From contig NZ_WWHU01000001.1 of the NCBI RefSeq assembly GCF_009862785.1, forward strand, positions 2,046,001 through 2,110,000: DNA of 64,000 nucleotides, given 5' to 3'. The position numbers and the translations under genes were made by a program. Position 1 is the first letter of the stretch. Every line of letters starts with the position of its first letter. This stretch comes from Gordonia sp. SID5947. GTDB lineage: Bacteria; Actinomycetota; Actinomycetes; Mycobacteriales; Mycobacteriaceae. The notes below the pieces were generated by a model that saw only the letters and a list, made by a program, of their open reading frames with translations, had not been told where the DNA came from and made no database searches. Below are positions 1-64,000 of the stretch, piece after piece.

Positions 1-2
1 CC

Positions 3-542
3 GACGTCGGCGACCGGGCGACCGCAGACCGCGTGTGGATCATCGATCCACTCGACGGTACGAGCGAGTTCTCCTCGGGCACCGCCGACTGGGCCGTGCA
101 TGTGGCGCTCACCGAGTCGGGCGCGGTGTCGTCAGCGGCGGTCGCGCTGCCGGCCGTCGGCGAGGTGTTCCGGTCCGACGCCGTGAAACCGCCGAGTGGG
201 GCCCTCACCGGGCGAATGGCGGCGTCGCGCTATGGCGGGTCCTACGAGAGCGCGTGGGTGTCGCGACGATTGTCGTTGAACATGATCGGTATCGGATCGG
301 CGGGAGCCAAGGCGATGGCGGTCGTCCGTGGCGACGTCGACGCCTACGTGCACGCCGGCGGCCAGTACGAATGGGACAACGCCGCGCCGGTCGGTGTCGC
401 CCTCGCGGCCGATCTGCACTGCAGCCGCCTCGACGGGTCTTCGATCGTCTACAACCAGCCGCATCCCTACATGCCCGACTTCGTCATCTGCCGCAAGGAG
501 ATTCGCGATGATCTCCTCGCCGCCCTCGATGAGATCTGGTGA
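3..542 (+). CDS. cysQ: 3'(2'),5'-bisphosphate nucleotidase / inositol monophosphatase family, 5' partial
   Basis: The reading frame is open from the window edge, so the N-terminus is missing. About 179 residues of the C-terminal part are present. The metal-binding motif WIIDPLDGT follows the edge closely, and the second acidic motif is seen as YEWDNAAPVG. Both are hallmarks of the Mg-dependent, Li-sensitive inositol monophosphatase superfamily. The 'DGTxEFS' form is typical of CysQ, which hydrolyses 3'-phosphoadenosine 5'-phosphate made during sulfate assimilation. The substrate is a family inference; an inositol phosphatase cannot be excluded. It converges on cobF, with a possible hairpin after its stop. 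Confidence 0.8.
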   Translation, partial: DVGDRATADRVWIIDPLDGTSEFSSGTADWAVHVALTESGAVSSAAVALPAVGEVFRSDAVKPPSGALTGRMAASRYGGSYESAWVSRRLSLNMIGIGSAGAKAMAVVRGDVDAYVHAGGQYEWDNAAPVGVALAADLHCSRLDGSSIVYNQPHPYMPDFVICRKEIRDDLLAALDEIW

Positions 543-571
543 TCGGCCCGCTGCCCGCCACCCCGCCGATC
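541..571. terminator. possible hairpin between convergent cysQ and cobF
   Basis: Seven-base arms GATCGGC and GCCGATC are separated by 17 nt immediately after the cysQ stop. There is no T-tract, which is common for actinobacterial terminators. The placement between convergent genes supports it, but only weakly. The rest of the interval up to position 665 shows nothing else. Confidence 0.3.
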
Positions 572-665
572 GGGCGCAACATCTCGTCGACTGTGCGCAG
601 ATTGCGGCGGGGCCGGTGATCGAACGCACGATCGGCGCACGAGTGCGCACGGTCGGCGGGGTGGA

Positions 666-1421
666 TCAGCCCTTTCGCAGCAGGTAGATGTCCATGATCC
701 AGCCGATGCGTGCACGCGCCTCGGCCCGTGCCGCGACGATCTGCTCGGCGACGTCTCCGACGCGGCCACTGATCAGGATCTGGTCGTCGGTGCCGACGTA
801 GGCACCCCACCAGATGTGGTCCTCGGGGTCGGCGGTCCGCCGGAATGCCAGCGAGCCGTCGAGCATGACGATCTGATTGGTGTCGGCGCCGCGCGGGGTC
901 TCACCGAGTCGACGCCCCGTCGTGATGTGGACCGGTTCCCCGATCCGGTTGGCCGCGATGCGATGCGCGGCGGTGAGGGCGCTGGCACTGGTCACACCCG
1001 GAATCACCTCGACGTCGATCGAGAGCCCGGAATGTTCGGCCAGGTCGTCGACGATGCGCAAGGTGCTGTCGTAGAGCGCGGGGTCACCCCACACCAGGAA
1101 GGCCGCCACTCCCCCGTCGGGCACCTCTGTGGTGAGAACGTCGGTGAAGAGCGCGGCACGGGCAGCGTGCCACCGACGGACCTCGGCGTCGTAGTCGGCG
1201 GGTTCCCGGTCGCGCGGCGGGTCGACGACCTCGATCACCCGATGGCGGTCCGCGGCATACCTGGCGAGGATATCGCGACGAGTCGCGTTCAACGATCCCT
1301 TGTCGTCACCTTTGTCCAGCACGAGAAATGCATCGACGTCGCCGAGGGCGTCGATCGCTTCCAAAGTGATCTGGCGTGGATTGCCCGGGCCCATCCCGAT
1401 GACCCGCAGTGTGATCTGCAT
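666..1421 (-). CDS. cobF: precorrin-6A synthase (deacetylating)
   Basis: This is a SAM-dependent tetrapyrrole methylase of the aerobic cobalamin pathway. CobF methylates C-1 of precorrin-5 and releases acetate. The N-terminus VIGMGPGNPRQIT is the family's glycine-rich first loop. FLVWGDPALYDST and VEVIPGVTSASALTAAH match the later SAM-binding blocks. The length of 251 residues is normal. I chose the ATG at 1421 rather than the upstream GTG at 1451, because methylases of this family begin a few residues before the GMGPG loop. It lies 4 nt after the SDR gene on the same strand, so the two are probably co-transcribed. No other cob genes are in view. Confidence 0.88.
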   Translation of the reverse strand: MQITLRVIGMGPGNPRQITLEAIDALGDVDAFLVLDKGDDKGSLNATRRDILARYAADRHRVIEVVDPPRDREPADYDAEVRRWHAARAALFTDVLTTEVPDGGVAAFLVWGDPALYDSTLRIVDDLAEHSGLSIDVEVIPGVTSASALTAAHRIAANRIGEPVHITTGRRLGETPRGADTNQIVMLDGSLAFRRTADPEDHIWWGAYVGTDDQILISGRVGDVAEQIVAARAEARARIGWIMDIYLLRKG

Positions 1422-1425
1422 CCGG

Positions 1426-2247
1426 TCAGATCCGCACCTTGCGCAGACCATGCTTGCGCGCCGTCATGTCCAAGATCAACTGGCGTGGCATCAGCCGTCG
1501 CAACGCAAAGACGATCCCCGCCTGATTCCCCTTGGCGTAGAACGGCTTCGGATGATCGGTCAGCGCCGCGTCGACGATGACGGAGGCCATCGTGGTCGCG
1601 TCGATCCCGGCATCCTCGTTGTTCCGCGTGGCCGCGGCGAGGGTCTCGTATTCGGCGCGGTACGGGGAGTCGTCGCCGATGTGGATGCTGCGCCGATCCC
1701 CGATCCCGGTGGCGATGGTTCCGGGTTCCACCGAGATCATCCGAATTCCGTACGGCGCGACCTCCCGGCGGGTCGCCATCGCGAATGCTTTGAGCGCGGA
1801 TTTCGTTGCGGCATAATTCGATCGAAAGGCCACCGGGAAACTGGACAGCATGGAACCGACCATCACCACGGTCCCGGTGCCGCGCTCACGCATCCCCGGT
1901 AAGACGGCCTTGGTGAGCGCCACCGGCCCGAACACGTTGGTGGCGAACAGATCTTCGATCGCCGTCATCGAGGTGTCCTCGAGCGCACCGGCTTGACTCT
2001 CACCCGCGTTGTTGATCAGCACATCGACCGCGCCGACCTCATGCGCACAGTCGATCGCACTCTGATAGTCGGCGTTGTCGAGTCGTACGTAGCTGACTCC
2101 CGGAATCGGGTCTGCGACGGCCTCCGGCCTGCGACTGGTGCCGTACACCGTATGCCCGCGCTCCACGAAGAGACGCGCCACCTCGGCCCCGATCCCACTC
2201 GAGGCGCCGGTGACCAGAACGACCTTGGAATCCGCTGTAGCAGCCAC
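1426..2247 (-). CDS. SDR family oxidoreductase
   Basis: This is a classical short-chain dehydrogenase/reductase of 273 residues. The cofactor loop is VTGASSGIG, the structural motif is INNAG, the catalytic Ser is in VGSMLSSFP, and the YxxxK pair is YAATK. The substrate is unknown. The C-terminus (RRLMPRQLILDMTARKHGL) extends past the core. The open frame runs much further upstream in low-complexity sequence. I chose the GTG at 2247 because a TANNNT box (TACGGT, 2254-2259) lies exactly 6 nt before it, the arrangement of leaderless actinobacterial genes. The GTG at 2253 is the alternative. It is followed by cobF in a likely two-gene unit. Confidence 0.75.
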   Translation of the reverse strand: MAATADSKVVLVTGASSGIGAEVARLFVERGHTVYGTSRRPEAVADPIPGVSYVRLDNADYQSAIDCAHEVGAVDVLINNAGESQAGALEDTSMTAIEDLFATNVFGPVALTKAVLPGMRERGTGTVVMVGSMLSSFPVAFRSNYAATKSALKAFAMATRREVAPYGIRMISVEPGTIATGIGDRRSIHIGDDSPYRAEYETLAAATRNNEDAGIDATTMASVIVDAALTDHPKPFYAKGNQAGIVFALRRLMPRQLILDMTARKHGLRKVRI

Positions 2248-2284
2248 GGACACACCGTAGCGTGCCGGCCCTGGCGTGCCGTGC

Positions 2285-3445
2285 TCAGTCCGAAGCGGCC
2301 TCCGAGAAGCCGGCCGACTCGGCGGCGGACGCGGATGCGAACCAGACCTCGGGGTCGAGGTCGGCATAGGACGGGTGATCCGGCGTGTAGTAGACGCCGT
2401 CGGCGGCACTCACCTTGATCGGGTAGCCGTCGGGCGCCTGTTTCGGATCGCCGAGGGGCAGATGCGCGCCGACCGGGACGGGTTCGTGACGGCCGTTGGC
2501 GATGTAATAGCCGACACCGTCGCCGGAACCGTGGGTGACCCTCGGCGTATCGCCGCCGTCAGGAGCGGGTTCGGCGCTCGTCGTTTCCGGTGATTCCTCG
2601 ACGGTGGGCTCCTCGACGGTGGGCTCCTCGACAGTGGGCTCCTCGACAGCGGCTTCGTCCACGTCGGGCTCCCCGACCGTGGCCTTCCCGACCGTGGGCT
2701 CCCCGACAGCGGCTTCGTCCACGTCGGGCTCCTCCGTTGAATCCGCCGTGGTCCCCTCGACGTCACCCTTCGAGGTCGCACCCTCTCGGTGGTCCGTGAT
2801 CGCCACACCGGCAGCCGCCGTGCCGCCGGCCGCGGCGGCTACAGCCGTCGTCGTGGGGGCGCCGCGATCAAGCGACGGCGATTCCGTGGCGGCCTCGACC
2901 GGCTCGGCTTCCGCGGAGACATCAGGCCCGTCGGCCGGTCCTCGCGCCTTGCGGAACAGCCAGATCAAGAAGAGTCCGACCAGGAGCAGCAGGAACGGGA
3001 TGAGCAGCCACCACCACGACGATCCGTCGGTATCGGAATCCGACGCGCTCGCGGCGGCGGTGGCGTGGACGTCGGGATCTGGCATAGCGGGCATGCTCAC
3101 GTCGGAGAGTTCCCCCGCCCAGGTGGCATCGGGTGAACTCGTCCACGCTCCCGTCGACTTGCCGTACATCACCTCGTCATATGTCACCGCACCGTTGCCG
3201 AACTCTCGTTCGAAGCCCGCGCCGACCGTCGTCAGTTCTCCGGACTCGGCGCCGAGACCGGTGTCCGCCTGGCCACGGTCCGCGGCGCCTGAGCTGATCT
3301 GCTCCTCCACTTCGGCGATCGCAGCCCGTGCGTCGCTCTGCGGTTCGGCAACCGCATGCGGCGCCAGCAGCAGCGCCGTGCCGGCCGCCGCGATGAACCC
3401 GACTGCCAGACCGTTGCACCTCGCGCGTGTCCGTGATGTGGCCAT
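2285..3445 (-). CDS. exported membrane protein with VEEPT repeats and a C-terminal sunset-like domain
   Basis: The protein has about 386 residues. From the N-terminus it shows a signal peptide (basic start, hydrophobic LAVGFIAAAGTALLL, cleavage near AVA-EP) and an extracytoplasmic region of about 120 residues. A strong membrane segment (WWWLLIPFLLLLVGLFLIWLF) is followed by a long acidic, Ala/Thr-rich tail with VEEPT/VGEPT repeats. The last ~45 residues (YYTPDHPSY, DPEVWFAS, AESAGF) resemble the small 'sunset' domain found at the C-termini of actinobacterial proteins. The function is unknown. I chose the ATG at 3445 because the signal peptide follows it directly; a GGAGG lies only 2 nt upstream, so starts further upstream (e.g. 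near 3514) remain possible. Confidence 0.65.
   Translation of the reverse strand: MATSRTRARCNGLAVGFIAAAGTALLLAPHAVAEPQSDARAAIAEVEEQISSGAADRGQADTGLGAESGELTTVGAGFEREFGNGAVTYDEVMYGKSTGAWTSSPDATWAGELSDVSMPAMPDPDVHATAAASASDSDTDGSSWWWLLIPFLLLLVGLFLIWLFRKARGPADGPDVSAEAEPVEAATESPSLDRGAPTTTAVAAAAGGTAAAGVAITDHREGATSKGDVEGTTADSTEEPDVDEAAVGEPTVGKATVGEPDVDEAAVEEPTVEEPTVEEPTVEESPETTSAEPAPDGGDTPRVTHGSGDGVGYYIANGRHEPVPVGAHLPLGDPKQAPDGYPIKVSAADGVYYTPDHPSYADLDPEVWFASASAAESAGFSEAASD
2595..2733 (-). repeat. in-frame 15-bp tandem repeats plus a 28-bp direct repeat
   Basis: At least three consecutive 15-bp units of the form TCCTCGACGGTGGGC (forward strand) start at 2595, 2610 and 2625 and encode VEEPT on the minus strand. 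A 28-bp segment beginning GACAGCGGCTTCGTCC occurs identically at 2646-2673 and 2706-2733. All units keep the reading frame of the membrane protein, which suggests expansion by replication slippage of an extended acidic tail. Confidence 0.85.
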
Positions 3446-3733
3446 TGCCTCCTCGACCTCTGCCTTCCTCGACCTCGCCTCACTCGAACCCGTTGTCGTC
3501 GACCTCACTGTCATAAACGGCGAAAAATCCGCCCAAAACAACAATTTGCCTCAATGACGCACATAGCACATACCGATCCGAGAAAGTGATCACCGAAAGT
3601 TCCCGAACCGCGATCGCGAGATCCGCGAAAACAGACCCTGCAGGTAGAGGGCATCGATGCCCATTCAGCGGCGGGAAAACAATCGATTCAGCGGAAAGAA
3701 TCCGGAGAGCCGCAACAATGCGCGGCGATGGAG

Positions 3734-3806
3734 TGCCCCAGGCAGGATTCGAACCTGCGACCCTTCCTTTAGGAGAGGAATGCTCTATCCCCTGAGCTAC
3801 TGAGGC
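3734..3806 (-). tRNA. tRNA-Arg (anticodon CCT)
   Basis: On the minus strand the sequence folds as a complete cloverleaf. The acceptor arm GCCTCAG pairs with CTGGGGC; the D arm is around AGCTCAGGGGATAGAGC; the anticodon stem TTCCT/AGGAA encloses the loop CTCCTAA; the T arm contains GGTTCGAATCC. The anticodon is CCT, which reads AGG arginine codons. It is 73 nt long and no CCA is encoded. The flanking 3446-3733 interval carries no convincing gene. Confidence 0.93.
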
Positions 3807-4195
3807 GGGGACCGACTGCGAGGCCGAGGCGACTGCCCACTGCGGGTTCTTCCTCGACGTTCGTGCCGATCGCGGTCCGTGGAGCCGCTGGGCGCCGGGC
3901 GGACTCTTGGAGTCTACGACACGGACTCGGCGCCGGATCGCCGTGGTTTGGGCGGGTTCGCCCTCGACGACAGGCCCCTCGGCCCGCCCGGCAACTCCTT
4001 ACCGTCTTCACAGACCGCCTCCGTTAGAGTGACGGCGTGGCAGCGAGCCCGTATCCCGACATCACGCCACCCGCACGCCTGGCCGCGGGGGCGAGTCGAG
4101 CACGGGAGGCGCCCCCCATGACCGTCGGCCATTCCGATGTGCGCCGGATCTGCTGATATCCAAATCGGCGTAGCGTACCGACCCCCGGAGGAATT
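3807..4195. other. 389-bp intergenic region upstream of the thiol-oxidation pair
   Basis: No long gene is credible here. The right half contains a -10-like TAGAGT box (4025-4030), a short leaderless-style reading frame (4037-4156) and the ribosome binding site CCGGAGGAATT just before the GTG at 4196. The left half (3807-4020) shows nothing recognisable. Confidence 0.6.
4037..4156 (+). CDS. possible small leaderless ORF ahead of the DsbA-like gene
   Basis: A GTG at 4037 sits 6 nt after the hexamer TAGAGT, the spacing seen at other apparently leaderless starts in this window. It opens a 39-codon frame that ends in two Arg, one Ile and one Cys codon before TGA. An internal ATG at 4118 has its own GGGAGG and would give a 12-residue peptide. 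The stop is 40 nt before the DsbA-like gene. The peptide has no recognised domain. It could be a translated leader influencing the downstream operon or simply chance. Confidence 0.35.
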   Translation: MAASPYPDITPPARLAAGASRAREAPPMTVGHSDVRRIC

Positions 4196-4933
4196 GTGAG
4201 TCAATCGTCCCGCAAACCGATCGTCGACCCGCGTCAGGCGGAGCGACGGCGCTCGATCCTCATCCGGGTCGGCGCCGTCGTGGTGCTGATCGCGGTGGCT
4301 GTGGCCGTGGGGTTGTGGGCGGTGATGTCCAACGAGTCGGACACCGGGAGCGGGTCGCAGGTGAGCGTCGCCACGGATACGGGCGCGTACCGGATCACCA
4401 AGGCACCGGCCGGCACCGAACCCAAGGCTGTTCTCACCATCGTCGAGGACTTCCAGTGCCCGGCGTGTCGGCAGTTCGAAGAATCCTTCGGTTCCACGAT
4501 CGCCGAACTACGGGAGAACCCACAGGTGGCTGTCGACTATCACCCGATCGCCATCCTCGACCACGCATCGAGCACCCAGTACTCGACGCGCTCGGCGAAC
4601 GCATCGGCCTGCGTCGCGGAGTCCACCGCGGGCGGCGGCGACTTCGGAGTGTGGCAGAAGTTCCACGACCTGCTGTACCAGCGTCAGCCCGAGGAGGGCG
4701 GCGCAGGTCTGCCCGACAACGAACTGAACAGCATCGCGAAAGAAGCCGGCGCGCCGAACGTCAATTCCTGCATCGCCGACGGTCAGTTCGAGGACTGGGT
4801 CACCCAGCAGACCCAGGACGTGACGAAGTCCGGCGTGAACTCGACTCCCACGGTTCGATTGAACGGCCAGGATGTTCAGCTCACCACACCGCAGGATCTG
4901 AAGGCCCGCGTCGAACAAGCGCTGGCGAGTTGA
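4196..4933 (+). CDS. membrane-anchored DsbA-like thiol-disulfide oxidoreductase
   Basis: The 245-residue protein has a basic N-terminus, one membrane anchor (about residues 21-43) and an extracytoplasmic thioredoxin/DsbA-like domain. The catalytic motif CPAC is at residues 88-91, and the cis-proline loop appears as NSTPTV near residue 215. It probably oxidises or reduces disulfides in exported proteins. The start is GTG with a strong GGAGG 5-6 nt upstream. Only 4 nt separate it from the VKOR gene that should reoxidise it. The pair matches the mycobacterial Rv2969c/Rv2968c arrangement. Confidence 0.85.
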   Translation: MSQSSRKPIVDPRQAERRRSILIRVGAVVVLIAVAVAVGLWAVMSNESDTGSGSQVSVATDTGAYRITKAPAGTEPKAVLTIVEDFQCPACRQFEESFGSTIAELRENPQVAVDYHPIAILDHASSTQYSTRSANASACVAESTAGGGDFGVWQKFHDLLYQRQPEEGGAGLPDNELNSIAKEAGAPNVNSCIADGQFEDWVTQQTQDVTKSGVNSTPTVRLNGQDVQLTTPQDLKARVEQALAS

Positions 4934-4937
4934 TCCG

Positions 4938-5555
4938 ATGACCGAAGCGCCGCAACCGGCCGTCGCCGCCGAACCGGAGATCCGCGAAACTCGGACCGGC
5001 CTCGGGACAGTCGCCTCGATCGTCCTCCTGGTCGCCGGCGCACTCGGTCTGCTCGCCGCGTTCACGCTGTCGGTCGAGCGGTACAAGCTCTTCCTGGATC
5101 CGTCGTATCGGCCCAGCTGCAGCCTCAACCCGGTGCTGTCATGCGGTTCGGTGATGGTGACCGACCAGGCCGCCTTCTTCGGGTTTCCGAACCCGTACAT
5201 CGGCATCGCCGCGTTCGCGGTCGTCGTGGTCATCGGCGTGCAATCGGTTGCCCGCATCGACCTGCCTCGATGGTTCTGGGCAGGGTTGGCACTGGGGACC
5301 GCACTCGGCGTGGTGTTCATCCACTATCTGATCTTCCAGAGTCTCTACCGAATTCACGCCCTCTGCCCCTACTGCATGGTCGTCTGGGTGATCACGCCGA
5401 TCATTCTGGTCATCGCCCTCGGTCGATCTCTCGGTGACGCGCCGTGGGCGAGGTTCATCCGCTCGTGGCTGTGGCCGCTCCTCATCGTCTGGTACGCCGT
5501 CATCATCGTGGCGATCGGTGTGGAGTTCTGGGATTACTGGTCGACGTTGATCTGA
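4938..5555 (+). CDS. vitamin K epoxide reductase family protein
   Basis: The 205-residue protein has about five membrane helices. The two periplasmic-loop cysteines are C61 and C69 (around CSLNPVLSCGSV), and the redox motif CPYC is at 143-146 inside a helix. This is the VKOR pattern. In actinobacteria VKOR takes the place of DsbB: it reoxidises the DsbA-like partner and passes electrons to menaquinone. It starts 4 nt after the DsbA-like gene, so they form one operon. Confidence 0.9.
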   Translation: MTEAPQPAVAAEPEIRETRTGLGTVASIVLLVAGALGLLAAFTLSVERYKLFLDPSYRPSCSLNPVLSCGSVMVTDQAAFFGFPNPYIGIAAFAVVVVIGVQSVARIDLPRWFWAGLALGTALGVVFIHYLIFQSLYRIHALCPYCMVVWVITPIILVIALGRSLGDAPWARFIRSWLWPLLIVWYAVIIVAIGVEFWDYWSTLI

Positions 5556-5612
5556 TCGCAGCGCGCGGGCGCGGACTTGACCGCCGTCCGCTGTTGCGGC
5601 AATCCTCAGAAC

Positions 5613-7091
5613 ATGTCGGACCGGCCGTCTCCACGACCAGGTGCCGCCGACGCCGAACGGCCCGCGCCCGGCACGTGGCGCGAACTGTTCGCCCCTCAGC
5701 ACCGTGCCGCGGTCGCCGTGTTCGCGGGCGGTATCGCCGTGTTCGCCGTCAACACCTATCTCACCGCGGCATCGTTGCCGAGCGCCGTGGCCGACATCGG
5801 CGGCCAGCGCCTCTACGCGTGGGTGATGACCGTCTTCCTGATCACATCGGTGTTCTCCTCGATGCTGGTGACGCGGACCCTCACGCGGTGGGGAGCACGA
5901 CGCGCCTACCTCGTCGGATTCGGCCTGTTCGGTGTCGGGTCACTGGTCTGCGCAGTCTCGCCGATCATGCCGATCATGTTGGCAGGCAGAGCAATCCAGG
6001 GAACCGGGGGCGGTCTGCTGACCGGGCTGGCGTTTGCCGTGATCCGCCTGGCCCTCCCTCAGCGACTGTGGGTGCGTGCGGTCGGTCTGACCTCCGCGAT
6101 GTGGGGGATCGGCAACCTGATCGGGCCGGTCCTCGGCGGACTGTTCGCCCAGATCGGTTTCTGGCGAGGGTCATTCTGGCTCTTGGTCGTCGCCACCGCG
6201 ATCATCACCGTTCTCGCGCTACGTGCGTTGCCCGCACGCACCCGTGACGACACCGCGCCCACACCGCTGCCGATCTCCTCGCTGACGCTCGTCGTCCTCG
6301 CGACGATCGGGGTCTCCGTGGCAAGCGTGGTCGACGGCCGGCGCACCGTGCTCGCCCTCGTCGGGGTGGCGGTGGTCGCGACGCTCGGGTTCATCTTCGT
6401 CGACCGACGTCGGGACGCGGGTCTGCTACCCCGTCTCACCTACACCGCGGGCAATCCACTGAAGTGGATCTACGTCTCCATCGCGGTGTTGGCGGTGGGC
6501 TCGACCGCCGAAGCGTTCATCCCCCTGTTCGGACAGGAGATCGCCGGGATGGGGCCCCTCCTGGCCGGCACGCTCGGCGCGGCGCTGTCGTGGGGCTGGT
6601 CGTCGGCGCAGATCGCCAGCACCACATGGGCGGCCGGCCGGCGCGCGCTGGTGGTCAGGATCGCCGGTCCGGCGTTCCTGGCCGTCGGGTTGGCCACCTA
6701 CGGCATACTTCAGTCCGGTACAAGCGACGCGGCGATCATCGGCTGGTTCGTCGCCCTGTTCATCGCCGGCACCGGAATCGGGATGGCGTTCCCGCACATC
6801 GCGACGGCCGCGATGACCATCACCCCCGACAACGCCGAGGCGGCCCGGGCCTCCGCCGGTGTCAACACCGTGCAGATGGTCGCCAACACGTTCGGCTCCG
6901 CGACGGCGGGGCTCCTGGTCAGCATCGGCGCGTCGGTCGGAGCCGACGGCGACCCGACCATCACCTCGGCACGATTCCTGGCTTTCGGCTTCGCGGCGCT
7001 CGCACTGGCAGGCGTTGCGGCCGCTGTCGCATCGATCCGTCCGTCGCGGCCGGCCCCGCAGCTCTCGGATCCGCAGCTCTCGGATTCGTAG
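5613..7091 (+). CDS. MFS transporter (drug/multidrug efflux type)
   Basis: The roughly 492-residue protein has twelve or more predicted membrane helices. Family signatures include the loop TRTLTRWGARRAYLVG between helices 2 and 3 and the GTGGGLLTGLAF region. It is probably a proton-driven exporter of unknown substrate. I preferred the ATG at 5613 to the GTG at 5577 because the upstream residues overlap the region next to the VKOR stop and look non-coding. The last ten codons and the stop lie within a 15-bp tandem repeat that continues beyond the stop, so the C-terminus (QLSDPQLSDS) is repeat-derived. Confidence 0.82.
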   Translation: MSDRPSPRPGAADAERPAPGTWRELFAPQHRAAVAVFAGGIAVFAVNTYLTAASLPSAVADIGGQRLYAWVMTVFLITSVFSSMLVTRTLTRWGARRAYLVGFGLFGVGSLVCAVSPIMPIMLAGRAIQGTGGGLLTGLAFAVIRLALPQRLWVRAVGLTSAMWGIGNLIGPVLGGLFAQIGFWRGSFWLLVVATAIITVLALRALPARTRDDTAPTPLPISSLTLVVLATIGVSVASVVDGRRTVLALVGVAVVATLGFIFVDRRRDAGLLPRLTYTAGNPLKWIYVSIAVLAVGSTAEAFIPLFGQEIAGMGPLLAGTLGAALSWGWSSAQIASTTWAAGRRALVVRIAGPAFLAVGLATYGILQSGTSDAAIIGWFVALFIAGTGIGMAFPHIATAAMTITPDNAEAARASAGVNTVQMVANTFGSATAGLLVSIGASVGADGDPTITSARFLAFGFAALALAGVAAAVASIRPSRPAPQLSDPQLSDS

Positions 7092-7120
7092 CTCTCGGGT
7101 TCGTAGCTCTCGGATTCGTA
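7056..7120 (+). repeat. 15-bp tandem repeat spanning the end of the MFS gene
   Basis: Four units of about CCGCAGCTCTCGGAT or TCGTAGCTCTCGGAT start at 7056, 7071, 7086 and 7101, followed by a partial fifth unit. The first two read QLSDP in frame. The third unit carries C-to-T changes that create the TAG stop at 7089-7091. Confidence 0.9.
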
Positions 7121-7142
7121 GGGCCGGTGAACCGGCTGGGTC

Positions 7143-7808
7143 TCACGGCGTCAGCGGCGGTCCGTCGAAACGGTCGAGCGTGACGAACTCATCGAGGGGC
7201 TGCCTACGCAGCTTGGTCAGCTGGCGCACCGGCTTCCCGAGCGGGACCACCGCCGCGAGGGCGTGGGACCCGGGCAGCCCCAACAGATCCCGAATCCTCG
7301 CCTCCTGCAGGACGGCCATCGTCGTGATGGTGCCTCCGAAGCCCTGTTCACGCGCACCCAGCAGGATGTTCCAGACCAGCGGATACACCGATGCCCCACT
7401 GACCACGCCGACCCGATCGAGATCCTGATCGATCGCCGCCACCAGCGCGAGGTCCACCGACACCACCAGAACCACCGGCGCGGTCCGGATCGGCACCACG
7501 AAACTGTCCGGAACCTCCGTCGCGTCGATCACGTCCTGCGGAACCTTGGTGGGATGCAAGGGGTTCCACGGTTTCTCACCGGCCTTGTTCTGTGCGATGT
7601 ACCGACGGACGGTCGGTTCTCCGAGCTGACTGATCCCGCGCTTCGTCTCGGCGTCGCGCACCACCACGATGTGCGATCCCTGCCGATTGCCGCCACTGGG
7701 CGCGAACCGAGCGTTGTCGAGAATGCGCCACAACACGTCGTCGGGCAACGGGTCGTCGGTGAACTCGCGTGCGGCAAATGTGGTCCGCATGACCTCGTGC
7801 AACTCCAT
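7143..7808 (-). CDS. nitroreductase family protein
   Basis: The 221-residue FMN-dependent nitroreductase-fold protein has an N-terminal TTFAAREFTDDPLPDD block and the FMN-binding ARFAPSGGNRQGSH. A later block, QEARIRDLLGLPGSHALAAV, is also typical of the family. These enzymes reduce nitro-aromatics, quinones or enones with NAD(P)H; the natural substrate is unknown here. I chose the ATG at 7808, since upstream residues in the open frame do not look like family sequence. The marR gene lies 48 nt upstream on the same strand. Confidence 0.83.
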   Translation of the reverse strand: MELHEVMRTTFAAREFTDDPLPDDVLWRILDNARFAPSGGNRQGSHIVVVRDAETKRGISQLGEPTVRRYIAQNKAGEKPWNPLHPTKVPQDVIDATEVPDSFVVPIRTAPVVLVVSVDLALVAAIDQDLDRVGVVSGASVYPLVWNILLGAREQGFGGTITTMAVLQEARIRDLLGLPGSHALAAVVPLGKPVRQLTKLRRQPLDEFVTLDRFDGPPLTP

Positions 7809-7856
7809 GGAACCCACTATGCCCCTCGCTGCGCCCATCTCGATCCCGACCGCCAC

Positions 7857-8372
7857 TCAGCTTCCGACCGCTGCCGAGATCTTGCGGAGCAGTGTCACGA
7901 GCGATTCCCGTTCGTCGGAGGTGAGGCCTGCGAGCGCACGCTCGTCGTCGGCGAGCCGCCGCGGTAGTTCTGCCTCCACCAGGGCGCGGCCCTGGTCGGT
8001 CAGCGTGAGAAGCACCACCCGGCCGTCGCGCTCCGACTTTCGACGTTCCAACAGACCTCGCCTCGAGAGGCTCTCGGTGATCTTGGTGATCGAGGCGCCA
8101 CTCAGCATCGTCGTGGACACCACCTCACTGGCACGCAGCGGCCGATCCGACCGTGCCAGCGCTCCGAGCACGTCGTACTCCGACCGCGTGATCCCGTGTG
8201 GTTCGAGGTGACGATCGAGGCGATGACTGCCGGCCGTGGCGATGTGCTGGATACGACCCAGGATCCCGACGGGTCGGACGTCGAGCTCGGGATACGCCTG
8301 CGCCCACTCCTGCTGGATGCGATCGACGAGATCGGGAGCATCCGCCGGACGGCCGCCTGCCGGGAAGTTCAT
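7857..8372 (-). CDS. MarR family transcriptional regulator
   Basis: The 171-residue regulator has a winged helix (ITRSEYDVLGAL, SGASITKITESLSRRGLLERR) and a wing containing SERDGRVVLLTLTDQG. It is divergent from the FUSC transporter gene, with a palindrome between them, so it probably represses both. The ATG at 8372 follows the hexamer TACGAT by 6 nt and looks leaderless. The GTG at 8375 is the alternative. The inducer is unknown; by analogy with aromatic-acid efflux systems it may be a phenolic or weak acid. Confidence 0.85.
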   Translation of the reverse strand: MNFPAGGRPADAPDLVDRIQQEWAQAYPELDVRPVGILGRIQHIATAGSHRLDRHLEPHGITRSEYDVLGALARSDRPLRASEVVSTTMLSGASITKITESLSRRGLLERRKSERDGRVVLLTLTDQGRALVEAELPRRLADDERALAGLTSDERESLVTLLRKISAAVGS

Positions 8373-8394
8373 CACTCCATCGTAGGACGTGATA

Positions 8395-8408
8395 CTTCAT
8401 CGGTGAAG
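8395..8408. promoter_or_regulatory. palindromic operator candidate between marR and the FUSC gene
   Basis: CTTCATCGGTGAAG has perfect 5-bp arms (CTTCA/TGAAG). It lies about 11 bp upstream of the marR -10 box (TACGAT, 8379-8384 on the minus strand) and upstream of the FUSC -10 box (TAAAGT, 8436-8441). That position suits MarR repression of both genes. Confidence 0.5.
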
Positions 8409-8449
8409 GATTTTATTTCACTACTAAAACAGTGCTAAAGTACCTCCAC

Positions 8450-9592
8450 ATGAGCGCCGCCACCCCTGTCGATCACATCGTTCACCGCCGCGGTGCGCTC
8501 GCGTATGCGGTTCACCCCCGGATGTGGCGCTCGTCGTTGCGTCTCGACATGCGCCGCGCGGGTATCGCGGGCCCGGTCCGAGTGGGCGTCGCGGTCGGCC
8601 TGGTGCTGATCGTCGGGGGCCTGGTAGGCCAGCGTGACGTCGCGGGATTTGCCGCCCTCGGCTCTCTGACCTCTGCGTTCTGCCGGCCCGATCCGTATCG
8701 CGTGCGCGTGGGGCGACTAGCGGCGCTGAGCATCGGGATCGTCGGATCGGTTGCGATCGGCCTTGTGCTGGGCTTGTCCGGGGCGCCGCTCGTCGCCGAG
8801 ATCATCGTCGTCGCGGCGCTCGGCGGATCGACCGCCCTGCTGGTCGGAATGATGCACATCACGGGTCCGGGAGCAGTCATCTTCGTCTTTGCCGCCACCG
8901 GCGCAATGGGATTCGCACACGACATGAACGGCGTCGGCCGGGCGTTGATCGCGACAGGCCTGGGCGCGGCCTGCGGCGCGGTCGCGTCCCTCGCACCGTG
9001 GATCGCACGCAACGCGTGGCAGTTCATCGGCCCGAACACCGATTCGATGCACGCCGTGGAGAATCCGGGCGTCCGCTACGAGACGATCTGGACCACGCTC
9101 CGTCGGCGACCCCGCCGCGAGTTGGTGGTCAACAGTTGCCGCATCGTCGTCGCGACCGCTGTCAGTGCGGCCGTCGCCGCCGGCGCCGGATTCTCCCATC
9201 CGATGTGGGCCGCAATGGGCGCGATGGCCGCCATGCAGGGGGTCTCGTATCACGTCACCGTGCAGCGCGGTTGGCAGCGACTGGCCGGGAACATCGTCGG
9301 GGCGGTCATCGCCGCGATGCTGCTCGGACTCGGCCTCGGCTACTGGGGCGCCGTGGTGGCCATCGTCATCTGCCAGATCGTCACGGAGGTCACGGCGCCG
9401 GTGAACTACGCGATCGCCTCTGTCGCAATCACCCCGATGGCGTTGATCCTGACCGCGTTGAGCGCCGGCCTGAACCCGTCGGCGGTCGATCGCGTGACCG
9501 ACACCCTGATCGGTGTGGTCGTCGGCATCGTGATCGCCGCGCTGACGGTCACCGACGCCGGCCACCTCGCCACTCGCAGCGAGGCCGGCTAG
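8450..9592 (+). CDS. FUSC family membrane protein (aromatic acid exporter-like)
   Basis: The 380-residue protein has two blocks of hydrophobic helices separated by a cytoplasmic stretch (ARNAWQFIGPNTDSMHAVENPG...RRRPRREL). This two-module layout is characteristic of the FUSC/aromatic-acid exporter-like superfamily. It may export a toxic organic acid. The ATG at 8450 follows TAAAGT by 8 nt, consistent with a leaderless transcript; the GTG at 8432 is less likely. Control by the divergent MarR protein is inferred from the shared intergenic palindrome. Confidence 0.75.
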   Translation: MSAATPVDHIVHRRGALAYAVHPRMWRSSLRLDMRRAGIAGPVRVGVAVGLVLIVGGLVGQRDVAGFAALGSLTSAFCRPDPYRVRVGRLAALSIGIVGSVAIGLVLGLSGAPLVAEIIVVAALGGSTALLVGMMHITGPGAVIFVFAATGAMGFAHDMNGVGRALIATGLGAACGAVASLAPWIARNAWQFIGPNTDSMHAVENPGVRYETIWTTLRRRPRRELVVNSCRIVVATAVSAAVAAGAGFSHPMWAAMGAMAAMQGVSYHVTVQRGWQRLAGNIVGAVIAAMLLGLGLGYWGAVVAIVICQIVTEVTAPVNYAIASVAITPMALILTALSAGLNPSAVDRVTDTLIGVVVGIVIAALTVTDAGHLATRSEAG

Positions 9593-9666
9593 CCGTTCTT
9601 GGCTCGCCGCGCCTCGGCGATGCCCATGTCCTCCGCCTGCAGTCGTACAGACGTGTTTTCACGCAC

Positions 9667-9682
9667 GTCACACAGGGGAAAC
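9667..9682 (+). promoter_or_regulatory. GlnR-like binding site upstream of glnN
   Basis: GTCAC, six bases, then GAAAC matches the actinobacterial GlnR consensus half (GTNAC-N6-GAAAC). A weaker partner, CGTAC-N6-GTTTT, begins 22 bp upstream at 9645, the usual spacing of paired GlnR sites. The site is about 105 bp before the glnN start. The remaining part of the 9593-9787 intergenic region shows nothing else distinctive. Confidence 0.5.
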
Positions 9683-9787
9683 GGCCCGGGTACGCCCGGC
9701 CAATAGCGTCATATCGCTCGCAACACCACGACGCGCCCTCGATGCACTCCCGTCGCCGAGGACGAGGTGCCGATCCCAGGAGTGACA

Positions 9788-11959
9788 ATGAGTGGAAGCA
9801 TGTCCCGCCGCCAGGCGATCGAGGCAGTGACAAACTACTCGGTGGAAACCGATGGTTTTCCGGAGCCGTTGGCAGACACCTTCGCGCGCAACGTTTTCAC
9901 CGTGTCGGCGATGAAAGCCCGACTGCCAAGACATGTCTTCAAGGCGGTCTCCGCGACCATCGACAAGGGCGCGCCGCTCGATCCCACCTTGGCCGACTAC
10001 GTCGCGTCGGCCATGAAAGATTGGGCGATCGAGAAGGGTGCGTCGCACTATGCCCACGTCTTCTACCCACTCACCGGCTTCACCGCGGAGAAGCACGACT
10101 CGTTCCTCGAACCGGATTCGTCGGGGGCCGCGCTGGCAGAATTCCAGGGCAAGACGTTGTTGCAGGGCGAACCTGACGCCTCCAGCTTCCCCAACGGCGG
10201 TCTCCGCGGCACGTTCGAGGCTCGGGGGTACACCGGCTGGGATGTGACCAGCCCGGCGTACATCATGGAGAACCCCAACGGGAACACCCTCTGCATCCCC
10301 ACGATCTTCATCTCGTGGACCGGGGAGGCGCTGGACAAGAAGACCCCGTTGCTGCGTAGCCAGCAGGCGATGAGCAAGCAGGCGATGCGCGTGCTGAAGT
10401 TGTTCGGGCACGATGACATCGACACTGTCGTGTCGTACGCCGGCGCCGAGCAGGAGTACTTCCTGATCGACCGTCACTTCTTCTTCGCCCGTCCCGATCT
10501 GATGACGGCGAACCGAACCCTGTTCGGCGCCGAGCCCTCCAAGGGACAGGAGTTCGACGACCACTACTTCGGTGCCATCCCCGACCGCGTTCTGGCGTTC
10601 ATGATCGAGCTCGACCGAGAACTGTTCAAGCAGGGCATCCCCGCCAAGACCCGCCACAACGAGGTCGCTCCCGGCCAGTTCGAGATCGCGCCGGTCTTCG
10701 AGAAGTCCAACCTGGCCCACGATCACCAGCAATTGATGATGACGACGATGAAGAACGTGGCCGAGCGGTACGGCATGGTCTGCCTCCTCCACGAGAAGCC
10801 GTTCGCCGGGGTCAACGGCTCCGGCAAGCACGTCAACTTCTCGCTCGGCAACAGCAATCAGGGAAACCTGCTCAACCCGGGCGACACCCCCCACGAGAAC
10901 GAACAGTTCCTGGTGTTCTGTGCGGCCATCATCCGTGGCGTACACAAGTTCGGTGGGCTACTCCGCGCATCCATAGCGTCGGCGTCCAACGACCACCGGC
11001 TGGGCGCCAACGAGGCACCGCCCGCGATCATCTCGATCTTCCTCGGCGACCAGTTGATGGACGTCTTCGATCAGATCGCGAAAGGCGGCGCCAAGGCCAG
11101 CAAGGAGACCGGCCTGCTGGAACTCGGTGTGGACACCCTGCCGCCACTCACCGCAGATGCCGGCGATCGCAACCGGACCAGTCCGTTCGCCTTCACCGGC
11201 AACCGGTTCGAGTTTCGCGCCCCGGGTGCCAACCAGTCGATAGCCGACCCGATGATCGCGATCAATGCGATGCTGGCCGACTCATTGGACTACATTGCCG
11301 ACTACCTCGAGAAGAAGATCGCCGACGGCGTGGAGTTCGATGCGGCGGTGCAAGACCTGCTCGAAGGGATCATCGTCGAGCACGGCAAGGTCGTGTTCAA
11401 CGGCAACGGCTACAGCGCGGAATGGCAGGAGGAGGCTGCATCGCGCGGTCTGCTCAATCTCCGCACCACCGTCGACGCGATGGCGCAGTACGACGAGCCC
11501 GCCATCCAGGAGGTCATGAGCGCGTACGGCATCCTGAGCAATCGAGAACTGAAGGCACGAAAAGAAGTCGTGCTGGAACAGTACTCACTCGCACTTCTGG
11601 TGGAGGCCAAGGAGACCCTGGAGATCGCCAAGACGATGATCCTGCCCGCCGCCAACCGCTATCAGGGCGAACTCGCCGGCACCGCGGCCAGCCTCAAGGC
11701 CGCCGGAGTGGAGACCGACCATCCGGTTCTGATGTCGGTGACCAAGAGCACCAAGGATCTTTACGCGACGATGCTGACTCTCGAGGAAGCCATCGGCGGT
11801 TTCCACGCCGATACCCTCGAAGGTGAGGCGCAGTACGCGTTGCAGGCCCTCATCCCAGCCATGGACGATGTTCGTGCCGTCGCGGACCGGCTCGAGAGCA
11901 TCGTCGCCGATGATCTCTGGCCGCTCCCCACCTACCACGAGATGCTCACCATCCTCTGA
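9788..11959 (+). CDS. glnN: glutamine synthetase type III
   Basis: At 723 residues this is far longer than GSI (about 470) and matches the GSIII/GlnN family. It makes glutamine from glutamate, ammonia and ATP. Visible blocks include [11 protein letters not shown] (glutamate/metal binding), [26 protein letters not shown] and [13 protein letters not shown], with a helical C-terminal region typical of GSIII. The ATG at 9788 has an AGGAG 8 nt upstream; an upstream GTG at 9767 is less likely. It is monocistronic and preceded by a GlnR-like box, so nitrogen control is plausible. It is followed by 21-bp repeats. Confidence 0.92.
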
Positions 11960-11974
11960 GTGCGCTACGCGGAT

Positions 11975-12037
11975 CGCGCCGACAGCAACCGATTCCGCGT
12001 CGACAGCACCCGGTACCGCGTCGACAGCAACGGCTGT
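11975..12037 (+). repeat. 21-bp tandem repeat, three units, downstream of glnN
   Basis: Three consecutive 21-bp units begin CGCGCCGACAGCAACC or CGCGTCGACAGCA at 11975, 11996 and 12017. They are related to the 12103-12249 array but in the opposite orientation. Both arrays read in the sense direction away from their adjacent gene's stop. Confidence 0.75.
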
Positions 12038-12102
12038 CAGGGTGACGGTAGGTCGTGCGCGACCATCGTCACCGCCAGAACGCACCTCCGCCAGGCCACA
12101 AC

Positions 12103-12249
12103 GGTGCCGTCGGCGCGATTGAGGTTGCCGTCGGCGCGAAACCGGTTGCCGTCGGCGCGACTGAGGTTGCCGTCGGCGCGATTGAGGTTGCCGTCGGCGC
12201 GAAACCGGTTGCCGTCGGCGCCATCCGGGTTGCCGTCGGCGCGATCGGC
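12103..12249 (-). repeat. 21-bp tandem repeat, seven units, downstream of the DksA-like gene
   Basis: Seven 21-bp units with the core GTTGCCGTCGGCGCGA and a variable 5-base end lie head to tail from 12103 to 12249. On the minus strand this reads as repeated Arg-Ala-Asp-Gly-Asn codons continuing straight from the DksA/TraR gene, whose stop is at 12251. Unit 1 has a T-to-G change at its second base. The region between the two arrays (12038-12102) shows no gene. Confidence 0.9.
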
Positions 12250-12250
12250 G

Positions 12251-12625
12251 TCACCAGCGTCGGGCAGAATCGCGTGCCGCGCAGGAGATGCAAAGTCTCG
12301 CGGCGGGCAGCGCGTCCAGCCGCTCCGGACCGATCGGCCCACCACAGCGCTCGCACCGACCATAGGTTCCGTGGTCGAGGCGGCCGAACGCCGCGTCGAG
12401 TTCGTCGAGCCGCACCCGCGACCTGTCGAGCTGCGCAACGAGTTGGCCACGCTCGACGGCAAGTGTCGTACCTTCGGGATCATGCTCGTCGTCGGAGCTG
12501 GAGTCGGCCGTCGCGTCGATGACCGACCGCAGACGCGACGACAACGCCTCGATCAGCGAGACGGTCGAGTCCCGTTCGGCGGTCAATGCCGCACGGACGT
12601 CGTGGTGCTCGGACGAGCTCACCAC
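12251..12625 (-). CDS. TraR/DksA C4-type zinc finger protein
   Basis: The 124-residue protein has an N-terminal coiled coil (residues about 5-75, rich in Arg/Glu/Leu) and a C-terminal zinc finger CERCGG...CISCAA. This is the DksA/TraR fold. Such proteins modulate RNA polymerase through the secondary channel in proteobacteria; the actinobacterial members are less well understood. The start is GTG at 12625. Its stop sits immediately against the 21-bp repeat array. It lies 66 nt downstream of the PucR gene on the same strand. Confidence 0.8.
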   Translation of the reverse strand: MVSSSEHHDVRAALTAERDSTVSLIEALSSRLRSVIDATADSSSDDEHDPEGTTLAVERGQLVAQLDRSRVRLDELDAAFGRLDHGTYGRCERCGGPIGPERLDALPAARLCISCAARDSARRW

Positions 12626-12691
12626 CTTCGTCCACCGACAGCACTCGTGCGCAACGACATCCTTCCTTTGTACGCCGCCGAAGCCGACCGC

Positions 12692-14315
12692 TCAGCCCGG
12701 CGGAGCGGCACGCAGCGACAACGCGACCACCAGACGAGTCGCGGGGTCGTCGAGGTCCATGCCGGTGAGTTCCTGCAGACGACGGATCCGGTAGCGCAGG
12801 GTGTTCGGATGGATGTGCAAGGTCGTCGCGGCCGAGCGCACATCACCGAAGCGGTCGAGGTAGGTCCGCAGCGAGGTGATGAATTCGCTGCCGGTGCGCT
12901 CGTCCATCTCGGCCAGCTCGACGACGCGGGTGTCCATCAGCTGAGGATTGGCGGTGAGGTGGGCGACGATCTCGCCCAGGAGAACACCTGTCTGCGACTC
13001 GCCGACGGTGGTCACGTCGGCGATCAGGTCTCCTTCGCGTTCGGCAGCGTCGAGGACGCGATCCACCTGTGCCCGGAGCGTGGGTACCGACGCGAGTCCC
13101 CCTCCGGTCCGGCGACCACCGCACGCAACGCGACGCCGAACTGGCGTCGGGCCGCCGCGACGACCGATCTCCCCAGATCACCGTCGCCTCGGGATCCACC
13201 CGCGGGAGGATGACGTACGCGCGCGGCCCGATCGTGGACGTCACCGACAGTGGGCTGAACGCGCTCGCGTGCAGGGTGAGCGCCGACACCTCACCAGCCG
13301 CCCGGAGCACCGCGGATGGGTCGTCACCGAGCCCTGTCGGAGCGAACCCGGCCACCGTCATCGGCAGGTCCACGGCGATGCCGAGTTGCGTGCCGAGGTA
13401 ATCGGCGTCGACGACCTCTCCCCGAACGCCCAACAGACGCCGCACCACGTCGTCGTGGGCGGTACCTGCTGCCCTACGTCGCGAGATCATCCGCGCGGCA
13501 ACGGCAGCCGCGCCGGCGAGCACCTCATCGGTGTCGGCCGCCCACTCGGTGCGCCCCTGCTGGAGCCAGACGACGCCGAGGAACTCCCCGGACCCGTCCG
13601 CCGTCGGCCGACGGATGCCGATGGCGCGCCGCGGGCGCAGTCCCAGATCGGCCCGTTCGTCCACGACGACGACACCGGTTGCGGTTCGAACCGCATCGAG
13701 CACGCCCCACTGACGTAGCCAGGCGAGCATCTCCGGCGGCCCTTCCCGCCCGAGGATCGAGAGGCGACGCAACTCGTCGGCCTCGTCGCCGGCACTGCTG
13801 TAGGCGAGGACGTGCGCGCGCTCGTCCTCGATGCTGACGAGTCCACCGGTGCGCCGGGCGACCTCCCCTGCCAGTTCGAAGAGATCACCGATCGCGCCCG
13901 AACGCATCGACTCGCCCGCCACCCCGGGCCCGGGAGCTCCCTCAAGAACTCGCATGACCAGGTGATAGGTCCGTTCCCACCGCGCATGCGGGTCGATCTC
14001 CACGACTGCGACACCGGTCGCCTCGGCCCGCTCGACGACCCGCTCAGAGGGCCCCTTGCAGAGGATCGCCACCGGCCGGCGTGCACCCAGTCCCGACAAC
14101 CAGGTGAGCACGGCGTCGTCGGGAACGCCGACGAACAGGAACAACTCCGCACCGCGCGCTGCACGACCCAGACCGAGCTCGATGTCGTCGGCGTCGAGCA
14201 GTGCCGCCGACGACAGGGGTTGGTCCAGCCCGCCCGGCGCGACTCGCAGTGTTGCCACGGTGCTGTCGAGAGCGAGGAGCAGCTGTCCGAGAGACACGCC
14301 CACTGGTGTGGTCAT
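12692..14315 (-). pseudogene. PucR family transcriptional regulator, interrupted by two apparent 1-nt deletions
   Basis: The N-terminal ~375 residues (from ATG 14315) carry a purine-catabolism-regulator-like and GGDEF-like region. The C-terminal HTH (HIHPNTLRYRIRRLQELTG) lies in a different frame ending at 12692. Translation in three frames shows that adding one base near 13191-13193 and one near 13096 restores a continuous PucR sequence (RSVVAAARRQFGVALRAVV, then VPTLRAQVDRVLDAAE). With two bases added the length is an exact 542 codons. The family resembles PruC, the activator of the proline operon in mycobacteria; pruAB lies 7 kb away. Sequencing error is as likely as real decay. Confidence 0.8.
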
Positions 14316-14379
14316 ACGGCCAATTATGAGCCCGCCGATTGTGTGACCGGACAGGTTTCGACCGTTCCCGGCGGCATCG

Positions 14380-15081
14380 TCAGTGATGCAGGACGGCTTG
14401 GAATGCGACCCGGTCGCCACGGTAGAGCGACCGCACCACCTCGATGGGCACCCCTTCGGCGTCGAGCGACCGCCTACGAAGCAGCAGCATCGGCATCAGG
14501 GTCGTCGTCTCCAGGAGATCGGCTTCGCGCGGCGACGGCAGCGCGGTCTCGATCCGTTCCTCGGCGCTGGCGAACGCGACCCCCTCGGCACGTATGGCGG
14601 CGTAGAGCGACGTCTGAGGGTCGAACGTCGCAGCAAGGGTCCCGAACCTCGAATGGGCGAGATACGTGCTCTCCAAGCCCAATCTCACACCGTCAGCGAG
14701 GAGCACACGTTCCAGGTGCATCACCGACGACCCCGCCGGAATCCCCAACGCATCACACATCAGGTCGTCGCCCACCATGTCGTCGAAGGTCACCAAGATG
14801 CGTCCCGGCACCCTCCCGTGTTCCTTTGCTCCCTCGGTGTAGGACCGTAAGGACAACGGCTGGACCAGTTTCGGCGCCGACACCACGGTCCGGCGCCCGC
14901 GTCGCTCCAGCCGCCCCTCGACGAGCAGGTCCTGGAGTGCTTGACGCACCGTCTCCCGCGCAACCGAGAACTGCTCGGCGAGCGCACGCTCAGGTGGCAC
15001 CGCCTCACCCTCGTCGAGAGCGGAAACCATTCGTTCGAGTTCGGTGCGGACCCGGTAGTACTTCGGCGGCTCGGCGCTCAC
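14380..15081 (-). CDS. GntR family regulator with UTRA domain (HutC/PhnF type)
   Basis: The 233-residue protein has an N-terminal winged helix (PPERALAEQFSVARETVRQALQ, residues about 20-70) and a C-terminal UTRA ligand domain (SSVMHLERVLLADG, LLLRRRSLDAEGVPIEVVRSLY). The start is GTG at 15081, whose GTGA overlaps the stop of the HD gene, so the two are translationally coupled. Two TTGGTCTAGACC palindromes in the divergent promoter region are ideal HutC-type operators and resemble sites reported for mycobacterial PhnF. It most likely represses the phosphonate genes. Confidence 0.85.
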   Translation of the reverse strand: MSAEPPKYYRVRTELERMVSALDEGEAVPPERALAEQFSVARETVRQALQDLLVEGRLERRGRRTVVSAPKLVQPLSLRSYTEGAKEHGRVPGRILVTFDDMVGDDLMCDALGIPAGSSVMHLERVLLADGVRLGLESTYLAHSRFGTLAATFDPQTSLYAAIRAEGVAFASAEERIETALPSPREADLLETTTLMPMLLLRRRSLDAEGVPIEVVRSLYRGDRVAFQAVLHH

Positions 15082-15638
15082 CACGACCCACTGTCCGGCC
15101 GCCGCGCTCCCGCCGACCGATCCGCGATCCGCTCGACGAGTATCTCGACCTCGGCGACCTGCATACCAGGTGCCCCGGGAACCTTTGCGGCGTCGTCGTA
15201 TCGACGCAACTGCACTGCATCGGGCCACCATGGATGAACTGTCCAGGAAGCATCCACAGCGCCCACACCGCCCTGATACGCCAACGAGACCACCGAGGTA
15301 TCGGAAAGCCTGGCGGCATAGCCGGATTCGGTGGCCGCCAGATATCGCTTCGCCGCGACGTGCGCCCCCGCCAGCCAGCCCACCCGTACGCCGAGCCGAG
15401 GGGTCAACCATTCATGCGCGGACCGGTCGTGTGGCTCACCGCCCGGCACCAGCGGACTGCGGGCGACATCGTGCAGGACCGCAGCCAGAACAAGTTCGTC
15501 GTCGGCACCGTCGGCCCGAGCACGCCAACCCGCCTGCATTGCGTGGTCGAACTCATCGACGGTCTCCTCGTCCCAGATTCCGCGCAACGATCGGAGTGCA
15601 GCAGTCACCTCGGCGGCGACCTCAGTCGAAGACGTCAT
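15078..15638 (-). CDS. phosphonate-degradation-associated HD domain protein
   Basis: The 186-residue protein contains the HD signature LVLAAVLHDVARSP and further histidines (GEPHDRSAHEWL, GAHVAAKRYL). This matches the HD-domain family encoded in phosphonate degradation operons, related to the mixed-valent di-iron oxygenase PhnZ. Whether it cleaves a hydroxy-phosphonate or is a hydrolase cannot be told from sequence. The ATG at 15638 follows the box TATGCT by 6 nt, so the mRNA is probably leaderless. A GntR operator lies just upstream of that box. It overlaps gntR by 4 nt. Confidence 0.78.
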   Translation of the reverse strand: MTSSTEVAAEVTAALRSLRGIWDEETVDEFDHAMQAGWRARADGADDELVLAAVLHDVARSPLVPGGEPHDRSAHEWLTPRLGVRVGWLAGAHVAAKRYLAATESGYAARLSDTSVVSLAYQGGVGAVDASWTVHPWWPDAVQLRRYDDAAKVPGAPGMQVAEVEILVERIADRSAGARRPDSGSW

Positions 15639-15656
15639 ACGCCGAGCATAACCGCT

Positions 15657-15670
15657 TTGGTCTAGACCGA
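15657..15670. promoter_or_regulatory. GntR operator 1
   Basis: TTGGTCTAGACCGA is a near-perfect palindrome with one mismatch from operator 2. It lies 6 bp upstream of the TATGCT -10 box of the HD-gntR operon, so binding would block that promoter and give autoregulation. Confidence 0.72.
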
Positions 15671-15703
15671 ATGTTCACTTACAGTTTCCGTAGAGGATCC
15701 TGC

Positions 15704-15717
15704 TTGGTCTAGACCAA
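15704..15717. promoter_or_regulatory. GntR operator 2
   Basis: TTGGTCTAGACCAA is a perfect 14-bp palindrome centred 47 bp from operator 1 and ending 19 bp before the ATG of the FAD oxidoreductase gene. It would control the rightward catabolic and transport operon. The half-site TGGTCTA is the classic HutC-subfamily recognition sequence. Confidence 0.8.
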
Positions 15718-15736
15718 AAATTGCACACTGGTCCGC

Positions 15737-16872
15737 ATGAAGATCATCGTCATCGGCGGCGGAATCCTGGGCACTGCCCACGCTTTCGCGGCAATGGGCC
15801 GCGGTCACCACGTGGTGCAGATCGAACGCGAACGAGAGGCGCGCGGCGCCAGCGTACGCAACTTCGGCCTCGTCTGGGTCTCCGGTCGCGCACCGGGTGA
15901 ACTCGCCGCGGCGCAGCGGTCGCGCGATCTGTGGGAGAAGATCGGGGCGGAGGTGCCGGGCATCGGATTTCGGGCCTGCGGATCGATCACTCTGGTCCGC
16001 ACCGAGGCGGAGCTCGCGGTGGCCGAGGAGGTCTCGACCCGAGGCGACGCCGCCGACCGCGGCTTCACGTTGCTCGACCCCACCGCCGTCCGCCGGATCA
16101 ATCCGGCGCTGCGTGGTGACCTCATCGCCGGACTGCATTGCGCGCGCGACGGTGCGGTCGAGTCCCGTATCGCGTTGCCTGCCATACGCTCTCATCTGGA
16201 ACGCACCGGCCGGTTCGAGTTCGTACCCGGTCGCGAGGTCCGTGCCGTCGATTCGGCGGAGTCAGGTGTCACGGTTCGCGACGACCACGGGGCGAAGCAT
16301 CGAGGGGACGCGGTGATCCACTGTCCGGGTGCGATCCATGGGGGCTCACCCGCGAGTTGCTCGGCTCGGTACCGCCGGTCCGTCGCGTCCGTCTGCAGAT
16401 GATGCAGACCGCGCCACTGGGCGAGGAGCTGACCACCGCCATCGCCGACTCCGACAGCTTCCGGTACTACCCGGGCTTCGCCGGACGATCGCTGCAGAGA
16501 CTCACCGACGTTCAGCCCCAGGTCCCGGTGGCCGCAGCGCATCACATGCAGTTGCTGTGTGTGCAACGCCTCGACGGTGGTCTGACGATCGGCGACACCC
16601 ACGAGTACGACGACGACGCCGTGTTCGGATTCGACGTCCGCGAGGAACCCTACGACCACCTCCGACAGGTGGTCGAATCCCTTCTCGGTCGCGCTCTACC
16701 CGACGTCGTCCGTCGGTGGTCCGGCGTCTATTCGCAATGTCTCGACCCGGCCGCGATCGCGTTCCGAGAGCAGGTCTCACCAGGGGTCTGGGTGGTCACC
16801 GGCCCCGGCGGGCGCGGAATGACACTCGGCCCCGCACTCGGTGAGCAGACCGCCGACCTGATGAACCTCTGA
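15737..16872 (+). pseudogene. FAD-dependent oxidoreductase of phosphonate loci (HpnW-like), one apparent 1-nt deletion
   Basis: This is a DAO-fold FAD enzyme. The dinucleotide loop is VIGGGILGTAHA at residues 4-15, and the C-terminal VVTGPGGRGMTLGPALGEQ closes the FAD site. The frame changes near 16332: adding one G in GGTGCGATCC joins HCPGA to DPWGLTRELL and gives exactly 379 codons. The family is linked to oxidative deamination of 2-aminoethylphosphonate or its N-methyl form to phosphonoacetaldehyde. It is the first gene of the rightward operon, 23 nt before the HAD gene. Because the rest is intact, a sequencing error is quite possible. Confidence 0.8.
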
Positions 16873-16895
16873 GCCCGACCCGAAAGGCAATACCG

Positions 16896-17579
16896 ATGTC
16901 AGACCTGAACATCCGACTGGCCGCCGTCGACATGGCCGGCACCACCGTCGCCGACGACGGCCTCGTACTGGCCGCGTTCGACGCCGCAGCACGGGCAGTC
17001 GGACTGCCCATGGATGGCGCAGACCATGCGCAAGCGCAACAGTATGTGGTCGACGCCATGGGCCAGTCCAAGATCGTCGTCTTCCGCCATCTGCTCCAAG
17101 GCGATGAAACACTTGCTCGACAAGCTAATTCGGCTTTCGAAGAGGCCTACGCCCGCGCGGTGTCCGACGGCGGCGTCCAGGAGGTCGACGGAGCTGCCGA
17201 CACCATCGAATCGCTACGGAACGCAGGAGTGAAGGTGGCACTGACCACCGGATTCAGTGCCGCGACCCAGCAGAGGTTGTTGGTGGCGCTCGGTTGGGAA
17301 GATCTGGCCGACATCGCGATCGCGCCGACGGCGATCGTACGTGGCCGCCCCTTCCCGGACATGATCCTGTCCGCGGTGATCGAGCTGCGAATCGAGGACG
17401 TCCGCCAGGTGGCGGTTCTCGGTGACACCGGCAACGACATCACGAGCGGCATCCGGGCGGGCGCCGAGATCGTGGCGGGCACGCTCACCGGCGCACACGA
17501 CGAAACACACCTTCGCGCAGCAGGCGCAACCCACATCGTCGAATCGGTCCGCCAGTTCGGTGACCTGCTCACCCACTGA
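16896..17579 (+). CDS. phosphonatase-like HAD hydrolase (PhnX-like)
   Basis: The 227-residue HAD protein has nucleophile Asp12 in DMAGTTV, a Lys59 in MGQSKI at the position expected for the PhnX Schiff-base lysine, and the acidic motif VLGDTGNDITSG near residue 168. PhnX splits phosphonoacetaldehyde into acetaldehyde and phosphate through that lysine. This sequence belongs to the phosphonatase-like sister family, so activity on phosphonoacetaldehyde is likely but not certain. It sits between the FAD oxidoreductase and the importer, which fits the proposed pathway. Confidence 0.83.
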   Translation: MSDLNIRLAAVDMAGTTVADDGLVLAAFDAAARAVGLPMDGADHAQAQQYVVDAMGQSKIVVFRHLLQGDETLARQANSAFEEAYARAVSDGGVQEVDGAADTIESLRNAGVKVALTTGFSAATQQRLLVALGWEDLADIAIAPTAIVRGRPFPDMILSAVIELRIEDVRQVAVLGDTGNDITSGIRAGAEIVAGTLTGAHDETHLRAAGATHIVESVRQFGDLLTH

Positions 17580-17643
17580 TCCCGCACCGCACACGGCCCG
17601 TGCATCTCTCCGACCTCGTCATCGAACACACGAAGGAAACAAC

Positions 17644-18705
17644 ATGCGCCTCTCGTCCTTTCGACGCAGCACGCTACGTACCGCCGTTCTCGCCCTGACC
17701 ACCGTCACCGTCGCCACGACCGCCGCCTGCGGCGGTACCGGCACCACCGAATCCGGCGACAAGAGCGTCACCGTGTACACCGCCGACGGGCTCGGCAGCT
17801 GGTACGAGACCGAGTTCGACGCCTTTCGGCAGCAGACCGGGATCTCGGTCAACATCGTGGAAGCCGGCTCGGGAGAGGTGGTCTCACGGGTCCAGAAGGA
17901 GCAGTCGAACCCACAGGCAGACCTGCTGGTCACTCTGCCGCCGTTCATCCAGAAGGCGGCCGAGGAGGGCCTTCTCGCCGACAGTGGTGTGGACACCACC
18001 GCAATCGACAAGGCCGACAAGGACTCCGGCGGGAGGTATGTCGCCATCGTCGACAATTACCTGTCGTTCATCGCCAACCCGTCGGCGACACCCGCCCCGA
18101 AGACCTGGGACGACCTCCTGTCACCGCGATTCAAGGGAAAGATCCAATATTCGACGCCCGGTCAGGCCGGCGACGGGACGGCGGTTCTGCTGCTGCTGCA
18201 GCACCTCATGGGCGACCAGGGCGCCCTCGACTACCTTGCGAAACTCCAGGTCAACAACGTCGGTCCGTCGAGCTCCACCGGCAAGCTGCAACCCAAGGTC
18301 AGCAACGGTGAACTGCTGGTGGCCAACGGTGACGTCCAGATGAACCTGGCATCGATTCGCGACGACGGATCGACCTTCGACCTGTTCTTCCCCGCCATGC
18401 CCGACGGCTCGCGAACCACCGTGTCGCTTCCCTACTTCGCCGGCGTCACCAGGGGTGCACCGCACAGCGAGAACGCCGAGAAGCTGCTCGATTTCCTGCT
18501 GTCGAAGGAAGTGCAGCAAACCGTCGGCACCCAAGCGCTCGGCGTCTCGCCGCGCACCGACGTCACGCCTCCGTCGCCCACCGGGACCACTCCCACCCCG
18601 TCCGAGGTCATCGAGGGCGTCACGGTGTGGCATCCGGACTGGAATTCGGTGCTCGCCTCCCTCGACGCCGACGTCGCCGCGTACCAGAAGTCCACCGGGA
18701 GCTGA
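17644..18705 (+). CDS. 2-aminoethylphosphonate-type ABC transporter substrate-binding lipoprotein
   Basis: The 353-residue protein has a signal sequence with a lipobox ending in Cys29 (TTAAC) and an iron/AEP-type binding fold (VTVYTADGLGSWYETEFDAF, FKGKIQYSTPGQAGDGTA). Such proteins bind ferric iron, thiamine, putrescine or phosphonates. The phosphonate enzymes upstream favour 2-aminoethylphosphonate. A GAAGGAAAC ribosome binding site precedes the ATG at 17644. One nucleotide separates its stop from the ATPase gene. Confidence 0.82.
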   Translation: MRLSSFRRSTLRTAVLALTTVTVATTAACGGTGTTESGDKSVTVYTADGLGSWYETEFDAFRQQTGISVNIVEAGSGEVVSRVQKEQSNPQADLLVTLPPFIQKAAEEGLLADSGVDTTAIDKADKDSGGRYVAIVDNYLSFIANPSATPAPKTWDDLLSPRFKGKIQYSTPGQAGDGTAVLLLLQHLMGDQGALDYLAKLQVNNVGPSSSTGKLQPKVSNGELLVANGDVQMNLASIRDDGSTFDLFFPAMPDGSRTTVSLPYFAGVTRGAPHSENAEKLLDFLLSKEVQQTVGTQALGVSPRTDVTPPSPTGTTPTPSEVIEGVTVWHPDWNSVLASLDADVAAYQKSTGS

Positions 18706-18706
18706 G

Positions 18707-19864
18707 ATGTCCAAACCGTTGACCACATCGTCCGACCGTGTCTCCAGCACCGTCACACCAGAGCAGCCGAGTATCGCCTTCGACCGTGTGAGCGTCACAT
18801 ACGGACGTGGCGCGAAAGCGACCGATGCCCTGCTCGACTTCACTCTTCGGGTGGAGCGCGGCGAGACGATAGCGCTGCTCGGACCGAGCGGATCGGGAAA
18901 GTCGACGGCACTCAAGGCGCTGGCCGGATTCGTGCGGCCCAGTGCCGGACGGGTCCGGCTGGCGGGCGCAGACGTGACCGATCTTCCACCTGCCAAACGA
19001 GGCATCGGTGTCATGGTCCAGTCCTATGCCCTCTTCCCACACATGCGGGTACGTGACAATGTCGCGTTCGGCTTGAAGGCACGCCGGTTGCCCAAGGCGC
19101 AGATCGCCGAACGGGTGTCAGATGCCCTTGCGATGGTGAACATGTCGGACTACGCCGCACGGCTGCCCCGTGAGCTCTCCGGTGGGCAGCAGCAGCGGGT
19201 GGCGATCGCGCGCGCCCTGGCCATCCGACCCGACGTGCTACTACTCGACGAACCGCTTGCCGCGCTCGACGCGGGGCTGCGCCAGGCGATGGTGATCGAG
19301 CTGCAACGCCTGCGTGATGCATTGCCCGACACCACAATGCTATATGTGACGCACGACCAGTCGGAGGCTCTTGCCCTTGCCTCCCGGGTGGCGGTGATGC
19401 GGGACGCGCAGCTTGTTGACATCGGTACCGCCGACGAACTGTGGTCGCGCCCGCCCAGCACCTTCACCGCGGGTTTCCTCGGCGGCGCGAACCTGATCAC
19501 CTGCACGGTTGGCCGGGTATCGGGTACCACGGCGCTGGTCTCCGTGGGCGACAAGATGCTCACCGCCAACGCACCCGCACCTGCACGACGCTGGGCGCCC
19601 GGGACCACGGCGTCGCTCTGCATCCGTCCACACGAAGTGGAGGTGACCACCCTATGGGCTGCCGGGTCGTTGGCAGCTCGGGTGACCGGGTCGGTGTGGC
19701 GTGGCTCGACAACACGGCTGACCCTCTCCGTCGACGGGCTGCCCGATCAGCTGCTCGAGGCCGATGTGACCGGGCGCGTCGACCATCCGATCGAATCGCG
19801 TGTCGGCGTGAGGTTTCCGAGCCCGTCCGGCGTGCTCGTGGTGGCTGCCGGACATCCTCGATGA
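18707..19864 (+). CDS. ABC transporter ATP-binding protein (phosphonate importer)
   Basis: The 385-residue ATPase has Walker A GPSGSGKST near residues 62-70, a Q-loop at VQSYALFPH, signature LSGGQQQR, Walker B VLLLDEP and switch His in VTHDQSEA. A C-terminal TOBE-like domain follows. It is the energy subunit of the importer. Its stop overlaps the next gene's start (ATGA), indicating tight translational coupling. Confidence 0.88.
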   Translation: MSKPLTTSSDRVSSTVTPEQPSIAFDRVSVTYGRGAKATDALLDFTLRVERGETIALLGPSGSGKSTALKALAGFVRPSAGRVRLAGADVTDLPPAKRGIGVMVQSYALFPHMRVRDNVAFGLKARRLPKAQIAERVSDALAMVNMSDYAARLPRELSGGQQQRVAIARALAIRPDVLLLDEPLAALDAGLRQAMVIELQRLRDALPDTTMLYVTHDQSEALALASRVAVMRDAQLVDIGTADELWSRPPSTFTAGFLGGANLITCTVGRVSGTTALVSVGDKMLTANAPAPARRWAPGTTASLCIRPHEVEVTTLWAAGSLAARVTGSVWRGSTTRLTLSVDGLPDQLLEADVTGRVDHPIESRVGVRFPSPSGVLVVAAGHPR

Positions 19865-20754
19865 GTACGAGCGATCTCCTGACTCCGGCCCCGGCGGCCG
19901 AATCGTCGGTGCCGCCGTCGAACTCGGCTCCGAATGGATGGCGCCGGGTGGCCTGGGCCGCGCCGCCACTCCTGATCGTCCTCGTGATCGCGGTGTATCC
20001 CCTGGTCCGTGTCCTGACCGAATCGGTCGGTGGCACCGGCCAGAGCAGTTGGCACGCGGTCCTCGGTAGTGAGATCTTCCGTCGCGCGCTCGTGACGACC
20101 GCACAGATCGCTGTCTGCTCGACGATCGGCTGTCTGGTCCTCGGCACATTTCTCGCAGTCGTGCTGGCCTTCGTCCCCTTTCCGGGTTCCGTCGTCGTCG
20201 CACGTCTGATCGACACGGTGCTCGCGTTGCCATCGTTTCTGATCACACTCGCCTTCACTTTTCTGTATGGCAGCGCGGGCGCCGTCAATGCGGCGATCTT
20301 CGAGCTGACCGGCAACCGGCCGCTCGATTTCCTGGCGACACCGGCCGGGGTGATAGCCGCCGAGATCACCTTCTTCACACCGTTTGTCGTGCGTCCGTTG
20401 TTGGCGTCGTTCACGGTGATGTCGACGGACCAGCTCAATGTCGCCGCGAGTCTGGGTGCTTCGCCGTGGCGGGTGTTGCGCACGGTGATCATGCCCGAGG
20501 CAGTACCGTCCCTGATGGCCGGCGGCAGTCTGGTGTTGCTGTTGACACTCAACGAGTTCGGCATCGTGCTCTTCACCGGCGCCAAGGACGTGGTGACATT
20601 GCCGATGCTCGTGTACACGCGCGGGATCGTCTCGTTCGACCTGCCGGGCGCGGCGGTCATCGCGACCGTGCAGGTCTTGTTGTCGCTGATCCTCTACGGC
20701 GCGTACCGACTGGTGTTCGCACGGATCACGACGAACCGGCGAGGAGGTCGATGA
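19861..20754 (+). CDS. ABC transporter permease 1 (phosphonate importer)
   Basis: The 297-residue inner-membrane permease has about six helices and the EAA loop (NVAASLGASPWRVLRTVIMPEAVPSL) that contacts the ATPase. It overlaps the preceding ATPase gene and the following permease gene by 4 nt each. With the second permease it should form the membrane channel. Confidence 0.86.
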   Translation: MSTSDLLTPAPAAESSVPPSNSAPNGWRRVAWAAPPLLIVLVIAVYPLVRVLTESVGGTGQSSWHAVLGSEIFRRALVTTAQIAVCSTIGCLVLGTFLAVVLAFVPFPGSVVVARLIDTVLALPSFLITLAFTFLYGSAGAVNAAIFELTGNRPLDFLATPAGVIAAEITFFTPFVVRPLLASFTVMSTDQLNVAASLGASPWRVLRTVIMPEAVPSLMAGGSLVLLLTLNEFGIVLFTGAKDVVTLPMLVYTRGIVSFDLPGAAVIATVQVLLSLILYGAYRLVFARITTNRRGGR

Positions 20755-21551
20755 TGTTGTTCTGGACCCGTCGGAGCCGGGCGATGGTGTGGACGCTTTT
20801 CGCGGTGGTGGTCCTGGTGGTGTTCGTCGCACCGATCGGGACCGTGGTGGTGGCCGGTTTCGCGGGTTCCTGGACGGGACCACTGCCGTCGAACCTCGGG
20901 TTCGCACATTTCGGCGCCGCGCTCTCCGGCGACAATGTCGCAAGCCTCTCGGTGAGTCTGCAGACCGCCTTTGTCGCCGGCATCCTGGCGCTGGCGCTGG
21001 GCGCATGGGCGGCGATCGCCGCGAGCGAATCGAGCGGGCCGATCCGCAGGATCGTGGATGCGGTCTTCCACCTGCCGATCGCGGTCCCCTCGGTCGCCAT
21101 CGGCCTGGGGTTGTTGATCAGCTTCAACGAGAAGCCGCTCCTGCTCGGTGGCACCAAGTGGATCGTCATCGTCGCCCACACGGTGCTGGTGTTGGCGTTC
21201 GCGTTCAGCGCCGTCTCCGCGGCCCTGCAGCGCCTCGACCCTGCGTATCGCCAGGCCGCCGAATCGCTCGGCGCGGGACCGTTCCAAGTCCTGACCCGCG
21301 TGACGTTGCCGCTCTTGGTGCCCGCTCTCGGCGCGGCTGCGGGTCTGGCGGTGGCGCTGTCCATGGGTGAACTGGGCGCGACCGTGATGGTCTACCCGGC
21401 CACGTGGAAGACGCTTCCGGTGACGATCTTCGGTCTGTCCGACCGCGGTCAGGTGTTCTTCGCCGCGGCGTGTACGTCGGTACTTCTCGCATCCACCTTG
21501 ATGGCGCTGGCGCTGCTCGGACGGATCCGCACACGCGCTGCGACTCGGTGA
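20751..21551 (+). CDS. ABC transporter permease 2 (phosphonate importer)
   Basis: The 266-residue permease has six predicted helices and an EAA loop (QAAESLGAGPFQVLTRVTLPLLVPAL). The start ATG overlaps the stop of permease 1 (ATGA) and has GAGGAGG upstream. It ends the phosphonate operon; the next gene starts 86 nt later. Confidence 0.86.
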   Translation: MMLFWTRRSRAMVWTLFAVVVLVVFVAPIGTVVVAGFAGSWTGPLPSNLGFAHFGAALSGDNVASLSVSLQTAFVAGILALALGAWAAIAASESSGPIRRIVDAVFHLPIAVPSVAIGLGLLISFNEKPLLLGGTKWIVIVAHTVLVLAFAFSAVSAALQRLDPAYRQAAESLGAGPFQVLTRVTLPLLVPALGAAAGLAVALSMGELGATVMVYPATWKTLPVTIFGLSDRGQVFFAAACTSVLLASTLMALALLGRIRTRAATR

Positions 21552-21616
21552 CGAATTGGCCGACCCCACAAATCCGGCACACGCGGCTTTGCTGATCGGA
21601 CATACCATCTCGTCGG

Positions 21617-21637
21617 ACCAGGTGCTGGACTCCTGGT
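21617..21637. promoter_or_regulatory. inverted repeat immediately before pruA
   Basis: ACCAGG and CCTGGT are separated by 9 nt and abut the pruA ATG. A TACCAT hexamer (21603-21608) upstream could serve as the -10 box. An operator for a PucR/PruC-type regulator or a structured leader are both possible. Confidence 0.35.
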
Positions 21638-23266
21638 ATGGATGCCATCACCACTCCGCCGCGGCCGTCGAACGAGCCGGTCCACACCTATGCACCCGGC
21701 ACGCCGGAACGATCTCGGATCATCGACGAGCTCGCCAGACAGTCGTCCGCGGGAGCGATCGAACTCCCGCACGTCATCGGGGGATACGAGCTGCACGGCA
21801 GCGGTCGACGCATCGACGTCGTCCAACCCCATGCCCACCACGAGGTGCTGGGCACCCTCTGCAATGCGACGCACGATGACGCGGAGGCAGCTGTCACGGC
21901 GGCGCGGACCGCGGCACCGGCGTGGGCTGCGACCTCCTTCGACGACAGGGCCGCTGTTCTCCTTCGTGCCGCCGATCTGCTGAGTGGTCCGTGGCGGGAA
22001 CGAATCGCCGCCGCGACGATGCTCGGACAGTCGAAGTCGGTGCAGCAGGCCGAGATCGACGCACCCTGTGAGCTCATCGATTTCTGGCGGTTCAACGTCA
22101 CCTTTGCCCGCGAGATCCTCGCTGAGCAACCGGTCTCGTCGGCGGGAGTGTGGAACCGGCTCGACCACCGGCCGTTGGACGGATTCGTCTACGCGATCAC
22201 CCCGTTCAACTTCACCGCGATCGCGGGCAACCTGCCGACCGCACCCATGCTGATGGGCAACACGGTCATCTGGAAGCCGTCACCGACGCAGGCGTATGCC
22301 GCGCATCGGACCATGCAATTGCTCAGAGAAGCCGGCCTTCCCGACGGTGTGATCAACCTGGTGCACGGCGATGGCGCCGAGTTGTCGGAAGTCGTTCTCG
22401 CCGACGACCGTCTCGCCGGTATCCATTTCACCGGTTCGACGAAGACCTTTCAACACCTCTGGCGCGAGGTCGGCAAGAACATCGATCACTACCGGAACTA
22501 TCCGCGGATCGTCGGTGAGACGGGCGGCAAGGACTTCATCGTGGCCCACGCGTCCGCCGATCCCGATGTCCTGCGGACCGCGCTGATCCGAGGCGCGTTC
22601 GAGTACCAGGGCCAGAAGTGCTCAGCCGCTTCCCGTGCGTACGTGGCCCGGTCGGTCTGGGACCGCATGGGTGATGACTTTCTTGCGGAGGCAGATCAGT
22701 TGCCCTATGGCGACATCCGAGACCTGACGAACTTCGGCGGCGCCCTCATCGATCGTCGCGCCTACGACAAGAACGTCGCGGCGATCGACCGGGCCAAGAC
22801 CGTACCCCACATGACGGTCGCTGTCGGCGGTGCGTGTGATGACACCGAGGGCTTCTTTGTCCGCCCGACGGTGCTGCTGTCCGACGACCCCGACGACGAG
22901 GCCTTCTCCACCGAATACTTCGGACCCGTTTTGGCGGTGCACGTCTACGAGGACGATGACTTCGAACACACACTCGGGCTGGTGGATTCGACTGCGCGAT
23001 ATGCGCTGACCGGCTCGGTGATCGCCACCGACCTCGGTGCGGTCGCCACCGCCTCCGACCGGCTGCGGCAGGCCGCAGGCAACTTCTATGTCAACGACAA
23101 GCCCACCGGCGCGGTCGTCGGACAGCAACCCTTCGGCGGCGCTCGCGCATCGGGCACGAACGACAAGGCAGGCTCCAAAGCGAATCTCATGCGCTGGACT
23201 TCCACCAGGACCATCAAAGAGACATTTGTCCCGCCCACCACATCCGGCTATCCCCACATGGAATGA
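21638..23266 (+). CDS. pruA: L-glutamate gamma-semialdehyde (1-pyrroline-5-carboxylate) dehydrogenase
   Basis: The 542-residue aldehyde dehydrogenase oxidises glutamate semialdehyde to glutamate with NAD+. The structural features are AITPFNFTAIAGNLPTAP (cofactor binding), the general-base Glu in GETGGKDF and the catalytic Cys in YQGQKCSAASR. The last two, together with 'TGAVVGQQPFGGARASGTNDK', are diagnostic of P5C dehydrogenases. It is followed by proline dehydrogenase, making the monofunctional two-gene version of PutA. The actinobacterial symbols are pruA/rocA. Confidence 0.93.
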   Translation: MDAITTPPRPSNEPVHTYAPGTPERSRIIDELARQSSAGAIELPHVIGGYELHGSGRRIDVVQPHAHHEVLGTLCNATHDDAEAAVTAARTAAPAWAATSFDDRAAVLLRAADLLSGPWRERIAAATMLGQSKSVQQAEIDAPCELIDFWRFNVTFAREILAEQPVSSAGVWNRLDHRPLDGFVYAITPFNFTAIAGNLPTAPMLMGNTVIWKPSPTQAYAAHRTMQLLREAGLPDGVINLVHGDGAELSEVVLADDRLAGIHFTGSTKTFQHLWREVGKNIDHYRNYPRIVGETGGKDFIVAHASADPDVLRTALIRGAFEYQGQKCSAASRAYVARSVWDRMGDDFLAEADQLPYGDIRDLTNFGGALIDRRAYDKNVAAIDRAKTVPHMTVAVGGACDDTEGFFVRPTVLLSDDPDDEAFSTEYFGPVLAVHVYEDDDFEHTLGLVDSTARYALTGSVIATDLGAVATASDRLRQAAGNFYVNDKPTGAVVGQQPFGGARASGTNDKAGSKANLMRWTSTRTIKETFVPPTTSGYPHME

Positions 23267-23286
23267 AGCCTGCGGTACCCCTCCCG

Positions 23287-23337
23287 CCGGTCGAGTGGCC
23301 ACGAGCGAACCCAGCGAGCCCGAGGCGTATCGAGACC
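23287..23337. repeat. REP-like palindromic element, copy A
   Basis: The element begins GGTCGAGTGGCC and ends GGCGTATCGAGACC. It belongs to the family seen at 26.8, 28.0 and 38.9 kb. It lies between pruA and pruB within the operon. Confidence 0.7.
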
Positions 23338-23363
23338 CCCACTCCCCGAAGGAAAGACAACCG

Positions 23364-24323
23364 ATGAGCAGGTTCTTCGACACCGCGCTGCGCCCGATCA
23401 TCACCGCGGCCGCCGCCAGCGATCGCATCAGGGAGACGTCGCAGCGGTTGACGGTCACGAAACGGGTCGTCGGGCGATTCGTGCCGGGCGAGACGGAAGA
23501 CGACGTCCTTGCCGCGATCCGCGGGTCCCTGGACCACGGCTTGGCGGTCACCATCGACCATCTCGGTGAGGACACCACCGACGACACGCAGGCCGCCGCC
23601 ACCGTCGAGGCGTATCTTTCACTCCTCGAGTCGATGTCTCGTCTGCCGACGACCACCCCGAACGCACTGGAGGTGTCGGTGAAGCTGACCGCCCTCGGAC
23701 AGATGCTGCCACGGCACGGGCGCAAGATCGCCGAAGAGAACGTGCACACCATCTGCTCGGCGGCGCAGACGGCCGGCGCACTGGTGACCATCGACGCCGA
23801 GGATCACAGCACCGTCGACGAGCGGCTCGACATCGTCCGCACCGTACGTCGCGACCACCCCGATCTCGGCACCGTCCTGCAGGCCTACTTGCGTCGCACC
23901 GAAGACGATTGCCGGGAGTTCGCCGAGTCGGGCGCCCGTATCCGACTGTGCAAGGGCGCGTATGCGGAGCCACCGACGGTGGCTTTCACCGACCGCGTCC
24001 ACGTCGACGAAGCGTATCTACGTTGCCTTCGAATCCTGATGAAAGGCAAGGGGTACCCGATGGTGGCCAGTCACGACCCGACGATGATCGGCGCCGCGCA
24101 CGAAGTGGCGGCAGAAGTGGGTCGCGCCCCGGGCACGTGGGAGCACCAGATGCTCTATGGCATCCGCACCGACGAGCAACTGCGCCTTGCAACGACCGGA
24201 TACCGTGTGCGCGTCTACATCCCCTACGGCGGCGAGTGGTACGGCTACTTCGTGAGACGACTCGCCGAGAAACCCGCCAACCTCACCTTCTTCCTTCGGG
24301 CGTTGGCGGAGCCGGCCCGATAG
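23364..24323 (+). CDS. pruB: proline dehydrogenase
   Basis: The 319-residue FAD-dependent monofunctional proline dehydrogenase oxidises proline to P5C at the membrane quinone pool. Recognisable blocks of the (beta/alpha)8 barrel include VTIDHLGED, VSVKLTALGQ, VTIDAEDHSTVDERL, RIRLCKGAYAEP and the C-terminal RVYIPYGGEWYGYFVRRLAEKP, which holds the substrate-binding Arg pair (YFVRRLAE). A GAAGGAAAG site precedes the ATG at 23364. It works with PruA upstream. Confidence 0.94.
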   Translation: MSRFFDTALRPIITAAAASDRIRETSQRLTVTKRVVGRFVPGETEDDVLAAIRGSLDHGLAVTIDHLGEDTTDDTQAAATVEAYLSLLESMSRLPTTTPNALEVSVKLTALGQMLPRHGRKIAEENVHTICSAAQTAGALVTIDAEDHSTVDERLDIVRTVRRDHPDLGTVLQAYLRRTEDDCREFAESGARIRLCKGAYAEPPTVAFTDRVHVDEAYLRCLRILMKGKGYPMVASHDPTMIGAAHEVAAEVGRAPGTWEHQMLYGIRTDEQLRLATTGYRVRVYIPYGGEWYGYFVRRLAEKPANLTFFLRALAEPAR

Positions 24324-24374
24324 TGCGCTGGCTGGACCGACGCGGGCTGCGCGGGCTGACGCGGGCGGTTGCGC

Positions 24375-24404
24375 CTCACGCGGGTCGTCGACGACACGCG
24401 TGAG
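24375..24404. terminator. hairpin between convergent pruB and the MOSC gene
   Basis: Perfect 8-bp arms CTCACGCG/CGCGTGAG enclose a loop that itself contains the palindrome TCGTCGACGA. There is no T-run. The location between two convergent genes suggests a bidirectional terminator. Confidence 0.5.
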
Positions 24405-24453
24405 CCGAGATCACCCGCGCCGGTGAAGACGGCCCGCGGGGCGCCCCAACCGA

Positions 24454-24996
24454 TCACAGCGGCTGCGCCCGCGTGACCTGATCGGCCGCCCGCAACGGAT
24501 CGAGTTCGACGTCGCATCTGATGAGCGCCGGCCCGACGCGCAGGACACCAGACGAGAGTGGTCGGGCGCGCAATCCTCCACGGCCGATGAGCGCTTTGCG
24601 GACGCCTTCCCCCGCCATCGTGTCCATCCATGAGCAGGGATGTGCAGGACGACCACCGCGGAAGACGATGCCACCATCACCGGTGTCGATCTCGAACTCG
24701 CGCCCACGCAGCGGGTCGAGTTCGAGTCCACGGACCACGATGTTGCGTCGCGCGACGCCCGGATCGACGTCACCGGCGGCCGCCTGCCACGCCTCGAGCG
24801 CCAAGAAGGTGACCGAGGCCTCGGTGTGCGCACGGACGCCGAAAAACCGGTCGCCGCGTATCCCCTTGTCTGCCACCAGGTCCACCCGATCCGGCCTGGT
24901 GGTCTCCACTTCATCGGCTGGACCGTCCTTGGGGCGACCGAAATAGGCATGCCGCGGCGACACCAACAAAGAGACGATGTCGAATCGGTACTCCAT
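24454..24996 (-). CDS. MOSC domain-containing protein
   Basis: The 180-residue protein matches a stand-alone MOSC (molybdenum cofactor sulfurase C-terminal) domain. Typical features are LVADKGIRGDRFFGVR, ARRNIVVRGLELDPL, the conserved Cys in HPCSWMD and RGGLRARPLSSGVLRVG. MOSC domains bind molybdenum cofactor or carry sulfur; single-domain bacterial members are poorly characterised. The ATG at 24996 follows TACGGT by 6 nt and looks leaderless. It is divergent from the AAA+ gene, and a long hairpin lies between them. Confidence 0.82.
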   Translation of the reverse strand: MEYRFDIVSLLVSPRHAYFGRPKDGPADEVETTRPDRVDLVADKGIRGDRFFGVRAHTEASVTFLALEAWQAAAGDVDPGVARRNIVVRGLELDPLRGREFEIDTGDGGIVFRGGRPAHPCSWMDTMAGEGVRKALIGRGGLRARPLSSGVLRVGPALIRCDVELDPLRAADQVTRAQPL

Positions 24997-25037
24997 AACG
25001 CCACCGTATCGTTGCCTGACCGCACCTTACAGACACG

Positions 25038-25085
25038 GAGAACTCCCACAGACACGAGATGCATTGCGTGTTTGTGGGAGTTCTC
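25038..25085. repeat. long near-perfect inverted repeat between the MOSC and AAA+ genes
   Basis: The arms GAGAACTCCCACA and TGTGGGAGTTCTC are perfect over 13 bp. After a single G-T wobble the stem continues with ACAC/GTGT, giving an 18-bp stem over a 12-nt loop that contains ATGCAT. There is no T-tract. It lies 30 bp upstream of the MOSC -10 box in a divergent promoter region. Beyond it, 25086-25234 contains only the AT-richer leader of the AAA+ gene. Confidence 0.8.
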
Positions 25086-25234
25086 GTTGATTCAGGCGGC
25101 GCCCCCCTCGCCCTGCGCACACCATTGATGAATACGACGTCTCAATCCGAGCATATTGCGTATTGGCGCATGTCAAATGCGGTCGATAGCCTGAGGCAAA
25201 GCCCGATCGCAGTGCCGCTCGACAAAGGACCGCC

Positions 25235-26815
25235 ATGCTCGTTGCACCCACCAGTCTGGTCGCGGCCACCTCATCGGAGGACCTCGACGCCGCGCGCAGA
25301 CAAGCGCAGTCGTGGCGATCACCCGAGATCGGGATCGCCGATCGCGACCTCACCGATGCGGCGCTCGCAGACCTGGTCAACACCGCCGAGGCCACCGCCG
25401 ACGATTCCTTCGCCCGCGCGGTCTCCGCGATCCGGTCCGCACGCTCCGGCGAATTCCCGGCCATCCCCCACGTCGACGCTGCCGCCGAGATCTTCCGGAG
25501 TTTTCTGCGTGACGGTCTCATCGACGGGTGGCTGTACATCCGAGAATCGGACGGCTACCTGCACCCCTACCTGGTCATGGACCTCACGCTGGAACACGGC
25601 GACCGCACGCACGGGCCGCGGATCAAGTTCACGATGGAGGCCGACAACGCCACCGTGAAGAGGCCGTCGCGCAAGCCGCGGGTGCTGTACTTCGAGGAGA
25701 CCGAGATCGTCGGGAAACTCCCTGGCGACGTCCTGATCGCCGGGGGTGCCTACAAGGAGACGGTCGAACTCAAGGCCGAGTACCAGAAGCGCCGTGATCG
25801 GTACCAACAGATCATCGACGACGGATTCGGCCAACAGTTCACCTTCACCGGCCGCGCGATCCGCACCGACGACTATCGCTCTCCGAACAAACGGGAGAAC
25901 CGCAAGGTCGTGCATGATGTGGCGCCCAGCGAGATCGCGGCGCTGCGTGTGGTCGCGGCCTCGGTCCTGTTCCCGGGTGGCGAGTATGGCTCGGTTCCGG
26001 TGACCACCGCCGTTCGTGTCTTCGACCTGGGCGCACAGGACTTTCTGGACGTGAACACCGGGGATCTCACCGAGTACGCATACGACAGACATCTGCAGGA
26101 CAAGCTGGTCCTCCCCGACGACCAGCGCGAGCTGTTGGACATCCTCACCACCGACATCTCGGTGTTCACCGGCGACATCATCGACGGGAAGTCGGCCGGC
26201 AACGTCGTCTTGGCGATGGGTCGCCCCGGAGTCGGCAAGACCCTCACCGCCGAGGTCTACGCGGAGGTCACCGGCCGTCCGCTGTACTCCATCCACTCCG
26301 GCTCCCTGGGTGTGACAGCCGAACTCGTGCGCAAGAACCTGGAGGTGATCTTCGACCGTGCGAAACGTTGGGACGCAGTACTCCTCCTCGACGAGGCCGA
26401 CGTCTTTGTCATGGAGCGTGGCATGGATCTCGCGCAAAACGCCATCGTCGCCGAATTCCTTCGCACACTCGAGTATTTCGACGGGCTGCTGTTCCTGACG
26501 ACCAACCGGATCGACGAGGTCGACGAGGCCATCCACGCGCGTTGCGCCGCCGCCATCGAGTACCAGCCGCCCGGCCCTGAGGATGCACGGCAGGTGTGGC
26601 AGATCCTGGCGGCCGGCAACGACGTCATCCTCGGTGAGGCCCTCCTCGACGACCTCGTCGGCGGCTTCCCCGACATCACACCGCGCGACATCAAGATGCT
26701 CCTGCGACTGGCGCTTCGGATGGCCGCTCACCGCGGGGTGGAGCTCGATGCCTCGGTGTTCGCGAGCAGTGCGAAATTCCGTGGTCTGCACTATGTTCCG
26801 CCGAGCGATCGGTGA
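25235..26815 (+). CDS. orphan AAA+ family ATPase
   Basis: The 526-residue protein has an N-terminal half (about 1-300) without a recognised domain and a C-terminal AAA+ core. Walker A is GRPGVGKT at about 329-336, Walker B is VLLLDEADVF near 382-391, sensor 1 is LFLTTNR near 420, and an arginine-finger-like segment IHARCAAAIEY lies near 435. The core resembles FtsH/spastin-type 'AAA' ATPases, but there is no protease or membrane domain. The role is unknown, perhaps a chaperone or remodelling factor. The ATG has AAAGGA upstream. The TGA stop lies at the edge of a REP-like element. Confidence 0.72.
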   Translation: MLVAPTSLVAATSSEDLDAARRQAQSWRSPEIGIADRDLTDAALADLVNTAEATADDSFARAVSAIRSARSGEFPAIPHVDAAAEIFRSFLRDGLIDGWLYIRESDGYLHPYLVMDLTLEHGDRTHGPRIKFTMEADNATVKRPSRKPRVLYFEETEIVGKLPGDVLIAGGAYKETVELKAEYQKRRDRYQQIIDDGFGQQFTFTGRAIRTDDYRSPNKRENRKVVHDVAPSEIAALRVVAASVLFPGGEYGSVPVTTAVRVFDLGAQDFLDVNTGDLTEYAYDRHLQDKLVLPDDQRELLDILTTDISVFTGDIIDGKSAGNVVLAMGRPGVGKTLTAEVYAEVTGRPLYSIHSGSLGVTAELVRKNLEVIFDRAKRWDAVLLLDEADVFVMERGMDLAQNAIVAEFLRTLEYFDGLLFLTTNRIDEVDEAIHARCAAAIEYQPPGPEDARQVWQILAAGNDVILGEALLDDLVGGFPDITPRDIKMLLRLALRMAAHRGVELDASVFASSAKFRGLHYVPPSDR

Positions 26816-26859
26816 TCTCGATACGCCTCCTCGCTACGCTCGTCGGCTACTCGATCAGC
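26812..26859. repeat. REP-like palindromic element, copy B1
   Basis: It runs from GATCTCGATACGCC to GGCTACTCGATCAG and includes the TGA stop of the AAA+ gene. It differs from copy C at only a few positions and faces copy B2 in inverted orientation. Confidence 0.75.
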
Positions 26860-26906
26860 AGTAGGTAGCCCTCCCCGACGTCTTCCCCGGCGGTCGGCGC
26901 CCCCGG

Positions 26907-26948
26907 CGGTCGAGTAGCCGCGAACGAAGTGGGCGGCGTATCGAGACC
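26907..26948. repeat. REP-like palindromic element, copy B2
   Basis: It runs from CGGTCGAGTAGCC to GGCGTATCGAGACC and is inverted relative to B1. The two could pair into a large cruciform or an RNA hairpin after the AAA+ gene. They fill most of the 26816-26998 gap. Confidence 0.75.
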
Positions 26949-26998
26949 ACCGCACCAACACCTCGACCAGCACACTCGGACGAGAGTACGTTCCAGAG

Positions 26999-27919
26999 AT
27001 GGAGTACGGCGCACATCTGCCGCTGATCGACCTCGACGGTCGTGGCTGGGATGTGCAACGGATGGCGTCATATGCGCGGACCGCACAGCGGCTGGGATTC
27101 ACCACCCTCGCGGCCAACGATCACCTCGCGTTCGGCCGGCCCTGGCTCGACGGGATCGTCGCGCTGTCGTCGGTGATCGACGCGAGCGGCGATCTCGACC
27201 TCGCGACGACGGTTGCGCTACCCGTGGTCCGCGGCCCCGCGGCGCTCGCGAAAGCTGCCGCAGCTCTGGATATCCTGTCCGGTGGTCGATTCGTACTCGG
27301 CGTGGGTCCGGGCTCCTCGGCAACCGACTACGCCCTCGCCGGTGTCGACTTCGACGAGCGCTGGCCCCGATTCGACGAAGCGGTCAGGGTGTTGCGGATG
27401 CAACTGGGGCGCGACGACGACCCGACGTCGTCTGGCCGTCGCCGCCCTGCCCCGGCCGAGTTGGCGCCGCGACCGAGCGGACCGGGCAGACCACCCGTGT
27501 GGATCGCCAGTTGGGGGTCGCCCGCAGGTCTGAGACGGGTTGCGCGCCTGGGCGACGGCTGGATCGCGTCGGCCTACAACACGACCCCGGAACGACTCGA
27601 TCTGGGTCGGGAGACCTTGCGCGCGAACCGCTCCACCAGCGATGGCCGTGAACTGACCTGTGTGCTCGCCACGATGTGGACTCGAATCACCCGCGACGGG
27701 CATGAACGGGCGGAATGGCTCTCCCGGCTGGCGGACCTCGTCGGTCGAGATGTCCATGACCTCGCCGGGAGGGTCCTCGTCGGCTCACCCGAGGAATGCG
27801 CGTCGTTGCTGCGCGAGTATCGCGATGTGGGTGTCCATCGAGTCCTCGTCTGGCCACTCGCCGACGACGAGAATCAGCTCGAACTCCTTGCACGAGAGGT
27901 CTTCCCGCTCGTGGGGTGA
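26999..27919 (+). CDS. LLM class (luciferase-like, probably F420-dependent) oxidoreductase
   Basis: The 306-residue TIM-barrel flavin/F420 enzyme has RLGFTTLAANDHLAF near the N-terminus, ALDILSGGRFVLGVGPGSS at about 85-105 and RVARLGDGWIASAYN. The GRFVLGVGPG block is typical of F420-dependent LLM oxidoreductases. The substrate is unknown. The ATG at 26999 follows TACGTT by 6 nt, indicating a leaderless transcript. It converges on catA, with REP-like sequence between. Confidence 0.8.
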   Translation: MEYGAHLPLIDLDGRGWDVQRMASYARTAQRLGFTTLAANDHLAFGRPWLDGIVALSSVIDASGDLDLATTVALPVVRGPAALAKAAAALDILSGGRFVLGVGPGSSATDYALAGVDFDERWPRFDEAVRVLRMQLGRDDDPTSSGRRRPAPAELAPRPSGPGRPPVWIASWGSPAGLRRVARLGDGWIASAYNTTPERLDLGRETLRANRSTSDGRELTCVLATMWTRITRDGHERAEWLSRLADLVGRDVHDLAGRVLVGSPEECASLLREYRDVGVHRVLVWPLADDENQLELLAREVFPLVG

Positions 27920-27985
27920 CACCGGGGGCGCGGTCCGGTCACGGCACGACGAAGCGAGGGCGTATCGGGATCACCTTGTGGTGGC

Positions 27986-28034
27986 AGTGATCTCGATGCG
28001 CCTCCTCACTATGCTCGTCGGCTACTCGATCAGC
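27986..28034. repeat. REP-like palindromic element, copy C
   Basis: It runs from GATCTCGATGCGCC to GGCTACTCGATCAG and is nearly identical to copy B1. The catA stop codon (minus strand) lies inside it. A degenerate inverted partner with GGCGTATCGGGATC is at about 27947-27971. Confidence 0.75.
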
Positions 28035-28905
28035 TCTCCGGATCCAGCACGAAATCGTAGTTGACCACGACGCCGTCACCGCTCGCGGCGGGTTGCGGGT
28101 CGAGCATCAGCTCCGGCTTGACCGCGGTGGCGATGTCGTCGTCGTTGTGCGGGTCGCCCGGGAAGTACAACTGCGTGGTGATCAGCTCGTAACCCGGGGC
28201 GCTCACCTTGAAGTGCAGGTGAGCCGGACGCCAGGCGTGCCAGCCGGCCGCCTCGATGAGCTGACCGCACGCACCGTCGGTCGGGATCTGGTAAGGCGCC
28301 GGACGCAAGGTGTGGATCTCGAATCGTCCGTCCTCGTTGGCGACCCACGATCCGCGCAGGTTCCATTCGGGCAGGCCTGGGGCGAACTGCGAATAGAAGC
28401 CGAGGTCATCGGCATGCCACAGTTCGACCTTCGCCCCCGACAACGGGGTTCCGTCCACCGCGCGGACCTGTCCTGCGAACTCCAGCGGGGTGCCCGGCTC
28501 GTCGTCGCGCATCGGAATGGTGCCGTTCCACGGAAGCTCGGGCGAGCCGTCGATGTAATACGGGCCCTCGATGGTGCCCTTGCTGCCCTCACGATGTTCG
28601 TTGGCGACCTCTTCCACCGAGTGTTCGAGCCACACGTCGAGGAACAGCGGCCACTCGCCGTCTTCACCGACCCGGATCAGCCACGCCTTGAGGGCGTTGT
28701 ACTCCTCGTAGCTGACCCGGTCCTCGATGATGATGTCGTTCAGTCCCTTGACCACCTTGGTGGCGAGGTAGTTGACGCGCTCGGTGTCGACCACACCGGA
28801 GCGGCTTCCGGCGCTCGCCATGCGCTCACGGAATCGAGCGGAGGCATTGGCCCCCGAGTCTGCTGCCTTCGCGGTCGTTTCGGCGTCAAAGCTGATGTCG
28901 GTCAT
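28030..28905 (-). CDS. catA: catechol 1,2-dioxygenase
   Basis: The 291-residue non-haem Fe(III) intradiol dioxygenase cleaves catechol to cis,cis-muconate. The N-terminal helical dimerisation domain covers about 1-125. The likely iron ligands are Tyr in the GPYY block, Tyr in RPAPYQIPTDG and His pair in RPAHLHFK. A GAAGGAG site precedes the ATG. It is the last gene of a minus-strand operon (LysR, catB, catC, catA), 54 nt after catC. Its stop codon is provided by a REP-like element. Confidence 0.94.
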   Translation of the reverse strand: MTDISFDAETTAKAADSGANASARFRERMASAGSRSGVVDTERVNYLATKVVKGLNDIIIEDRVSYEEYNALKAWLIRVGEDGEWPLFLDVWLEHSVEEVANEHREGSKGTIEGPYYIDGSPELPWNGTIPMRDDEPGTPLEFAGQVRAVDGTPLSGAKVELWHADDLGFYSQFAPGLPEWNLRGSWVANEDGRFEIHTLRPAPYQIPTDGACGQLIEAAGWHAWRPAHLHFKVSAPGYELITTQLYFPGDPHNDDDIATAVKPELMLDPQPAASGDGVVVNYDFVLDPES

Positions 28906-28959
28906 GGGTGAAACTCCTTCTGTGCTGGCCTGTGGGCTGACGCTTCGGGTGAGGGCCGG

Positions 28960-29244
28960 TCAGCCCGCAGCGATATCCGAGGGATGGGTTGCCAAGGGGG
29001 TCACCGAGATGTCCATGTACGCGAACAACGGAAGCCCCGACAAGATGCTGTGCAGTTCGTCGTTGTCGGACACGTCGAAGATCGAGAAGTTGGAATACTC
29101 GCCGACGATCCGCCAGATGTGCGGCCACTTACCGGATCTCTGGAGCTCCTGCGAGTAGGCCTTCTCACGGGCCACGGTCTCGGCTCTGGTGTCCGGGTCC
29201 AGATCATGGGGGATGTTGACGTCCATCCGTACGTGGAACAGCAT
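28960..29244 (-). CDS. catC: muconolactone delta-isomerase
   Basis: The 94-residue protein starts MLFHVRMDVNIPHDLDP and contains REKAYSQELQRSGKWPHIWRIVGEYSNFSIFDV, the conserved body of muconolactone isomerase. It converts muconolactone to 3-oxoadipate enol-lactone. The length matches the family (about 92-96). I chose the ATG at 29244, 4 nt after the catB stop. Confidence 0.94.
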   Translation of the reverse strand: MLFHVRMDVNIPHDLDPDTRAETVAREKAYSQELQRSGKWPHIWRIVGEYSNFSIFDVSDNDELHSILSGLPLFAYMDISVTPLATHPSDIAAG

Positions 29245-29248
29245 CTCG

Positions 29249-30355
29249 TCAGCTCCGATCGATGCGATAGTGGGCGAGTTTCTCGGGATCGATCTCGAAA
29301 CCGATTCCGGCGGCCGATGATCGATGCAGGTATCCGTCCCGGATCTGCAGCGGCTCGGCCAGGAGGTCGTCACTCATGTCCAGGAAGTTCGACAACTCCC
29401 CGGCGTTTCGTGAGGTTGATTCGAATGCGGCGCCGAAGGCCAAGGTGCACGACGTGCCGACCTGGCCGTCGATCTGGTTGCCCATCACCACATCCAGGCC
29501 GAGTCCCTCGGCCAGGTGGTGTACGCGTCGAGACGCGGTGAAACCGGTGCGCGCGGTCTTGATGCTGATCGCCGTCGCCGACCCGGCGAGTATCTCGCGG
29601 GTGACATCGGCGGCAGTCGGCACCGACTCGTCGGCGATGAACGGCACATCGATCTGGCCGACGAGCCACCGTCGACTCACCACATCGTCGGCGGGGCACA
29701 GTTCCTCGGCGAACAGGAGTCCGAGATCGGACATCTCCTTCATCGCCCGAGCGGACTCCGACGCGGTCCACCCACGGTTACCGTCCACATAGAGGTCGAT
29801 CTCGTCGCCGAATCGTTCTCGGAGAGCTCGGACCACAGCGGTGTCGAGCGTCACCGGGCGTCGACCCACTTTCACCTTGAACGTGGTGATCCCGTAGATG
29901 TCTCGCATCTTCTCGGCTTCACCGACCATCGTCGCGGGATCCGCGAAACCGAGCATGTGACTGACTCGCATGCGATCGGTGTAGCCGCCGAGCAGATCAG
30001 ACACCGGGAGCGCCAGCGTCTTACCCAGCGCATCCCAGATCGCCATGTCCAGAGCAGCCTTCGCGGTCGGGTTGCCGATCGTGCGCGCCAGCCGGGAGAC
30101 CACCACCTCACGCTCGAGCAGCGTCAGCCCGATCACCTGCGGCGCAAAGACCTTTTCGATGACCGCGATGATCCCGTCCTGGGTCTCGCCGTAGGTGAAG
30201 GGTCGCGGCGGCGCCTCCGCCACGCCCACGATCCCGTCGTCGGTGTGTACCCGGACCAGGACGTGCTCGGCGGTATGAACCTCTCCGGAAGCGAACTTCA
30301 ATGGTTTGAGATACGGGATCGCAAACGGAATCGCCTCGATCGCGGTGATTTTCAC
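29249..30355 (-). CDS. catB: muconate cycloisomerase
   Basis: The 368-residue enolase-superfamily enzyme converts cis,cis-muconate to muconolactone. The active-site blocks are FKVKVGRR (catalytic Lys), LYVDGNRGW (metal Asp), LFAEELC (metal Glu), FIADESV (metal Asp) and SIKTARTG (second Lys). The frame is open far upstream, but homology starts at VKITAIEAIPFAIPY, so I chose the GTG at 30355. It has a GGGAGAAG upstream and overlaps the LysR stop by 4 nt. Confidence 0.93.
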   Translation of the reverse strand: MKITAIEAIPFAIPYLKPLKFASGEVHTAEHVLVRVHTDDGIVGVAEAPPRPFTYGETQDGIIAVIEKVFAPQVIGLTLLEREVVVSRLARTIGNPTAKAALDMAIWDALGKTLALPVSDLLGGYTDRMRVSHMLGFADPATMVGEAEKMRDIYGITTFKVKVGRRPVTLDTAVVRALRERFGDEIDLYVDGNRGWTASESARAMKEMSDLGLLFAEELCPADDVVSRRWLVGQIDVPFIADESVPTAADVTREILAGSATAISIKTARTGFTASRRVHHLAEGLGLDVVMGNQIDGQVGTSCTLAFGAAFESTSRNAGELSNFLDMSDDLLAEPLQIRDGYLHRSSAAGIGFEIDPEKLAHYRIDRS

Positions 30356-31254
30356 TGTTCTTCTCCCAGATAAGCGCCGGCAAACGCGGCGGCGATGGCG
30401 TCGGCGACCGATTGCACCACCGGATTGTTCTGCCCCGCGCGCCAAGCCAATGCGAGCTCGACAGTGCCGCCGTCGACCAGATCGCGAATCACGAGACCTT
30501 CGAGTGGTAGCGAACGGACCGACGCCGGCAGAACGGCCACCCCGAGTCCGGCGGCGACCAGAGCGAGCAACACGGCTGTACCCGGCGCTTGATGTGCGCG
30601 CTGCGGAACGAAACCGGCTCGGTGACAACTTCGGATCGCGGCGTCGTTGACCGCGGAATCGCGGCTGTCGTACATCACGAACATCTCGTTGCGCAGGTCG
30701 TCCATCGAGACCACGGGCTCGACGGCCAACCGGTGGTCGACCGACACGGCGAGCACCATCGGCTCGATGTCGATCGTGCGCATGTCGACGCCCTCCCCGA
30801 CCACCGGTGGGCGCAGCACACCGAGATCGAGTGACATCGTCCGCAGGCTCTCGCATTGGAGCGGCGTGAGCATGTCCGACTGGATCTGGAGGTCGACGTC
30901 GGGCAGTTCACGTTTGACGATCCGCGCGATCCTCGGTAGATGCGAGAACGCGGCGATACCGGTCAAACCCACCCGTACCAGTCCGCTGCGGCCCGCCGCG
31001 ATACGCCGAACGCCGTCCACCGCGTCGTCGACCCCCGCCAGGATGCGCTCGGCCTCGCCTTTGAGATATTCGCCCGCCGGCGTCAACGCGACCTGGCGAG
31101 TTGTCCGGGTGAACAACATGACGTCCAGCTCGTTCTCGAGCTGCCGGATCGAATACGAGAGCGCGGGTTGCGCAACGTGCAGCTGCGCCGCAGCCTGCCC
31201 GAAGTGGCAGGTTTCGGCGACGGCTGCGAAGTAGCGAAGGTGCCGTAGCTCCAT
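30352..31254 (-). CDS. LysR family regulator at the head of the cat operon
   Basis: The 300-residue LTTR has an N-terminal HTH (FGQAAAQLHVAQPALSYSIRQLENELDVMLF) and a C-terminal effector domain. By position it probably responds to muconate or benzoate and controls cat, and perhaps ben, genes. Unusually it is the first gene of the operon it would regulate rather than divergent from it. Actinobacterial cat operons are more often controlled by an IclR-type CatR. It shares a 235-bp regulatory region with benA. Confidence 0.87.
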   Translation of the reverse strand: MELRHLRYFAAVAETCHFGQAAAQLHVAQPALSYSIRQLENELDVMLFTRTTRQVALTPAGEYLKGEAERILAGVDDAVDGVRRIAAGRSGLVRVGLTGIAAFSHLPRIARIVKRELPDVDLQIQSDMLTPLQCESLRTMSLDLGVLRPPVVGEGVDMRTIDIEPMVLAVSVDHRLAVEPVVSMDDLRNEMFVMYDSRDSAVNDAAIRSCHRAGFVPQRAHQAPGTAVLLALVAAGLGVAVLPASVRSLPLEGLVIRDLVDGGTVELALAWRAGQNNPVVQSVADAIAAAFAGAYLGEEQ

Positions 31255-31295
31255 GTCCGTGCGCTGTCCCGTCCTGTCCGACCGTGATGACCTGC

Positions 31296-31311
31296 TGTGA
31301 TCGACACCACG
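31296..31311 (+). promoter_or_regulatory. CRP/GlxR-type site, copy 1, between cat and ben
   Basis: TGTGATCGACACCACG fits the actinobacterial CRP/GlxR core GTG-N8-CAC. It lies 42 bp upstream of the LysR start and is repeated almost identically at 31425. Confidence 0.42.
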
Positions 31312-31424
31312 TATGAATCAACCGTAAGTCGCGGATACATACCTGACAAGGACACAGTTTTCCGCTATTGATGAACACTATCTATCAATCACATGCTTGG
31401 TCAGGACTAGTCATAGCCCTAGTG

Positions 31425-31440
31425 TGATCGATGCCACGCG
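31425..31440 (+). promoter_or_regulatory. CRP/GlxR-type site, copy 2, between cat and ben
   Basis: TGTGATCGATGCCACG differs from copy 1 at two positions and also fits GTG-N8-CAC. It lies 50 bp before the benA start. The intervening sequence is AT-richer than average and likely contains both promoters. Confidence 0.42.
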
Positions 31441-31489
31441 GTGTCACAGTGCAGAGACAGCCCACATCCACCGCCTCTGGAGGTAGAGC

Positions 31490-32869
31490 ATGACCGCGTC
31501 GACCACCGACAACCTGCACCATGTGAATTCGGTATTGGCAGATGCGGTCGTCGACGACCGCGAAGCAGGTGTCTACCGGGCGAACCGTCGCATCTTCACC
31601 GACGAGGACATCTTCGAACTCGAGATGAAGCACATCTTCGAGGGCAACTGGATCTATCTGGCCCACGAGAGTCAGCTACCCGAGCCGGGCGACTACTTCA
31701 CGACCTACATCGGCCGGCAGCCGGTGATGATCACACGTGACAAGGACGGCGAACTGCATTGCCTGATCAATGCGTGCGCGCACCGCGGCGCGATGATCTG
31801 CCGGCGCAAGACCGACAACCGGATGACCCTCACCTGCCCGTTCCACGGATGGACCTTCCGCAACGACGGAACGTTGCTGAAGGTGAAGGACCCCGAGGAC
31901 GCCGGGTATCCGGATACCTTCAACGTCAACGGTTCTCACAACCTCACCAAGGTGGCCCGATTCGACAGCTACCGCGGGTTCCTGTTCGGCAGCCTCAATC
32001 CCGACGTGCTGCCCCTCGACGAGCACCTCGGCGACACCCGGACCATCATCGACATGCTGGTCGACCAGTCGCCCGAGGGCCTCGAGGTGGTTCGCGGAGC
32101 ATCGACATACACCTACGACGGCAACTGGAAAGTCCAGGCGGAGAACGGCGCCGACGGCTACCACGTGACCGCCACCCACTGGAACTACGCCGCCACCACG
32201 TCACGGCGCAACACCGGCGAATCGAAGAACGACACGAAGGCCCTCGACGCGGGTGGCTGGGGCAAGTCCGGTGGCGGATACTGGTCGTACCCGAACGGTC
32301 ACCTCTGCCTGTGGACCTGGGCCGCCAACCCGCAGGACCGCCCGCTCTGGGACAAGATGGACGAGCTCAAGAAGGAATTCGGCGACGCCAAGGGCGAATT
32401 CATGGTCAAGGGCTCCCGCAACCTGTGTCTGTACCCGAATGTCTATCTGATGGACCAGTTCTCGACTCAGATCCGCCACTTCCGGCCGATCGCGCCGGAC
32501 AAGACCGAGGTGACGATCTATTGCATCGCCCCCAAGGGTGAGAGCGATGCGGCGCGCACCCACCGCATCCGGCAGTACGAGGACTTCTTCAACGCCTCAG
32601 GCATGGCGACGCCGGACGACCTCGAGGAGTTCCGGTCCTGCCAGCTCACCTTTCGGGCCGAGGCCGCACCGTGGAACGACATGAGCCGCGGTGCCGAACA
32701 CTGGCTGACCGGTCCCGACCCGGTCGCCGAGACACTCGGGATGACCGGCGTGATCTCGGCAGGCATGAAGAACGAGGACGAGGGGCTCTATCCGGTACAA
32801 CACGGCTACTGGCTCGAGACCATGCGCAAGGCCGCCGAGGCCGAGGCATCGTCCTCAACGGTCGCGTAG
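31490..32869 (+). CDS. benA: benzoate 1,2-dioxygenase large (alpha) subunit
   Basis: The 459-residue terminal oxygenase alpha subunit dihydroxylates benzoate to 1,6-dihydroxycyclohexa-2,4-diene carboxylate. The Rieske motif is CAHRGA...CPFHGW (about residues 94-116). The mononuclear iron region is [16 protein letters not shown] (about 216-231), where the bridging Asp and the two His ligands are visible. The ATG has a strong GGAGG. It heads the ben operon, which is divergent from the cat genes. Confidence 0.94.
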
Positions 32870-32939
32870 CCCCGCCGGACCGCCTTGCCCGACACCGAGA
32901 CCACGCCCTCTCCGAAAGACCCGTCAGACAGGACATTCG

Positions 32940-33473
32940 ATGACCGCCACAGAGCCCACGCCGACCACCACCGCTGCGGAAAAGCTCATCACCCAGAACA
33001 TGATCGAGCAGTTTCTCTACCGCGAGGCCCGATACCTCGACGACCGTGAGTTCGAGAAATGGCTCGATTGTTACGCCGACGACGTCGTCTACTGGATGCC
33101 CGCCTGGGACGACCGCGACCGCTTGACCGAGGACCCGCAGCGGGAGATCTCCCTGATCTACTACGGCAACAAGGGCGGCCTGGAAGATCGGGTCTTCCGC
33201 ATCCGGACCGAACGGTCGTCGGCGACCTCACTGCCCGAACCACGGACCAGTCACAACATCAACAACGTGGAGGTCATCGAGCGTCGAGGTGACCTCGTGG
33301 ACGTCCGGTTCAACTGGCACACCATGTATTTCCGGTACAACACCGTCGACCCCTACTACGGCACATCGTTTTACACGATCGACTTCTCGGGTGCGCAACC
33401 GCTGATCCGGCGTAAGACGATCGTGCTCAAGAACGACTACATCCACCATGTGGTGGACATCTACCACTTCTAG
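32940..33473 (+). CDS. benB: benzoate 1,2-dioxygenase small (beta) subunit
   Basis: The 177-residue beta subunit is of the SnoaL-like ring-hydroxylating dioxygenase family: IEQFLYREARYLDDREFEKWLDCYADDVVYWMP at the N-terminus and KTIVLKNDYIHHVVDIYHF at the C-terminus. It is structural in the alpha3beta3 complex with BenA. It lies 70 nt after benA and 12 nt before the benC fusion. Confidence 0.93.
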   Translation: MTATEPTPTTTAAEKLITQNMIEQFLYREARYLDDREFEKWLDCYADDVVYWMPAWDDRDRLTEDPQREISLIYYGNKGGLEDRVFRIRTERSSATSLPEPRTSHNINNVEVIERRGDLVDVRFNWHTMYFRYNTVDPYYGTSFYTIDFSGAQPLIRRKTIVLKNDYIHHVVDIYHF

Positions 33474-33485
33474 GGACATCAGCAC

Positions 33486-36266
33486 ATGAATGTCACGACA
33501 GACCGGAACTCGGCTGCGGCCACCGAGGCCGAACCCAGAACCCACCAGATCGCGCTGGCGTTCGAAGACGGTGTCACACGATTTATCACATGCCGCGAGG
33601 ACCAGACCGTGGCCGACGCGTCGTATCGCCAGCGGATCAACATCCCACTCGATTGCCGCGACGGGGCGTGCGGCACCTGCAAGGCCTTCTGCGAATCCGG
33701 CGACTACGACGGCGGCACCTACATCGAGGATGCGCTCTCCGACGACGAATCCGCCGCCGGCTACGCCCTCCCCTGCTCGATGAAGCCGAGATCCGATCTG
33801 GTGCTCGACATCTCGGCTACCTCTGACATCGCCAAGACGCAGGCGTCGACGTTCACCGGGTCGGTCGTCGGTCTCGATCGGCTGTCGGAGACCACGATGC
33901 GCGTCAGTATCGAGATCCCGAACCGCGGTGACCTGGCGTTCCTACCCGGCCAGTATGTCAACATCGCGGTGCCCGGAACCGATGACGGGGCCGGCAGCCC
34001 GCTCACACGCTCGTATTCGTTCGCCAACGGCCCGCACGAGGAGCGACTCGTCTTCTTGGTGAAGCTGACGCCGGGTGGTGCGATGTCCACCTATCTCACC
34101 GACCGCGCACAGCGTGGGGATCCGGTCACCCTCATCGGACCACACGGTTCGTTCTTCCTCCGCGAGGCGATCCGACCGGTTCTGCTCCTGGCAGGCGGTA
34201 CCGGTCTGGCTCCCATCCTGTCGATGCTGCGCAAGATGCACGACGACGACAGCGACCGTCGAGTCCATCTCATCTACGGGGTGTCGACCGACATCGACCT
34301 GGTCGCGCTCGACGAGATCGAGTACTTCGCCCGTGAACTACCCGGATTCACCTGGGACCACTGTGTTTCCGACCCTGGTAGCGCGGCGTCGAACAAGGGC
34401 TATGTGATGAGCTTGATCGAGCCCGAGCATCTCCATGGCGGCGACGTCGCCGTGTACCTCTGCGGACCGCCCCCAATGGTGGAATCTGTCCGCACCCACA
34501 TCAACGAAGCGGGGATCGAGCCGACGGGGTTCTACTACGAGAAATTCGCGCTGGCCGTTCCCCCGGCGGTGATCGAGGAGGCGTCTGCCGTCTCGACGTC
34601 CGAGCCGGTGAACCCGGTCGGCGACGAACCGGTGATCCCAGCACCCGATGCGCGCGCCGTCGCCGGCCAGATCACCCTTCCGCACAGTGACATCGCACCC
34701 TGGCCCGGCACTGTCGCCCTCGAGGAAGGTGACACCCGTTCCCGCATCGCCGGACAGCGGGTGTGGCCGGCGACCGGGACGACCGTGGAACTCGACCCCG
34801 ACGACGGCGCATTGGCGCCCGTGTCCGCTCGCGGCATCGCCGGTCAAGAGATGTTCGCGCCGACCGGGCTCGAGCCACTTCGGTCCCCGGAATTCACACC
34901 GCCGGCGGTCGCCACGGCCGCGGTACCGGTATCGGGGACCTCCGATACCCCTGTGGCACAGCAGGCCCCGAACGCCACCATGGTCACACCGGAGGGCTAC
35001 CAGATCGGCGAGGAGCACCCCGCCATCCACGAGTCCGACGCGCTGTTCGAAGCACGCGCCGCGTTGGAACTCGGGGCGCTCGAGTTGACATTCGGCCGTC
35101 TCAGCAGCCGACAACTCGCCGGCTACCGGTTGCTCGCGGAGACCACATTGCCGTTCGTCGACGGCGAGCATTTCGTCGATGCCGCGGAGTACACGGAGTC
35201 CAACGCGAACTTTCACGACTATCTGTTCACGCTGACCGGCAACAACCACCTCCTCGAGGCCTACAAGGCGCTCGGGGTGAAGGGCCGGATGGGCGAGGTG
35301 CTGCGCAACGCCACGTGGTGCCATCCACGATGCGCCCAAGACCACGTGGACATCGTGGCGGCATTCGAGTCCGGTGATCGTGAGGCGGCGCGCACGTTGA
35401 TCGCCGACCACGCCGACCGGTCCAAGGAGACCATGCGGCGCGCCATGGCCGACGAGATGGCCACGAACCGACCGCGATTCGTCACCCCCGGCCGATTCGC
35501 CGGCAAGGTGGTGGTGGTCACCGGCGCCGCGCAGGGTATCGGCGCTCAGGCGGCGCGGCGGGTCAGTGCCGAGGGCGGCAAGGTGGTGCTGGCGGATCGT
35601 TCCGACATCGTCGCCGAGGTGGCCGGGCAGCTCGACGCCACGGGCCCCGGTGCGATTCCCGTCATTGCCGACCTCGAATCGTATGACGGCGCCGAGTCGG
35701 TGGTGCGTGCCGCGCTAGGGGCCTACGGTCGCGTCGACGTGCTGATCAACAATGTGGGTGGTGCGATCAACTTCAAGCCGTTCACGGAGTTCACCGAACA
35801 GCAGATCCGGGCAGAGATCGACAGGTCGTTGATGACCACCCTGTATGCATGTCGCGCGGTGCTCCCGTCGATGGTCACCGCGGGCAACGGCGTCATCGTG
35901 AACGTGTCGTCGGCCGCGACGCGTGGCATCCATCGCATTCCGTATTCGGCCGCCAAGGGCGGTATCAACGCCATCACGGCCTCGCTTGCAATGGAATACG
36001 CAGACAGCGGCATCCGAGTGGTGGCCACCGCGCCCGGCGGTACCCAGGCGCCGCCCCGCCGCATCTCTCGGGGCACCCCGGAACCGACGAATCCGACCGA
36101 GCAGCAATGGTTCCAGGCGCATGTCGACCAGACCATCTCGTCGTCGCTGGTGAAACGCTACGGAACACTCGACGAGCAAGCCGCCGCGATCTGTTTCCTC
36201 GCCTCCGAGGAAGCTGCCTACATCACCGGGACCGTACTGCCGGTGGCCGGCGGCGATCTGGGCTGA
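33486..36266 (+). CDS. benCD: BenC reductase - FCD domain - BenD dehydrogenase fusion
   Basis: The 926-residue single ORF joins three modules. Residues 1-355 are BenC: a plant-type 2Fe-2S ferredoxin (C57, C62, C65, C97), an FAD domain with RSYSF, and an NAD domain with GGTGLAPILSML. A Pro/Ala-rich linker covers about 360-510. Residues about 513-665 match an FCD domain, the ligand domain of GntR/FadR regulators, with NANFHDYL, QDHVDIVAAFESGD and ADHADRS histidines, but no HTH. Residues about 668-926 are BenD, an SDR with VTGAAQGIGA, INNVGG and YSAAK, which rearomatises the diol to catechol. BenC and BenD are usually separate proteins. The fusion keeps an in-frame ATG before BenD, so internal initiation is possible. 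Confidence 0.9.
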   Translation: MNVTTDRNSAAATEAEPRTHQIALAFEDGVTRFITCREDQTVADASYRQRINIPLDCRDGACGTCKAFCESGDYDGGTYIEDALSDDESAAGYALPCSMKPRSDLVLDISATSDIAKTQASTFTGSVVGLDRLSETTMRVSIEIPNRGDLAFLPGQYVNIAVPGTDDGAGSPLTRSYSFANGPHEERLVFLVKLTPGGAMSTYLTDRAQRGDPVTLIGPHGSFFLREAIRPVLLLAGGTGLAPILSMLRKMHDDDSDRRVHLIYGVSTDIDLVALDEIEYFARELPGFTWDHCVSDPGSAASNKGYVMSLIEPEHLHGGDVAVYLCGPPPMVESVRTHINEAGIEPTGFYYEKFALAVPPAVIEEASAVSTSEPVNPVGDEPVIPAPDARAVAGQITLPHSDIAPWPGTVALEEGDTRSRIAGQRVWPATGTTVELDPDDGALAPVSARGIAGQEMFAPTGLEPLRSPEFTPPAVATAAVPVSGTSDTPVAQQAPNATMVTPEGYQIGEEHPAIHESDALFEARAALELGALELTFGRLSSRQLAGYRLLAETTLPFVDGEHFVDAAEYTESNANFHDYLFTLTGNNHLLEAYKALGVKGRMGEVLRNATWCHPRCAQDHVDIVAAFESGDREAARTLIADHADRSKETMRRAMADEMATNRPRFVTPGRFAGKVVVVTGAAQGIGAQAARRVSAEGGKVVLADRSDIVAEVAGQLDATGPGAIPVIADLESYDGAESVVRAALGAYGRVDVLINNVGGAINFKPFTEFTEQQIRAEIDRSLMTTLYACRAVLPSMVTAGNGVIVNVSSAATRGIHRIPYSAAKGGINAITASLAMEYADSGIRVVATAPGGTQAPPRRISRGTPEPTNPTEQQWFQAHVDQTISSSLVKRYGTLDEQAAAICFLASEEAAYITGTVLPVAGGDLG

Positions 36267-36283
36267 ACCTCACTCATCGGACA

Positions 36284-36289
36284 TACGAT
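36284..36289 (+). promoter_or_regulatory. -10 box of a leaderless benR promoter
   Basis: TACGAT is followed after 6 nt by the GTG at 36296. This gives benR its own promoter in addition to read-through from the ben operon, and it fixes the start codon of a frame that is open for 450 nt upstream. Confidence 0.5.
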
Positions 36290-36295
36290 GGGACG

Positions 36296-38899
36296 GTGAT
36301 CATCGCGGCGGAGTGTCTCGGACGGGATCGTGAGATCGCCCAACTTCTCGATCGCGCCAGGGCCGCGACCCGACCCGGGTTCATCACCATCGTCGGCGAC
36401 GCCGGCATCGGTAAGAGCACCGTGTTGCAACGGCTCGCTCAGGTCGCCGGGGAAACCGGCGTCGATACCTGTCTGCTCTCGGACGGGGCCGTGCCCGGAA
36501 CAGTCGTCGACGAGATCATCGAGAGCGCCGCGGAGCCCGTGCTGCTGCTCGCCGACGACGCCGACCAGAACGACGACCTCGTCCGCGACGTCGCTGCGCA
36601 GGTGCGGTCCTGCCGCGATACCCCAATACTGGTTGTGCTCGCCGCCTCCCGACCGACGCCCGCGATCAGCGCTCTGCTGCCCGATACGCTTCGCCTGAGT
36701 GGCCTCGATCGTGACGACATCGCTGCCTTGGCGATCGCGCGTGGCCGGGTTCTCCATCCAGTTGTCGTCGATCGGCTGACCGAGCACACCCAAGGCAATC
36801 CCCGCGACGCGATAGCCCTGCTCGACGAATTGCCGTCGGGCGTCTGGTCCCGGGTCGACGTCGAGCTTCCCGCTCCCGCTCGCGTGGTGCTGGACGTTCG
36901 TCGTCGGCTCGCGGTCTGCAAACAGCCGACCCGCGCGCTGATCGAGGCCATTGCCGTGCTCAGCGACTCGGACTCGCTGGGCACGGCCGTTGCCCTCGCT
37001 GAGATCGACGACCCGCTCGCGGCGGTAGACGAGGCCCTGCGGACCGGTTTGGTGGTGGCACCCACCGCGCTGACACCGGCACAGGCCCAGCCACGCGTCG
37101 CCGGAACCCTGATCCGGGCGGCGATTCTGGAGGTCATGGGCATCCGCGCCGTCGGGGACCTCCACCGCCGGGCCGCGTCGGTCGTCGCCGATCCGGTCCG
37201 ACAACTCCACCACCGCGTTGCCGCGACGGCGAACCCGGATCCCGCGCTCGCCGACGCTCTCGACTCACTCGCCAGAGACCGGGGCTCCGACGGTGCCTGG
37301 GCCGAGGCGGCCGGACTGTTTCAGCAAGCCGGTCGTCTGACACCGGATCCCTTGATACGCGAGACACGTTCGACATTGGCGCTGGACGCCTTGCTCGCGG
37401 CGGGCGACTGCGTGGGTGCAGGGGCATTGGTCCCACAGGTGGAGAGCCTTCGGGAAACGCCACTGCGAAATGCCGCCCTGGCCTACCTCGCCATCCTGCG
37501 CGGCCGCGCGGCCGAAGCGCAGGTGCGCCTCGACAGAGCCTGGGACATCGTCAGTTTCGATCGTGATCCGGACACGGCCGCCCTCATCGCGCAACGATAC
37601 GTCCTGCACAACCTGGTCCGGTGCCAGGGAACCGAATTGGTGGAGTGGGCCGACCGCGCCATCACGATGGCGGGCAGCCGGTCGCCCGCCGGTGTCGAAG
37701 CGGCGGTGATCCGCGGTCTCGGCCTGGCGTGGTCGGGCAGGTCCGCCGAGGCGGTCGCCGAATACGCCGCCCTCACCGAACAGATTCGATTCGGGGCGCA
37801 AGCGCAGCGCGCGACGATGGGCCGTGGCTGGCTGCAACTGGGACTCGACGACGTCGGCGCCGCCCGCAGCAATCTGGAGACGGCAGTGTCGATGGCCAAT
37901 CTCGGCGGGTCCGCGCGGATCTCGCTGTGGGCGCTGGGCTGGCTGGCTCGAACGCAGTTCCTCACCGGTGACTGGGAACCGGCATTGCACTCGGTGGAAC
38001 AGGGACGGGTGCTTGCGCGCACCAGCGGGATAGCGCTGGCCACTCCGCTCCTGAATTGGACTGCTGCACAGATCCACTCGCTACGCGGGGATTGGGGCGA
38101 GGCCCACCGCAGCGCGCAGGAGGCGGCGACCGCCGCCGGCGATTACGAGATCATGCGCATTCCTGACCTGCTCGCACGCGGACAGATCGCAGAGGCCGCT
38201 GCCGACTACGGCAAGGTCAGGCGGACCTTGGAGCCGTTGACGCGCATGGCCGAGGAGGTTCCCGGGCTCGGTGAGCCCGGCTGGTGGCCGTGGGTCGATG
38301 TCTTGGCCAATGCGCTCGTCATCGACGGCCAACTCGACGCCGCCGATGATCTGTTACGCCCGTACGAAGAGCTCGTCGAGCAACGCGGACACCGGTCCGC
38401 GTCGGCCCGGCTCAAGTACGCTCGCGGCCGGTTACTCGGTGCGACCGGCGACATACACAAGGCCAGAAACACTTTCGAAGAGGCGCTGGAGCTCTTGGAC
38501 GGGCTGCCGCTCCGTTATGATCTGGCGCGCGTCAACTTCGCGTACGGCCAGACACTGCGTCGCGCGGGCAAACGCCGCGCTGCCGACGTGGTGATGGGAA
38601 CAGCGCGGGAGATGTATCTGTCGCTCGGCGCCGGCACTTACGTGGAGCGGTGCGAACGCGAACTCAAGGCGGGCGGACTCAACGTCCTCCGATCGGATCG
38701 TGATGCGGTCGACCTGACGCCGCAGGAGGAAGCCGTCACCGAGTTCGTCTCGCGCGGCATGTCCAACCGCGAGGTCGCGGCGGAACTGTACATCTCCCCC
38801 AAGACGGTTCAGTATCACTTGACTCGCATCTACGCCAAACTCGGTATCCGATCTCGTTCCGAACTGGCGGCGCTACGCCGGCTTCCGCCGGTCGAGTAG
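36296..38899 (+). CDS. benR: LAL-type LuxR family regulator of benzoate genes
   Basis: The 867-residue protein has an N-terminal ATPase (Walker A GDAGIGKST at about 35-43, Walker B VLLLADDAD), a long helical TPR-like middle, and a C-terminal LuxR HTH at about 806-860 (TPQEEAVTEFVSRGMSNREVAAELYISPKTVQYHLTRIYAKL). This is the large ATP-binding LuxR (LAL/MalT-like) class. In Corynebacterium a LuxR-type BenR follows benABCD, so by position and class this is its counterpart. The last codons and TAG stop come from a REP-like element. Confidence 0.82.
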   Translation: MIIAAECLGRDREIAQLLDRARAATRPGFITIVGDAGIGKSTVLQRLAQVAGETGVDTCLLSDGAVPGTVVDEIIESAAEPVLLLADDADQNDDLVRDVAAQVRSCRDTPILVVLAASRPTPAISALLPDTLRLSGLDRDDIAALAIARGRVLHPVVVDRLTEHTQGNPRDAIALLDELPSGVWSRVDVELPAPARVVLDVRRRLAVCKQPTRALIEAIAVLSDSDSLGTAVALAEIDDPLAAVDEALRTGLVVAPTALTPAQAQPRVAGTLIRAAILEVMGIRAVGDLHRRAASVVADPVRQLHHRVAATANPDPALADALDSLARDRGSDGAWAEAAGLFQQAGRLTPDPLIRETRSTLALDALLAAGDCVGAGALVPQVESLRETPLRNAALAYLAILRGRAAEAQVRLDRAWDIVSFDRDPDTAALIAQRYVLHNLVRCQGTELVEWADRAITMAGSRSPAGVEAAVIRGLGLAWSGRSAEAVAEYAALTEQIRFGAQAQRATMGRGWLQLGLDDVGAARSNLETAVSMANLGGSARISLWALGWLARTQFLTGDWEPALHSVEQGRVLARTSGIALATPLLNWTAAQIHSLRGDWGEAHRSAQEAATAAGDYEIMRIPDLLARGQIAEAAADYGKVRRTLEPLTRMAEEVPGLGEPGWWPWVDVLANALVIDGQLDAADDLLRPYEELVEQRGHRSASARLKYARGRLLGATGDIHKARNTFEEALELLDGLPLRYDLARVNFAYGQTLRRAGKRRAADVVMGTAREMYLSLGAGTYVERCERELKAGGLNVLRSDRDAVDLTPQEEAVTEFVSRGMSNREVAAELYISPKTVQYHLTRIYAKLGIRSRSELAALRRLPPVE

Positions 38900-39018
38900 A
38901 CCCGAACGCACCCAACCGCCGGTCGAGTAGGCCCCGAGCGCAGCGAGGCGCCAAATCGAGACCACCCGACAACACCCGGTCTCGATACGCCACTCACTCC
39001 GATCGCAGCTACTCGACC
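38889..39018. repeat. cluster of REP-like elements, copies D1-D3
   Basis: A short copy GGTCGAGTAG ends benR (38890-38899). A full copy at 38919-38963 runs from CCGGTCGAGTAGG to ATCGAGACC. An inverted copy at 38978-39018 runs from GGTCTCGATACGCC to GCTACTCGACC. The inverted pair can fold into a large hairpin between convergent benR and pcaJ, so it may also terminate transcription. Confidence 0.75.
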
Positions 39019-39037
39019 ACAACGCAGAGACGCGGTG

Positions 39038-39697
39038 TCAGACTGACGCCGGCTCGCTCACCGACGTCCGATCCACCACCGGCGCACCGGTTTTTGCCTC
39101 GACGACCGCGAGGTCGACACCGGCCGCGAGTTCGACCACGTCGAATCCCGAACCGTTGACATCGAACACACCGAGATCGGTGATGACGCGGCTCACCACA
39201 GACCGACCGGTGAGCGGCAGTGAGCAGTCGGCGACCAGCTTGGGATCACCCTTCTTGGTGGTGTGTTCCATCAGTACGATGACCTGGCCGGCGCCGTTGA
39301 CCAGGTCCATGGCGCCGCCGATGCCCTTGACCATCGCACCCGGGACCATCCAGTTGGCCAGGTCGCCGTTGCACGCGACTTGCATGCCGCCCAGCACCGC
39401 GACGTCGACATGTCCGCCACGGATCATCGCGAAACTCGTTGCCGAGTCGAAGAACGACGACCCCGGCAACACCGACACGGTCTGCTTACCGGCATTGATG
39501 AGGTCCGGATCGACCTCGTCGTCATATGGATACGGTCCGACGCCGAGGATTCCGTTCTCCGCGTGCAGAGTGATTCCCGAGTCGTCGGGCAGATGGTCGG
39601 GAATCATCGTCGGCAAACCGATACCCAGGTTCACGTAGGCGCCGGGGCGGAGTTCGCGCGAGGCACGTGCCGCCATCTCGGTACGAGTCCAGGTCAT
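39038..39697 (-). CDS. pcaJ: 3-oxoadipate CoA-transferase subunit B
   Basis: The 219-residue beta subunit of a class I CoA transferase has the catalytic Glu in [11 protein letters not shown] near residue 47 and the [14 protein letters not shown] and [18 protein letters not shown] blocks. With PcaI it transfers CoA from succinyl-CoA to 3-oxoadipate. The family also includes acetoacetate CoA transferases, but the neighbourhood makes 3-oxoadipate the likely substrate. It lies 9 nt after pcaI and is last in the operon. Confidence 0.9.
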
Positions 39698-39706
39698 GGT
39701 GTCCTC

Positions 39707-40516
39707 CTAGGAGTGAACAGGCTGGTCGGTGTGGTGGGAGTCGGTCCGATCGGGTCGGGGCCGCGTGGTGCGCTGCTCGACCTCCTTGCGCGCAGCCTGT
39801 TCCGGGGTCAGCTCGACGATGCGCTTGACGAAGATCCCCGGCAGGTGGATCTCGTCGGGGCCCAGCTCCCCGACCTCGACGACACGCTCCGCCTCGACGA
39901 TCGTGGTCCGTCCGGACATCGCCGCGGGCGGATTGAAATTCCTTGCCGCGGCGTGGAACTTGCAGTTGCCTGCCTTGTCGACCACGGCCGCGCGGATGAG
40001 CGCGTAGTCGGTGACGATCGCCTCTTCGAGGACCATGTCCTCACCGTTGAACGTGCGCACCTCTTTCGGCTGCGACGCGAGAGCGACACTGCCGTCGGGG
40101 TTGTACCGCCACGGCAGCCCTCCGTCGGCGACGAGCGTCCCGACACCCGTCGGTGTGTAGAAGGCGCCGATCCCGCTGCCACCGGCACGCATGCGCTCGG
40201 CGAGCGTGCCCTGCGGTGTCAGCTCGACGGTGACCTCGCCCGCCAGGAACTGCCTGCCGAACTCCTTGTTCTCCCCGATGTAGGAGGCGATCACCTTGTC
40301 GATCTTCCTGGCCTCCAACAACAGTCCGAGTCCCGCGCCGTCGACGCCACAGTTGTTCGACACGATGGTGAGCTCGGCCGCACCCTGGTCGAGCAACGCC
40401 TCGATGAGAAACCACGGGATGCCCGCGAGCCCGAATCCACCGACGGCGAGGCTGGCGCCGTCCGGTATGTCGGCAACCGCGTCGGCGGCGGAATCTGCCA
40501 GTTTGTCGATGCTCAT
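39707..40516 (-). CDS. pcaI: 3-oxoadipate CoA-transferase subunit A
   Basis: The 269-residue alpha subunit has the glycine-rich VGGFGLAGIP loop near residue 25 and EFGRQFLAGEVTVELTPQGTLAERMRAGG, standard for this family. It pairs with PcaJ. The ATG at 40516 overlaps the pcaD stop by 4 nt; the frame's upstream extension is a shadow of pcaD. The C-terminal ~20 residues are charged and variable. Confidence 0.9.
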   Translation of the reverse strand: MSIDKLADSAADAVADIPDGASLAVGGFGLAGIPWFLIEALLDQGAAELTIVSNNCGVDGAGLGLLLEARKIDKVIASYIGENKEFGRQFLAGEVTVELTPQGTLAERMRAGGSGIGAFYTPTGVGTLVADGGLPWRYNPDGSVALASQPKEVRTFNGEDMVLEEAIVTDYALIRAAVVDKAGNCKFHAAARNFNPPAAMSGRTTIVEAERVVEVGELGPDEIHLPGIFVKRIVELTPEQAARKEVEQRTTRPRPDRTDSHHTDQPVHS

Positions 40517-41283
40517 ACTTGCTCCAGGTGTTCGATCAGTGCGGGCGTGATGATCTCGGGTTGCTCGGCGTTGGCGAGGTGTGCCGACTGCGGGACGACG
40601 AGGAGTCGACCGTTCTGCACTCTGTCGGCGATCTCTTCGAGCTTGGCCGGCGGGGATGCCGGATCGTCTGCGCCGGCAATTGCCAGGGTCGGGGCGGAGA
40701 TCGATGCGAGCTCCGAACGCTGGTCCATCACCGCGATCGCTTCGCAGCACGACGCATATCCCTCGGCGGACGTATCGGCCACCATCGCTTCGTGGTAGCG
40801 GCGGCTGTCCGGGTTGCCGGACAGGTAGGCGGGGGTGAACCACCGCTGCACAACGGCTTCCGCTACGGCTGCACTCCCCTGGGCGCGAACGGTGGCCGCC
40901 CGGTCGGTCCACGCCGACGACGGGGTGAGCTGCGCTCCGGTGCACAGCAATCCGAGCGAATTCAGCCGCTCCGGATTGCGAATCGCGATCCGCATCGCCG
41001 TCATACCACCGAGTGAGAGTCCCACCACGTGGGCGCGCTCGACGTCGAGCCGGTCGAGCAAACCGATCACGTCGTCGGCCAGGTCGTCGATCGTGTACGG
41101 GCCCTGCGGTACCGGCGACGCACCGTGCCCTCGCGTGTTGTAGCGGACCACGCGGAACCGTTCCTCGAACGCCGAGAGTTGGGCATCCCACATCCGGTAG
41201 GTCGATCCGAGCGAATTCGACAGCACCACAACGGGTCCGTCGGCACGTCCGGAGACCACCGCCTCCACCTCGACCGCGCTCAT
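40513..41283 (-). CDS. pcaD: 3-oxoadipate enol-lactonase
   Basis: The 256-residue alpha/beta hydrolase has its nucleophile Ser in VGLSLGGM, the oxyanion segment SNSLGSTYRMW and the catalytic His in VPQSAHLANAEQPE. It hydrolyses the enol-lactone product of CatC to 3-oxoadipate. It is a single-domain enzyme, not the PcaL fusion with PcaC. It overlaps pcaF and pcaI by 4 nt each. Confidence 0.92.
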   Translation of the reverse strand: MSAVEVEAVVSGRADGPVVVLSNSLGSTYRMWDAQLSAFEERFRVVRYNTRGHGASPVPQGPYTIDDLADDVIGLLDRLDVERAHVVGLSLGGMTAMRIAIRNPERLNSLGLLCTGAQLTPSSAWTDRAATVRAQGSAAVAEAVVQRWFTPAYLSGNPDSRRYHEAMVADTSAEGYASCCEAIAVMDQRSELASISAPTLAIAGADDPASPPAKLEEIADRVQNGRLLVVPQSAHLANAEQPEIITPALIEHLEQV

Positions 41284-42503
41284 CGGATGACCTCGAAGAT
41301 CGCTGCCAGACCCTGGCCGCCGCCGATACACATCGTCTCCAGTACATGGCGCGCATCGCGACGACGCGCCTCGTGTGCTGCGGTGGCCAGGATGCGAGCA
41401 CCCGTGGCACCGATCGGGTGTCCCAGAGAGATCCCGGAGCCGTTGGGATTCAAGCGATCATCGGTCGCGTCGACTTTCCATTCGGCCAGGACCGCGAGTG
41501 CCTGGGCGGCGAAGGCCTCGTTGAGTTCGATGAGGTCGATCTCATCGAGGGTGAGGCCGGCACGCTCGAGCGCAGCGGCAGTGGCGGCCACCGGGCCGAT
41601 GCCCATCACCTCTGGCTCGCAGCCCGTGACCGCCCACGACGTGAGTGCGAGCATCGGATCGAGACCTCGACGAGCAGCTTCGTCACGGGTCGTGACGACG
41701 CACATGGCGGCGCCGTCGTTCTGACCGGACGCATTGCCGGCGGTCACAGTGGAGTCGGGGTCGATCTTGCGGCGGATCGGACGTAGCGCGGCCATCGACT
41801 CCACCGAGGCATCCGCACGGGGATGCTCGTCGCGATCCACCACGACGTCCGGCTTTCCGCGTCTGCCGGGGACTGTCACGGAAACGAGTTCGTCGGCAAA
41901 CCGGCCATCGTCGTGGGCCGCGATCGCACGCTGGTGGGAGCGAACCGCGAGTTCATCCTGCTCCGTCCGGCTGATGTCGTATCGGGCACGGAGGTTCTCG
42001 GCGGTCTCGATCATCCCGCCGGGGACGGGATGGCTGTCGCCGCCGGCCGTGAGGCGTCCCCGATCGAGGCGATCCATCAGTTCGACCCCACCCTGTCGGA
42101 TGCCGGTCCGCAGACCCAGCGCGTAGTGCTCGACATTCGACATCGATTCGGCACCGCCGGCCACCACCAGGCGGGCGCCGCCGGTGGCGACCTGCGCGGC
42201 ACCGTTGAGGATCGCCTGCAGCCCGGAACCGCAGCGCCGGTCGACCTGCATCCCGGGAACCCCGGTGCCGAGCCCGGCATCGAGGGCAGCGACCCGGCCG
42301 ATCGCCGGAGCCTCACCGTTGGCATATCCCTGGCCGAGGATCACATCATCGATGTCACCTTCGCCGAGGCCGGTCCGCGAGGCGAGCTCACGCAGCAATC
42401 CGGTGGCGAGGTCGGTCACGGTCAGTGAGGCGAATGCGCCCCCCATCCGCCCGACCGGGGTGCGTAACGGCGAGCAGATGACAACGTCGGATCCGGAACT
42501 CAT
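41280..42503 (-). CDS. pcaF: 3-oxoadipyl-CoA thiolase
   Basis: The 407-residue thiolase has Cys91 in DRRCGSGLQA as acyl acceptor, NEAFAAQ, GHPIGATGAR and the C-terminal CIGGGQG. It cleaves 3-oxoadipyl-CoA into succinyl-CoA and acetyl-CoA, the last step of the pathway. It is the first gene of the pca unit. The ATG at 42503 follows TATGGT by 6 nt, so the operon mRNA is probably leaderless. A divergent LysR gene shares its promoter region. Confidence 0.92.
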   Translation of the reverse strand: MSSGSDVVICSPLRTPVGRMGGAFASLTVTDLATGLLRELASRTGLGEGDIDDVILGQGYANGEAPAIGRVAALDAGLGTGVPGMQVDRRCGSGLQAILNGAAQVATGGARLVVAGGAESMSNVEHYALGLRTGIRQGGVELMDRLDRGRLTAGGDSHPVPGGMIETAENLRARYDISRTEQDELAVRSHQRAIAAHDDGRFADELVSVTVPGRRGKPDVVVDRDEHPRADASVESMAALRPIRRKIDPDSTVTAGNASGQNDGAAMCVVTTRDEAARRGLDPMLALTSWAVTGCEPEVMGIGPVAATAAALERAGLTLDEIDLIELNEAFAAQALAVLAEWKVDATDDRLNPNGSGISLGHPIGATGARILATAAHEARRRDARHVLETMCIGGGQGLAAIFEVIR

Positions 42504-42530
42504 ACGTCCACCATAAGAACGACATCCGAT

Positions 42531-42578
42531 ATTGAGAAGTATTTATTTCCCCGCTGTTGATATATGTAGAGTCTCAAT
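42531..42578. promoter_or_regulatory. inverted repeat between pcaF and its LysR gene
   Basis: ATTGAGA (42531-42537) and TCTCAAT (42572-42578) are separated by 34 nt in the AT-rich 76-bp divergent region. The right arm overlaps the LysR -10 box (TAGAGT, 42567-42572). This fits an autoregulated divergent LysR promoter but is not a canonical T-N11-A site. Confidence 0.35.
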
Positions 42579-42579
42579 T

Positions 42580-43470
42580 ATGGAGCTTCGTCATCTTCGG
42601 TACTTTCGGGCCGTCGCCGAGGAACTGCACTTCGGTCGTGCCGCGGAACGGTTGCACATCGCGCAGCCACCGTTGTCGCAGCAGATCCGCCATCTCGAGG
42701 CCGAACTCGGTGTGACCCTCTTCGTTCGGTCAACCCGACGCGTGGAACTGACGCCCGCGGGCACGGCCTACCTGAAACGGGTAGAGGCCATCCTCGACGC
42801 CGTCGACGTGGCCGGTCTGCAGGCGCAACGCGTCGCCGAAGGCCGGCAGGGCACGCTGGCGATCGGCTGCGTCGGTTCGGCGACCTACTCGCTGCTTCCC
42901 CGCCTGGTCCGCGCTCTTCGCGAGGAGCTCCCCGACCTCGACGTCAGTGTGCGCGGCGAGATGCTGGCACCCGCACAGCTGTCGGCTCTGATGGCCGGCG
43001 AGATCGATCTGGCGCTGCTGCGCCCCCCGGCCGGCGGCGCCGAGATCGTCGTCGAGACGATTCGACACGACCGGCTGTTCGTCGCAGTACCCGAAGGTGA
43101 CCCCCGCTGGCGGGGCGAGACCGTCCACGTCGGCTCCCTTCGCGACGCCGAGATCATCGTCCACGCCGGCCACGGCCGTTCGGTCATGAACGGCATTGTC
43201 GCGGCGATCTGTGCATCGGCCGGATTCGTGCCGGCAATCCGGCACGAGGTCACGGAGACGTCGACGCTGGTGACCTTGGTGGCCGCGGGACTCGGCGTGG
43301 CGATCGTCCCCGAACCCACCGCCGCGCTCGGTGTCGCCGGGGTGCGATATCTGCCCTTGAGTCCGGGCGTCGCACCTGTCGATCTCGCCGTCGCACGACG
43401 CGCCGACGACCCGTCACCGATGATCGAGCAGGTTCTCGCGGTCCTACGGCGGCTGGCGCAAGAGGAGTGA
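42580..43470 (+). CDS. LysR family regulator divergent from pca genes
   Basis: The 296-residue LTTR has an HTH (FGRAAERLHIAQPPLSQQIRHLEAELGVTLF) and an effector domain with GLGVAIVPEP. It is divergent from pcaFDIJ, so it probably controls them in response to a 3-oxoadipate-pathway intermediate. The ATG at 42580 follows TAGAGT by 7 nt (leaderless). It is clearly paralogous to the LysR gene at 30.4 kb, sharing the opening MELRHLRYF. Confidence 0.87.
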   Translation: MELRHLRYFRAVAEELHFGRAAERLHIAQPPLSQQIRHLEAELGVTLFVRSTRRVELTPAGTAYLKRVEAILDAVDVAGLQAQRVAEGRQGTLAIGCVGSATYSLLPRLVRALREELPDLDVSVRGEMLAPAQLSALMAGEIDLALLRPPAGGAEIVVETIRHDRLFVAVPEGDPRWRGETVHVGSLRDAEIIVHAGHGRSVMNGIVAAICASAGFVPAIRHEVTETSTLVTLVAAGLGVAIVPEPTAALGVAGVRYLPLSPGVAPVDLAVARRADDPSPMIEQVLAVLRRLAQEE

Positions 43471-43501
43471 CAATCCCTTCCCCGTCGTCGGAGCGGGGCC
43501 C

Positions 43502-45049
43502 TCAGTAACCGAGGAATGCGTCGGTGTGGACACGCCAGAATTGCCACCGGGACGCAGGGTCGAGGCGCCGGATACTGCGAGCACTCGACCGGACGAATCT
43601 CGGATTGCCAGACGCGAAATAGTGCGGAGAGCCGTCGATGTCCCCGATCAGTTCACGCAGCGCGCCGTCGTCGAGGCCGTCGGCGTGATCGGCCGATTCG
43701 ACCACCCGGACCGAGGCTCCGGCATCTCGTGCCACATCGAGGACATCGCCGAAGACCTCGCGGTCGGCCGTCCGGACGACGTGGATCAGCGTGACGCGAC
43801 TCAGGTCACCGCCGTCGGCGATCGCGGAGCACAGCATCGACCGGAACGGCGTGATCCCGATACCCGACGCCAGCAAGACGATCGGCCGACCTCTCCTGGT
43901 CCGGGGCAGGACGAAATCGCCTCCCGACGAGTCGAGGAACACGCGAAGGTTGTCGCTCGCGATGAGAGCGCGCTTGAAGTGTGAGGGCGTGCCCGACGCG
44001 GTGAACGCGAAGCGGACCCCGTCGGTGCCCGGGGCGTCCGCGAAGGAGAACACTCGCCGTGAACCGCGCCAGACCGGTCTCGACCACGCCGGCGTGCTGA
44101 GCAGTGCCCACTGTCCGGGGACGAACGTCGTCGGCGCCGGCGCGCTCAGTTCCATCTCATAGGTGTCCGCTGCGATGGCACGCGCGCGACCGGCGGGGAC
44201 GAGGGGCATACGCCGCGCGGACGGACTGTGCGTCACGAGCCGGACGATGAAGGCATAGAGCGATCCGACGAGGAGTGCGGTCTCCGGGACGAACTCGAGA
44301 CTGAACGAGTCGGTCACCGGGATCGAGACCTGCCAGTACATCAGCACGCCGACAATGGCCCCGTAGATCGACCGGTGCATGCGCGTCGTCGGAGACGTGA
44401 GGGGCTCCGGCAACATCACCGCCGCCACGAAGAACGTCGGGCTCGATGCGTACCAGAATTCCAGTGACTGTCCGCCTTCGGTCATCTCGAGGACACCGAT
44501 CGTCGCCAGTGTCGCCACGAGGAAGACCACGACCAGTCGCCACTCGCGGAGCACCGTCACCAAGAGCATTCCGATGACGATCATCGGGATCACCAAGGGT
44601 TTCGCGGCGATCCACCACAGTGGGTAACCGATGGAGCCGACCTCTGCGTACGCCAACGCGTAGACCACCACGGCGCCCGCGACCGCGGGATTGATCACCA
44701 CCCGACGTCGCCACGCCAGCACGTACTTCGATGCTCCGGCCGCGGCCGCTCCGACCGCGACCGTGATCGCCGAACCCGAATCCGTGACGCCCGGCAGGAT
44801 GAAGAACAGGATCAACGCCGTGATCAACCAGGAATCCGATCCGGGCGGCACCCGGATCACGGCGGCGCCCAGATAGGTCACGAACCCGATGACGAGCACT
44901 GCGATCGTCAACGACAACGCCAGTTCGTCCGGCCGGTAGGCGAACTCGTCATCTGTCGCTGACACCACGAACGCCACCACGGCGAGAAGCAACAGCGACA
45001 GCAGGACGGCACGGTGAGCCGTCAGCCACGACGGGATCAGCCGCGTCAT
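43502..45049 (-). CDS. RnfD/NqrB-like membrane domain fused to a ferredoxin-reductase domain
   Basis: The 515-residue protein has about eight to ten membrane helices in residues 1-285, including NPAVAGAVVVYAL and a PEPLTSPTTRMHRSIYGAIVG segment typical of NqrB/RnfD. An FNR module follows: FAD motif RRVFSF, NAD motif LLASGIGITPFRSML and C-terminal FASGNPRFV. It likely moves electrons from NAD(P)H across or into the membrane to a covalently bound flavin. The ATG overlaps the apbE stop. The downstream-encoded partners ApbE and FMN-binding lipoprotein support that role. Confidence 0.78.
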   Translation of the reverse strand: MTRLIPSWLTAHRAVLLSLLLLAVVAFVVSATDDEFAYRPDELALSLTIAVLVIGFVTYLGAAVIRVPPGSDSWLITALILFFILPGVTDSGSAITVAVGAAAAGASKYVLAWRRRVVINPAVAGAVVVYALAYAEVGSIGYPLWWIAAKPLVIPMIVIGMLLVTVLREWRLVVVFLVATLATIGVLEMTEGGQSLEFWYASSPTFFVAAVMLPEPLTSPTTRMHRSIYGAIVGVLMYWQVSIPVTDSFSLEFVPETALLVGSLYAFIVRLVTHSPSARRMPLVPAGRARAIAADTYEMELSAPAPTTFVPGQWALLSTPAWSRPVWRGSRRVFSFADAPGTDGVRFAFTASGTPSHFKRALIASDNLRVFLDSSGGDFVLPRTRRGRPIVLLASGIGITPFRSMLCSAIADGGDLSRVTLIHVVRTADREVFGDVLDVARDAGASVRVVESADHADGLDDGALRELIGDIDGSPHYFASGNPRFVRSSARSIRRLDPASRWQFWRVHTDAFLGY

Positions 45050-45936
45050 AGGAACAATTCCAGCCCCGGGACGTCGGTGTGCTCGACGGTCCCGTTTCGT
45101 CGGACGGTCACGTGATGGAATCCCACGTCGTCGAGATCGAAGCCGGATCGCAGGGTCGACGCCGAAGTGAAGAACAGCGCGGTGGCCAGCCCGTCCGCGA
45201 GCATCGCGTCGGAGGCCATCACCCAGGTGGCAAGCACCTCCCGGGCAGGGGACGCCGAACGTGGGTCGACGATGTGGTGCCAGTCCGCCCACGCGCGTCG
45301 GTTGGCGGCCGAAGCGCAGATCGCTCCGTCGCCGAGTTCCACCACCCCGATGGCCTTCTCGGCGTCGAGCGGGTGCTCGAGTGCAACCCGCATCGGACCA
45401 TCGGGCCATCGGATCCGCATGTCACCGCCGCCGTCCACCACATAGCTGTCGACCTCCTCGCCGACGATCGCAGCGACGCGGTCGACGGCGAACCCCTTCC
45501 CGGCGGCCCCGACGTCGAGGAGCACCGGGCGACGGACCTCGAGTGCGCCGGTGTGAGCGGAGAGAACATCGTCCCACCGAGGCGCGGATCCGACCACGGG
45601 CTGCGGCACCAGGCTGTACTCGGCGTCGTAACCGGCGTCGGCGAGGACCTGACCCACCATCGGCGACACCGCTCCGCCCGTCAGGTCATACAGCCTTCGA
45701 TACCAGTCGACGAGAGGTTGATCCGCCGAGGCGATGAGATGACGGCCCCCATGTCGGGCGATCTCGGCGACTGTGGAGTCGTCCCGGAACCGGGACCAGA
45801 CGCGATCGATCCGATCGAGTTCGTCGGCCACTCGATGCGCCGCATCATCGGTGAGAGGAGTGGGCGTCGAGATCTCCCAGCGCGTACCGAGGGCATCGAA
45901 ACACCACTCATGGGTCTGCGATCGCACAGCGGTCAC
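45046..45936 (-). CDS. apbE: FAD:protein FMN transferase (ApbE)
   Basis: The 296-residue ApbE-family enzyme attaches FMN from FAD to a Thr or Ser in an SGAT-like motif of a target protein. Visible blocks are VWSRFRDDSTVAEI, LDVGAAGKGFAVDRVA and the Mg-binding C-terminal MASDAMLADGLATALF. I chose the GTG at 45936, 7 nt after the preceding gene's stop; GTG 45927 is possible. No signal peptide is obvious. The target is probably the FMN-binding lipoprotein next to it. Confidence 0.88.
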   Translation of the reverse strand: MTAVRSQTHEWCFDALGTRWEISTPTPLTDDAAHRVADELDRIDRVWSRFRDDSTVAEIARHGGRHLIASADQPLVDWYRRLYDLTGGAVSPMVGQVLADAGYDAEYSLVPQPVVGSAPRWDDVLSAHTGALEVRRPVLLDVGAAGKGFAVDRVAAIVGEEVDSYVVDGGGDMRIRWPDGPMRVALEHPLDAEKAIGVVELGDGAICASAANRRAWADWHHIVDPRSASPAREVLATWVMASDAMLADGLATALFFTSASTLRSGFDLDDVGFHHVTVRRNGTVEHTDVPGLELFL

Positions 45937-45943
45937 CGACGTA

Positions 45944-46405
45944 TCAGACCTGTGCCTCGGTCTTGATCTGGTCGATCGCATCGTTGAAGCCCGTCGACGT
46001 CAACGACGATCCGGAGACCTTGTCGACGTCGAGGTCGTCGATGTTCTTGCCGACCACCAAAGCGTCGATGCCGCTCGCGAACTTGCCCTGGAATTCCTTG
46101 GATGTTCCCTTGGTCTGGCTCGTGTCCAGGCTCAGTGCCGTGATCATCGAGTTCGACAGTGTGACGGTGACACCGACCTGCTGCGGTCCGCCCGGTGACA
46201 CGTAGTGCCCGGTCGCCGAGTACTCCCCGTCCTTGTAGGTCCCGCTTGCCGCCGAGGCGGTGTCGGTCGCACCGCCGGAAGCCATCGAACTCGTCACGGC
46301 GGTGTCCGAAGGGTCGTCGGCTCCGCATGCACCGGTCACGAGTCCGACGGTGGCCAGCGCTGCGGCCACCCCGGCGGCACGGGGCAGGGCGTCTTTACGG
46401 GTCAT
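45944..46405 (-). CDS. FMN-binding domain lipoprotein
   Basis: The 153-residue protein has a signal sequence ending at Cys27 (VTGAC), a Ser/Thr/Ala-rich linker, then an FMN_bind domain (GTYKDGEYSATGHYVSPGG...). The flavinylation motif is SGSSLTS at 131-137 where SGATxTS is usual, so the acceptor would be Ser134 instead of Thr. It is encoded just upstream of apbE and the membrane reductase, and probably carries covalent FMN outside the membrane. Confidence 0.85.
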   Translation of the reverse strand: MTRKDALPRAAGVAAALATVGLVTGACGADDPSDTAVTSSMASGGATDTASAASGTYKDGEYSATGHYVSPGGPQQVGVTVTLSNSMITALSLDTSQTKGTSKEFQGKFASGIDALVVGKNIDDLDVDKVSGSSLTSTGFNDAIDQIKTEAQV

Positions 46406-46498
46406 GCATCGATTCTGCAGCAGGGCCCACCCGACGACCAGCGGGCGAAGCGAATCACCAGGTGATCCTCAGGTGACGGACAGCTCCCGTCGGTCGGA

Positions 46499-48319
46499 TC
46501 AGCGCCCGGCCGCGGCCACACGTGCCTGGATCGCGTCGACGAACACGGATTTGATGTCCTCCGGTGTCTGCGCCACGTAGGTGGTGCCGCCCGGGGTGGC
46601 ATCGGCGATCTCCTTCAAGGCTTCGGTGTCGGCGTCCTCGGAGATCCCGATCGTCAGGATCAGGACCGGACGCGCCGGATCCTCGAGTTCTTTCAACTGC
46701 CCGAGCAACTGGTCGAGGGTGATGCTGTTCGGGTCCTCGTTCTGACCGTCGGTCATGATGATGACCGAATTCGAGTAGTTCGGGTCGTAGCTGTCCTGCA
46801 CCGTTTTGAACGCCGCGAGCGTGGTGTCGTAGAGGCCGGTCCCGCCACCGAGTTGAGAGGGCGCGAGACCACGACGGACCGCGCGGGCCAGTTCCTGACG
46901 ATGCGTTCCGCCACCCACGGCCGCCGCATCGAGGCGCCGGATCGGGGACATCCACTTCCAGTCCTGACCGGACCCGCCCTTGTCGATACCGAACGCCCAA
47001 CCGCCGACCATGGCGTTGTTGGGGAACAGGGTGAGACCGGTCATCGACGCATCGATGAGCAATCCGGCGCGCGTCGTGTCACCCGCCGGAGCGGCCATGG
47101 AACCCGACGTGTCCTCGACGACGAGCGTACGGATGGGCACGCCGAGCACCTGCCACTGCCGGATCGCCCGGTCGACCTGTGACGGATCCTTGAGCTCGAG
47201 GTTCTTGACCTCACCGATTCCGGCTCCGTCGGGTAGCGCGGCACCGTCCGGATTGCGGTAGCCGGACTCGTTGAGGGTCTTCTGGCCGTCCGATGACGCA
47301 AGCCGGTCGGCCAGTTCCTTGCCCGCCTTCGCCGCCGTGTCGCTGCGTGCCGAGCTCGCCGTGTTGACCATCGGGTAATCGAGCATCACGGTGCCGTCGG
47401 AGGGTACCGACGCCTTGAGTTCCGATCCCTTGTGGGTTCTCGTGAACAGCAGGTACTGCTGTTCGGTGGTCACCACAGGGACATCGGTGGTGTTCGCGAG
47501 GTTCAGTCGGGTGCGCTCGCTGTCGTTGGCCAGACGCGCGTTGTTCTGCTGCACCGCCAGCACCGTCATCGCGCCGGTCAGCTGTTTCTCGGACAGATTT
47601 CCGGCGTTGACCTCGGCCAGTGCGCCGACAATGGGTGCGTCACCGGTACTCGTGTCGATCGGGCTGCCGGTTCGCAGATCCTGCAGCTTCATGACATCGA
47701 CCCAGCTGTTCAACTGCGGGACGGACTTCCCGACGACCACGGTCGGCGAGGAGGCGATCGACGGCGACACCATGTTCAGATCGCGACGCACCTGCGTGGT
47801 GACCCGGCGCGCCTGGATCTGCGAATCTGCAACCCACAGGTCCGGCGCCTTGTCGCCACTGGTCAGCTGACCGGGCACCTCGGCACCGTCGACGCCGTTG
47901 ACCTCGTAGTCGTAGCAGGAATCCTCCGATGCCCGCTGGGCGACGGTGCGAAGTGCACTCGTCATCGATGGGTCCGAGGCGATGGCGATGGTCTCCCGGT
48001 CACCACACCCGACGGCGCCCGTTCGCCACAGCACGAAGCCGGTGACGAGGGCGGCCACCACGATCAGCGCGGCTGCGCCCCAGAGCCATCCCGCACGACG
48101 ACCCGTCGAGGTACGTCGGTGTTCGAACCCGAAATCGTCGTCGGAGCCGCGCCGAGACGACTGCCGCTCGATCGGACCGCTCGCGGGCATGTCGATCGGG
48201 CCCGTCCGAGACGCTCGTTGCGCCGCCGACCCCTGTTGCTCACGTCCCGCTCGCGGTTCCGGCCGATCTCGACCTTCTCCCGACTCCGGGCGCTCACCGC
48301 CCGAACTGTGACGCCCCAT
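46499..48319 (-). CDS. membrane-anchored protein with substrate-binding-like and VWA domains
   Basis: The 606-residue protein starts with a charged disordered segment (1-75), then one membrane helix (GWLWGAAALIVVAALVTGFVLW). A region resembling periplasmic binding proteins follows (about 105-370: IAIASDPSMTSALRTVAQ, APDLWVADSQIQ). The last part is a von Willebrand A domain with a MIDAS DTSGSM near residue 400 and TDGQNEDPNS. It should be displayed outside the cell. The function is unknown; such proteins may bind metals or cell-envelope ligands. Its start has a GGGGG ribosome site. Confidence 0.75.
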   Translation of the reverse strand: MGRHSSGGERPESGEGRDRPEPRAGREQQGSAAQRASRTGPIDMPASGPIERQSSRRGSDDDFGFEHRRTSTGRRAGWLWGAAALIVVAALVTGFVLWRTGAVGCGDRETIAIASDPSMTSALRTVAQRASEDSCYDYEVNGVDGAEVPGQLTSGDKAPDLWVADSQIQARRVTTQVRRDLNMVSPSIASSPTVVVGKSVPQLNSWVDVMKLQDLRTGSPIDTSTGDAPIVGALAEVNAGNLSEKQLTGAMTVLAVQQNNARLANDSERTRLNLANTTDVPVVTTEQQYLLFTRTHKGSELKASVPSDGTVMLDYPMVNTASSARSDTAAKAGKELADRLASSDGQKTLNESGYRNPDGAALPDGAGIGEVKNLELKDPSQVDRAIRQWQVLGVPIRTLVVEDTSGSMAAPAGDTTRAGLLIDASMTGLTLFPNNAMVGGWAFGIDKGGSGQDWKWMSPIRRLDAAAVGGGTHRQELARAVRRGLAPSQLGGGTGLYDTTLAAFKTVQDSYDPNYSNSVIIMTDGQNEDPNSITLDQLLGQLKELEDPARPVLILTIGISEDADTEALKEIADATPGGTTYVAQTPEDIKSVFVDAIQARVAAAGR

Positions 48320-48340
48320 CGCCGTCCCCCTGTTTGTCGT

Positions 48341-48778
48341 CTAGCCGAAGACCTCACGGAAGGTCGTCAACGACTTCCGCAGATCTCCGGATACCGCCAT
48401 GGCCGCTGCCTTGCCGGCCGGCCCGATCAGTGGCAAACCGCCGAGATCAACTGTGAAGGTTACTGTCGATCCCGAATCGGCGGGCGCTATGCCCAGGTCG
48501 AGCTTGGCCTTCACGCCACCCTTGCCGTTGCCTTTCAACCGCACCTGTTCCAGTGGACGGTACTTCTCGATCGTCCAGTCGAACCGGATGCGGGTGCCCT
48601 TGACCTTGACCACCGATGCGAGAGAAACACCTTCGCCGAGTTCGTCGGCGGCCGGAATCGCCGATCGCCACCCGTCGTGCAGCACGAGCCACTCCGTGTA
48701 GCGCGTCAGATCCGACGCGGCGGCCCAGGTATCTTCGACAGACAGGTCCACATCGATGGAGTCACTAGTCTTGGCCAT
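48341..48778 (-). CDS. SRPBCC family protein, Rv0910-like toxin
   Basis: The 145-residue START-like protein opens MAKTSDSIDVDLSVEDTW and has SDLTRYTEWL, closely resembling mycobacterial Rv0910, which is annotated as the toxin partner of Rv0909. It has a hydrophobic-cavity fold. An Rv0909-like antitoxin is encoded 580 bp away, with mpg inserted between them on the opposite strand. The ATG at 48778 overlaps the mpg ATG within CCATGG. A TAGGCT box 8 nt upstream lies inside mpg. Confidence 0.7.
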   Translation of the reverse strand: MAKTSDSIDVDLSVEDTWAAASDLTRYTEWLVLHDGWRSAIPAADELGEGVSLASVVKVKGTRIRFDWTIEKYRPLEQVRLKGNGKGGVKAKLDLGIAPADSGSTVTFTVDLGGLPLIGPAGKAAAMAVSGDLRKSLTTFREVFG

Positions 48779-49367
48779 GGTCAGTGAGCCTAGCGTCAGC
48801 GACAACGCCCGAGCGCTGCTGGGCACCGTTCTGCGCGGGCACGGCGTTGCCGCCCGCATCACGGAGGTCGAAGCGTACGGCGGCCGCGACGACCCGGCGT
48901 CGCACGCATATACCCGCACCCGCAGGTCGGAGATCATGTACGGCCCACCTGGACGCCTCTACGTCTACCGGATCCACGGCCACTTCTGCGCCAATGTGGT
49001 GACCGGACCCACCGAACAGGGTTCGGCGGTGCTGATCCGCGCCGGCGAGATCATCGACGGCCTGGATCTGGCGCGAGAACGACGGCCGACCGCGAAGAAC
49101 GACGTGTGGTTGGCACGCGGGCCGGGAAATCTCACCCGCGCACTCGGCATCACGATGGACGATCTCGACAGCCACCTCGACGACGGCCGACCGGTCAGCC
49201 TGGAGCGATCACCGGCGGTGACGCCGGCAGCGATCAGTTCCGGACCACGCGTCGGGGTGCGACGTGCCGCCGACGTGCCGTGGCGGTTCTGGATCGCCGC
49301 CGACCCGACCGTCTCGTCCTATCGGCGGCATGCGCGAGCCGAGACAGCTGCCGAACTCTATCCCTGA
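48777..49367 (+). CDS. mpg: DNA-3-methyladenine glycosylase
   Basis: The 196-residue AAG/MPG-family glycosylase excises alkylated purines. The active-site Glu is in RITEVEAYGG; SEIMYGPPGRLYVYRIHGHFCANVV and GPGNLTRALGI are family blocks. The ATG at 48777 follows TAGTCT by 5 nt. This ATG shares bases with the opposite-strand start of the SRPBCC gene, so each promoter lies within the other gene. The 3' end overlaps the antitoxin gene by 10 bp. Confidence 0.9.
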   Translation: MVSEPSVSDNARALLGTVLRGHGVAARITEVEAYGGRDDPASHAYTRTRRSEIMYGPPGRLYVYRIHGHFCANVVTGPTEQGSAVLIRAGEIIDGLDLARERRPTAKNDVWLARGPGNLTRALGITMDDLDSHLDDGRPVSLERSPAVTPAAISSGPRVGVRRAADVPWRFWIAADPTVSSYRRHARAETAAELYP

Positions 49368-49621
49368 GGCGGATTCTGCTTCGGCTCTTCAGGTTTCGGC
49401 GGAACGACGTTCGGCTGATCGGGTTTCGGCGCCGGTGGCGGGTTCTGCGGATTCGGGGTGTCCGCGCCGACCGCCTTCTTGACGGCGTCCTGCGCTTTGT
49501 CGACATGACCGGCGTACTTGCCACCGGTGACCTTGTTGACCGTGTCGCCGCCCTTTTCGATCAGGCTCGGGTTGCCCTTGAGCGCGGCCTTGGCCTTGTC
49601 CACAAGTCCTTTGAGATCCAT
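49358..49621 (-). CDS. Rv0909/MT0933-like antitoxin
   Basis: The 87-residue protein has an N-terminal helical region (MDLKGLVDKAKAALKGNPSLIEKGG...TGGKYAGHVDKAQDAV) matching the Rv0909/MT0933 antitoxin family. The C-terminal tail is Pro/Lys/Asn-rich. The ATG follows TAGACT by 6 nt (leaderless), and that box overlaps the ctpE stop. It follows ctpE and precedes the toxin-like gene, the same order as Rv0908-Rv0909-Rv0910. Confidence 0.7.
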   Translation of the reverse strand: MDLKGLVDKAKAALKGNPSLIEKGGDTVNKVTGGKYAGHVDKAQDAVKKAVGADTPNPQNPPPAPKPDQPNVVPPKPEEPKQNPPQG

Positions 49622-49630
49622 GGTGAAAGT

Positions 49631-52141
49631 CTAGTCAGTCATGGCGCTCGGTTGCAGTCCGCCGCCGCCGGGATCGCCGGCGTCCGCCCGCCGCCGATCT
49701 CGTGCCGCCACGATCCGCGGAGCGATCCGCGAGACCGCTTCGACCGCGGCGATGCCCACCGCGGCCGAGACCGCCGCCACCGACATCATCTGTGCATTCG
49801 ACGAGTCCAGCTTGAACAGGTCCTGGGTCCACGGCCACGCGAAGATCACCACGTATGCCGCGACCGACACCCCGAGCAAGATCACCTTCCACCAGTTGTA
49901 CGGCCGCGCGACCACCGCCAGCACGTAGAGCGCGACGGCGATCAGGGTCATCAGGGTCGCGGTCGCCGCCTGCGTCTGCAGGGGACTGAGGTCCACCGAG
50001 TCGTTGCTCCCGATCTCCACGCCGGCCCCACCTGGGTTCACGATGACGTAGGTGACGAAGGCGGCGAGGCCGACGATGATGCCGTTCGGCACCGCTTGGG
50101 ACAGGACCCGGCGGACGAAGCCAGGTCGAGCACGTTCGTTGTTCGGTGCCAGTGACAGTACGAACGCCGGGATGCCGATCGTGAACCACGCCGAGATGGT
50201 GACGTGGATCGGCTGGAACGGGTAGCTGAGGGAGCCGGCGCCGAACAGGTGATCCACGAGTCCACCGATGCCGACGAACAAGGCGAGCAGCACCGCGTAG
50301 ACGGTCTTGGTGAGGAACAGGTTGGAGACCCGCTCGATGTTGCCGATCACCCGGCGCCCCTCGCCGACGACGTAGGGCAACGTGGCGAACTTGTTGTCGA
50401 GCAACACGATCTGCGCAACCGAGCGCGCCGCCGAGCTTCCCGATCCCATCGCCACTCCGATGTCGGCGTCCTTGAGTGCGAGCACGTCGTTGACGCCGTC
50501 ACCTGTCATCGCGACGGTGTCGCCCGCGGACTGCAACGCCTTGACCATCGCTCGCTTCTGATCGGGACGTACCCGTCCGAAAGTGACACCGCGTTCGACA
50601 ACGCCGGCCAGCTCCGCCTGGTCGGCGGGCAGACTGCGTGCATCCACCGAGGTCTCCGGCGAGCCGAGGCCGAGTGAGGCCGCCACCGCACCGACCGAAA
50701 GCGCGTTGTCGCCGGAGATCACCTTGACGTCGACATGCTGACTCGCGAAGTAGTCGAGGGTGTCCCGCGCGTCGGGGCGCACGCGCTGCTCGAGCACGAC
50801 CAGCGCGACAGGGGTGACCGAGCCGGGGGTGACGGCACCGGGCGCGGGCTCGGTGTCGACCGGCACGTCGGTCTGCGCGAGCAGCAGAATCCGTAGGCCC
50901 GACGACCCGAGATCGTTGGCGAGGACGGCGGTGGCACTCCCCGGATCGAGGAGCACGTCGGGCGCACCGATCAGCCAGTTCCCCATGTCCTGACCGGTGG
51001 ACTGGTCGCGGAAGGACATTCCGCTCCACTTCTTGGCCGAGGTGAAGGGCGCCACCGTGACCAGTGACCACGACGGCGGCTCCGGGTACGCCTCGGACAA
51101 CGCCAGCATGCTGGCGTTCGGACGCGGGTCGTGTGCCGCCAACGACGCCAGGACCGGTCCGAGGTCGATGCTCGACTCCCCCGCGACCGGCCGAACCTCT
51201 GCCAGTCGCATGCCGTTCTCGGTGAGCGTTCCCGTCTTGTCCGCGCACACCACATTGACTCGCGCCAGGCCCTCGATCGCGGGCAGCTCGTTGACCAGAC
51301 ATTGCCGCTGACCGAGCCGCACCACGCCGACCGCGAACGCGATCGACGTCATCAGGACCAGACCTTCGGGCACCATCGGCACCAGCGCGGCGACCATGCC
51401 GAGCAAGGAGGCGCGAATCCCGTTGTCGCTGATGAACAGCTGGTTGACGATGGTGAGGACGCCCGCCGGGATCAACAGCCACGTGATCACCTTGAGGATC
51501 TGGTCGATCCCCGACCGCAGTTCCGAGGAGACCAGGGTGAACTTGGATGCTTCCGACGCCAGTTGTGCGGCGTATGCGTCAGCGCCGACCTTGGTGGCCC
51601 GGTACGCACCGGAACCCGCGACCACGAAACTCCCCGACAGGATCGGATCGCCCGGCGCCTTGTCGACTGGATCGGCCTCCCCGGTGAGCAGCGATTCGTC
51701 GACGTCGAGGGCCAGTGCATCGACCATCTCCCCGTCGACGACCACCTGGTCACCTGCACCGATCTCGATGATGTCGTCGAGGACGATCTCGTTCGGAGGC
51801 AAGGCGACGACCTGCCCGTCGCGCCGCACCATCGGCGTCGTCTGACCGACGATGGCCAGCTTGTCCAGCGTCCGCTTCGCGCGGATCTCCTGGATGATGC
51901 CGATACCGCTGTTCGCGATGATGAGCAGGCCGAACAGTCCGTTGATCAGCGAGCCTGTGGACGCGACGATCACGAACAGCACGCCGAGGATCGCGTTGAT
52001 CCGGGTGAACACGTTGGCTCGGACGATGTCGGCGACCGACCGCCCCGACCGATCCGGCATATCGTTGACCTGGCCGGCGGCCACCCGGCGTGCGACGTCT
52101 GTCGAGGTGAGGCCGGGATGGCCGGCGGACACCTGGGTCAC
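49631..52141 (-). CDS. ctpE: cation-translocating P-type ATPase, CtpE-like
   Basis: The 836-residue P-type ATPase has the TGEAD actuator loop, PEGL in the transport helix, the phosphorylation motif [12 protein letters not shown], the hinge MTGDGVND and about ten helices. Mycobacterial CtpE is implicated in Ca2+ uptake, and the neighbours match that locus. I chose the GTG at 52141 because it overlaps the upstream stop (GTGA) and has GGGAGG 8 nt before it; ATG 52159 is the alternative. Confidence 0.87.
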
Positions 52142-53319
52142 GCGCAGACCTCCCACCACATGGGGTCCTGGAGACCGGTTCCGGATCGCGTCACGAGATC
52201 GATCGCGCCACCGGGCTGCGGAACCATCACCGTGGCTGCGTTCTCGTCTGCGGCGGGCAGCAGCCTGGCGATGGGATCACCCCACGAATGCCGGGCGAGA
52301 TTGAACGTCCCCCAGTGGATCGGGATCATCACCGCGTCGCCTACGCGATCCCGGGTCACCATCCGGTGCACTCGTACCGCTTCTTCGGGGTTGACGTGCA
52401 CATCGGGCCAGACCGGATCGTAGGCACCCACCGCGACCAGCGTGAGGTCGACGCCGCCGAGCCGCATCCCGACCTCGTCGAACTGCTCGGAGAAACCGGT
52501 GTCACCGGAGAAGAAGAAACTGTGCGCGGGTCCGGAGACCACCCAGCTCGCCCACTGCGTCAGGTTCCGGGTCAGGGAGCGCCCGGAGAAGTGGCGAGCC
52601 GGGGTGCAGGTGAAGGTCAGGTCGCCGTGACCGAAGGACAGGACCTGATCGTCCCACCAGTCGAGCTGGTCGATCCGGTCCGCGGCGATCCCCCACGACA
52701 CGAGGTGCGCCCCGACCCCGATGGGTGCGACGAAACGGGCCCCCGGCTGTCGCGCCGCGAGGTCGACCACCGTGGGCATGTCGAGGTGGTCGTAATGATC
52801 GTGGCTGATCAACACCACATCGATCGGAGGGAGATCGGCGACTCCGGCAGGTGCAGCGTGCATACGGGCCGGCCCGACGGCGCGGGCCGGCGAGCAACGC
52901 TGACTGAACACCGGATCGGTCAGTATCCGCATCCCGTCGAGTTCGACGAGGACGGAGGCGTGTCCCAGCCACGTGGCGCGCAACGCCCCCGCCTGATCGG
53001 CGAAGTCGGGCCGCAGGACCGGGATCGGGCCGCGTGGCCTGCCCGGCCGCCGAATCATGTCGAGGAGCACCCGGAAGTCGGCGTCGACCGCCGGTTCGGA
53101 CTGTTCGGCATTGTGGAACATTCCGTCGCGCAGTCGCGGTGAACTCGCCGTGTGCCTGCGGATCTCCGCGGTCTCGGCGCCGAGAGCCCGCGCCGCTGGA
53201 AGTCCGCGCCGGGCCAGTCCGCCGGTGACCGCATTGGCCGTCGTGAGACCCGCCGTCGTGAGTGTTGAGGCGGCACGCTGGGCGAGATTTGTGCCGGTCC
53301 GGCTGATCGTCGAGGTCAC
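52138..53319 (-). CDS. metallo-beta-lactamase fold hydrolase, Rv0906/NAPE-PLD-like
   Basis: The 393-residue MBL-fold protein has metal-binding SHDHYDHLD near residue 173, further ligands at PARHFSG and SGDTGF, and the C-terminal PIHWGTF. This is the lipid-directed (NAPE-PLD/UlaG-like) branch. The N-terminal ~50 residues are Ala-rich with a hydrophobic face and may contact the membrane. The GTG at 53319 follows TATCCT by 7 nt. It is the first gene of the ctpE-antitoxin unit. Confidence 0.8.
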
Positions 53320-53515
53320 GGGGTTCAGGATAGTGCCGTCCGACGGCAGAACGGCCTGTGATGCGACGTGTCGATCGTCTCGCCGAACCGCCCAGGGTCG
53401 GCGGACCCACCCATCTCACGTCCGTTGCCCGATTCGCACTGATAGGCTTCGGCGAACACGTCACTACACATGTGCAGGTCACATGCGGTCCTGGGGGTAG
53501 TCTTCGTTGGCACGA

Positions 53516-54130
53516 ATGTCTGTCGGGGAGCGTCGAACGGCGCTCATCGAGGCCGCCTATCGCGTGATCGCCGATCACGGCGTCGAAGGTGCGACGACAC
53601 GTCGCATCTGCGCGCACGCGAACATGCCACTCGCCAGTTTTCACTACGCGTTCGACAGTCGTACGGCGTTGCTCTGCGCGGTGATGGAGACAGCCGTGCC
53701 CTCGGACATCAGCCGGATGCTGGAGGCGATCCTGCCGATGGCCGCGGACCCGGAGGGCCGGGGGCGCGAGGCGATGCGCAAGAACGCGCAAGCACACCTG
53801 GAGGGCTTCTACACGCTGCTCAAAGCCGACCCCGGACGGATGCAGGCCACCATTTCGCTGGGCATCTACGCGCACAATCACGCGGAGCTCCAGCAGGTCG
53901 GCAAGGAGATGTACGGACGTCTCTATGACGTTGCCGGCGTCGGCTTGGAGATCACAGCCGAGCGCGCGGGTGTGCGATGGACGGAACCGGTCTCCGATCT
54001 CAGCCCGGTCATCATCGCCGCCACCAACACGATCACCCTCACCTACCTCAGCACCTCCGATGACGTGGCGATCGCCAAGATCATCGAGCTGGTGGTCACC
54101 GCTCTGATGTCCTACGTCGTCGAGGACTGA
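53516..54130 (+). CDS. TetR family transcriptional regulator
   Basis: The 204-residue protein has an N-terminal HTH (ALIEAAYRVIADHGVEGATTRRICAHANMPLASFHYAF) and a divergent C-terminal ligand domain. Targets are unknown; the divergent MBL gene is a candidate. A CACATGTG palindrome lies in the 196-bp gap upstream. A TTG at 53507 could be the start, but I prefer the ATG at 53516. The end overlaps xdhC on the opposite strand by 19 bp. Confidence 0.83.
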   Translation: MSVGERRTALIEAAYRVIADHGVEGATTRRICAHANMPLASFHYAFDSRTALLCAVMETAVPSDISRMLEAILPMAADPEGRGREAMRKNAQAHLEGFYTLLKADPGRMQATISLGIYAHNHAELQQVGKEMYGRLYDVAGVGLEITAERAGVRWTEPVSDLSPVIIAATNTITLTYLSTSDDVAIAKIIELVVTALMSYVVED

Positions 54131-55257
54131 ACAGACTCTGCTCCGGTTTCCGAACCGGTTTCTGTGGCGGCGCGTCGATGGATCGGTCCGTCGAGGTCCT
54201 GGATGCGCTGCCCGCTTCCCCCGTTTCGTTCGGATATCAATTGCGCCACAACGGAGATCGCCACCTCGGACGGGGTGTGACCGCCGAGGTCGAGGCCGAG
54301 CGGCGACCGTAACCGATCGAGGTCGTCGCGCGGGACGCCGGCGTCGATCAGGCGGGCGATGCGATCGGTGTGGGTGCGTCGGGACCCCAGTGCACCCACG
54401 AAACCGACCCGGCACGACCGCAGAGCCGACCTCAGGACCGGCACATCGATCTTGGCGTCGTGCGTCATCACGCATACCGCCGTGCCGGAATCCGTTCGTC
54501 CCGATTCGATCTCGCTGTCGAGATACCGATCCGGCCAGCCCACGACGACCTCGTCGGCGTCGGGGAACCGTGCCGCCGTGGTGAACACGGGGCGCGGGTC
54601 GACCACCGTGACGTGATAACCGATGCTTCTCGCCGCGGTGGTGAGCGCGCGCACGAATTCGTTGGCGCCGACGGCGATCAACCGTCGCGGCGACGAGAAC
54701 GTCTGCACGAATGTCCGCGGACGGTCGGCCGCGCAACCGAACGGGACCTCGGTGTCGTCGGCGCCGACGATCCCGCTGCACCCCGCGTCGAGTAGGTCGG
54801 CGATGTCCTCGTCGAGGCCGCGCCACCGCTCGACGGTGTCGGCGTGGTTGATCCGCCACACCGGGTGGGTGGTCAGCGTGGTCGCCACGGCGACCGGTCG
54901 TCCGATGGCGAGTGCCGAGAACAGCGCGCCGAGATCGCCCACACGATCTGTGTCGAGTCGCTCGACGAAGACCTCGATCTCTCCCCCACAGGTCAGTCCG
55001 ACGGCGACATCGTCGAGGTCCGCCGGACCGAACCGCGTGGCGACGGCGCAGCCGGTGTCGAGCACGTCGGTCGCCGTGTGCACAATCGCGGAGTCGACAC
55101 ATCCACCGGAAAGCGAGCCGATCACCTCACCGGCGGTGGTCACCGCCATCGCCGCTCCGAGTTGCCGCGGCGTCGGACCGCTCGTCGCCACCACCCGCGC
55201 CAGCGCCACCGGACCGGCGTCGAGACGGTCCAGCAGCGCGGCGATCAGGTGGTGCAT
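54112..55257 (-). CDS. XdhC/CoxI family protein
   Basis: The 381-residue protein has an N-terminal XdhC-like domain (ATSGPTPRQLGAAMAVT, GSLSGGCVDSAI, GLTCGGEIEVFVE with conserved Cys) and a C-terminal Rossmann domain (RRLIAVGANEFVRALTTAARSIGYHVTVVDPRPVF). Such proteins insert or sulfurate molybdenum cofactor in xanthine dehydrogenase/CO dehydrogenase family enzymes. No such enzyme is encoded here. It lies 39 nt downstream of the NCS1 permease on the same strand. Confidence 0.83.
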   Translation of the reverse strand: MHHLIAALLDRLDAGPVALARVVATSGPTPRQLGAAMAVTTAGEVIGSLSGGCVDSAIVHTATDVLDTGCAVATRFGPADLDDVAVGLTCGGEIEVFVERLDTDRVGDLGALFSALAIGRPVAVATTLTTHPVWRINHADTVERWRGLDEDIADLLDAGCSGIVGADDTEVPFGCAADRPRTFVQTFSSPRRLIAVGANEFVRALTTAARSIGYHVTVVDPRPVFTTAARFPDADEVVVGWPDRYLDSEIESGRTDSGTAVCVMTHDAKIDVPVLRSALRSCRVGFVGALGSRRTHTDRIARLIDAGVPRDDLDRLRSPLGLDLGGHTPSEVAISVVAQLISERNGGSGQRIQDLDGPIHRRAATETGSETGAESVQSSTT

Positions 55258-55296
55258 CTCCCCAGTTTCCCAGAGCCCGGTCTCGACGGTGCCGAA

Positions 55297-57021
55297 CTAG
55301 CTCTGCGCGGGCAGCACGTGCTCACCGGACTTGTCACACGACAGGGCCAGCGAACTGATGTACTGCTTCTCTCCATTCGGCCCCGGGACCGCGGACGCGA
55401 TCATGTCCGGACGCTCGAACTCGATCCCCGTGACGCAGCACATCAGCTTCACGTCGGTCGGGTTGCCGTGCTCGTCGTACATCGGAATGTCGATGCCGTC
55501 GTCGGTGCGGCGCAGGTAGTACTTGCCCTTGGTCGCGAGTGCGATGATCGGCGGCAGCACCAGAGCGAGCACCAGCGCGACGAGCGGCGAGTACGGCTGG
55601 ATGGCATCGCCGAAGACGTGGAAGTACACCATGATCGACGCCGCACCCGCGACGATCACCGACACGAATCCGACCGGGTTGACGTTGTAGAGCATGCCGC
55701 GACGGAACTCGGGCTCCTTGGGCGAGATCTTCAGCAGATACTTGTTGATCGCGATGTCGGAGGCGACGGTGACGATCCAGGCGATCGCCAGGTTGGCATA
55801 GAAGTTCAGCAGTTCGTTGAGGAAGCTGAACATGTTGGCCTCCATCAGCACGATGGCGATGGCGACGTTGAAGACCAGGAACACCAGACGCCCTGGGTAC
55901 GTCTTGGTGACACGGGTGAAGCTGTTGGTCCAGGCGAGCGATCCCGAGTAGGCGTTGGTGACATTGATCTTGACCTGGCTGATGACCACCAGGATGACGG
56001 CGAGGGTCAGCGCCAGCCAGTGCGGCATGAAGTCTTCGTAGATCGCCAGGAACTGGTGCACGGGCTCGTTGGCGACGCCCGCCTGATCGGCGAAGTTCAT
56101 GATCAGGTACACGGCGAGGAAGAGCCCGACGACCTGCTTGATCGCACCGAAGATCACCCAGCCCGGCCCGGCGGTGAGGACCGCCGTCCACCACTTGCGG
56201 TTGTTCTCCGGCGTCTTGGGAGGCATGAACCGCAGATAGTCGATCTGCTCGGCGATCTGCGCGATCAGGGACAGGCAAACACCCGCGGCGAGCATGGTGC
56301 CGGCGAACGAGACACCGTGTCCTGCTTGACCATCGGTGCCACCACTGAAGGACAGGAAGTCGCCGATGGCGTCGGGATGCTTGATGACGAGATACAGGAA
56401 GGGAGCCACCATCATGATCAGCCACAGCGGGGTGGTCCACACCTGCAACTTGGCCAGGGTGTTCATCCCGTAGATCACCAACGGGATGATCAGCACCGAC
56501 GACAGCAGGTAGCCGAGCCACAGCGGGATACTGAGACCCAGTTTGAGGCCCTGGGCCATGATCGAACCCTCGAGCGCGAAGAAGATGAACGTGAACGACG
56601 CGAAGATGACATTCGTCAACACCGAACCGTAATAGCCGAATCCGCTTCCGCGGGTGATGAGGTCGAGGTCGATGTTGAATCGCGCCGCGTAATACGACAG
56701 CGGGTACCCGGTGAGCACGATGACCACCGCGAAGAACAGGATGCCCCACAACGCGTTTCCGGTGCCGTTGGCGATACCGATGTTGGCACCGATGGCGAAG
56801 TCGGCGAGGTAGGCGATGCCACCCAACGCCGAGATCGCCACGACACCCGGACCCCACTTGCGGTAACTGCGTGGCGCGAACCGGAGGGTGTAATCCTCGA
56901 GCGTCTCGCGTGCGGCGGCGGCCTGGGGGCCGGTGGCCACGATTCCCGTCTCGGCCTTCTCTACGTCACCGACTTGGTCGGCGAACTCCCCGACCCCGTC
57001 GTGGACCGACTCCTTCGACAT
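55297..57021 (-). CDS. NCS1 family purine/cytosine-type permease
   Basis: The 574-residue transporter has about twelve helices, a cytoplasmic N-terminus, and the NCS1-like FAPRSYRKWGPG...ADFAIGANIGIANGTGNALWG opening. An extended C-terminal soluble tail (~80 residues) includes KLMCCVTGIEFERP. Substrates of the family include cytosine, purines, allantoin and hydantoins. Coupling to an XdhC gene suggests purine-related uptake. A GAGGGAGCGGTA leader precedes the ATG. Confidence 0.82.
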   Translation of the reverse strand: MSKESVHDGVGEFADQVGDVEKAETGIVATGPQAAAARETLEDYTLRFAPRSYRKWGPGVVAISALGGIAYLADFAIGANIGIANGTGNALWGILFFAVVIVLTGYPLSYYAARFNIDLDLITRGSGFGYYGSVLTNVIFASFTFIFFALEGSIMAQGLKLGLSIPLWLGYLLSSVLIIPLVIYGMNTLAKLQVWTTPLWLIMMVAPFLYLVIKHPDAIGDFLSFSGGTDGQAGHGVSFAGTMLAAGVCLSLIAQIAEQIDYLRFMPPKTPENNRKWWTAVLTAGPGWVIFGAIKQVVGLFLAVYLIMNFADQAGVANEPVHQFLAIYEDFMPHWLALTLAVILVVISQVKINVTNAYSGSLAWTNSFTRVTKTYPGRLVFLVFNVAIAIVLMEANMFSFLNELLNFYANLAIAWIVTVASDIAINKYLLKISPKEPEFRRGMLYNVNPVGFVSVIVAGAASIMVYFHVFGDAIQPYSPLVALVLALVLPPIIALATKGKYYLRRTDDGIDIPMYDEHGNPTDVKLMCCVTGIEFERPDMIASAVPGPNGEKQYISSLALSCDKSGEHVLPAQS

Positions 57022-57049
57022 ACCGCTCCCTCACCAGTTCTCGTGCGCA

Positions 57050-57062
57050 CTCCGGACCGGAG
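57050..57062. promoter_or_regulatory. palindrome upstream of the NCS1 gene
   Basis: CTCCGGACCGGAG is a perfect 13-bp palindrome 29 bp before the start of the permease gene. It may be an operator. The rest of the 150-bp gap shows no recognised riboswitch. Confidence 0.3.
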
Positions 57063-57171
57063 AACATCTTGGGTGAAGGTAGAAACGGGCGATTTCGATC
57101 ACTTGACCGGAATGTTTCGGGCACGAAAACTCCCTTACCGCCCAGGTATGGGGACCGTTTTGCCCGATTCT

Positions 57172-57903
57172 TTACCGTCCGCTGAAATTCGGGCTGCGTT
57201 TCTCGGTCCGCGCGGCACGGCCTTCCGCGAGATCGTCGCTCTCCCATGCGCGCATCATCGCGGCCGACCGCTCCGACGGTGGTTCGTCGCGGGCGCCGTC
57301 GCCGTTGAGCACCAATTTGTAGTGCTGCAGGGTCAGGGGCGCCAGATCTGCGATGACCGAGGCCCACTGCCGGGCATCATCCAGATCGCCGATGCGGTTG
57401 GCGAAACCGAGTGCGTGGGCACGGTCCGCCGAGAGCGGGTCGCAGCCGATCAGCATACCGGCCGCCTGCCCGGCACCCACCAGGGAGGACAATCGCTTGA
57501 TCGTCCATTCATCCACCGCCACACCGATCTTCGCGGCCGGAATCCCGGCAATCGCATCGGGTGCCATCACGCGCAGATCGGCCGCCATCGCGAGCTGAAG
57601 GCCGGCACCGAGCGCCGAGCCGTTCAGCGCGGCGACAACCGGGACCGGCGTCGCTTCGATCTGCTGCAGGGTGGTGATGAGTTTGTCCAGGAACGCAGGG
57701 TCGTACACCGGCCCGGACAGGTCGGCGCCTGCGCAGAAGACCGGCCCCCTCCCGGTGAGCACGATTGCCCGCGCACCCCCGTCGACCGCTTCGATGAATG
57801 CCTCGGAGAGCTCCGAGACCATGGTCTCGTCGAGGGCGTTTCGCTTGTCGGGGCGGTCGAGCTCGATGCTGACCACTGCACCTTCTGCAGACGAGTGAAT
57901 CAT
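57172..57903 (-). CDS. enoyl-CoA hydratase/isomerase family protein
   Basis: The 243-residue crotonase-fold protein has the oxyanion-hole segments RPDKRNALDE and GPVFCAGADLSG, and AALNGSALGAGLQLAMAADLRV. The second acidic residue lies near KIGVAVDEW, where canonical hydratases have PE. The exact reaction is unclear. The ATG at 57903 follows TAGGCT by 7 nt (leaderless). It is divergent from the flavoprotein gene. Confidence 0.82.
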   Translation of the reverse strand: MIHSSAEGAVVSIELDRPDKRNALDETMVSELSEAFIEAVDGGARAIVLTGRGPVFCAGADLSGPVYDPAFLDKLITTLQQIEATPVPVVAALNGSALGAGLQLAMAADLRVMAPDAIAGIPAAKIGVAVDEWTIKRLSSLVGAGQAAGMLIGCDPLSADRAHALGFANRIGDLDDARQWASVIADLAPLTLQHYKLVLNGDGARDEPPSERSAAMMRAWESDDLAEGRAARTEKRSPNFSGR

Positions 57904-57937
57904 GTGCCGAAGCCTACCGAGGTGACAGACTGCCCGT

Positions 57938-59080
57938 GTGGGTACTCCCGACAACGACAACGGTGTGCGCACCGATTGCGACGTGCTCGTCATAGGCGGC
58001 GGACAGGCCGGGCTGTCGGCCGCCTACTTCCTCGGGCGGTTTGCGCTCGGTGATCGGTATCAGCTCCTCGACCACGCACCGGGCCCCGGCGGTGCATGGC
58101 AGTTCCGCTGGCCGACGCTGACACTCGCCGCGGCCAATCGCGTACACGACCTGCCCGGTTACGGCCTCGTGGAGGCACTCGGCCGGGACTGCGAGTCCTT
58201 CCCGGCCGCCACCGCCGTCCCGGAATACTTCGGGAAGTACGAACAGAAGTTCGGCCTGCGCGTACACCGGCCGGTCGACGTCCGCGCCGTCGAGTACGGC
58301 GGTGGGTCCGGGTCGGGCGCAGACGACTTTGTCGCAACCCTCGGCAACGGCACACAGATCGCCGCCCGCACCATCATCAACGCCACCGGCACCTGGGAAC
58401 GACCGTTCATCCCGCACGTCCCCGGGATCGGCGACTTTCGCGGCCGTCAGCTCCACACGCACGACTACGTCGGGCCCGAGGAATTCGCGGGCCTGCGGGT
58501 GCTCGTGGTCGGGGCCGGCATCTCGGCGGTCCAGTTGCTCATCGAGATCGCCCGCAGGGCGCCTGGGGTCCAGACGTTCTGGTGTTCCCGCACAGAGCCG
58601 GTGTTCGACCCGACACCGTTCGATCCGGACAAAGGCAGACGGGCGGTGGCACGTGTCGAAGAGCGCGTCCGCGCCGGTCTCCCGCCGACCTCGGTCGTCT
58701 CGGTGACCGGGTTGGCCCTCACACCGACCATCAGGGCCGCGCAGGACGACGGCATCCTCGCCTGGCGCCCGATGTTCACGCGGATCACCGAGCGCGGCGT
58801 GTGCTGGGACTGCGGGACGGACGGCACCAGCGGCGATCGCAGTCTCGACGTCGACGTCATCTTCTGGAACACCGGATTCCGCAGCGCACTCGACCACCTG
58901 GCACCGCTGCGCCTGCGCGGACCCGGCGGCGGGATCACCATGACCGGGCGGTTGGCGACCACGGTGGCCGCGGACCCGCGGGTCCAACTCCTCGGGTACG
59001 GGCCGTCGGCGTCGACGATCGGAGCGAACCGGGCGGGACGTGCGGCGGCCCGGAACGTCGCGGACTTCCTGGGTGGGTGA
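57938..59080 (+). CDS. FAD/NAD(P)-binding flavin monooxygenase-like protein
   Basis: The 380-residue protein has two dinucleotide loops: VIGGGQAGLSAAYF for FAD at about 18-31 and VVGAGISAVQ for NADPH at about 190-199. ATGTWERPFIPHVPG between them is typical of class B-type monooxygenases and putative CzcO-like proteins. The substrate is unknown. The start is GTG at 57938, 34 nt from the divergent hydratase start. It ends 52 nt before the XRE gene. Confidence 0.82.
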   Translation: MGTPDNDNGVRTDCDVLVIGGGQAGLSAAYFLGRFALGDRYQLLDHAPGPGGAWQFRWPTLTLAAANRVHDLPGYGLVEALGRDCESFPAATAVPEYFGKYEQKFGLRVHRPVDVRAVEYGGGSGSGADDFVATLGNGTQIAARTIINATGTWERPFIPHVPGIGDFRGRQLHTHDYVGPEEFAGLRVLVVGAGISAVQLLIEIARRAPGVQTFWCSRTEPVFDPTPFDPDKGRRAVARVEERVRAGLPPTSVVSVTGLALTPTIRAAQDDGILAWRPMFTRITERGVCWDCGTDGTSGDRSLDVDVIFWNTGFRSALDHLAPLRLRGPGGGITMTGRLATTVAADPRVQLLGYGPSASTIGANRAGRAAARNVADFLGG

Positions 59081-59096
59081 CGGATCGCGCGAAAGC

Positions 59097-59125
59097 TTGA
59101 CATTGTGTTGTGTTTTCCCAACAAT
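59097..59125 (+). promoter_or_regulatory. promoter of the XRE-ABC operon
   Basis: TTGACA at 59097 and AACAAT at 59120 have a 17-bp spacer. The GTG of the XRE gene lies 7 nt after the -10, giving a leaderless start. Imperfectly inverted TTG/CAA-rich sequence within the promoter could be the XRE regulator's own operator. Confidence 0.6.
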
Positions 59126-59132
59126 CAGATAG

Positions 59133-59429
59133 GTGAGTCCTGTCAGACGGGGTGAGAAGCTCCCGATCTTCAATCGCATCGGCGTCCTGCGTGCCGAGCG
59201 AAAGATGTCGCGGGCACACCTTGCGGACCTGGTCGGCGTCAACGTCCAGTCGGTGGGCGCGCTCGAGCGTGGCGACAACTACCCGAGCCTCGACCTCGCG
59301 TTCCGTATCTGTGAGGTGTTCGACCTGCCCGTCGAGGCCGTGTTCAGCCGACAGGAGTTCGGGGCGATGTCGGCCGAGCTGTATCGCCGAGCCGCCGACG
59401 ACACACAATCTGACCGCGGAGGATCATGA
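59133..59429 (+). CDS. small XRE family regulator
   Basis: The 98-residue HTH_3 protein (IGVLRAERKMSRAHLADLVGVNVQSVGALERGDNYPSLDLAFRICEVF) is of the short type that commonly autoregulates transporter operons. The GTG at 59133 is 7 nt after the -10 box. It overlaps the membrane protein gene by 4 nt. Confidence 0.83.
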   Translation: MSPVRRGEKLPIFNRIGVLRAERKMSRAHLADLVGVNVQSVGALERGDNYPSLDLAFRICEVFDLPVEAVFSRQEFGAMSAELYRRAADDTQSDRGGS

Positions 59430-60019
59430 TGAGGGATTTCAATTCGGCAATACCGGAGGAGGCGACCCCGGCGCTGTGGCGCCGATACGACGAGTGGCGA
59501 GCCGGCCGTCATCTCCGTTTCAACGAGAAGCACGCGGGCCGGCTGACCTCGTGGCGGAATCGTCGCGGGGCCCGGCGGTTGGTCCTCCTTCAGGTGGCCA
59601 CCCTCGTCCTGGCCCTGGCCGGCGCGTTGATGTCGTTTGTCACGGCGTGGTTCCTGATCCCGTTCCTCCTCGGAGTGTTCGGCTCCATCGCGGTCCAGTA
59701 CGCGCTCCGTATCGTCACCGGCTCCATCGCCGACACCCCGGTCCCCGCCCTCGACGAAATCCAGCTGGCCCAGCGCAATTCGGCGCGATCCATCGGGTTC
59801 GCCGTTCTCTACACCCTGATGTTCATCCCGTACATCATCCTCATCGTCCTGGGCACGCAAGACAGCGTCAGCGGCCAATCGGTGTATGGCACCGCCATAC
59901 TGCTCATCACACTCGTGGTGATCGCGGTGGTGCTGCCGACAATGCTCACCGCCTGGTGGATGAACGACCCCGACCCAGAGGACCTTGTCACCGACGTCGA
60001 CGAATGGAGGCACGAATGA
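59426..60019 (+). CDS. four-helix membrane protein of the ABC operon
   Basis: The 197-residue protein has a charged N-terminus (WRRYDEWRAGRHLRFNEKH) and about four membrane helices. No domain is recognised with confidence. Its overlaps with the XRE gene and ABC ATPase gene (4 nt each) suggest a function tied to the exporter. The ATG has GCGGAGGATC upstream. Confidence 0.7.
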   Translation: MMRDFNSAIPEEATPALWRRYDEWRAGRHLRFNEKHAGRLTSWRNRRGARRLVLLQVATLVLALAGALMSFVTAWFLIPFLLGVFGSIAVQYALRIVTGSIADTPVPALDEIQLAQRNSARSIGFAVLYTLMFIPYIILIVLGTQDSVSGQSVYGTAILLITLVVIAVVLPTMLTAWWMNDPDPEDLVTDVDEWRHE

Positions 60020-60921
60020 GCAGCCCGCTGGTGATCGACGGATTGCACAAGCGATACGGTGAACTGATCGCTTTGCAGGACATGACCTTTCAGGTATCTC
60101 CGGGCGAGATATTCGGGTTCGTCGGGAGCAACGGTGCAGGCAAATCCACGACGATGCGGATCATCCTCGGGGTCCTCGCCGCGGACGCGGGCAGCGTCAG
60201 TCTCGGCGAACACCCGATCGATCTGCAGACCCGCCGCCACATCGGCTACATGCCCGAGGAGCGCGGCCTCTACCCGAAGATGAAGGTGGGTGAACAGCTC
60301 GTGTTTCTCGCCCGACTCCACGGGATGTCATCCGCCGCAGCGCGCGAGAGCGTGCAGCGGTGGACCGCCCGGCTCGGGGTCGAACATCGTGTGAACGACG
60401 ACGTCGCCGACCTGAGTCTGGGCAACCAGCAGCGCGTTCAACTCGCTGCGGCCCTCATCCACGACCCCCGGGTCCTGGTGCTCGACGAGCCGTTCTCGGG
60501 ACTCGACCCGGTGGCAGTCGATGTCATGAGCGACGTGCTCAAAGAGAAGGCGGCCGAGGGCATCCCGGTGATCTTCTCATCGCATCAACTGGATCTGGTC
60601 CAGCGTCTCTGCGACCGCGTCGGCATCGTCGCACGCGGCCGGATGCGAGCGCTCGGTCGAGTCGACGATCTCCGTGCACGCGAAGGCGTGACGCTGGAGG
60701 TTGTCGGGCCGTCGACCCGCACCCGATGGGCCGACGGCATCGCCGGCGTCGTGCAGGCCGACTACGACGTGGACACCGACCTGACGACCCTGCGGCTCGA
60801 TCCCGACGTCGCCGACGACCAGGCCATCCTCGCCGCCGCCCTCACAGCAGGCCCGGTGCATCGCTTCGCGCCCTCGACCCCGTCCCTGACCGAGCTCTTC
60901 CGAGAGGTGGTCGCAGCATGA
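60016..60921 (+). CDS. ABC transporter ATP-binding protein (NatA-like)
   Basis: The 301-residue ATPase has Walker A GSNGAGKST near residues 37-45, Q-loop IGYMPEERGLYP, signature LSLGNQQR, Walker B VLVLDEPF and switch His FSSHQ. The 'PEERGLYP' Q-loop is typical of NatA-type Na+ or drug exporters. It overlaps its permease gene by 4 nt (ATGA). Confidence 0.86.
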   Translation: MSSPLVIDGLHKRYGELIALQDMTFQVSPGEIFGFVGSNGAGKSTTMRIILGVLAADAGSVSLGEHPIDLQTRRHIGYMPEERGLYPKMKVGEQLVFLARLHGMSSAAARESVQRWTARLGVEHRVNDDVADLSLGNQQRVQLAAALIHDPRVLVLDEPFSGLDPVAVDVMSDVLKEKAAEGIPVIFSSHQLDLVQRLCDRVGIVARGRMRALGRVDDLRAREGVTLEVVGPSTRTRWADGIAGVVQADYDVDTDLTTLRLDPDVADDQAILAAALTAGPVHRFAPSTPSLTELFREVVAA

Positions 60922-62147
60922 GATCCCCCGCAACGCAGCGTCCGCACGATCGCGACGGAGCAGATGGAGCCGGTGCCGCGCAATCGATCTGGCTGGTTGC
61001 CGAGCGGGAGATAGCAACCCGCGCGAAGACGCGCTCGTTCCTGATCAGCACGGGACTCCTGATGGTCGTGATCATCGTCGGCGCCATCGTCTGGTCGGCG
61101 CTGAGCGGCGGCGACGATGCCGATCGGGTCGGGTTGGTCGGCCAGGACACCACTTTGTCGCAGACCATCGAGGAGTTCGGGTCGGCCACCGGCACGTCGG
61201 TCGATGTGGTCCCCGTCGCGTCGGCAGCCGAGGCGCGGTCGCGGGTGGCCGACGGCGATCTCACCGCTGCACTCGTGCCGGGCGATTCGCCGCACTCGTA
61301 TGTCGCGGTCTCCGAGAGCGGACTCAGTCCGACCCTCGACGGCGTACTGAGATCCTCGGTCGAGCAGGCCGGCCTGACCACCTCGCTCGCCGAGCGAGGC
61401 GTCGACGCCGCGTCCCTCCCGCAGGCCTCGATCACCGTCGAGCAGATGACTCCCGACAAGCCCGACGAAGGGCAACGCATCGTCATCGCACTCGTCGGCA
61501 CCATCCTGTTGATCACCGCGATCATGATGGGCGGGTCGATGGTGGCCGTCGGAGTCGTGGAGGAGAAGACGTCTCGGGTGGTCGAGCTGCTGCTCGCGAC
61601 GATCAAGCCATTGCACCTGCTGTGGGGCAAGATCATCGGCATCGGCGCCATCGCGATGGCGCAGGTACTGCTGCTCGGGGCGACCGCACTGATCGCGGGC
61701 CGGGTCACCGGCCTGTTGACGATCCCGGGAGCCGCGGCCGGGATGTTTGCGGCCGTCCTCGCCTGGTTCGTCCTGGGTTTTCTGTTCTTTGCCACGCTCT
61801 ACGCGGCGACTGGCGCGCTCGTCTCCCGTCAGGAGGAACTCAACGCCAGCTCGGCACCGCTCACCATCCTGGCGATGGCGGTGATGTACTCCGGAATCTT
61901 CGGCATCCAGGCGCTCGACTCCACCCTGATCCAGACCCTTACCTGGATTCCGCCGTTCAGCGCCGCGCTGATGCCGATCCGGATCGCCACCGGCGACACC
62001 TCGACGATCCAGATCATCGTCACGTTCGCACTGATGGTGTTGGCCTGCGCGGCGGCCACGTGGTTCGCGTCCCGGATCTATCAGCGGTCGATCCTGCGGA
62101 CCGGTACTCGCGTCAAATGGTCCGAAGCCCTGTCTCTCGCGCGCTGA
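60918..62147 (+). CDS. ABC transporter permease (NatB-like)
   Basis: The 409-residue permease has one N-terminal helix (TRSFLISTGLLMVVIIVGAIVW), an extracytoplasmic domain of ~130 residues and five or six C-terminal helices. VGVVEEKTSRVVELLLATIKPLHLLWGKIIG is the diagnostic NatB/ABC-2 block. With the ATPase it likely exports Na+ or a toxic compound. Its end overlaps the hydratase gene on the other strand by 35 bp. Confidence 0.85.
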   Translation: MRSPATQRPHDRDGADGAGAAQSIWLVAEREIATRAKTRSFLISTGLLMVVIIVGAIVWSALSGGDDADRVGLVGQDTTLSQTIEEFGSATGTSVDVVPVASAAEARSRVADGDLTAALVPGDSPHSYVAVSESGLSPTLDGVLRSSVEQAGLTTSLAERGVDAASLPQASITVEQMTPDKPDEGQRIVIALVGTILLITAIMMGGSMVAVGVVEEKTSRVVELLLATIKPLHLLWGKIIGIGAIAMAQVLLLGATALIAGRVTGLLTIPGAAAGMFAAVLAWFVLGFLFFATLYAATGALVSRQEELNASSAPLTILAMAVMYSGIFGIQALDSTLIQTLTWIPPFSAALMPIRIATGDTSTIQIIVTFALMVLACAAATWFASRIYQRSILRTGTRVKWSEALSLAR

Positions 62148-63141
62148 GGTCCACGCGGGTGACGTCGGCGACCTCGTCGGCGAGACCCCACCGGAGCGCG
62201 GTCTGCGCCCCGATCGCGTCACCCGTGACGGCGAGGTGAAAGGTCCGCCATCGACCGATCCGCCGCGGGATGCCGACGGTCCCCCCGGCGCCAGGGATCA
62301 AACCCATGCTCACCTCGGGCAGACGGATGGCGACGTCCGGATCGACCACCACCCGACCGACCAGGCCGGGCAGTTCGATACCGGCGCCCACACACGCACC
62401 GTGCAGGAAGGCCGTCGTCCGGTCCGCGATCTGCGCCAGGCGGACCCCGGCCCCACCGGCCGTACGGATGAAATGGGCCAGCACCGGGTTGGGGGTGGTG
62501 CCGAACTCGTCGAGATCTCCCCCGGCACAGAACACCGGCCCGGCCCCGCGTAGGTGGATCTCCGTGACCGCCTCGTCGAGCACCGCCACATCGAGTGACT
62601 CGACCAGCGCGTCCCGCAGGGCCGCACCGAACGCATTGCGGCGCTCGGGCCGGTTGAGGGTGACCGTCAGGCGGCCCCCGTCGCGCTCCACGATCACCGG
62701 CGAGACCTGCGGGTTCGGGGGCAGCGGGCGGGGTCCCCGCGACGCGAGCCACGTCGCGAACTCGTCGCCTCCGAGCAGCGTCGAGTATGCCCACGACTCG
62801 ACGTCCAGCGCCTGCCGGACGGACACTTGCGTCCCGGTGCGGAGCACCGCCGCCAGAGTGGTTGCGGCCTGCGGGTTGCGGGCAACATGTTCGGCGAGGT
62901 CGCGGGCTGCCATTTCCGGGTCGTCGGCGCCGACGACCGCCCGGTCTGCGGCCTCGTCTTCGGGAACGGCGTAGACGACATCGCACCGTTCGCCGATCTC
63001 GCCCCGGTCAGCAGGCGCGATCGGTCCGGATGCGAATCCTATCCGGACGGCACCGAGATGGCGGTCCGCCGACCAGGTGAGCCTGTCCCATGCCGCATCG
63101 TCGGCGATGTCGGCGACTAACGGGTCTGCGGTCACGATCAC
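62113..63141 (-). CDS. enoyl-CoA hydratase/isomerase family protein with N-terminal extension
   Basis: The 342-residue protein consists of an unrecognised N-terminal region (about 1-145) and a C-terminal crotonase fold (LNRPERRNAFGAALRDAL, GAGPVFCAGGDLDEFG, HGACVGAGIELPGL, EVSMGLIPGAGGT). Ordinary hydratases have about 260 residues, so the extension is notable. The GTG at 63141 follows TAGGCT by 6 nt, supporting the long form. The substrate is unknown. Confidence 0.8.
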   Translation of the reverse strand: MIVTADPLVADIADDAAWDRLTWSADRHLGAVRIGFASGPIAPADRGEIGERCDVVYAVPEDEAADRAVVGADDPEMAARDLAEHVARNPQAATTLAAVLRTGTQVSVRQALDVESWAYSTLLGGDEFATWLASRGPRPLPPNPQVSPVIVERDGGRLTVTLNRPERRNAFGAALRDALVESLDVAVLDEAVTEIHLRGAGPVFCAGGDLDEFGTTPNPVLAHFIRTAGGAGVRLAQIADRTTAFLHGACVGAGIELPGLVGRVVVDPDVAIRLPEVSMGLIPGAGGTVGIPRRIGRWRTFHLAVTGDAIGAQTALRWGLADEVADVTRVDLSARETGLRTI

Positions 63142-63183
63142 GGTGTCAGCCTAATCCGAGGACCGGACAGCGGCCGGTCGACC

Positions 63184-63999
63184 TCAGATCTGCCGAAACC
63201 GCCGTAGGGCCTCTTCCCGTTCGGTCTTGTGATCGACGATGGGTTCCGGATAGTCATCGGCGCCGTCGGCCACCCACCGGCGCACATACTCGCCGTCGGG
63301 GTCGAACCGCTTTTGCTGAGTCTCTGGATTGAACACCCGGAAGTACGGTGCCGCATCGGTTCCGGTGCCCGCCGCCCACTGCCAGCCGTGTTGATTGGAG
63401 GCCATGTCGCCGTCGACGAGTTGATCGAGGAACCATCGTGCGCCCCACCACCACGGCAAGTGCAGGTCCTTCACCAGGAACGACGCCGCGATCATCCGGA
63501 CCCGGTTGTGCATGAAGCCGGTCTCGGCGAGCTGCCGCATGCCGGCATCGACGATCGGGAAGCCGGTTCGCCCCTCTTTCCACGCGTCGAAACGACGGTA
63601 GGCGTCGTCGTCGGTGTCGAGATCGATGTCGTCGAACTGACGATTCCAGTTGTGCCACAAGCTGTCCGGCCAGTGGTAGAGCACCGACGCATAGAAGTCC
63701 CGGAAGGCGAGTTCTCGGAGATATGCCTGTGCACTCTTCGACCCGCCGAGGTCGGCAGCCATCGTCCGGGGATGGATGTTACCGAATTTCAGATAGGCCG
63801 ACATCCGGCTGCTGACGTCGAGATCCGGTCGGTCGCGGTTTCTTTCGTAGTCGTCGAGATCGGCGTCGACGAACTCCGACCAGCGGGCCAGCGCCGCGTC
63901 CTCACCCGCAGGAAGGTCGAGCTTCGCCGGCGCGGCCGGCACGCGGATACGCCCCGATCGACGAATACCACTGGGGTCCAACAAATCCGATTCCGCCAC
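63184..63999 (-). CDS. phr: deoxyribodipyrimidine photo-lyase, 5' partial
   Basis: Only the C-terminal 271 residues lie in the window; the gene continues past its end. The FAD-binding catalytic region is clear: SAYLKFGNIHPRT, LRELAFRDFY, GFPIVDAGMRQLAETGFMHNRVRMIAASFLVKDL and DGDMASNQHGWQWAAGTG. This matches CPD photolyases of the cryptochrome/photolyase family, which repair UV dimers using FADH-. Confidence 0.9.
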   Translation of the reverse strand: MAESDLLDPSGIRRSGRIRVPAAPAKLDLPAGEDAALARWSEFVDADLDDYERNRDRPDLDVSSRMSAYLKFGNIHPRTMAADLGGSKSAQAYLRELAFRDFYASVLYHWPDSLWHNWNRQFDDIDLDTDDDAYRRFDAWKEGRTGFPIVDAGMRQLAETGFMHNRVRMIAASFLVKDLHLPWWWGARWFLDQLVDGDMASNQHGWQWAAGTGTDAAPYFRVFNPETQQKRFDPDGEYVRRWVADGADDYPEPIVDHKTEREEALRRFRQI

Positions 64000-64000
64000 G

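Follow-up and report, generated by a model that had tools for sequence, protein, structure and literature searches.

The window, meaning here the whole 64,000-nucleotide stretch of DNA from the soil bacterium Gordonia sp. SID5947 that was analysed, contains benA and benB, encoding the large and small subunits of an oxygenase. They are followed by a gene that we call benCD. The features are listed in Table 1. The benCD frame is uninterrupted from an ATG at position 33486 to a TGA at 36266 and encodes 926 residues (~98.2 kDa). Directly 3' of benCD is a large gene (window positions 36296-38899; 867 residues from a GTG start). By eye, its product is a LuxR-type regulator; no NCBIfam model matched it at E 1e-20.

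Table 1. Features of the benCD locus, in window coordinates.
Feature	Position	Strand	Evidence
benA, oxygenase large subunit, 5' of benCD	31490-32869	+	TIGR03229, 808.6 bits (cut-off 780.95)
benB, oxygenase small subunit, stops 12 nt before benCD	32940-33473	+	TIGR03232, 271.3 bits (cut-off 225.55)
benCD fusion gene, 926 aa, BenC - linker - FCD - BenD	33486-36266	+	ORF, Pfam, NCBIfam, frame conserved
BenC reductase part, residues 20-355 (2Fe-2S ferredoxin, FAD and NAD domains)	33543-34550	+	NF040810; Fer2, FAD_binding_6, NAD_binding_1
Linker, residues 356-513 (~155), poorly conserved, mostly low pLDDT	34551-35024	+	
Linker motif copy 1, RAVAGQ, residues 390-395	34653-34670	+	
Linker motif copy 2, degenerate RSRIAGQ, residues 418-424, non-strict	34737-34757	+	Profile E 0.10
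Linker motif copy 3, RGIAGQ, residues 449-454	34830-34847	+	
FCD domain, residues 520-644	35043-35417	+	
Candidate metal-site Asn573	35202-35204	+	Conserved in 118/118 aligned FCD rows
Candidate metal-site His577	35214-35216	+	Conserved in 118/118 aligned FCD rows
Candidate metal-site His620	35343-35345	+	Conserved in 118/118 aligned FCD rows
Candidate metal-site His642	35409-35411	+	Conserved in 118/118 aligned FCD rows
BenD cis-diol dehydrogenase part, residues 670-926	35493-36263	+	NF040811

A sequence-only reading had described this ORF as a fusion of BenC, an FCD domain and BenD, so that a single protein would both supply the electrons and carry out the following catabolic reaction. Profile searches bear this out. 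The NCBIfam equivalog models NF040810 (BenC; 468.6 bits against a cut-off of 430) and NF040811 (BenD; 406 bits against 380) both match the single frame. Pfam places Fer2 at residues 27-101, FAD_binding_6 at 131-223, NAD_binding_1 at 234-336, FCD at 520-644 and adh_short at 674-856. With 55 bits against a cut-off of 24.3 (PF07729) and an all-helical FCD fold, the central region is a member of the FCD family. The motifs of the ferredoxin, FAD and NAD domains and of the SDR had been called complete, and the residues checked are indeed present. In BenC these are the ferredoxin cysteines C57, C62, C65 and C97, RSYS at 175-178 and GGTG at 237-240; in BenD they are the SDR TGxxxGIG motif and Y820xxxK824. 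These are residues of functional importance in the two families. The next-best matches within the same genome reach 37% identity for the BenC part and 33% for the BenD part.

FCD domains are the effector-sensing halves of GntR repressors. The GntR winged HTH (PF00392) was not among the seven Pfam families reported up to E 0.1 for the 926-residue protein. Having no N-terminal winged HTH, the fused protein is not a GntR/FCD transcription regulator. The earlier description of an HTH-free FCD with a histidine pattern between two enzymes was accurate.

The same reading had cautioned that a base lost in assembly might have erased a stop between BenC and BenD, and this general caution is all that favours an artefact. 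Third-codon-position G+C is high and in phase throughout (BenC 0.81, linker 0.81, FCD 0.86, BenD 0.82). Some Gordonia genomes compared here have BenC and BenD parts letter-identical to those of named G. alkanivorans, G. namibiensis, G. desulfuricans and G. sihwensis records. Matches were found in 31 of 59 Gordonia genomes (E 1e-60); in all 31 the match extended from residue 13 or earlier to 926, or lay as two pieces in one open frame. Among genomes of the same family, 64 places in 63 genomes span residue 18 or earlier to 926, and in a further 14 genomes a single open frame, 858-1130 residues long, holds both BenC and BenD (both hand counts). Two of the 64 places were flagged for stops (G200 and G329). 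Both have open frames, of 900 and 917 residues, that start in BenC and take in the rest of the protein through BenD. Because the same continuous frame occurs in many independent genomes, a stop lost near 35420-35520 by sequencing error is excluded. The in-phase G+C and the open frames of both flagged relatives also count against it, and we give an assembly artefact virtually no chance of being correct. A frame change between benC and benD does stand as an old evolutionary event in the whole clade, not as a sequencing error.

The other 28 Gordonia genomes had no match at E 1e-60. Hence, there is no sign that the fusion is required. Some match to the fused protein was found in 136 of 401 same-family genomes: 77 with a fused frame (hand count), 3 with other proteins and 56 remaining, of which 15 were read. 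Seven of 396 genomes drawn from the phylum matched, and six of these are in the same family as Gordonia. A protein search with residues 340-700 returned 753 relatives. By reading, all but five of the best 120 have the full domain set; the names among these 120 include Gordonia, Mycolicibacterium, Nocardia, Aldersonia and Saccharopolyspora. Homologues are not always separate proteins. The source names given for the relatives listed in this search are BenC, diol dehydrogenase or plain oxidoreductase. Hence, annotation hides the fusion.

One Gordonia genome (G035) holds two full fused copies (C1:602178-604988 and C1:3434951-3437743), 76% and 68% identical to the fused protein of the window. Two database entries of ~220-240 residues (P0125 and P0123) have the same FCD followed by residues unlike BenD; these are possibly frameshifted contigs.

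This domain arrangement had been published before. In G. alkanivorans YC-RL2, benC and benD were reported in 2019 to be fused with an FCD domain (PMC6362181). The available part of that text notes the architecture but does not say how it is distributed or how it arose, and mentions no metal site, linker motif or mechanism. A Rhodococcus benC product was termed an FCD domain-containing protein in 2025, with no mechanism given in the accessible portion of the article (PMC11858498). Among open-licence titles and abstracts on fused or FCD-bearing BenC, none treats distribution, metal site or linker motif. What is new here is the conservation, the apparent single origin, the intact quartet and the repeated linker motif. 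Each half of the fused protein resembles classical BenC or BenD to the level of an equivalog match. However, classical BenC and BenD, such as proteobacterial plasmid copies, are separate genes, with no FCD in the copies examined. Four annotated plasmid BenC copies are ~336-347 residues by coordinates, and in none of 124 matched plasmid records does one place cover at least 80% of the query.

We compared 148 loci. Nine with one part missing (L002-L008, L085 and L087) were skipped, three had no ORF match (L065-L067) and 136 were classified. In this non-random sample, 102 loci are fused, 30 encode BenC-FCD with a separate BenD and four have no FCD. One locus (L064 and L068) is counted twice in the figures 136, 30, 27, 31 and 118 used throughout. 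The distinct BenC rows number 122 (91 fused, 27 BenC-FCD with separate BenD and four FCD-less). Of the best 80 of 185 named loci, 60 are in the fused state and 18 encode BenC-FCD and a separate BenD; FCD follows BenC in one ORF in 78 of these 80 which, having been found via an FCD peptide, are unable to count FCD-less BenC. L085 and L087, on contigs of ~3 kb, have a separate BenD and no BenC was found there.

The fused state occurs in Gordonia, Williamsia, Mycolicibacterium, Mycolicibacter, Amycolatopsis, Saccharopolyspora, Prauserella, Nocardioides, Geodermatophilus and others. It is also found in some Rhodococcus-named records (e.g. Leaf278 and IEGM 1391), and these cluster with Rhodococcoides. 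The separate state occurs in Rhodococcus (R. jostii, R. opacus, R. ruber NBRC 15591 and others), Dietzia and one Micrococcaceae genome. Rhodococcus and Dietzia BenC-FCD share the reductase with FCD, the place in the operon and the quartet with the fused protein, but there BenD is a separate overlapping gene, the linker is usually shorter and the strict linker motif is missing in 27 of 27. A look for a partner through clade-specific residues gave nine sites in BenA (62 fused and 27 separate sequences compared) and five in BenB (86 and 26). The FCD-less loci that retain ben genes are L052, L053, L058 and L059.

A BenC tree of 61 rows, for which the fused rows were thinned and L068 was left out, took five plasmid copies from proteobacteria as its root. 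In this tree, which has a thin outgroup, an unresolved deepest actinobacterial fork and several long branches, 26 fused rows and the FCD-less L052 and L053 form one clade (100/100). Two changes account for the fused state, in the simplest case a single gain and a single loss, and four account for FCD presence. A tree of 77 of the 122 distinct rows, with no outgroup, agrees. Hence, the fused state has an apparent single origin. L052 and L053, from the genus of Mycolicibacterium wolinskyi, lie inside the fused clade with no FCD and with BenC and BenD encoded by separate genes that have a GTGA overlap. L058 and L059 are both nested in Rhodococcus branches; hence, their lack of FCD reads as the result of losses. 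As reconstructed on the tree, the order of states is BenC alone, BenC-FCD, BenC-FCD-BenD and later losses, with FCD joining BenC before BenD was added. This series gives a readable history. The start of benD overlaps the benC stop in all 31 separate-gene rows (30 distinct loci, the four FCD-less included), by ATGA or GTGA in 28 rows and by 1 nt in three, and the relative frame is always identical. Hence, a small frame change would yield the fusion. Among free regulators, the closest ones found to the FCD belong to the GntR proteins; one of these, P0162, is 39% identical to the Rhodococcus-type FCD over 78%.

Within fused loci, FCD conservation exceeds that of both BenC and BenD. Hence, the fused FCD changes more slowly than the enzymes that it joins. 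In separate loci FCD is less conserved (0.629) than the enzymes (0.710 and 0.742). All 118 FCD rows, from several actinobacterial families, retain the Asn-His-His-His quartet. Outside the quartet, E528 and R548 are found in 118 of 118 rows and R524 in 117, and pocket and interface residues taken together are also conserved. In Atu1419, the corresponding quartet (Asn137, His141, His192 and His214) binds zinc, and citrate is a metal-assisted ligand (PMC7797058, accessible sections). Sialic acid plays the same part in NanR (PMC8012715, accessible sections). Judged by sequence, N573, H577, H620 and H642 place the fused FCD in the metal-binding subgroup, with Asp/Asn and three His at matching places. 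Alignments give 13-21% identity to metal-binding GntR-regulator FCDs. Unlike those regulators (Atu1419, TM0439, NanR and LldR/CGL2915), the fused protein has no HTH and its FCD lies between two enzymes. Given the fold and the quartet, binding of a metal and a carboxylate by the FCD is plausible.

Such a site could be an allosteric sensor, as the sequence-only reading had suggested for benzoate or a product. Its ligand would be benzoate itself, the dihydrodiol carboxylate or an acid further along the pathway, and binding would tune electron flow from BenC or the activity of BenD. The effectors of the related FCDs, the invariant quartet with R524, E528 and R548, and the standing of FCD as the best-conserved part of fused loci all accord with this. 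However, four loci retain benC and benD with FCD missing, and the long, apparently flexible linker speaks against tight mechanical coupling to BenC. We hold the sensor to be possible but rather doubtful. Equally, the FCD might be a mere dimerisation or stability module with a structural quartet, the BenD fusion just fixing 1:1 amounts of two co-translated enzymes. Atu1419 deprived of its three His melts at a temperature almost 20 C lower (PMC7797058, accessible sections), and the overlap of benC and benD in every separate-gene row fits co-translation. Conservation of residues besides the quartet argues against a structural role alone, and we consider this explanation somewhat unlikely.

The linker is the variable part of the protein, with a mean pairwise identity of 0.356 over 91 distinct fused loci. 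Its length is 76-245 residues (median 151) in fused proteins and 29-217 (median 50) in BenC-FCD with separate BenD. A short motif, R.[IVLM]AGQ, recurs within it, usually preceded by Ala or Gly and followed by hydrophobic residues. No partner of the motif was found. At least one strict copy is present in 81 of 91 distinct fused linkers, in none of 27 BenC-FCD linkers and in two of four FCD-less tails. Among the ten fused linkers with no strict copy are Gordonia L033 and L034 and three loci from Mycolicibacter; in eight of these ten linkers even AGQ is missing. All 102 fused linkers together hold 181 strict copies, whereas 200 shuffles gave 0.05 copies on average and never more than 1. This excess indicates non-randomness and not independent origin, because related sequences share copies. 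A motif profile was built from 16 instances, including two copies from the window itself, and 150 of 155 first-look candidates were scored. Over the window's genome it found the three places in benCD (E 6e-8, 6e-8 and 0.10), the next best scored candidate being at E 0.49. A DNA pattern for the motif was too loose for a genome-wide search and was rejected (110 places against 72 for a reversed control). In the predicted structure, the motif is modelled as short strand pairs of low pLDDT.

The motif could mark a processing site, with the fused protein translated whole and then cut in the linker to give BenC and FCD-BenD. A long, weakly conserved linker with repeated short motifs would suit this. 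However, L052 and L053, which have lost FCD and fusion, keep one copy near the BenC end, where no cut is needed, and we regard cleavage as very improbable. Their retained copy suggests that the motif serves BenC rather than FCD. Dietzia-type linkers (L084, L086 and L048) have another threefold repeat, [AEG]ARP.G[YFLH], at the same position of BenC-FCD.

A full-length model was poor (pLDDT 69.3, pTM 0.47). Hence, domain placement, including the helical link from FCD to BenD, is uncertain. Predicted helices at 514-661 extend from FCD almost to BenD; one helix is predicted at 632-661, and BenD would start at ~670. Most linker blocks have pLDDT below 50. We read the model as a BenD-FCD core with tethered BenC arms. 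A fold search with the full-length model returned matches filled by SDR structures.

For each benzoate, BenC consumes one NADH and BenD regenerates one. Hence, the fused pair is redox-balanced, a property of use for biocatalysis. On balance, we think that BenCD is probably an NADH-recycling BenC-BenD enzyme built around a metal- and probably carboxylate-binding hub. We infer metal and ligand binding, the hub role, NADH recycling within one molecule and docking. Briefly, the BenC arm would pass electrons from NADH to the BenAB oxygenase. The BenD end would oxidise the dihydrodiol carboxylate to catechol and CO2, remaking at each turnover the NADH spent by BenC. The FCD, a regulator-type domain minus its DNA-binding half, would most likely bind a metal ion via the quartet, probably with a small carboxylate. 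It would act as an oligomerising hub seated almost directly on BenD, with BenC tethered by a flexible arm of ~155 residues bearing repeated docking-type motifs (two strict and one degenerate in the window). FCD would have joined BenC first, and a frame change at the benC/benD overlap would later have added BenD. Counting against this reading are the loss of FCD from four loci that retain ben genes, the 28 Gordonia genomes with no match, the lower conservation of FCD in separate loci, the ten fused linkers with no strict motif copy and the poor full-length model. A regulator-type FCD is here kept inside a catabolic enzyme, and reuse of a sensor as a metabolic hub can be tested directly.

A tentative extension, to which we attach a lower probability, is a metabolon. 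FCD-BenD would be a metabolite-gated core that takes the unstable dihydrodiol carboxylate, and the BenC arms would dock BenAB or another partner via R.[IVLM]AGQ. If so, the sensing domain of a regulator would have shifted from gene control to flux control inside an enzyme, and R.[IVLM]AGQ would be a bacterial docking motif of a new kind.

L172, L173 and L174, from the genus of M. wolinskyi, encode a different fusion of a BenC-like reductase, 845-881 residues long. In L174, Pfam gives Fer2-FAD-NAD and then a weak FAD_binding_3 match. These fusions adjoin an ORF of 369-384 residues that, by eye, resembles a luciferase-type monooxygenase.
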